From an uncultured Bacilli bacterium (GTDB lineage Bacteria; Bacillota_I; Bacilli_A; RF39; UBA660): a DNA stretch of 23,726 bases. The DNA is taken from positions 1 through 23,726 of the forward strand of contig CANQER010000001.1 in assembly GCA_947595415.1 (NCBI GenBank), given 5' to 3'. This document shows positions 1-23,726 of this stretch, one piece after another. The notes beneath the pieces were generated by a model. It was not told the DNA's origin and did no database searches. It was given only the letters and a program-made list of their open reading frames with translations. How positions within the stretch are numbered: position 1 is the stretch's first letter; every line of letters begins with the position of its first letter. A program made the translations under genes and the position numbers.

Positions 1-854
1 CCACTTGTATTATCATTTTGATTATATCCTACCTCAAATTTTCCTACCCATATTCCACTTACTCCTAATGTTGTAAACGCTGGATGCGTTAACCATTGTT
101 CATTTTCTGTTCCTTGTTCTTCTGGGTCTTCCATACTTTGAAATTCGATGTCTATTTGTTGTACTCTATTCTCTTTTGTTGTTCTTGATGTATACTCTTC
201 TACATTAAATAACTCATATTTATATCTTGGGATCCAAACAAAGTAAGCTCTTATTTTAGTTTGTGGAATTTCAGTTGTATAATCATTATATTGTGAACTA
301 TCTACTCCTTCATTTAATATTACTGCATTGGCCCATTCTTGTTTGCTATAATCATACCACTTTTTAGTTATATCTGCTTTTGTTACTGTTCCATCTTCTG
401 CTATATTTACTGGTACTAGTCCTTCTTTTAGTACTGGATCATTGCCATTTAATATTGTATCCTTATATTCTTCTTTTACTACTTCCCCACAACTTCCTTT
501 ACTTACTGTAATATTTCCTTTTTCTCCACTTGCACAGTATTCTCCATTACTTAATTCTTGTGCTTCTATTTTTCCATTGTTATTCACTATCTTTCCACTT
601 GTGAAATTATTGTTTTTCAATTTTAATTTAGATACTTCTATTCCTTCACTTGGTATCTCTGATAACCCATTTTCTACTAAATATAACTCTGCTGCATCTA
701 TCGCAAACTCTACACTTCTTTTATAACTTTCTTGTCTTGCTTTTTCTATTACATTTATTACTATAGGCACAGCTATTAAGGCTATTACTGCTAGTATTAC
801 TATTACTGCTAATAACTCTATTAATGTAAATCCTTTCTTATTATTTTTCTTCAT
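1..854 (-). CDS. Prepilin-like surface protein, copy A (3' end outside window)
   Basis: The reading frame is open from ATG at 852-854 to the window edge (284 codons), so the C-terminus is missing. A GGAGG site lies 7 bases before the start. The N-terminus is a class III-type prepilin signal: basic MKKNNKKG, then FTLIELLAV with the Glu at +5 of the mature form, then a hydrophobic helix to about residue 32. This is the signature of type IV pilins and type II secretion pseudopilins cleaved by prepilin peptidase. A short pilin-like segment with a Cys pair (NGEYCASGEKG, then SKGSC) follows, and then the start of a head domain with WIPRYKY and GIWVGKFE motifs. It is a close paralogue of the gene at 7874-10075, but lacks the roughly 175-residue Fn3-like insert found there. 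It has its own promoter and a regulated leader. Probably a displayed adhesin or minor pilin; the ligand is unknown. Confidence 0.85.
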   Translation of the reverse strand, partial: MKKNNKKGFTLIELLAVIVILAVIALIAVPIVINVIEKARQESYKRSVEFAIDAAELYLVENGLSEIPSEGIEVSKLKLKNNNFTSGKIVNNNGKIEAQELSNGEYCASGEKGNITVSKGSCGEVVKEEYKDTILNGNDPVLKEGLVPVNIAEDGTVTKADITKKWYDYSKQEWANAVILNEGVDSSQYNDYTTEIPQTKIRAYFVWIPRYKYELFNVEEYTSRTTKENRVQQIDIEFQSMEDPEEQGTENEQWLTHPAFTTLGVSGIWVGKFEVGYNQNDNTS

Positions 855-910
855 ATCAATACCTCCAATTCTTATTGTTCCCAATACTTTCTTTTTTATA
901 CAAACACTAT

Positions 911-940
911 AAAAAGTCCTGTACATTTAAACACGACTCT
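911..940 (-). terminator. Attenuator-like hairpin in the leader of pilin copy A
   Basis: On the minus strand an AGAGTC arm pairs with GACTTTT, one G-G mismatch follows, then TGT pairs with ACA around an 8-base loop. Five T follow from 915 to 911. It is weaker than its counterpart before copy B but clearly homologous to it in place and sequence. It lies between the promoter and the pilin start, so it would end transcripts before the gene unless prevented from folding. The stop codon of the upstream small ORF overlaps its first bases. Confidence 0.55.
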
Positions 941-1016
941 ATGAAATATCCTCTACTACATCGTTAACTAAAGCTTCTAAATGCCCCCCCCATTTGCTAT
1001 TTGCTAACACACTCAT
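939..1016 (-). CDS. Leader ORF with G8 tract before pilin copy A (25 codons)
   Basis: ATG at 1014-1016 follows AGGAGG with only 3 bases between. A GTG two codons later (1008-1010) has a better 7-base spacing and the same frame. The peptide begins MSVLANSKWGG and ends VVEDIS before TAG at 939-941. Codons W-G-G are the G8 tract (984-991). The matching leader before copy B encodes the same VLANSKWGG. Adding or losing one G ends the frame early, at 964 (G9) or 977 (G7). Only G8 reaches the hairpin at 940. I infer a cis-acting regulatory ORF rather than a peptide with its own function. No expression evidence is available. Confidence 0.6.
   Translation of the reverse strand: MSVLANSKWGGHLEALVNDVVEDIS
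984..991 (-). repeat. G8 homopolymer, candidate phase-variation tract (copy A)
   Basis: Eight consecutive G on the transcribed-sense strand inside the leader ORF, preceded by a double GCAAAT. Runs of this kind are rare in so AT-rich a sequence and are classic sites of slipped-strand length change. The equivalent tract before copy B has nine G. Confidence 0.75.
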
Positions 1017-1050
1017 TCTCCTCCTATATACTACTATCTATTACAATATT

Positions 1051-1079
1051 AATATACCATTAAATAACTATTTAATCAA
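1051..1079 (-). promoter_or_regulatory. Sigma-A promoter of pilin copy A
   Basis: TTGATT at 1074-1079, a 17-base spacer, and TATATT at 1051-1056 with TGG before it (extended -10). The same arrangement and much of the same sequence lie before copy B. Transcription would start near 1044, giving a leader of about 190 bases before the pilin ATG. Confidence 0.75.
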
Positions 1080-1114
1080 GTATCTACTATATATAATTAT
1101 ACACTACATATACA

Positions 1115-1783
1115 TTATTTTAACTTTTTCTTAACATATCCATATAATTCATCATTAATATCATCTATACTTCTAATCAAATCATTCTTAACACAATTAA
1201 TTATCTTAAACCCATATAAACTAGCTAACTCCAAATAAGCATTTTCAGCATTCTTTAAATGAACCTCAGAAGACTCATGCTCATCCATCTCACTCCTATT
1301 TTTCTTAAGAACACATGAATACTCATAAGGCATATACAAAAGAACCTTAATATCAGGTCTTAAAAGATTTAAAAACCCAAACTCTAACTCATCTAACCAT
1401 TTATATAAAGCCATCCTTTTATCCTTATCAAGCTCTTTACCACCTTGATGAGCCATATTAGAATAAATATACCTATCTAAAATAACATGACTCTCTTTTA
1501 AAAGATCCTCCAAATTACCCTTATCATATAACCTATCAGCAGCATAATACAAAGACGCAACCCTAGCATCAACATTAACTGCCCCCTCTTTAAACCAACA
1601 ATCACTAATACTTTTCTTGCCCAAATAAGGTCCACCTATAATCTTACCAGGTCCACTCTCATAATTAGGATAAGACTTAACCTTAACACTAATATCATCA
1701 TCCTTAAGTCTTTCCACTAGTAATTTAGCTTGAGTCTCCTTACCAGAACAATCAGTTCCCTCAATCACAATAAGTTTATTCAT
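1115..1783 (-). CDS. tmk: Thymidylate kinase
   Basis: Phosphorylates dTMP to dTDP, the step after thymidylate synthase. The 222-residue protein starts MNKLIVIEGTDCSGKETQ, a P-loop of the TMP-kinase type (GTDCSGKE, residues 9-16), and has the DRY motif (ILDRYIYSN) that places the substrate phosphate. Length fits the family. The start is supported by AAGGAG upstream. It overlaps the 3' end of thyX by 8 bases, so synthesis and phosphorylation of dTMP are translationally linked. It is the last gene of the lepA-side run; the next gene downstream (pilin copy A) has its own promoter. Confidence 0.92.
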   Translation of the reverse strand: MNKLIVIEGTDCSGKETQAKLLVERLKDDDISVKVKSYPNYESGPGKIIGGPYLGKKSISDCWFKEGAVNVDARVASLYYAADRLYDKGNLEDLLKESHVILDRYIYSNMAHQGGKELDKDKRMALYKWLDELEFGFLNLLRPDIKVLLYMPYEYSCVLKKNRSEMDEHESSEVHLKNAENAYLELASLYGFKIINCVKNDLIRSIDDINDELYGYVKKKLK

Positions 1784-3152
1784 AACCCTTACTCCTTTTT
1801 ATAACCTTTATCTTACCACAAGACTCCTTTTTTTCACGACAAATACCTAAAATATCACAATCAGCTCCCAAAACACTAGAAAAATACAAAGACTTATCCT
1901 TAACTAAATCAACCATTTTAGACGCAATATCCCTTATCTCCCATTGTGCCTTATTACACATACGAAGATGCATAATCCAAGCCAAACTCTTGCCATCAAG
2001 TGAAGTAGTTATATTTACCATATTCCCATTAACATGTAAATAAATTAAATCCTCATCCTTGATTTTCTTAGATTTAAAGTAATCATAAACCTCTTTACTT
2101 TTAAGAAACAACTCATCATACATTTCTTTGTTTTTACCAGTAATACTATCAGGAGTTTTATAATAAAAATGATCCCATACCTTAAAATCTGGTATAACTA
2201 TCCTTTGCATACGATGACGAACTAATTGAGGTAAAGTCGCCAAAGAAAAAGGAATTTCAAAAGTAAAATTAACTTGTGTAAATGGTTTTTGATTATTTTT
2301 ATACATCTCCATTATAAGTTTATCCTTTAAAGAAGAATTATTTTTTATATTATCTTGGTAATATTTAAAAGCCTCATTGTAAGATAAATTGTAATAATAA
2401 ATAAGCATATTAATAAAAATAGTATCATCAATATTATTAGTACAATCCAATAGATTAACATCTATCCTTTCATTACTACCTGAAACATCACCTATTAAAT
2501 CAACTACATTATCTTTTTCATCACTAGCTTCTAAAATAGATTTAACAAAATAAGGAGCTCGAACTTCTAAAATATCATATAACTTTTCCCCAAGTTGTCT
2601 TAACTCTTCATACCTACTTTCATATCCTTTAGTAAATCTAACTACCAAATCCTTTAATACCCTAGCATCCATTCCCATAAAAATAACATTCGAAAAACTA
2701 TAAGGAAGAGCAAACCTTGAATCCTCTAAAGGAATACCATTTTCTACAAATTTAGTATAAGTATCAATACAATCTTTAGTAAACTCATCATATTTTTTAG
2801 AAACTTTCATATCACCTTTAAAATCAGGTTTAAAATAACTAACCCTACTAAAATCAACTTCCCTTCGTGATTTAATCGTAAAAGAAGCAATCCTTTCTTG
2901 AATCAAAGTAAGTTCCACAAAAGGACTAACCCCAGTTATCCCAAGTAAAATATAATCGTGTTCACTTATTGATTCATGACCCATTCCTACAATTCTTTCA
3001 ATGTATTTTAAAGCTTTATTATAGTCAGTAAAACTATCGATAGCTTCATTTATATCTCCTTTAAATCGTGATATCTTACCAGCTGCTGCTAATAATTTTA
3101 AAATTTCTTCTTTTTTATTAATATCATAACTTTCAAGTAATTCTACTTTCAT
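1776..3152 (-). CDS. thyX: Tandem (two-domain) flavin-dependent thymidylate synthase ThyX
   Basis: ThyX makes dTMP from dUMP using FAD, NADPH and methylene-tetrahydrofolate. Usual subunits are about 220-260 residues; this one has 458 and contains two ThyX-like halves. Half 1 (about 1-215) has GHESISEH (58-65) and the signature region IQERIASF..KSRRE (84-98): the usual RHR is QER, but the two Ser positions and following Arg remain. Half 2 (about 240-458) has QLVRHRMQR (309-317), keeping RHR but not the serines, plus RMCNKAQWEIRDIA (397-410) and a Cys-containing tail (GICREKKESCG). The halves look complementary, so one active site may combine residues from both. The start follows AGGGGG. It lies 9 bases after the HD gene and overlaps tmk. 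Confidence 0.85.
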   Translation of the reverse strand: MKVELLESYDINKKEEILKLLAAAGKISRFKGDINEAIDSFTDYNKALKYIERIVGMGHESISEHDYILLGITGVSPFVELTLIQERIASFTIKSRREVDFSRVSYFKPDFKGDMKVSKKYDEFTKDCIDTYTKFVENGIPLEDSRFALPYSFSNVIFMGMDARVLKDLVVRFTKGYESRYEELRQLGEKLYDILEVRAPYFVKSILEASDEKDNVVDLIGDVSGSNERIDVNLLDCTNNIDDTIFINMLIYYYNLSYNEAFKYYQDNIKNNSSLKDKLIMEMYKNNQKPFTQVNFTFEIPFSLATLPQLVRHRMQRIVIPDFKVWDHFYYKTPDSITGKNKEMYDELFLKSKEVYDYFKSKKIKDEDLIYLHVNGNMVNITTSLDGKSLAWIMHLRMCNKAQWEIRDIASKMVDLVKDKSLYFSSVLGADCDILGICREKKESCGKIKVIKRSKGYE

Positions 3153-3161
3153 ACTATCCCC

Positions 3162-3737
3162 CTAATCTAAAATATCATCATTTTCAAACTTAACATCTAA
3201 AAACTTCTTACTCGATAAAAAATCACACATATGAACAAACTTTTGATAGCGATTAGCTGGTTTAGGAAGGATTACTTTACTGTACTTATTAGTATTCCAA
3301 CCTCCCATATGACTTTCAATAACCATAACTAAAAAATCTATCTCTTTATCACTTAAACTAAGTTTATCCTTATTTTCTTTTATATAATCACATATAAGAA
3401 TAGGATGTTCAAACCTTACATATTCAGATTTATTAAGCCCATGTTTAAGCCCATCATGTAAAATAAGAGCCATTATCATTAAATCTTTCTCATCGCTTGT
3501 AAAAATATTACCTATTACCTCATTATTAAGTAGTTCATAAGCAATCCTACAAGCCACTTTCGTATGTCTTACTAACCCCCCTTTACCATTAGAAAAACTA
3601 GGATGATATTTACCAGTTGAACTAGCAGAAACCTCAAAAAAATAATCAGGTAATAAATTAATTAAAATATTAATATTATCTTGATATTTTTTATTTCTTA
3701 TATAAGATACCTCTTTTTTAAAAACATCACATTTCAT
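3162..3737 (-). CDS. HD-domain metal-dependent phosphohydrolase
   Basis: A 191-residue protein with a complete set of HD-superfamily metal ligands: H58 (RHTK), H94-D95 (LHDGLKHG), H111 (EHP), H143 (SHMGGW) and D172 (HMCDF). HD proteins hydrolyse nucleotides, cyclic nucleotides or RNA ends, and the substrate here cannot be read from sequence. The overall pattern is like the HD domain of YhaM-type exonucleases and of phage nucleotide hydrolases, but no OB-fold is present. Its start overlaps the hemW stop (ATGA) and it lies 9 bases before thyX. That position between nucleotide-metabolism genes favours a nucleotide-pool role, which is inference. Confidence 0.75.
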   Translation of the reverse strand: MKCDVFKKEVSYIRNKKYQDNINILINLLPDYFFEVSASSTGKYHPSFSNGKGGLVRHTKVACRIAYELLNNEVIGNIFTSDEKDLMIMALILHDGLKHGLNKSEYVRFEHPILICDYIKENKDKLSLSDKEIDFLVMVIESHMGGWNTNKYSKVILPKPANRYQKFVHMCDFLSSKKFLDVKFENDDILD

Positions 3738-4813
3738 ACTTCACCTATTAAATCAACTAAAACACAATTAGACAAATACTCATTTTCAATAAATACTTGA
3801 CCATTAAAATCAGTTAATTTACCCTCCTTTATAAGTCTATTTATAACATCTATTCTATTAATATCTATACCATATTTATCGTAAAATTCTTTTTTATTTA
3901 TCCCCTTTATTTTTCTAAAACCTAAAATAAATTCATTTTCTAATTTCTCTTTTTTATCAACATAATGTTTCTCTTTTAGATAAATACCTTTTAAATACTT
4001 ACTTAAACTTTTAGTATTTTCATATCTATAATCAGCTATATAACCACAACTACCTAAACCAAAACCATAATAAAATTCATTATTCCAATAAGTTAAATTG
4101 TGTTTAGATTCATAGGTAGGTTTAGCAAAATTACTTATTTCATAATGATTATAACCATTATTTTCTAAAGTATTTTTAATTAGATTATACATCTTAAAAT
4201 CTAAATCTTCACTAATATTTTTAGTATTTTTAATATCAAGTAAAGTATTTTTTTCAATAATCAATGAATAAGTCGATATATGAGTAATATCTAACTTTAA
4301 AAACAAATCTAAGTCGTTTTTTAAATCTTTTATTGTTTGATTAGGTAGAGCATAAATTAAATCAATATTTATATTTTTAAAACCTATTTTTTTTATTTGG
4401 TCTATTTTACTTATGACATCTGTTTTTTTACGATTTAAAAAAGAAAGATGTTTTTCATTAAAAGTTTCAATACCTATACTTAACCTATTAACCTTGTTTT
4501 TATACAAAAATTTTAGTTTTTCATAGGTAATATCACTATTACATTCAAAAGTAAATTCAAATTTTTCATCAAATTTAAATATTTTGATAATATCAAACAA
4601 CATCTTTAACTGGTTCATATTTAAACAACTAGGTGTTCCTCCACCTATATATATTTTAGAAATTGTTTCATTTTTATAGTTACTTTGAATTTCTTTTTTA
4701 AGTTCCCATAAATATTTATCAACTAAATCTTTATTATATATTAACTTACAAAAATCACAATAACTACAAATGTTTTCACAAAATGGAATATGAATATAAA
4801 CTGTATTTACCAT
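3734..4813 (-). CDS. hemW: Radical SAM heme chaperone HemW (HemN-like)
   Basis: A 359-residue radical SAM protein. The cluster motif C12-x3-C16-x2-C19 with a further C22 (PFCENICSYCDFCK) binds the 4Fe-4S cluster and SAM. GGGTPS (about 58-63) and IGIETF follow, as in HemW. The family inserts heme into haem proteins and was long annotated as oxygen-independent coproporphyrinogen oxidase; most such short HemN-like proteins in Bacillota are HemW. The gene follows lepA, the same order as in Bacillus subtilis. ATG has an AGGTGAT site. The stop overlaps the next gene's start by 4 bases. A promoter lies in the gap to lepA. Confidence 0.88.
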   Translation of the reverse strand: MVNTVYIHIPFCENICSYCDFCKLIYNKDLVDKYLWELKKEIQSNYKNETISKIYIGGGTPSCLNMNQLKMLFDIIKIFKFDEKFEFTFECNSDITYEKLKFLYKNKVNRLSIGIETFNEKHLSFLNRKKTDVISKIDQIKKIGFKNINIDLIYALPNQTIKDLKNDLDLFLKLDITHISTYSLIIEKNTLLDIKNTKNISEDLDFKMYNLIKNTLENNGYNHYEISNFAKPTYESKHNLTYWNNEFYYGFGLGSCGYIADYRYENTKSLSKYLKGIYLKEKHYVDKKEKLENEFILGFRKIKGINKKEFYDKYGIDINRIDVINRLIKEGKLTDFNGQVFIENEYLSNCVLVDLIGEV

Positions 4814-4825
4814 CTTATCACCTAG

Positions 4826-4854
4826 ATTATAGCATATTTTAAAAAGGAGGACAA
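4826..4854 (-). promoter_or_regulatory. Promoter for hemW and downstream genes
   Basis: TTGTCC at 4849-4854, 17-base spacer, TATAAT at 4826-4831 with TGC before it (extended -10). It overlaps the lepA stop region. The -10 is only 12 bases from the hemW ATG with the ribosome site between them, so the transcript leader would be very short. It may drive hemW, the HD gene, thyX and tmk apart from lepA. Confidence 0.55.
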
Positions 4855-4855
4855 T

Positions 4856-6652
4856 TTAATCTTCATCCATACTTAAAACTGACAAAAAAGCCTCTTGAGG
4901 TATTTCAACATTACCTACCATTTTCATTCTTTTTTTACCCTCTTTTTGTTTTTCTAAAAGTTTTCGTTTTCTAGATACATCGCCACCATAACATTTAGCT
5001 AAAACATTTTTACGCATAGCTCTTATATCAGCTCTAGCGATAGCTTTATTTCCAATACAAGCTTGAATTGGAACTTCAAATTGTTGACGAGGAATAAGTT
5101 TTTTTAAGTTTTCAACTACCATTTTTCCTCGTTTATAAGCAAAGTCTTTGTGAACTATAACACTTAGAGCATCTACTACTTCTCCATTAAGTAAGATATC
5201 CATTTTAACTAAGTTACTACTTTTATAACCAATAAGTTCATAGTCAAAAGAAGCATAACCTTTAGTACTTGATTTTAACTTGTCAAAAAAATCATAGACA
5301 ATTTCAGATAAAGGTATTTCATAATGGATATTTACTCTTGTTTGATCAATATATTCCATTCCTACATAATTACCTCTTTTATCTTGACATAGTTCCATAA
5401 TAGGTCCAATATAAGTATTTGGTACAAAGATGTTTGTCTTAATATAAGGTTCTTTAATATCTTTTATTTTAACTCTATCTGGCATTTTAACAGGACTATC
5501 GATATTAATGATACTTCCATCTGTAAGTTCTACTTCATAGATAACTGATGGACTAGTAGCGATTAAATCTATTTTAAATTCTCTTTCTATTCTTTCTTCG
5601 ATTATTTCCATATGAAGTAATCCTAAAAAACCACAACGAAAACCAAATCCTAAAGCTTTAGATGTTTCAGGTGTAAAATCTAAGGATGCATCGTTTAGTT
5701 TAAGTTTTTCTAAGGCTTCTCTTAAATCTGGATATTTAGATGATATTGTAGGATATAGTCCACAAAAAACCATTGGTTTCATTGGTTTATATCCAGCTAA
5801 AGGACTTTTAGCTTCGTTTTCTTTTAGGGTAATAGTATCTCCTACTTTTACATCATCGATACTTTTAATACTAGCACATAAGTATCCTACTTCCCCAACT
5901 TCAAGGGTTTGTTTTTTTACTTCTTTAGGGTTATGGATACCTAGTTCTACAACTTCATAGTAAGCATTAGTAGCCATCATTTTGATTTTATCCCCTACTT
6001 TTACTTGACCATTAACGATTCTAATTAAAGCTACTACTCCTCTATATGGGTCATAATAACTATCAAAGATTAAGGCTTGAAGAGGTTCTTTTTCACCTTT
6101 AGGACTAGGAATTTTTTTAATTATTTCTACAATTAATTCTTTTATTCCAATTCCATTTTTCGCACTAGTTAAAATAATTTCGTCTTCTTTAAAACCTAAG
6201 GTATCGATTAATTCTTTTTTTACTTTATCTACATTAGCGTTAGGTAGATCTATTTTATTGATAACAGGAATAATTACTAAGTCATTTTCTAACGCAAGGT
6301 ATAAATTAGCTAGAGTTTGAGCTTCTATTCCTTGAGCTGCGTCTACTACTAAAACTGCTCCTTCACAAGCAGCTAAACTCCTACTTACTTCATAAGTAAA
6401 ATCAACATGACCTGGAGTATCAATTAAATGAAGGATGTATTCTTCGTTTTGGTATTTATATTTTAATTGAACTGCGTTTAGTTTAATAGTTATTCCACGT
6501 TCTCTTTCTAAGTCCATATTATCTAGTAGTTGATCTTTCATTTCGTGTTTACTAATAGCGTTAGTTTCTTCTAATATTCTATCAGCTAAGGTACTTTTAC
6601 CATGATCAATATGGGCAATGATTGAAAAGTTTCTGATGTTTTCTTGTTTCAT
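4856..6652 (-). CDS. lepA: Elongation factor 4 (LepA), ribosome back-translocating GTPase
   Basis: A 598-residue translational GTPase, the normal LepA length. It has G1 AHIDHGKST (13-21), the G2 region RGITIK, G3 DTPGH, and G4 NKID. The LepA-specific C-terminus is intact, including the [15 protein letters not shown] region and the basic [20 protein letters not shown] tail that contacts tRNA in the ribosome. The start is set by a GGTGAT site 3 bases before ATG and the N-terminus [18 protein letters not shown]. It is the first gene of the minus-strand run and is divergent from the GH25 gene. Confidence 0.97.
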
Positions 6653-6667
6653 AAGATCACCATATGT

Positions 6668-6676
6668 ATTATATCA
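6668..6676 (-). promoter_or_regulatory. Extended -10 promoter element of lepA
   Basis: TGATATAAT reads on the minus strand (TATAAT at 6668-6673), 15 bases before the lepA ATG. No convincing -35 was found; the extended -10 may make up for it. Confidence 0.5.
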
Positions 6677-6707
6677 TATTTTTTATAGATTTTATAGTTT
6701 GTTGTTA

Positions 6708-6736
6708 TTGTTAAAGGGGTTGTTTTTTCATATAAC
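6708..6736 (+). promoter_or_regulatory. Candidate promoter of the GH25 gene
   Basis: TTGTTA at 6708-6713, 17-base spacer, TATAAC at 6731-6736. The -10 is 16 bases from the ATG with AGGAGG at 6742-6747 between them, so the start of transcription would fall in or just before the ribosome site. This is the same tight layout seen at lepA, hemW, queH and rluB. Confidence 0.4.
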
Positions 6737-6752
6737 ATATTAGGAGGTAGAT

Positions 6753-7814
6753 ATGAAAGGAATAGATGTTTCTTCATGGCAGGGTCGTATTGATTGGGAT
6801 AAACTTAAAAACAAGATTGATTTTGCGATTATAAGATGTGGTTTTGGTGGTAATATTCCTAGTCAAGATGACAATCAGTTTGTGAGGAATGCGAATGAAT
6901 GTACTAGGTTAAATATTCCATTTGGGGTTTATTTATATAGTTATGCGACTAGTATAGATGATGCTGTTAGTGAAGCAGAACATACTTTAAGACTTATTAA
7001 GGATTATAAACTTACTTACCCTGTTTTTTTAGATGTTGAGGATAAGTCTCTTACTGGTTTATCTAAAACTACTTTGACTAATATTGTTACTACTTATTGT
7101 AAGAAGATGGAAGAATCTGGTTATTATGTTGGAATATATGCGAATTTGTATTGGTTTAATACTAGGCTTAGTTCTAGTAAGTTAGATAAATACGATAAGT
7201 GGTTAGCTCAATGGAGTAGTGAAGCAACTTATGATAAACCTTTTGGGTTATGGCAATATTCTAATTCTGAGAAGTATAAAGGAATAGATGGTAGAGTTGA
7301 TGGGAATAAGGCTTTTATAGATTATCCTAAGGTTATTAGAGAGTCTGGTTTAAATCATTTAGATGATCGTAATGATGATAAGGATGATAAGGATAATAAG
7401 GTTAAACTTAAGTATGATATTGGGGATAGTTTGATTTTAAATGGTACTTTATATGGTGATAGTTATGGTAATAAACCTGGTAAAACTTTGAAAAATAAGA
7501 AAGTAGTTATAAGTATTATTAATGATAATAAAAAGGCTAGTAAACCTTATAATGTTAATAATGGATTAGGATGGGTAGCTGAAAAGGATTTGAGTAAGGT
7601 TAAAAAAACTTCTAACAAATTAAAAGTTGGGGATAGTGTTAAGATTGTTAAAACTGGTAAATCTTCTAGTAGTGGATCTGGCAAAATAGCTTGGGGTATT
7701 GGTTACAAAAGAAAGATTTTGAAAATTTATAAGAATAAGGCTTATCCTTATCAAGTTGGGAATGATAAGGGTACGACTGGTTTTTATAAAGAGTCTGCTT
7801 TAAAGAAATTATAG
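6753..7814 (+). CDS. GH25 muramidase (lysozyme) with C-terminal wall-binding-like repeats
   Basis: Glycoside hydrolase 25 cleaves the beta-1,4 bond between MurNAc and GlcNAc in peptidoglycan. The catalytic domain spans about 1-195: GIDVSSWQG with D5, PVFLDVED with D94 and E96, and a late DGRVDGN with D183, matching the acidic set of Cpl-1-type enzymes. After an Asp/Lys-rich linker (203-217) there are two related segments (about 218-285 and 289-353), each opening with GDS and ending in a GWVAE or GFYKE block. They resemble SH3-like wall-binding repeats. There is no signal peptide, so it is either released by lysis or exported by another route, as with phage endolysins. AGGAGG is correctly spaced. 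It is the only plus-strand gene in this part and ends at a strong terminator. Confidence 0.88.
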   Translation: MKGIDVSSWQGRIDWDKLKNKIDFAIIRCGFGGNIPSQDDNQFVRNANECTRLNIPFGVYLYSYATSIDDAVSEAEHTLRLIKDYKLTYPVFLDVEDKSLTGLSKTTLTNIVTTYCKKMEESGYYVGIYANLYWFNTRLSSSKLDKYDKWLAQWSSEATYDKPFGLWQYSNSEKYKGIDGRVDGNKAFIDYPKVIRESGLNHLDDRNDDKDDKDNKVKLKYDIGDSLILNGTLYGDSYGNKPGKTLKNKKVVISIINDNKKASKPYNVNNGLGWVAEKDLSKVKKTSNKLKVGDSVKIVKTGKSSSSGSGKIAWGIGYKRKILKIYKNKAYPYQVGNDKGTTGFYKESALKKL

Positions 7815-7835
7815 TATATTAATTAAAGTTAAATT

Positions 7836-7870
7836 AAAAGGACTAAATTGTTATAAAATAGTCCTTTTTT
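7836..7870. terminator. Bidirectional terminator between GH25 and pilin copy B
   Basis: AAAAGGACTA (7836-7845) pairs with TAGTCCTTTT (7859-7868) around a 13-base loop, with six T on the plus side and a shorter T run on the minus side. It separates two convergent genes. Confidence 0.85.
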
Positions 7871-7873
7871 GTT

Positions 7874-10075
7874 TTAATTAGATGGTGATAGAACTAAGCG
7901 AGAAGAGGTGCTACTGCCATAGTTACCATTAGTGGTAAAGAAGCTGAACACTCCAGCATTAGATCTGCCATTGCTGTAGCCGCCACGTTTGAACCAGGGG
8001 TACCTATAATAGACAAAGTCAGCGTAATCGCCATACCAACTACTTGTATAGTATGTATTATAATTAGCATTAGTCTTTTCAAATGGTCCCATCTCTCCTG
8101 TCGCATCTCCTAAGATTCTTGTAGTATAATTATCATATGTGCTATTTTTATCATAAACATCAAAATAATTTTTTACATTTTCTATGTCTGAATATTGTTC
8201 TATTGGATCTTTGTCAAATTCACTATAAACCATAGTTCCATCTTGGACATACCCTGCCACATATTCGCTAGCTCCTCCTGACATATCATAGATTCCTGTT
8301 ATATTTCCTGTTGTACTTGCCTTTTGACCTTGTTCTGTTTTATACGTATTTTTACAATCACTTGTTTCTGATGCTGACACAGTATCCCCTGCTATCCCTG
8401 TTGTATAATTACTACAATTATTTATATATACTTCTTTTTCTAAACCTTCTTCTCCTGTATATTTACTATTTCCATACTTTCCATATTTTGAATGGGATAA
8501 ATAGGCTACTGCTCCCCATTCTGTATTTTTCATCATATGACTATTTAAACTTGTATCAAAATTATATAAAGTTTTGAAAAAAGTATGTACAACTTGACTT
8601 CTCCACGAATATACATTTGGTTTTACTATTATCTTTGTTGGTAAATCTGTTGTATACGATTCTGTCTTTTCTGCTCCTGATGTCGTCCAATCATTTGTTT
8701 CTATATCTCCACTTGTAGTACTGTTTTGATTATATCCTACTTCAAACTTACCTACCCAGATTCCACTTACTTCTAGTGATGTAAAAGCTGGATGCGTTAA
8801 CCATTGTCCATTTGTTTCACCTTTTTCAATAGTATCATCTATTTCTTGAAATTCTATCTTTATTTCTTGTTCTCTTTTTTCGATTTTAGTTAAAGATTCA
8901 TATAAAGTATCATTAAATATCTGATATTTATATCTTGGTATCCATACAAAATATCCTTTTATTTTTTCTTCTGGAATTTCAGTCTTACAATCGTTATATT
9001 TTGAACTATCTACTCCTTCATTTAATATTACTGCATTAGCCCATTCTTGATTTTCATAATTATACCATTTTGTACTTATATCTGCTTTGGTTACTGTTCC
9101 ATCATCTGCTATTTTTACTGGTATTAAATCTCCTATTATTTTTGGATCGCTTCCTTTTAATAGTTCTTCTTTATATACTATATTTGTTACTTCATATGTT
9201 GATGCTTCTACTGTATTATTACTATTTCCTGTATCTCTTACTCTTGCTACTAACTTTCCATTACTTGTAAATTCTACTATCGCTGTCGTTTCTTTTACTT
9301 CTGTCCAACTGTCACCTATTTCACTTGTATACTGTTGATATTCATATATCCAATTTTCTTCTTTTTCACTTGGATATGTTATTGTTACTGTTATTTTATT
9401 TTCTTCTTCTATCTGTGTATATGTAGGAGCACTTATATCTATTGTTTTTACTGTTATCTCCTTTTCTGCTATTGTTCCTTCATTATCTTCTACTTTTACT
9501 TTTATTGTATAACTTGTATTTTTTGTTAATCCTGTAAATATATGTGTGTTTGTATTTTCTATATTTCCATAATCTTCTTCATCTTTTGCATAATAATATC
9601 CTTTTATATTATCCTTATTATTTATATCTACTACTACTGTTATACTACTACTTGTTACTGAATTTGTTGTAACATTATATATTTCTAGTGACTCTACTGT
9701 TCCATCACAGCTTCCTTTACTTACTTTTATACTTCCTTTTTCTCCACTTGCACAGTATTCTCCATTACTTACTTTTTCTGCTATTACTTCTTCTTCATTA
9801 TTTTCTTTTATTACTCCACTTTTAAAATTATTATTCTTTAATTTTAAATCTGTTACATTAATACCAGCTTCTGGTATCTCTGATAATCCATTTTCTACTA
9901 AATATAATTCTGCTGCATCTATCGCAAACTCGACACTTCTTTTATAACTTTCCTCTTTTGACTTTTCCATTATATTCACTACTATTGGTACTGCTATTAA
10001 GGCTATTATTGCTAAAATTACGATAACTGCTAGTAACTCTATTAATGTAAACCCTTTCTTATTATTCATCTTCAT
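7874..10075 (-). CDS. Prepilin-like protein with Fn3-like modules and FGE/C-type-lectin-like head, copy B
   Basis: A 733-residue surface protein. Prepilin signal: basic MKMNNKKG then FTLIELLAV, with E13 as Glu+5 and a hydrophobic helix at 9-34. A pilin-like segment runs to about 123, then two beta-rich modules (about 128-212 Fn3-like, 213-300 Fn3/Ig-like) that copy A lacks, then a large head (305-733). The head has WIPRYKY, GIWVGKFE, and IYDMSGGASEYV (595-606), which matches the DMSGN-WEW-type motif of FGE/SUMF1 folds. It ends in KRGGYSNGRSNAGVF...SSRLVL, the usual place of the last strands of that C-type-lectin-like fold. The last 55 codons differ sharply in base composition. Start: GGGAGG 9 bases before ATG; a second in-frame ATG is 6 bases on. 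Likely a displayed ligand-binding pilin subunit; the target is unknown. Confidence 0.85.
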   Translation of the reverse strand: MKMNNKKGFTLIELLAVIVILAIIALIAVPIVVNIMEKSKEESYKRSVEFAIDAAELYLVENGLSEIPEAGINVTDLKLKNNNFKSGVIKENNEEEVIAEKVSNGEYCASGEKGSIKVSKGSCDGTVESLEIYNVTTNSVTSSSITVVVDINNKDNIKGYYYAKDEEDYGNIENTNTHIFTGLTKNTSYTIKVKVEDNEGTIAEKEITVKTIDISAPTYTQIEEENKITVTITYPSEKEENWIYEYQQYTSEIGDSWTEVKETTAIVEFTSNGKLVARVRDTGNSNNTVEASTYEVTNIVYKEELLKGSDPKIIGDLIPVKIADDGTVTKADISTKWYNYENQEWANAVILNEGVDSSKYNDCKTEIPEEKIKGYFVWIPRYKYQIFNDTLYESLTKIEKREQEIKIEFQEIDDTIEKGETNGQWLTHPAFTSLEVSGIWVGKFEVGYNQNSTTSGDIETNDWTTSGAEKTESYTTDLPTKIIVKPNVYSWRSQVVHTFFKTLYNFDTSLNSHMMKNTEWGAVAYLSHSKYGKYGNSKYTGEEGLEKEVYINNCSNYTTGIAGDTVSASETSDCKNTYKTEQGQKASTTGNITGIYDMSGGASEYVAGYVQDGTMVYSEFDKDPIEQYSDIENVKNYFDVYDKNSTYDNYTTRILGDATGEMGPFEKTNANYNTYYTSSWYGDYADFVYYRYPWFKRGGYSNGRSNAGVFSFFTTNGNYGSSTSSRLVLSPSN
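7877..8040 (-). other. GC-shifted 3' segment of pilin copy B, possible DGR variable region
   Basis: By hand count 7881-7990 has 51 G+C in 110 bases (46%), while 8101-8210 in the same gene has 26 in 110 (24%). The segment encodes residues 679-733, the end of the lectin-like head. Between residues 700 and 725 most polar or aromatic positions use codons ending in C or T (TAC, AGC, TTC, ACC, AAT, AAC, TAT, GGC, AGT). This is what adenine mutagenesis of AAC/AAT template codons would leave. No reverse transcriptase or template repeat lies in the window, so the assignment is inference. Confidence 0.4.
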
Positions 10076-10121
10076 TTTCTAATACCTCCCATACTTATAT
10101 TTACCTACATATTCCCACAAC

Positions 10122-10149
10122 AAAAAGCCATGCTTAAAACATGACTTTT
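10122..10149 (-). terminator. Attenuator-like hairpin in the leader of pilin copy B
   Basis: AAAAGTCATG (10149-10140) pairs with CATGGCTTTT (10132-10123) in ten base pairs (one G-T) around a 7-base loop, with a further T at 10122. This is a strong intrinsic-terminator shape lying about 47 bases before the pilin start and well inside its transcript. Confidence 0.7.
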
Positions 10150-10169
10150 AGGTATCATTATTATATTTA

Positions 10170-10217
10170 CTACTTCCTAAATACCCCCCCCCATTTGCTA
10201 TTTGCTAACACATCCAT
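10170..10217 (-). CDS. Leader ORF with G9 tract before pilin copy B (15 codons)
   Basis: ATG at 10215-10217, or GTG two codons later, opens MDVLANSKWGG followed by VFRK and TAG at 10170-10172. It shares VLANSKWGG and the surrounding bases with the leader before copy A. With nine G the frame stops 20 bases before the hairpin. With eight G it would run on to TAA at 10148-10150, overlapping the hairpin base exactly as in copy A. With ten G it would stop almost at once. The ribosome site is weak for the ATG (AGG close to it) and better spaced for the GTG. Confidence 0.55.
   Translation of the reverse strand: MDVLANSKWGGVFRK
10184..10192 (-). repeat. G9 homopolymer, candidate phase-variation tract (copy B)
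   Basis: Nine consecutive G in the leader ORF, one more than in the copy A leader, with the same double GCAAAT before it. The difference of one base between paralogous leaders is what slipped-strand variation would produce. Confidence 0.75.
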
Positions 10218-10240
10218 TACCTACTTTCTTATCCATTATT

Positions 10241-10269
10241 AATATACCATTAAATTAATATTTATTCAA
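10241..10269 (-). promoter_or_regulatory. Sigma-A promoter of pilin copy B
   Basis: TTGAAT at 10264-10269, 17-base spacer, TATATT at 10241-10246 preceded by TGG. It is nearly the same as the copy A promoter. Transcription would start near 10234, about 160 bases before the pilin ATG. Confidence 0.75.
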
Positions 10270-10279
10270 GCAAACAAAC

Positions 10280-10307
10280 AAAAAAGTGTAAACTACTATA
10301 CACTTTT
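10280..10307 (-). terminator. Terminator of cca
   Basis: On the minus strand AAAAGTGTA pairs with TACACTTTT (nine pairs, 8-base loop), followed by a run of six T. The cca stop codon lies within it. It isolates the pilin copy B promoter just downstream. Confidence 0.85.
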
Positions 10308-11393
10308 ATACTTATCCTTAACATAAGAAATAAGTTCATCTCTACCATTAAAAAGTTCATTATATAAAATCTTACTCTCAATATCCTTAAAAATATCCCT
10401 CAAATAAGATCCTGGTTTTTTACCCAAAACATCACATATATCATCAGCACTTATCGCAATATCAGAAAGCTCATTTATCTGTAACTTATAATACCTATCA
10501 TATATATCTTTCCTATCAATATGCTTAATCTCCCCTGCAATACAACTAATATATAAACCATAACTATATAAATTATAATTATCTAATATATCCTTATTTA
10601 AAAGCTCATTTATCTTAGTAATTTGTTCCTTCTCATTCCTCGTAAAATCATACTTATCAACCACATCTAACTGAGCCCAAATCCCAATCAAATCAGTCGT
10701 AATAACCAAATCATCAAAATTAGACAACTGTAAAGGTTTTACTAACCCTAATTCCTTAATAAGCCTTAATCCATACCTAACATTAGGACTACTAAAAATC
10801 TTTTCTAACTCCTCTTTTTTACGATAATAAGAAAGCTTACTTAACAAATAACCATACTTCTTAATAGCTACCTTTAAATTATCATCTAAATCAAAATCCA
10901 AAACAGTCGCAAAACGAATAGCCCTTAATATCCTTAAACTATCCTCCTTTAACTTACGCTTAGAATTACCAACCACCCTTATTAGTTTTTCATCCAAATC
11001 CTTTTTCGCATTAAGTAAATCAATAATAGTTCCATTTTTATCCATACACATCGTATTAATAATAAAATCTCTTCTTTTCAAATCATCAACCAAACTATCA
11101 ATATACTTAATTTTAACAGGTAATCTATTATTCTTATACTTAAGATCCTTCCTAAAAGTCGTAAGTTCAAAACGAATGTTATTTATAAAAATAGTAACAG
11201 ATCCATATTGAACCTTAGAAACATTAGCATCCTTAAAAATATCCTTAATATCTTTAGCAGTAGCATTAGTACATATATCAATATCAATACACTCACGATT
11301 CAAATACAAATCCCTTGGATAACCACCAACCACATAAGCCTTAAAACCATTATTATCAAGCCTATTTAAAACATTGATTGCAGTCTTATACAT
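10296..11393 (-). CDS. cca: CCA-adding tRNA nucleotidyltransferase (class II)
   Basis: Adds or repairs the 3' CCA end of tRNA. The 365-residue protein has the class II nucleotidyltransferase head: VVGGYPRDLYL (GG..RD, about 21-31), IDIDICT with the metal-binding D-x-D, then RRDFIINTM and the RILRAIRFATVLDFD motif of the poly(A) polymerase/CCA family, with a helical C-terminus. The length is shorter than the roughly 400 residues of Bacillus Cca but complete. The start follows GGAGG by 5 bases. It lies just 21 bases after the HU terminator, so it relies either on read-through or on a promoter inside the HU gene; I saw no clear one between them. Confidence 0.9.
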   Translation of the reverse strand: MYKTAINVLNRLDNNGFKAYVVGGYPRDLYLNRECIDIDICTNATAKDIKDIFKDANVSKVQYGSVTIFINNIRFELTTFRKDLKYKNNRLPVKIKYIDSLVDDLKRRDFIINTMCMDKNGTIIDLLNAKKDLDEKLIRVVGNSKRKLKEDSLRILRAIRFATVLDFDLDDNLKVAIKKYGYLLSKLSYYRKKEELEKIFSSPNVRYGLRLIKELGLVKPLQLSNFDDLVITTDLIGIWAQLDVVDKYDFTRNEKEQITKINELLNKDILDNYNLYSYGLYISCIAGEIKHIDRKDIYDRYYKLQINELSDIAISADDICDVLGKKPGSYLRDIFKDIESKILYNELFNGRDELISYVKDKYKSV

Positions 11394-11414
11394 ATATCCT
11401 CCATTTTTTACCCT

Positions 11415-11436
11415 AAAAAAAAGGCATTAGCCTTTT
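11415..11436 (-). terminator. Terminator of the HU gene
   Basis: AAAAGGC, loop TAAT, GCCTTTT and then further T (eight in all) on the minus strand. The HU stop codon overlaps the stem. Confidence 0.9.
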
Positions 11437-11707
11437 AGTTTAAAGCATCTTTTAATTTAGATCCAGCTTTAATAGTTACTGCAACTTTTGCAGGAATTCT
11501 AACTTTTTCACCAGTTCTTGGATTACGTCCTTCCTTAGCTGGTTTATTCTTAGAAGCAAAAGTACAGAAACCTGTTAATGTAACTTTACCTTCCTTTTTT
11601 AATCCTTTAATTACTCCAGCCATCATTGCATCTAATGAACGAGTTGCATCAGCTTTTGTTAATCCAGTTTCTTCAGCAATATAATTTACTAAATCAGCTT
11701 TTGTCAT
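11435..11707 (-). CDS. hup: HU-family DNA-binding protein
   Basis: A 90-residue nucleoid protein that bends and compacts DNA as a dimer. It shows the full HU pattern: MTKADLVNYIAEETGLTKAD at the N-terminus, VTLTGFCTFASKNKPAKEGRNP across the strand and beta-arm, the RNPRTGEKVRIPAK tip, and a C-terminal AGSKLKDALN helix. Length is normal. GGGAGG precedes the start. It is a single-gene unit with its own terminator. No strong promoter was assigned; a TATAGA about 20 bases upstream is only a weak match. Confidence 0.96.
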   Translation of the reverse strand: MTKADLVNYIAEETGLTKADATRSLDAMMAGVIKGLKKEGKVTLTGFCTFASKNKPAKEGRNPRTGEKVRIPAKVAVTIKAGSKLKDALN

Positions 11708-11808
11708 ATAAATTACCTCCCTAATTTCTATAAGCTATTTTGCCTACAATTAAAGAATATCATTTTTTTTAAATATTTGCAATAGATTTTTAATAATTTT
11801 AACAATTT

Positions 11809-12531
11809 TTAGCTTTTATTTAAATGTTTACTATATATTTTCTTAACTTCTTTTATACTTAACTTACGATATTCCCCTGATTTTAGACCCCTTAAATCTA
11901 AAAAATCAATTCTCTCTCTTTTTAACTTTAAAACATCATAACCAATCGAATTAAACATTTTTTTAACTTGATGATTCTTTCCCTCATGAATCGTTAACCT
12001 AACTAAACAAGTATTTTTCTTTTTATCAACCTTAACCATTTTAACCTTTGATCTTGAAGTTTTAACCCCATCAATAATAACACCTTTTTTTAATCTATCG
12101 ATATCTACAGGAGTAAGTATTCCTTTTACTTTAGCTACATATTCTTTCTCAACCTTATTTTTAGGATGCATCAAAGTATTCGCAAAAACTCCATCGTTAG
12201 TAAGAATTAAAGCCCCTGTTGTATCATAATCTAGACGACCAACTGGATAAATTCGTTTATCTGTATCAATTAGATCAACCACAGTTTTTCTTTTTTTATC
12301 ATCACTAACAGAAGTAATAACTCCTCTAGGTTTATAAAGTAAATAATACTCAAAATCCTCTTTTTTTAATATTTCATTACCTATTTTAATTATATCATTA
12401 CCACTTACTTTATATCCTAAGGTATCTACCTTTTTTCCATTTACATACACCTTACCACTAACAATCAAATCTTCTGCCTTTCTTCTAGAACAATACCCAC
12501 TACTAGCTATAACTTTTTGTAATCTTTCCAT
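11809..12531 (-). CDS. rluB: RluB/RsuA-family ribosomal RNA pseudouridine synthase
   Basis: Isomerises a specific uridine in rRNA to pseudouridine. The 240-residue protein has an N-terminal S4 RNA-binding domain (MERLQKVIASSGYCSRRKAE, continuing to about 60). The catalytic domain carries the family motif YPVGRLDYDTTGALILTND, with the catalytic Asp in GRLD. A GKNHQVKKMF block follows, as in RluB. In Bacilli the usual member with this layout is RluB, acting on 23S rRNA, but RsuA-type specificity cannot be excluded. GGTGG precedes the start. It is divergent from queH with a short shared promoter region. Confidence 0.88.
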   Translation of the reverse strand: MERLQKVIASSGYCSRRKAEDLIVSGKVYVNGKKVDTLGYKVSGNDIIKIGNEILKKEDFEYYLLYKPRGVITSVSDDKKRKTVVDLIDTDKRIYPVGRLDYDTTGALILTNDGVFANTLMHPKNKVEKEYVAKVKGILTPVDIDRLKKGVIIDGVKTSRSKVKMVKVDKKKNTCLVRLTIHEGKNHQVKKMFNSIGYDVLKLKRERIDFLDLRGLKSGEYRKLSIKEVKKIYSKHLNKS

Positions 12532-12546
12532 ATAACCACCAATACA

Positions 12547-12575
12547 ATTATACTTTAATTAAATTATTTAAGCAA
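12547..12575 (-). promoter_or_regulatory. Promoter of the rluB-type gene
   Basis: TTGCTT at 12570-12575, 17-base spacer, TATAAT at 12547-12552 on the minus strand. The -10 lies 15 bases before the ATG. Confidence 0.6.
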
Positions 12576-12579
12576 GATA

Positions 12580-12588
12580 TGTTATAAT
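12580..12588 (+). promoter_or_regulatory. Extended -10 promoter element of queH
   Basis: TGTTATAAT with TATAAT at 12583-12588. The -35 region is poor. Predicted transcription start is near 12595, which removes the upstream ATG at 12594 as a likely start and favours 12606. Confidence 0.5.
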
Positions 12589-12605
12589 AACTAATGAGGG
12601 ATATT

Positions 12606-13205
12606 ATGAATTATAATTTATTAATGGAAAATGAAATCAAAAACATTTTAAGTCAAAATAAAGTACCTACCCTTTTTCTCCATGCTTGTTGTGCCCCATG
12701 TAGTAGTGCTGTATTATATAGACTAGCAGATATCTTTAAAATAACCATCTACTACTATAATCCTAATATTATGGAAGAAGAAGAATACCAAAAAAGAGTC
12801 TTAGAAATTAAAAACTTTATCAAACTTATAAAAACCAAATACCCAATTTCCTTTATCGAAGGACCTTATAATGTTAATGAATATCTAGATGAAATAAAAG
12901 GATTAGAAAACGAATTAGAAGGAGGAAGTAGATGTTTTAAATGTTATAACCTTCGTTTAGAAAAAACAGCTCAAATAGCTAAAGATCTAAATTTTGACTA
13001 CTTCACAACTACTTTATCTATAAGTCCTTATAAAAATGCTAAATGGTTAAACGAAATTGGAAAATCCTTAGAAAATAAATACAATATAAAATATTTATAT
13101 GCTGATTTCAAGAAAAAAGATGGTTATAAAAAATCAATCGAATTATCCAATAAATACCATCTATATCGTCAAAACTACTGTGGTTGTATATATTCTAAAA
13201 GATAA
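12606..13205 (+). CDS. queH: Epoxyqueuosine reductase QueH (DUF208)
   Basis: Catalyses the last step of queuosine synthesis in tRNA, reducing epoxyqueuosine; QueH replaces the unrelated QueG in many anaerobes. The 199-residue protein has the family's cysteine sets: LHACCAPC near the N-terminus, RCFKCYNLRLEKTA in the middle, and NYCGCIYS at the end, which bind an iron-sulfur cluster and a second metal. I start it at the ATG at 12606, where GAGGG is 5 bases upstream. An in-frame ATG at 12594 would add 4 residues but sits at the likely transcription start. Its end overlaps the convergent spmB end by 11 bases, leaving no room for a terminator. No other queuosine gene is nearby. Confidence 0.88.
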   Translation: MNYNLLMENEIKNILSQNKVPTLFLHACCAPCSSAVLYRLADIFKITIYYYNPNIMEEEEYQKRVLEIKNFIKLIKTKYPISFIEGPYNVNEYLDEIKGLENELEGGSRCFKCYNLRLEKTAQIAKDLNFDYFTTTLSISPYKNAKWLNEIGKSLENKYNIKYLYADFKKKDGYKKSIELSNKYHLYRQNYCGCIYSKR

Positions 13206-13710
13206 TATTTACAACCACAATACTAGCTATTATCCCAATCAAATCAGCAAGCAAACCCACCTTAAGCGCATAGCGTATTTTTTTTATCCCTATACATCCA
13301 AAATACAAAGTTATAACATAAAAAGTTGTCTCAGTTGACCCTTGAATTACTGAAGCAATCCTTCCTATTAAACTATCTGGTCCATGGTTTGTAAAAATAT
13401 TATTTAGTAAAGCAAGAGACGCACTACCTGAAATAGGTCGCATAATAGAAATAGGAAAAATCTCTTTAGGTATCTTAAAAAAACTAAACAAAGGATTTAA
13501 TAAATCCATAATATTATTTAAAATACCACTTTCTAAAAAAAGATTAATCCCTAAAATCATCCCTAAAACACAAGGAAACATAGTAAAAACCATATCAAAA
13601 CTTTCCTTAGCTCCCTCAACAAAAGCATCGTATAAATCTATTTTTTTTAAAAACCCATATCCTACAGTAAAAAGAACAATCAAAGGTAAAATCAAATTAG
13701 ATAATATCAT
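13195..13710 (-). CDS. spmB: Spore maturation protein B
   Basis: A 171-residue integral membrane protein of the SpmB/nucleoside-recognition (Gate) family with about four to five hydrophobic segments. Recognisable blocks are FVEGAKESFDMVFTMFPCVL, MRPISGSASLALL and STETTFYVITLYFGC. In Bacillus subtilis SpmA and SpmB act with the carboxypeptidase DacB in spore core dehydration. The start overlaps the spmA stop by 4 bases (ATGA), and the order dacB-spmA-spmB is kept. The gene pair also occurs in lineages that do not visibly sporulate, so presence suggests but does not prove spore formation. Confidence 0.88.
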   Translation of the reverse strand: MILSNLILPLIVLFTVGYGFLKKIDLYDAFVEGAKESFDMVFTMFPCVLGMILGINLFLESGILNNIMDLLNPLFSFFKIPKEIFPISIMRPISGSASLALLNNIFTNHGPDSLIGRIASVIQGSTETTFYVITLYFGCIGIKKIRYALKVGLLADLIGIIASIVVVNIIF

Positions 13711-14285
13711 CTATATTTCCTTCCAATCATATAATCAATTATTAAACCTCCCACAAGAGATATAAAAGTAGCAATAATACAAGCTAAAATTATTTCATTG
13801 GGATTACTACTATTATGATACATTCTAAGTGATATAACTGTGGTAGGAACTAAAGTAATACAACTAGTATTAATAACTAAAAAAGTTATCATACTTCTAG
13901 ATGCTGTATCCTTTTTAGGGTTTATTTCTTGAAGTGATTTCATAGCTTTTAGTCCAAAAGGTGTACTAGCATTCCCTAGTCCAAAAACATTAGTAATAAT
14001 ATTAGAAGCAATATAACTTAACGATTCATGATTTTTAGGAATATCTTTAAAAACTACCCTTAAGATAGGATATAAAAATTTAGCTAGTTTATCAATAAGT
14101 CCAGATAGTAAAGCAATATTCATAATCCCCAGCCATAAAGCCATAACTGGAAATATTTTAATAATCATATCTAAACTTGTTTTACCACTTTCCAATATAA
14201 CTTTATTTAAAACATCTATTTTATTATTTATAATACAAAAAATTATACCAATAATAATAAAACTACCCCATATTTTATTTACCAT
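13707..14285 (-). CDS. spmA: Spore maturation protein A
   Basis: A 192-residue membrane protein of the SpmA family, same Gate-domain superfamily as SpmB. It has FPVMALWLGIMNIALLSGLI and the conserved block NVFGLGNASTPFGLKAMKSL followed by a second hydrophobic half. Its first codons overlap the 3' end of the carboxypeptidase gene by 7 bases and its end overlaps spmB by 4, so the three genes form one translationally coupled unit. Confidence 0.9.
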   Translation of the reverse strand: MVNKIWGSFIIIGIIFCIINNKIDVLNKVILESGKTSLDMIIKIFPVMALWLGIMNIALLSGLIDKLAKFLYPILRVVFKDIPKNHESLSYIASNIITNVFGLGNASTPFGLKAMKSLQEINPKKDTASRSMITFLVINTSCITLVPTTVISLRMYHNSSNPNEIILACIIATFISLVGGLIIDYMIGRKYR

Positions 14286-15358
14286 AAATTTTTAAACCAA
14301 TTGATAATTCTACTAAAAATACCTTGTTTTTTTTCGATTTGTTTTACATAAACATTATCAGTATATATTTTTTGATCAGCTAAATAAACATCAATACTAC
14401 CTACTTTATCATTATTTTTAACATCTCTTTTTTTAGTAAGTTTTATTTTTAAACTAATATTATCTTTTTCACTATTAGTAAGAGGATAATAAAAATCTTT
14501 TTTTAAATAAAAACTATAATCTTCATAGTAATCTTCATCATAAATAGTTAAATTGTTTTTATCTAAAATTTTATAATTGTTAAATTCTTTATAAGCATTA
14601 TCATATAAACTCATATGGTCATTAAAATCGTTTCCATCGTTTAAAGTTACTACCACTAAATTTAAGTTGTTTTTAGATGCTGTAGATACTAAAGTACGTC
14701 TTGCGATATCTGTAAAACCAGTTTTACCCCCAGTAATAAAGTCGTTTTTTAAAAGACGATTTTTATTATGCCAAACATAAGTGTTTTTATTAGTTTTAAC
14801 TTTATAAGTCTTAGTTTTAACTATCTTTTGATAGGTTTTATTTTGCATTGCATAACTAGTAAGTATAGCCATATCATAAGCAGTTGACATATTACCATTT
14901 GGACTATCTAGTCCATGAGGGTTATTAAAAGTTGTATTTTTCATACCTATTTTTTTAGCTAATTCGTTCATTTTGATAACAAATTTATCTAAAGAACCCC
15001 CTATGTTTTTAGCGATTGCTAAAGCAGCATCATTACCACTTCTAAGCATAAGACCATATAGTAAATCCTCTAAAGTTAAAACTTCCCCTTTTTTTATATA
15101 TATAGCTGAACCTGTTGCTGAATCTATTTCATTTCCAATTTCAACTTTTTCTTTTAAATTCCCATTTTCAATTGCTACAATCGCAGTCATAATCTTAGAT
15201 ATAGAAGCTACACTTCTTACAGTATGAATGTTTTTTGAATAGATTATCCTTTTTGAATTTTGATCCATTAATATAGCTGCATAAGCACTAGTTTCATAAG
15301 CCTTTATATTAAATGGTAATAATATAAGTAAAATAAATAATATTTTTAATTTTTTCAT
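14279..15358 (-). CDS. dacB: D-alanyl-D-alanine carboxypeptidase, DacB/DacF type
   Basis: A low-molecular-weight penicillin-binding protein that trims the terminal D-Ala of peptidoglycan stem peptides. I start it at ATG 15356-15358 because AGGTGAT lies just before it and the signal peptide (MKKLKILF... to about residue 20, NIKA-YE) begins there; an in-frame ATG 36 bases upstream would add a non-signal-like extension. Active-site motifs: S52-I-S-K55, S107-G-N, and K212-T-G (GGKTGFTD). The C-terminus IFSRIINWFKNLW is an amphipathic helix of the kind that anchors PBP5-like enzymes to the outer face of the membrane. It heads the dacB-spmA-spmB unit. A decayed second copy of part of its 5' end lies at 22002-22076. 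Confidence 0.92.
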   Translation of the reverse strand: MKKLKILFILLILLPFNIKAYETSAYAAILMDQNSKRIIYSKNIHTVRSVASISKIMTAIVAIENGNLKEKVEIGNEIDSATGSAIYIKKGEVLTLEDLLYGLMLRSGNDAALAIAKNIGGSLDKFVIKMNELAKKIGMKNTTFNNPHGLDSPNGNMSTAYDMAILTSYAMQNKTYQKIVKTKTYKVKTNKNTYVWHNKNRLLKNDFITGGKTGFTDIARRTLVSTASKNNLNLVVVTLNDGNDFNDHMSLYDNAYKEFNNYKILDKNNLTIYDEDYYEDYSFYLKKDFYYPLTNSEKDNISLKIKLTKKRDVKNNDKVGSIDVYLADQKIYTDNVYVKQIEKKQGIFSRIINWFKNLW

Positions 15359-15397
15359 TATATCACCTATGAAAGTATATGAAAAATAGGACAATAA

Positions 15398-15417
15398 AAT
15401 GTTTGATTTTTACCTAT
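15398..15417. repeat. 20-bp direct repeat at the left boundary of the island
   Basis: AATGTTTGATTTTTACCTAT, identical to 22057-22076 and in the same orientation. It lies 40 bases upstream of the dacB start. The pair flanks about 6.6 kb of accessory genes. Confidence 0.8.
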
Positions 15418-15675
15418 TGAAAGGTATTAATGTTATCACCCAAAAAAGAAACACCAACACTACATGAAAGTAATTATTGTGTATATTTAATATTATCCAA
15501 AGTATTTCTTGAAAATCTTGATATTTCTTTTGTTAATATTAAATAGAATTTCTTTATTGAGTGTATTAATATTGAAGAAAAAAATAAAAAAAAGAGAATG
15601 TATCTACATAATTCTCCTAAAAATTTATTAAATTTTTAAATTATTATTAAATCTACACTATTAATCATTACTTTT
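15418..15675. other. Non-coding left end of the island
   Basis: No gene seen. It holds an 11-bp perfect inverted repeat (ATTTAATATTA at 15485-15495 and its complement at 15534-15544) and the operon terminator at 15586-15616. I found no integrase, tRNA or attachment-site gene here. Confidence 0.6.
15586..15616 (-). terminator. Terminator of the second island operon
   Basis: GAGAAT (15611-15616 on the minus strand) pairs with ATTCTC (15594-15599) with a partly paired loop, followed by eight T. It lies 60 bases after the last coding segment. Confidence 0.75.
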
Positions 15676-15894
15676 TTATCTACTTTTATTAACAGTTGGT
15701 GTATCTTCCCATTCAATTTCTGGAAAATCAAAACTATCATAAGAACTATTATCTTGAATAATTTGTTGTGGTACTGGTTCTTGCTTTTCTACTTGTTGAA
15801 ATATAACTAATCCTACATTATCTAATCTTGCTTTTGTTTTTTCAAGAGTTTTCTTATATTCTTTTTTTAATTTTTCAATAGTTTCAGAACTTAA
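15676..15894 (-). pseudogene. Out-of-frame 3' continuation of the 15884-16405 gene
   Basis: In the frame one base over from the preceding gene, 72 codons are open from 15894 to TAA at 15676. There is no start codon or ribosome site at its head. It reads LSSETIEKLKKEYKKTLEK..., a Lys/Glu-rich likely coiled coil, then a Gln/Pro-rich stretch (VEKQEPVPQQII) and an acidic end (FPEIEWEDTPTVNKSR). The composition is protein-like. A single-base change near 15895-15898 would fuse it to the upstream protein, giving about 242 residues. I read it as the original C-terminus cut off by a frameshift, or a read or assembly error. Confidence 0.6.
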
Positions 15895-16405
15895 TATTCT
15901 TTACTACTTGTTTTTCTACGTCAAAACAACCTACTATAAACTTTGGATCTAAATAATTTATTATTTTTCTATTTGGTTGTACTTTTTGAATATAAAAAGC
16001 CCCAAACATTTCTCCATCTCTATCACAATAATCTCCCATAGTATTTATATATTCTATTGGTATTCTAGCAATAATTATTTTTTTAGAATCTAGATGTTGC
16101 CAATTATTAAACTTTTCTTTTAAATTTTCTATACTTGGTTCTGGTAAACCTGATTCTTTATACTGCTCTTTTAATTCAGGAGTTGGTGTACTTAAACCTA
16201 CTGTAGTGAAATATAAAGAATTATCCTTTGTTCTTAAACCCTCACTAAATATAGAACCAACAATCTCATCAGAATTACCCATTCTTCCTATACCATGTCC
16301 ATAACACATATAACCTGATTCAAATAATAATGATTTTAATTGTTCTAATGTAACATAGTTTTCTTCTTGTTTAGTTGATATAAAACCATTTTCTTGTTCA
16401 ACCAT
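15884..16405 (-). CDS. Unknown protein, possible ADP-ribosyltransferase-fold domain
   Basis: A 173-residue protein as read. The segment 35-68 has CYGHGIGRMG, IFSEGLRTK and LYFTT. An HG followed by an (I/L)xxxGL motif and then a Tyr-Thr strand is reminiscent of PARP/KptA-like ADP-ribosyltransferase folds, where His binds NAD. A possible third motif is DGEMFGAFYI (about 133-142). This is weak similarity judged by eye, not a family match. It is the last gene of the second island unit, 12 bases after the preceding gene, with only a poor ribosome site. Its stop at 15884 looks premature, because a coding-like tail continues in another frame. If the fold is right it could be an effector or toxin; no immunity gene is obvious. 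Confidence 0.5.
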   Translation of the reverse strand: MVEQENGFISTKQEENYVTLEQLKSLLFESGYMCYGHGIGRMGNSDEIVGSIFSEGLRTKDNSLYFTTVGLSTPTPELKEQYKESGLPEPSIENLKEKFNNWQHLDSKKIIIARIPIEYINTMGDYCDRDGEMFGAFYIQKVQPNRKIINYLDPKFIVGCFDVEKQVVKNIKF

Positions 16406-16417
16406 AATTTCATCTAA

Positions 16418-17356
16418 TTAATTCTTATATTTTAAATTATCTAATAGCGTTTTCATTAAATTATCTAATGAAATTGTTAATTGATCATTTTGTAAATCTA
16501 TTATACCTATTTTTAATTGTTCAGTAGGCATAGTAAGAGGTCCTGCCCCTAAGCTAAGTTGGTAAAAATCATGCATTTTTGGTTCAACAAAATATGCTAT
16601 AAAATTTCTAATTACTTTTTTTTCATTTTGAACTGGTATAATCATATCTTGAATATATAATTTAAAATCAAATACTCCATTATTGTAATCCTTATAAAAA
16701 ATAAAACTATTATCTACATTTTCACAATTACTATTTTTCATAAATTCTTTTGTATTTTTAATTACTAAATCAATTCTGTTTTCAAATTGTCCATCTTCAA
16801 TATAACCATCTGATGTTAATTGTTCTATAAATCCATATCCTGCTGCCAAAAGTATTGTTTGAGGATTATTATCATTTTCTACTTGAAAGCCATTTAATAT
16901 TGGAATAAATAATTGTTCAGCATGCATTCTATAATTCATCATTTTAGCCATATCCATTGAAGCTTTAATTTGTTGATTATCAGAAATGGCAAAATTTCCT
17001 AATTTTTCTACAAGTTTTAATAATGTACCATCTTTAAAATAACTATATAGTTGGCCTGGAACAAATCTGTCATCTCCTATTATCTTTGTTAAGATAGTCA
17101 ATGTTTCTTCGTAAGTATACTCATCTAGTGATTTATATTTTATCTTCTCATAGTTTTCTGCATATTGCATATCAGCAAATTCATTTTCAAAAAAATATTG
17201 GATAAATTTTTTTAATTGCTCTCCTGGTCTAGATTGTTGTGTTGTAAGTGGAGCATCTTGTGATGGTTGTCCACCCACTAGGATACAAGCATTAGGATTA
17301 TTTTTTAGATCCTCAATAGTTTCGTTTAATATTTGTAAATTAAATTTATTATTCAT
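16418..17356 (-). CDS. Unknown soluble protein (312 aa)
   Basis: I do not recognise this family. The 312-residue protein has no membrane segment or signal peptide and no nucleotide-binding motif that I can see. Features: a Gln/Pro/Ser-rich low-complexity stretch near the N-terminus (GGQPSQDAPLTTQQSRPGEQ, 28-47), then a helical middle, and a C-terminal part with alternating beta and helix. The start has GGAGGT 6 bases before it. It lies 10 bases after the membrane protein gene and 12 before the next one, so it is a fixed member of the second island unit. Confidence 0.75.
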   Translation of the reverse strand: MNNKFNLQILNETIEDLKNNPNACILVGGQPSQDAPLTTQQSRPGEQLKKFIQYFFENEFADMQYAENYEKIKYKSLDEYTYEETLTILTKIIGDDRFVPGQLYSYFKDGTLLKLVEKLGNFAISDNQQIKASMDMAKMMNYRMHAEQLFIPILNGFQVENDNNPQTILLAAGYGFIEQLTSDGYIEDGQFENRIDLVIKNTKEFMKNSNCENVDNSFIFYKDYNNGVFDFKLYIQDMIIPVQNEKKVIRNFIAYFVEPKMHDFYQLSLGAGPLTMPTEQLKIGIIDLQNDQLTISLDNLMKTLLDNLKYKN

Positions 17357-17366
17357 TTTCTACCTC

Positions 17367-18302
17367 CTATATTAATTTACCAATTAAAATTATAATTACT
17401 GATAAAACTAAAAGTACAATTAACTCAATAGGAATATATTTACTATACTTTTTTTCTAATTCAGCAATTTCCCTTCTATGTTTTATATTATCTGTGTTTT
17501 TTCCAATAATAATCTCACCTGTTGAAACATAATCATCAATGTCATCTTTATAAATACTTTCACCATTAGTTGAGTCCCAACCTGCATATTTTTTCTTTGG
17601 AATTATTGTAGAATATAAACGATCTAATCTTCCACCCAATACAGTATTACCAATTACAAGTGCTAAAACAACTACTGCCATTGGATATAATACATAGGTC
17701 ATACCATATATTTGTCTTATTGTCGACACAAATACTAACAAAGTACAAATAACTAAGCTAGGAATTGCTCCAAATGCAAAACCTATTTTATTGATAATAG
17801 AACTTCTTTTCTTAATAAGCCTATCATACCTTTCAGGTGCTTTCAATATTTTTTCTTTTATTAACTGATAAATATCATCCATTTTTTTATCTTCACTACT
17901 TAATTTAACTTCAATATCCATTTTGTATTCATAAATATTCATATTAATACTTTGATTAACTAGTCTTTCGTCACTACCATTTTGGATCCAATACATACAA
18001 TGAAAATCAACCCACATATATTTAATTTCATGTAATCTAGTGTTAAAAATAGTAATAAAAGAATTATAATTATCAACAGTTACAGTAGCATCATCATAAA
18101 AATCAATTGTACCTCTAAACGTCCCCTCGAAATTTTTTGCAGTCCAATGTTGATATTCCCTTTCATATACTTGATTTTGAGCTGTTTCTTGTTTGCATAT
18201 TTTAATATTTTCTCTTAATTCTTCATCCATTTTTTGAAATATATCTGCTAAATCTGTATCAGATATTATTTTATTAGCAACTTTAATAGTATCATTATAC
18301 AT
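17367..18302 (-). CDS. Membrane protein with cytosolic domain shared with its neighbour (311 aa)
   Basis: The N-terminal part (1-165) is soluble. Two transmembrane segments follow (about 170-193 and 202-224), then a roughly 60-residue polar loop and a third, C-terminal segment (about 288-311). The soluble part aligns by eye with the 180-residue protein encoded just upstream: both have a Lys/Glu-rich helix, a Tyr-rich strand region (YEREYQHW.. versus YKEYTYKK..), a central strand set, and a closing helix (DDIYQLIKEKI versus NRIEQQIKNIF). So a membrane-bound and a free form of one domain are made side by side. GGAGGT precedes the start. Function unknown; a scaffold or membrane receptor for the island's system is a guess. 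Confidence 0.75.
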   Translation of the reverse strand: MYNDTIKVANKIISDTDLADIFQKMDEELRENIKICKQETAQNQVYEREYQHWTAKNFEGTFRGTIDFYDDATVTVDNYNSFITIFNTRLHEIKYMWVDFHCMYWIQNGSDERLVNQSINMNIYEYKMDIEVKLSSEDKKMDDIYQLIKEKILKAPERYDRLIKKRSSIINKIGFAFGAIPSLVICTLLVFVSTIRQIYGMTYVLYPMAVVVLALVIGNTVLGGRLDRLYSTIIPKKKYAGWDSTNGESIYKDDIDDYVSTGEIIIGKNTDNIKHRREIAELEKKYSKYIPIELIVLLVLSVIIILIGKLI

Positions 18303-18326
18303 TCACAATTACCTCCAATTACTATA

Positions 18327-18869
18327 TTATTGATTATTTTGTTTACTACAGAAAATACAATCAGCAACAGGGAATTGTTCAAAAATGTTTTTAATTTGTT
18401 GCTCTATTCGATTCATACTTAAATCATCATGATTTGATTTTCTAATAAATGTTATCTCATAGGGTCTAAATTTCATTAAAAATGAATTTTCATGTTCTTC
18501 TAGATTATCCCCTTTCCCTCTATAAAAATCCAAACACAATGTAATTTCCATACTATCAATTCCATTAAGATTTCCACCTTGAACAATAGACCTAAATTGT
18601 AAATAATTTTTACAAGTAATTCTGTTGTATGATTTTTCTCTTATATTTATTTCAAGCTGTTGACCATAAGATTTTTTGTACGTATATTCTTTATATTCAG
18701 CTTTAAATTGTTTGTTTTTTTCTTCATCAGCTTCAACTAACTTTGTTAACTGATTATTCATTCCATCACAGTACTCAACTAATTGTGAAATACCTTCCAC
18801 TGTTGGCAATAGATTAGAATAATCGTATTCATTATTAACTACTATTTTTGATGTGAAACTATCATCCAT
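18327..18869 (-). CDS. Unknown soluble protein (180 aa), paralogue of the next gene's N-terminal domain
   Basis: First gene of the second island unit. A 180-residue protein with no membrane segment and no known motif. Residues 45-165 resemble the cytosolic domain of the 311-residue membrane protein downstream. The C-terminus DCIFCSKQNNQ has a Cys-x2-Cys pair that might bind metal but is only half of a usual site. GGGAGG lies 8 bases before ATG. It has its own promoter, 43 bases upstream, with direct repeats beside it. Confidence 0.75.
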   Translation of the reverse strand: MDDSFTSKIVVNNEYDYSNLLPTVEGISQLVEYCDGMNNQLTKLVEADEEKNKQFKAEYKEYTYKKSYGQQLEINIREKSYNRITCKNYLQFRSIVQGGNLNGIDSMEITLCLDFYRGKGDNLEEHENSFLMKFRPYEITFIRKSNHDDLSMNRIEQQIKNIFEQFPVADCIFCSKQNNQ

Positions 18870-18911
18870 ACTATATCCTCCCTCGTATTATTAAAGTATA
18901 ATTCATATAAT

Positions 18912-18964
18912 ATTATATCATACTTTACAATTAATCACTTTATATTATTGTCAACTTTACAATT
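18912..18964 (-). promoter_or_regulatory. Promoter and candidate operator repeats of the second island operon
   Basis: An extended -10, TGATATAAT (18912-18920), lies on the minus strand. Two direct copies of AATTGTAAAGT (18922-18932 and 18954-18964) sit just upstream of it, 32 bases apart, about three helical turns. Such phased repeats suit a regulator binding one face of the helix. A TTGACA beside the distal copy (18949-18954) is too far from this -10 to serve as its -35. Confidence 0.45.
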
Positions 18965-18983
18965 TAAACAAAAAAATGTAAAC

Positions 18984-19018
18984 AAAAAGCAATAATTAAG
19001 TTAATAAAATTATTGCTT
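18984..19018 (-). terminator. Terminator of the first island operon
   Basis: AAGCAATAATT and AATTATTGCTT form an 11-pair stem (18987-18997 with 19008-19018) with a 10-base loop; five T run along its 3' edge on the minus strand. It follows the zinc-ribbon gene. Confidence 0.8.
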
Positions 19019-19085
19019 CAGTATTTTATAAACAAATTTATCATTTACTTTTATTGGTTATCACCCTTTTGTTTAAATAATTGTT

Positions 19086-19943
19086 TTATAAATCTTCATT
19101 TGAATTATCATCTGTTGAAAGAATAACATCCTTAGTTTTAAATATCTTTTCATATTCAGACATTAAATCAATAAATTCATTCCAATTACTAGGAAAACCA
19201 CCATTTCCAGAAATTACCCTCGTATTATCTTTCATATCAAATTTAATATTCCATTCAACATTACTTTCTCCTTGATAATTATCTTGCCAATTACTTATAA
19301 TACTATATAATTTACTAACAAATTGATCATAATATTTTTTAGATAAATTCATTGATGCATCAGAAATATATTTTCCATCTAGGTTATTTAAGTCAAGAAA
19401 TGTTAAATTATAAACTTCTGGGTTATAAAAATGATTTAACATTAATACATAATTATTTTTATCATTTTTAATATTAATTTTTATTGATTCGTTGGATTTG
19501 TTAGCAATAATTGGTAATTCAAATTCACTATCTCGATATATATCTTTGCCACATTTTTTACATTTATAAATTGGTTTTTTTCCTGTAATTTCACAACCAC
19601 CTAAAACATATTTGTCTTTATCATAATCATAAGTTGGCTCTCCATATAAATATTTCCACAATTCTACTGATCCACAGTAAGGACATTTTTCAGAATCACT
19701 ATCAATACTTTTTGGAATATCATACAACTCTTGAGGATAATTATCTTCTGCTTTTATATTATATTTATTAATTCTATTTACCCCATTTTCCCATTGTTTT
19801 CTTAAATTATCAGTTTTCCCATATACCATTTGTGTTTTATTATCCTTTTCATCAATATCATATTTATCTTTTTTATTAAATAAATTCATATCATTTTCCT
19901 CCATTTCTTCATCACTAAATATATTCATATCATTTTTTATCAT
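19086..19943 (-). CDS. Zinc-ribbon protein of unknown function (285 aa)
   Basis: Third gene of the first island unit. An acidic, disordered N-terminus contains a repeated short motif: NDMNIF at 4-9 and NDMNLF at 17-22. A zinc ribbon follows, with C87-P-Y-C90-G, then LGGC117, then C128-K-K-C131-G. The C-terminal half (about 145-270) is an alpha/beta region rich in Asn and Asp with no motif known to me. No membrane segment. It begins 21 bases after the ATPase gene, with AGGTG about 10 bases before the ATG. The repeated N-terminal peptide looks like a docking motif for a partner; the partner is not identifiable from sequence. Confidence 0.75.
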   Translation of the reverse strand: MIKNDMNIFSDEEMEENDMNLFNKKDKYDIDEKDNKTQMVYGKTDNLRKQWENGVNRINKYNIKAEDNYPQELYDIPKSIDSDSEKCPYCGSVELWKYLYGEPTYDYDKDKYVLGGCEITGKKPIYKCKKCGKDIYRDSEFELPIIANKSNESIKINIKNDKNNYVLMLNHFYNPEVYNLTFLDLNNLDGKYISDASMNLSKKYYDQFVSKLYSIISNWQDNYQGESNVEWNIKFDMKDNTRVISGNGGFPSNWNEFIDLMSEYEKIFKTKDVILSTDDNSNEDL

Positions 19944-19964
19944 CCATTAATAACACCTATTATC

Positions 19965-21293
19965 TTAAATTTTAAATTGATCAAATTCTGATTTTTGGTT
20001 ATCATCTTTATTTAGTTTGTCCATTTTCGCTTCCATGTTTAGTTGTTCAATTTTATCATCTATATTCTTAATTAACTCATCCATCTTAGCTGAATCGCCT
20101 AAAAAATCTGTATTGGTAAAACTAATATTACCTAATTGTTGTGGTTCAATTCCTCTAACCTTTTTTTCTAAATCAAACATCTTAATTGTTGTAACGTTTA
20201 ATGTTGGATACTCAACATTACTTTCAGTTACAAAAACAGTTTCAAAATCTTTATCAAAAGTTTCTTCAACATTACCAATTACCAACTTTATATTTGTATT
20301 ACCAATAGATATTAAATCACATAATTTTGGCATATAAGTACCATATATATTTGCTAATTCAGATACTGAACGAGTGGCAATATACGTTTTTATGTTTCTT
20401 GAAATACATGATCCTAAAATATCTACTAAATCATTACATTTTTCAATAACATCAAAATTGTCTAAAATCAAATTAAATTTATTTTTTGATTTTAAATCAA
20501 CTAATATTGCATATAATTGTTCAATAAACATCGCAGCTATAGCATTTAATTCCCTGTTTTCATCTCTTGCAATTAAAATTATTGCTGTTGGTTTATTAGC
20601 TATATCCTCAAAATTAAATGTAGTTTTATTCAATAGTTGTGATAATTTTTCTCTTGATACATACAATCTTAATTTTTGTCTAGCGACTGATAAAATACTA
20701 CCTTTTGTATCCCTTGGTGCTAAAAATGTTGTTGAAGCAAAGATATATGGTTTAGAACTAACATCTTTGGACTTGAAATATTCAGTAATATAATCAGTTG
20801 CTCGATATTTTTTATCAATTCCATTGAACATATTATTAATACTATTAAAATTTACTTCATCTACACTTCCATCTTCGAATAAAGCAAGTGTTACACCTAT
20901 AAAGAAATCAGAAGCAGTTAATGTCCAAAATGGATCTTGATTAGAATCTTCATAAAACATCATTTTTCCTATTTTTTCAAGATATTCCTGTGCTTTATCA
21001 TTATCACCATTTTTGTATAGATTATAAGGATATTCTAATGGATTCCATCCTTCACTTTTATCCATATCTCTCAAATTAATTACTATAGTGTTATAGTTAT
21101 TTGCTTTTAACTTATCATAATATCTATTTATATATTCTTCCTTTGAATCTAATATAAATAGACTTTCCTTTTTTTCAATAATACTATCAACAATGGGAAA
21201 TAACACATTAGCACTTTTCCCAGATGCAACATCTCCCTCAACAATTAAATTTTTGTGTGCATTAAGCACTTTTTCCAACATTTCGTTTTTCAT
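19965..21293 (-). CDS. VirD4/TraG-like ATPase without membrane domain
   Basis: A 442-residue P-loop ATPase of the FtsK/HerA/VirD4 group. Walker A is G20-DVASGKS27, followed by FILDSKEEY (47-54) and EGWNPLEYPY (81-90), the region where conjugative coupling proteins have their DxKxE and NPL blocks. Then QDPFW (119-123), a Walker B strand NLILDNF (274-280), and SRNIKTYIATRS...LANIYG (298-317), matching the sensor and arginine-finger region of TraG/VirD4. It departs from conjugative VirD4 in two ways: no N-terminal transmembrane helices (Walker A is almost at the N-terminus), and Walker B ends in DN where DE is usual, so the catalytic Glu is missing or elsewhere. AAGGAGG precedes the start, which overlaps the MerR gene by 32 bases. 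Confidence 0.82.
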   Translation of the reverse strand: MKNEMLEKVLNAHKNLIVEGDVASGKSANVLFPIVDSIIEKKESLFILDSKEEYINRYYDKLKANNYNTIVINLRDMDKSEGWNPLEYPYNLYKNGDNDKAQEYLEKIGKMMFYEDSNQDPFWTLTASDFFIGVTLALFEDGSVDEVNFNSINNMFNGIDKKYRATDYITEYFKSKDVSSKPYIFASTTFLAPRDTKGSILSVARQKLRLYVSREKLSQLLNKTTFNFEDIANKPTAIILIARDENRELNAIAAMFIEQLYAILVDLKSKNKFNLILDNFDVIEKCNDLVDILGSCISRNIKTYIATRSVSELANIYGTYMPKLCDLISIGNTNIKLVIGNVEETFDKDFETVFVTESNVEYPTLNVTTIKMFDLEKKVRGIEPQQLGNISFTNTDFLGDSAKMDELIKNIDDKIEQLNMEAKMDKLNKDDNQKSEFDQFKI

Positions 21294-21672
21294 ATTTCCT
21301 CCTTAACACTTTTTCTTCTTTTGTCTCACTAATTCTTGTATAAGTCTTTTTATTCTTTACTTCTTCTTGCATATAAGTTAATCGATTATACTTTAATTTT
21401 AGTAAATACATTCTTTCTTCTAGTTCTTTTTTCTTTTTTTCTAATATTTCTTCATTTATATTGTCTTTATATTCAATAATTTCATTTAAAGTAAAATCCA
21501 ATGATTTCAATAATTTAATAAGTTCACATTCAATAACATTAGCTTCACTATAATACTTATATCCAGTATATTTGTCTATCTCACTTGGTACTAACACTCC
21601 ACATTCTGCATAGTATCTTAAAGTTCTAACAGGAATATCAACGATTTTTGAAAAATCACCAATTTTATACAT
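21262..21672 (-). CDS. MerR-family transcriptional regulator
   Basis: A 136-residue regulator with the MerR winged helix-turn-helix at 1-70 (MYKIGDFSKIVDIPVRTLRYY then GYKYYSEANV), followed by a long Lys/Glu-rich dimerisation coiled coil (about 72-115). It has no effector-binding domain beyond the coiled coil and ends in a basic tail (LRRKYEKRNVGKSA). It has no cysteine set typical of metal-sensing MerR proteins. It is the first gene of the island and translationally coupled to the ATPase gene, whose ribosome site and first codons lie within it. It very likely controls its own promoter, which has a 19-base spacer. Confidence 0.88.
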   Translation of the reverse strand: MYKIGDFSKIVDIPVRTLRYYAECGVLVPSEIDKYTGYKYYSEANVIECELIKLLKSLDFTLNEIIEYKDNINEEILEKKKKELEERMYLLKLKYNRLTYMQEEVKNKKTYTRISETKEEKVLRRKYEKRNVGKSA

Positions 21673-21716
21673 CTTTAATCTACTCCTTTACTCAAAACTT
21701 CCCTCCTCCCAACTTT

Positions 21717-21747
21717 ATACTAACATAGCAGTTGACTGCCAAGTCAA
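21717..21747 (-). promoter_or_regulatory. MerR-type promoter/operator with 19-base spacer
   Basis: TTGACT at 21742-21747 and TAGTAT at 21717-21722 are 19 bases apart, the overlong spacing that MerR-family activators correct by twisting DNA. The spacer holds the perfect palindrome GCAGTCAACTGC, and a second inverted repeat (TTGACT / AGTCAA) overlaps the -35. It lies 44 bases upstream of the merR start codon. Confidence 0.7.
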
Positions 21748-22001
21748 TACTTTTTGATTATTAGTATATTGTTAAGCATACCTGATGATTATTATCTTGT
21801 AATATAGTTTGTCTATCATTTTATTTATATATAACTATCAATGATACATCAAATTTCATATCACATCTATTATTAACTACAATTATAACATATTTCTTTT
21901 TATATTTGTATAATAATAGAGGCTCTTTACATTTTAAAAAAAACAATGATTGCACAGAAAAATACTAATTGTTTAGTATTTTTTATATTTATATAAATAT
22001 A
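21748..22001. other. Non-coding right end of the island
   Basis: Very AT-rich, with no coding region that I can support. It contains a TATAAT at 21910-21915 on the plus strand with a weak -35, then about 65 bases on a strong terminator (next entry). The rest shows nothing I can name. Confidence 0.5.
21958..21984. terminator. Orphan terminator near the right end of the island
   Basis: AAAAATACTAA and TTAGTATTTTT form 11 base pairs with a 4-base loop, followed by T. No gene reads into it from either side within the window, so it may end a small RNA or be left from a lost gene. Confidence 0.65.
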
Positions 22002-22056
22002 ATTTTCAATTGCTACAATCATAGTCATAATTTTAAATATATAAACTATACTCTTT
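22002..22056 (-). pseudogene. Decayed fragment of the dacB 5' region
   Basis: Aligned by hand with 15164-15218 inside dacB: the first 19 bases are identical and 46 of 55 match overall, most differences being G/C to A/T. The reading frame is not preserved as a gene. It joins directly to the 20-bp repeat at 22057, which at the intact locus lies 179 bases further on, so a deletion has occurred. Confidence 0.7.
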
Positions 22057-22076
22057 AATGTTTGATTTTTACCTAT
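22057..22076. repeat. 20-bp direct repeat at the right boundary of the island
   Basis: Exact second copy of 15398-15417, same orientation. It abuts the promoter region of the substrate-binding protein gene. Confidence 0.8.
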
Positions 22077-22077
22077 C

Positions 22078-22108
22078 TAGACACCATATATTTTTTTTAG
22101 AATATAAT
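22078..22108 (+). promoter_or_regulatory. Candidate promoter of the substrate-binding protein gene
   Basis: TATAAT at 22103-22108 with TAGACA at 22078-22083, 19 bases apart, which is longer than ideal. AAAGGAG precedes the ATG at 22135. No riboswitch motif such as a TPP element was seen here. Confidence 0.4.
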
Positions 22109-22134
22109 ATCATTGAATAAGAAAGGAGATATTC

Positions 22135-23136
22135 ATGAAAAAGTTTATAACTACAATTATAATTTTTTTAATTATTTTAGGAGTTATTTTATTTTTTGCT
22201 TTTAAAAAAGATGACAATAATTTAAAACATATTAAAGTAGCTGAAGTTACACACTCTGTTTTTTACGCTCCCCAATACTTAGCTTTATCTTTAGGTTACT
22301 TTGAAGATGAAGGATTAGATGTTGAACTTATTTTAACTCCAGGAGCTGATAAAGTTACTTCAGCTGTCTTATCTGGAGATGTCCAAATAGGTTTTTGTGG
22401 TAGTGAAGCAACTATTTATGTATATAATGGTGGTGAAAAAGACTACTTAAAAACATTTGCTGGTCTTACTAAAAGAGATGGTAGCTTTTTAGTATCACGT
22501 GAAAAATACGACAATTTTAAATTAGATGATTTAAAAGGCAAACACATAATTGGAGGAAGACAAGGTGGAATGCCTGAAATGACTTTGGAATGGGCACTTA
22601 GAGAAAATGGAATCGATCCTAAAAATGACGTTAATATTGACACTAGTATAGCTTTCGCAGCTATGTCAGGAGCTTTTATTGGTGGTACAGGTGATTTTGT
22701 CGCTTTATTTGAACCACAAGCATTAGAAGTAGAAAAACAAGGATATGGTTATGTTGTAGCTAGTTTAGGAGAAATTGGAGGAGTTGTTCCTTATACAGCT
22801 TATAACGCTAAAACAAGTTACATAAAAAACAATCCTGATGTCATTGAAGGATTTGTACGTGCAATTCAAAAAGCTTTAGATTATGTCCATAACAACAGTA
22901 ATGAAAAAATAGCTGAAGCAATTATTGATTACTTTCCTGATACCTCAATGAATGACTTAGTTAAAATAATAGGAAGATATAAAGATGCAGATTCATGGTA
23001 TGATACTACTTTAGTAAGTGAAAAAGATTTTAATCATATCCAAACTATTGCTTCAACTGCAGGACAATTAGATAAAAAAGTTCCATTTGATAAATTAGTT
23101 GATACTACTTTTTCTACTAAAATAAATAATGAATAA
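22135..23136 (+). CDS. ABC transporter substrate-binding protein, NMT1/ThiY/SsuA-like
   Basis: A 333-residue extracytoplasmic solute receptor. A membrane helix at 4-22 follows MKK; there is no lipobox Cys, so it is anchored by this helix rather than by lipid, or is cleaved. The mature part has the family's opening HSVFYAPQYLALSLGYFEDEGLDVEL (39-64), the GADKVTSAVLSGDVQIGF region, and GGVVPYTAY near 219-227. The family binds thiamine precursors (HMP or formyl-HMP), aliphatic sulfonates, taurine or nitrate, and the substrate cannot be told from sequence. The stop overlaps the ATPase start by 8 bases. A permease gene is not present in the window and the ATPase is truncated, so transport may be lost at this locus. 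Confidence 0.88.
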   Translation: MKKFITTIIIFLIILGVILFFAFKKDDNNLKHIKVAEVTHSVFYAPQYLALSLGYFEDEGLDVELILTPGADKVTSAVLSGDVQIGFCGSEATIYVYNGGEKDYLKTFAGLTKRDGSFLVSREKYDNFKLDDLKGKHIIGGRQGGMPEMTLEWALRENGIDPKNDVNIDTSIAFAAMSGAFIGGTGDFVALFEPQALEVEKQGYGYVVASLGEIGGVVPYTAYNAKTSYIKNNPDVIEGFVRAIQKALDYVHNNSNEKIAEAIIDYFPDTSMNDLVKIIGRYKDADSWYDTTLVSEKDFNHIQTIASTAGQLDKKVPFDKLVDTTFSTKINNE

Positions 23137-23548
23137 AATTTTACAAATTAAAAACTTAAAGAAAATTTATCACACTCGTCAAAATGAAATATACGCAGTG
23201 GATAATTTTTCTTTTGATTTATTAGATGGACAGTTTGTAGCTATTGTAGGTCCTAGTGGTTGTGGTAAATCAACAATTTTATCTATTTTATGTGGATTAG
23301 AAGATAAATCAAGTGGCGAAATTATTATGGATCCTAATATCAAACTTGGATATATGCTCCAACAAGACTGCCTTTTTAATTGGCGTAGTATTTTAGATAA
23401 TTGCTTATTAGGATTAGAAATAAATAATGAGTTAACTAAAGAAAATAAAGAAAATGTTATTAGGTTACTAAAAACTTATGGTTTATATGAATTTAAAGAT
23501 AACTATCCTAATAATTTATCTGGGGGTATGAGACAAAGAGTTGGATGA
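23129..23548 (+). pseudogene. ABC transporter ATP-binding protein, truncated after the signature motif
   Basis: The 139-residue product matches the first half of a SsuB/ThiZ/TauB-type ATPase. Walker A is GPSGCGKST (41-49), the Q-loop is MLQQD (76-80), and the signature LSGGMRQRV (130-138) is followed by Gly and then TGA. The Walker B (DEP), D-loop and H-loop that should follow in the next 100 or so residues are absent in all frames of the remaining 178 bases. Reading TGA as Trp does not restore similarity. So the coding sequence is broken at about 23546 by a deletion or insertion, and the product cannot hydrolyse ATP. Confidence 0.75.
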
Positions 23549-23726
23549 ATACTGTGTACACACAAAAATATTAACAATTAAGTAAGTAACTTATAACTAA
23601 AAATAGATAGTAGTGGTAAAATATGTTGTTAGATAATAAAGTTAAAGTAAAAAATATATTAGATATGTTTGATATATTTTAGAAAATAAAAACTTTGATA
23701 CTAATTTTAATATCAAAGATATAATT
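23549..23726. other. Non-coding end of the window beyond the ABC gene break
   Basis: AT-rich sequence with no similarity to the lost half of the ATPase. It has a 10-bp palindrome TGTGTACACA near the junction and an 8-bp inverted repeat (CTTTGATA at 23693-23700 with TATCAAAG at 23711-23718) lacking a T tract. It may be the edge of an inserted element, but no transposase is visible. Confidence 0.45.

Follow-up and report, generated by a model that had tools for sequence, protein, structure and literature searches.

How could a run of nine G residues, placed in a short leader upstream of a large prepilin gene, govern whether that gene is expressed? The question was raised by one element in the window, that is, the whole 23,726-nucleotide stretch of DNA analysed, which is contig C1 of an assembly (G000; 935,318 bases, 119 contigs, 68.4% complete) of an uncultured Bacilli bacterium. 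The element, here called copy B, spanned 10269–10122 on the minus strand and had the following features.

10264–10269, minus strand: −35 box TTGAAT (direct reading; conserved between copies)
10241–10246, minus strand: −10 box TATATT, preceded by TG, 17 nt from the −35 box
10170–10217, minus strand: leader ORF as assembled (G9), MDVLANSKWGGVFRK, ending at stop TAG (10172–10170); predicted OFF phase
10193–10208, minus strand: conserved block TTAGCAAATAGCAAAT, found in copies across the genome
10184–10192, minus strand: G9 tract (direct reading)
10148–10150, minus strand: stop TAA reached by the leader frame at G8; predicted ON phase
10122–10149, minus strand: candidate attenuator hairpin AAAAGTCATG..CATGGCTTTTT, with a T run at 10126–10122
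7874–10075, minus strand: pilin of 733 aa with an N_methyl prepilin motif, a weak fn3-like region and a variable C-terminal domain

On direct minus-strand reading, the coordinates given in the initial annotation for the promoter, leader start, G9 tract, stop and hairpin were all correct. Between the −10 box and the leader ATG lay the purine-rich sequence AAGAAAGTAGG, and the leader, read from 10217, began ATG GAT GTG TTA GCA AAT AGC AAA TGG GGG GGG G (MDVLANSKWGG). As had been annotated, at G9 the stop was separated by 20 bases from the hairpin at 10149, and at G8 the frame ran on to the TAA at 10150–10148, which in the register table described below, where counting starts from the next base, is a 1-nt overlap with the stem. 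In all three phases the tract was inside a separate short ORF and not in the coding sequence of the pilin, whose N-terminus carried a KGFTLIEL methylation motif (PF07963, E 9.6e-09). Two promoter-like sites were found in 9900–10400 and 2.9 were expected by shuffling; since this count was no higher than in shuffled DNA, the copy B promoter was assigned by conservation between copies and not from its consensus alone.

A second element (copy A), ~9 kb away, had the same layout.

1074–1079, minus strand: −35 box TTGATT
1051–1056, minus strand: −10 box TATATT
939–1016, minus strand: leader ORF (G8), MSVLANSKWGGHLEALVNDVVEDIS, ending at stop TAG (941–939); predicted ON phase
984–991, minus strand: G8 tract
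911–938, minus strand: candidate attenuator hairpin AGTCGTGT..ACAGGACT, with a T run at 915–911
3–854, minus strand: pilin, cut by the window end

The copy A stop at 941–939 was flush with the hairpin starting at 938 (gap 0), and its pilin carried the N-terminal PF07963 motif (E 4.3e-09). The hairpin of copy B was indeed the stronger one, as had been claimed (−11.3 vs −9.3 kcal/mol; z −5.4 and −3.3 against mononucleotide shuffles).

We consider it quite probable that each copy is a self-contained phase switch, in which slippage of the tract sets leader length and ribosome-controlled termination reads it out. The promoter would drive a short leader ORF running at once into a G8–G10 tract, whose length would be altered by slipped-strand replication. 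In one phase of three (ON), a ribosome would reach a stop at the hairpin base and hinder folding of the hairpin, and polymerase would continue into the large prepilin gene. In the two other phases (OFF), ribosomes would stop 21–38 nt earlier, the hairpin would form and transcription would end. Slippage, termination, the ribosome effect and the resulting expression are all predictions from the DNA.

The 22-base sequence TTAGCAAATAGCAAATGGGGGG, comprising the block and six Gs, was present in 29 copies (≤3 mismatches) in the whole assembly, and the reversed-pattern control gave 0, ruling out an assembly or chance artefact. All 19 tracts of G9 or longer lay at the block, as did 25 of the 27 tracts of G8 or longer; the two elsewhere encoded glycine runs in frame, in genes interpreted as UvrC-like and PBP-like, so the G tract was not a general feature of this genome. 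Absence of mismatch repair as the driver was ruled out by a MutS match above cut-off in the same assembly. Tracts of at least G8 were found in 25 of the 29 copies, and the remaining four were either cut by a contig end (two) or interrupted (two). Every copy had an in-frame start codon within 60 nt before the block (28 ATG, 1 GTG). The leader ORF carried (M/V)-(L/V)-A-N-S-K-W near its start, followed at once by the tract, typically G8–G10. A −35/−10 pair with 17-nt spacing was detected by a loose regular expression upstream of 26 of 29 copies, that of locus L036 being 79 nt away and doubtful. Near-identical leaders of one class (class A, below) varied in tract length, three having G8 and seven G9.

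These leaders were mainly associated with large prepilins. Among 35 prepilin-like matches in the genome, 15 were large and had upstream DNA, and all 15 were preceded by the leader (13 by the block, and two by the attenuator half only, because the contig starts inside the leader); six further large prepilins, which begin at a contig end, are outside this count. No tract was seen in 13 of 13 smaller prepilins inspected (14 in total, L119 being left out), in up to 230 nt of upstream sequence (only 122 nt for one of them). The downstream pilins scanned carried N_methyl PF07963. Other genes were also headed by the block: an acyltransferase (L036; PF01757, 4.3e-18), an exception in that the leader ORF was the gene itself, with the tract in the gene's own frame and in frame at G9; a protein that matched fibronectin type III (L020; PF00041, 1.8e-06); and an AlgX-like protein whose match was below Pfam's cut-off (L037). 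At the remaining copies the contig ended ahead of the gene.

The large pilins (7874–10075 of the window, L136, L137, L138, L139 and L128) had their N-terminus and core in common, and some contained inserted fn3/Ig-like modules. In two of six full-length pilins their variable C-terminal domain had sub-threshold Pfam matches (0.0023 and 0.014), and we presume that this domain resembles FGE-sulfatase/C-type-lectin folds. We found no support for diversification of these C-termini by a diversity-generating retroelement of the same genome: when six pilin 3′ ends were compared with contig C61, the matches were all short (best 20 nt, E 0.004). On that contig, a small gene resembling MutS_I, an Avd-like gene (74.6 bits) and a reverse transcriptase-like gene with internal stops (L194:4127–5881) look like a decayed retroelement. 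On contig C69, the poly-G acyltransferase was followed by a C5 cytosine methyltransferase (PF00145, 4.2e-57; L131:1462–5781) and then, near the contig end, by another poly-G leader (G10).

Comparison of the leaders of this gene family in the genome, the check proposed with the initial annotation, revealed a common register between stop and hairpin. It was read in the three tract phases of each of the 16 leaders with a visible hairpin (five of class A, seven of class B, two of class C, L037 and L020). In 15 of them, exactly one phase placed its stop at the base of the hairpin or within it, with the remaining two ending 21–38 nt upstream. The stop of class A was 0 nt from the hairpin at G8 (other phases 25 and 38 nt upstream), that of class B overlapped it by 1 nt at G8 (21 and 28 nt upstream), and that of class C (L028 and L035) by 1 nt at the G9 phase (27 and 31 nt upstream). 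The tract-to-stop distances of classes A and B differed by 9 nt, a multiple of three. In class C, a 2-nt length change moved the ON phase from G8 to G9 and left the stop at the hairpin base. In L037, with a reduced and interrupted tract, the assembled phase ended 12 nt inside the hairpin and the other two phases 29 and 37 nt before it. L020 was not clean, stopping 7 nt before the hairpin at G9 and 29 nt before it at G10 and running straight through at G8. Both interrupted tracts of this genome, L035 and L037, were in the long (ON) phase.

A shuffle control scored cases in which one phase stopped no more than 2 nt from the hairpin and both others at least 18 nt upstream of it; the chance of this was ~0.07 for each of the three classes. 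The leaders of any one class are almost copies of one another, and classes A and B share the hairpin sequence, leaving few independent lineages; the register is therefore suggestive and not overwhelming, and we rejected it as overwhelming proof. Class C was likewise rejected as strong independent proof of frame compensation, since three phases cover all frames and it is only moderately improbable that one of them stays open as far as a homologous stop. A codon-position test had too few changes in this genome (variable columns: two in class A, four in class B), and five of the six leaders of the related genome G053, whose frame labels are possibly shifted, gave no third-position excess (6, 4, 5). 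The initial interpretation was supported in part: the annotated view that one tract length aligns stop and hairpin held for classes A and B and failed for class C, which needs G9. The element as such is beyond chance by its copy number (29, control 0).

Hairpins in this genome ranged from −9 to −12.5 kcal/mol (z −2.9 to −5.6). RNAalifold on 14 aligned leaders predicted a hairpin of nine pairs, eight of which were formed in 14 of 14 sequences and one of which was broken in a single sequence; no pair in this alignment was kept by changes on both sides. A simple terminator scan of 9900–10400 did not flag the copy B hairpin, presumably because part of the T run is taken up by the stem and no longer counts as a tail. 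The leader might instead act after transcription, its translation in the long phase protecting the mRNA or opening structure near the ribosome-binding site of the pilin, with no terminator involved. In G053, six leaders preceded a hairpin (CTAGTT..AACTAG) that was followed by no U run, so that intrinsic termination is not supported and may not be used there at least; the long phase in that genome ended 12–13 nt before the hairpin in five leaders and ran through it in one, and the other phases ended 45–60 nt before it. Set against this, five T followed the hairpin in the 14 aligned leaders, and the hairpin ended well upstream of the ribosome-binding site of the pilin, which makes post-transcriptional action very unlikely here.

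In a slightly relaxed form, the block was found in six of 386 genomes of the family, belonging to six genera, with 0 reversed-control matches in the table. Genome G217 was rejected as a tract-rich relative (no AAATG8 match), a match in G068 (L038) inside a long open frame was taken as chance, and so was the one match outside the family in a contig scan that possibly left out the own genome, a planctomycete match in GC-rich DNA. In three relatives the start and tract were fused to a prepilin: G053 (L148 and L221), G224 (L214 and L220) and G073 (L216, cut by the locus end). As assembled, L216 and L221 were in frame, and L148, L214 and L220 were one tract phase off. The fused forms of these sister genera thus have the start motif of the leaders, ATG-L(A/T)NSK-poly-G, which supports the leader ATG as a real start. 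In the long phase, the G053 leaders read GGKL(D/A/Y)K; the fused form L148 reads GGGKLSKGFTLIEL, so that the long phase corresponds to the pilin frame. Two interrupted copies in G224 (L218 and L222) had identical upstream DNA and were out of frame with the pilin. On these sequences, the simplest history would make the leader a prepilin start that has become detached. The prepilin of L148 (L197, contig C50 of G053), to which the poly-G start is fused one tract phase off, has a C-terminus that by eye we take to be like a phage tail collar domain.

Such a history leaves room for a leader that is only a relic of a tract switch within coding sequence, with the pilin made from its own start at whatever tract length. 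The fused forms would be the ancestral state, and the acyltransferase gene L036, headed by the same start and in frame at G9, fits too. A relic should nevertheless lose register, tract and hairpin, and here the register was kept in 15 of 16 leaders, nearly all hairpin pairs were formed in 14 of 14, and the tract was G8 or longer in all copies that were neither cut nor interrupted; we regard this explanation as unlikely.

The block was also kept where the LxNSK frame had no start codon (L079 and L081 in G075, and L209 in G319), which weakens a purely peptide-based view. In G075, the G tract could itself supply the 5′ arm of a strong hairpin (−21.9 kcal/mol) with T residues after it. Conservation where translation is not obvious would be expected if block and tract served mainly for recombination between loci, by promoter/leader exchange or pilin gene conversion, with tract length a by-product. 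Two 5′ types were each combined with several attenuator classes (AAGAAAGTAGG with six A, five B and three C; TAGTAGATAAAGG with five A and one B; class not visible in five copies of this tally), and 13 of 29 copies were no farther than 75 nt from a contig end, where 0.55 would be expected, although shared repeats alone would break assemblies too. As recombination leaves unexplained the reading-frame register, the confinement of long G tracts to the block and the fused forms, it too seems improbable as the main function.

A wider and more tentative reading, to which we give somewhat less than even weight, is that ATG-L(A/T)NSK-polyG is an evolving switch cassette. A hypermutable prepilin start, with its tract in frame with the pilin, would have been detached by stop codons and have acquired a hairpin, turning into a leader that acts on transcription; it would then have reached unrelated genes, both inside one genus and across genera, and one genome would now run ~30 independent attenuator switches as a random surface display. 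Its targets would be pilins, an acyltransferase and a fibronectin-type surface protein, together with, in G075, a related tract element before an apparent diversity-generating retroelement.

That element, on contig C3 of G075 (L196:832–2748; tract L078), consisted of a G9 tract and terminator-like stretch standing immediately ahead of three genes: one small and MutS_I-like (1.8e-07), one Avd-like (34.3 bits against a Pfam cut-off of 40) and one for a reverse transcriptase (PF00078, 1.7e-16). After these came a template-like repeat in which AAC/AAT are frequent. The whole has the look of a diversity-generating retroelement controlled by a phase-variable element; a variable-repeat partner was not found in the G075 genome. 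G tracts occurred in other settings as well. In other family members, −35-like and −10-like boxes were separated by tracts of G9–G13 (TTGACA..G(n)..TATAAT and variants), at L087 and L088 (G222), L155, L161 and L171–L176 (G149; the −35 side of L176 is beyond the stretch) and L182–L185 (G216), suggesting promoter-spacing switches. At L188 and L189 (G034), a leader MKIANR was followed by G9, and one phase ran through a hairpin to end overlapping the ATG of the next gene (CTATGA), which suggests translational coupling.

From the assembled tract lengths, which are short-read consensus values and possibly wrong, eight of the 29 copies were predicted to be ON or probably ON (L009, L011, L020, L025, L029, L035, L036 and L037) and 17 OFF, and four at contig ends were unreadable. 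L011 and L014 could be assigned even with classes A and B indistinguishable, since both classes switch at G8; L025 and L029 show the leader stop and not the hairpin. Copy A is predicted to be ON and copy B OFF in this one consensus assembly. Independent switching of pilins, as first proposed, fits these mixed states. With ~30 independent switches, each cell would display a small random subset of pilins.

The element is best read as working like pil1/pil3 of Streptococcus gallolyticus. According to Danne et al. (2014, PMC3894217), gain or loss of GCAGA repeats there alters the length of a leader peptide such that, when it is lengthened, ribosomes disturb a premature terminator. In pil1 variants with high expression the leader ends either 4 bp before the hairpin or within it, and in those with low expression 28–49 bp before it, distances that resemble the ones found here. 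Both systems have a promoter, a leader ORF with a simple repeat, a frame-dependent stop at or inside the hairpin or well upstream, and pilus genes downstream; stochastic switching was shown there and is predicted here. A weak point is that class B at G9 ends 21 nt before the hairpin, nearer than the at least 28 nt of low-expressing pil1 isolates. In the same source, the repeat is a pentamer (22 and 13 copies) and not a single G tract, the loci are two sortase-pilus loci, whereas here 29 copies lie mainly before type IV prepilins, and the hairpins are stronger (−18.7 and −28.2 kcal/mol) than the −9 to −12.5 kcal/mol found here. As the two systems differ in repeat unit, in pilus type and in genomic scale, and the present element is known from its sequence, it was not filed as a pil1-type member.

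Two other systems bear comparison. Replication slippage of a poly-G tract turns a pilus on and off in another gut bacterium, Bifidobacterium breve (Penno et al. 2022, PMC9187656), and slippage is likewise envisaged here; the tract of that sortase-pilus switch is inside the pilus coding sequence, to which only the fused forms L036, L148, L214, L220 and L216 are similar, and a term search of that text returned no mention of a leader. As in trp-type amino-acid operon attenuation, outlined in PMC3894217, the position of the ribosome in the leader would decide terminator formation; in trp it is set by amino-acid supply, while here it would follow heritable tract length. No poly-G leader attenuator was found in the literature searched, which was mostly non-subscription and judged chiefly by abstracts. 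On this comparison, the device appears to be already known in kind from S. gallolyticus pil1, and what seems new is the homopolymer, the type IV prepilins and the many copies.

The only tested case of leader-length phase variation by attenuation found in the literature searched comprises two loci in one species. The same logic would here operate on a homopolymer, at genome scale and in an uncultured lineage, and the fused forms in sister genera suggest a route from a translational to a transcriptional switch. The leaders described here probably turn single pilus-like surface proteins on and off in a random manner. If so, counting Gs in deep sequencing data could reveal the surface state of such bacteria with no need for culture, and consensus assemblies would give a wrong picture of the pilins produced.
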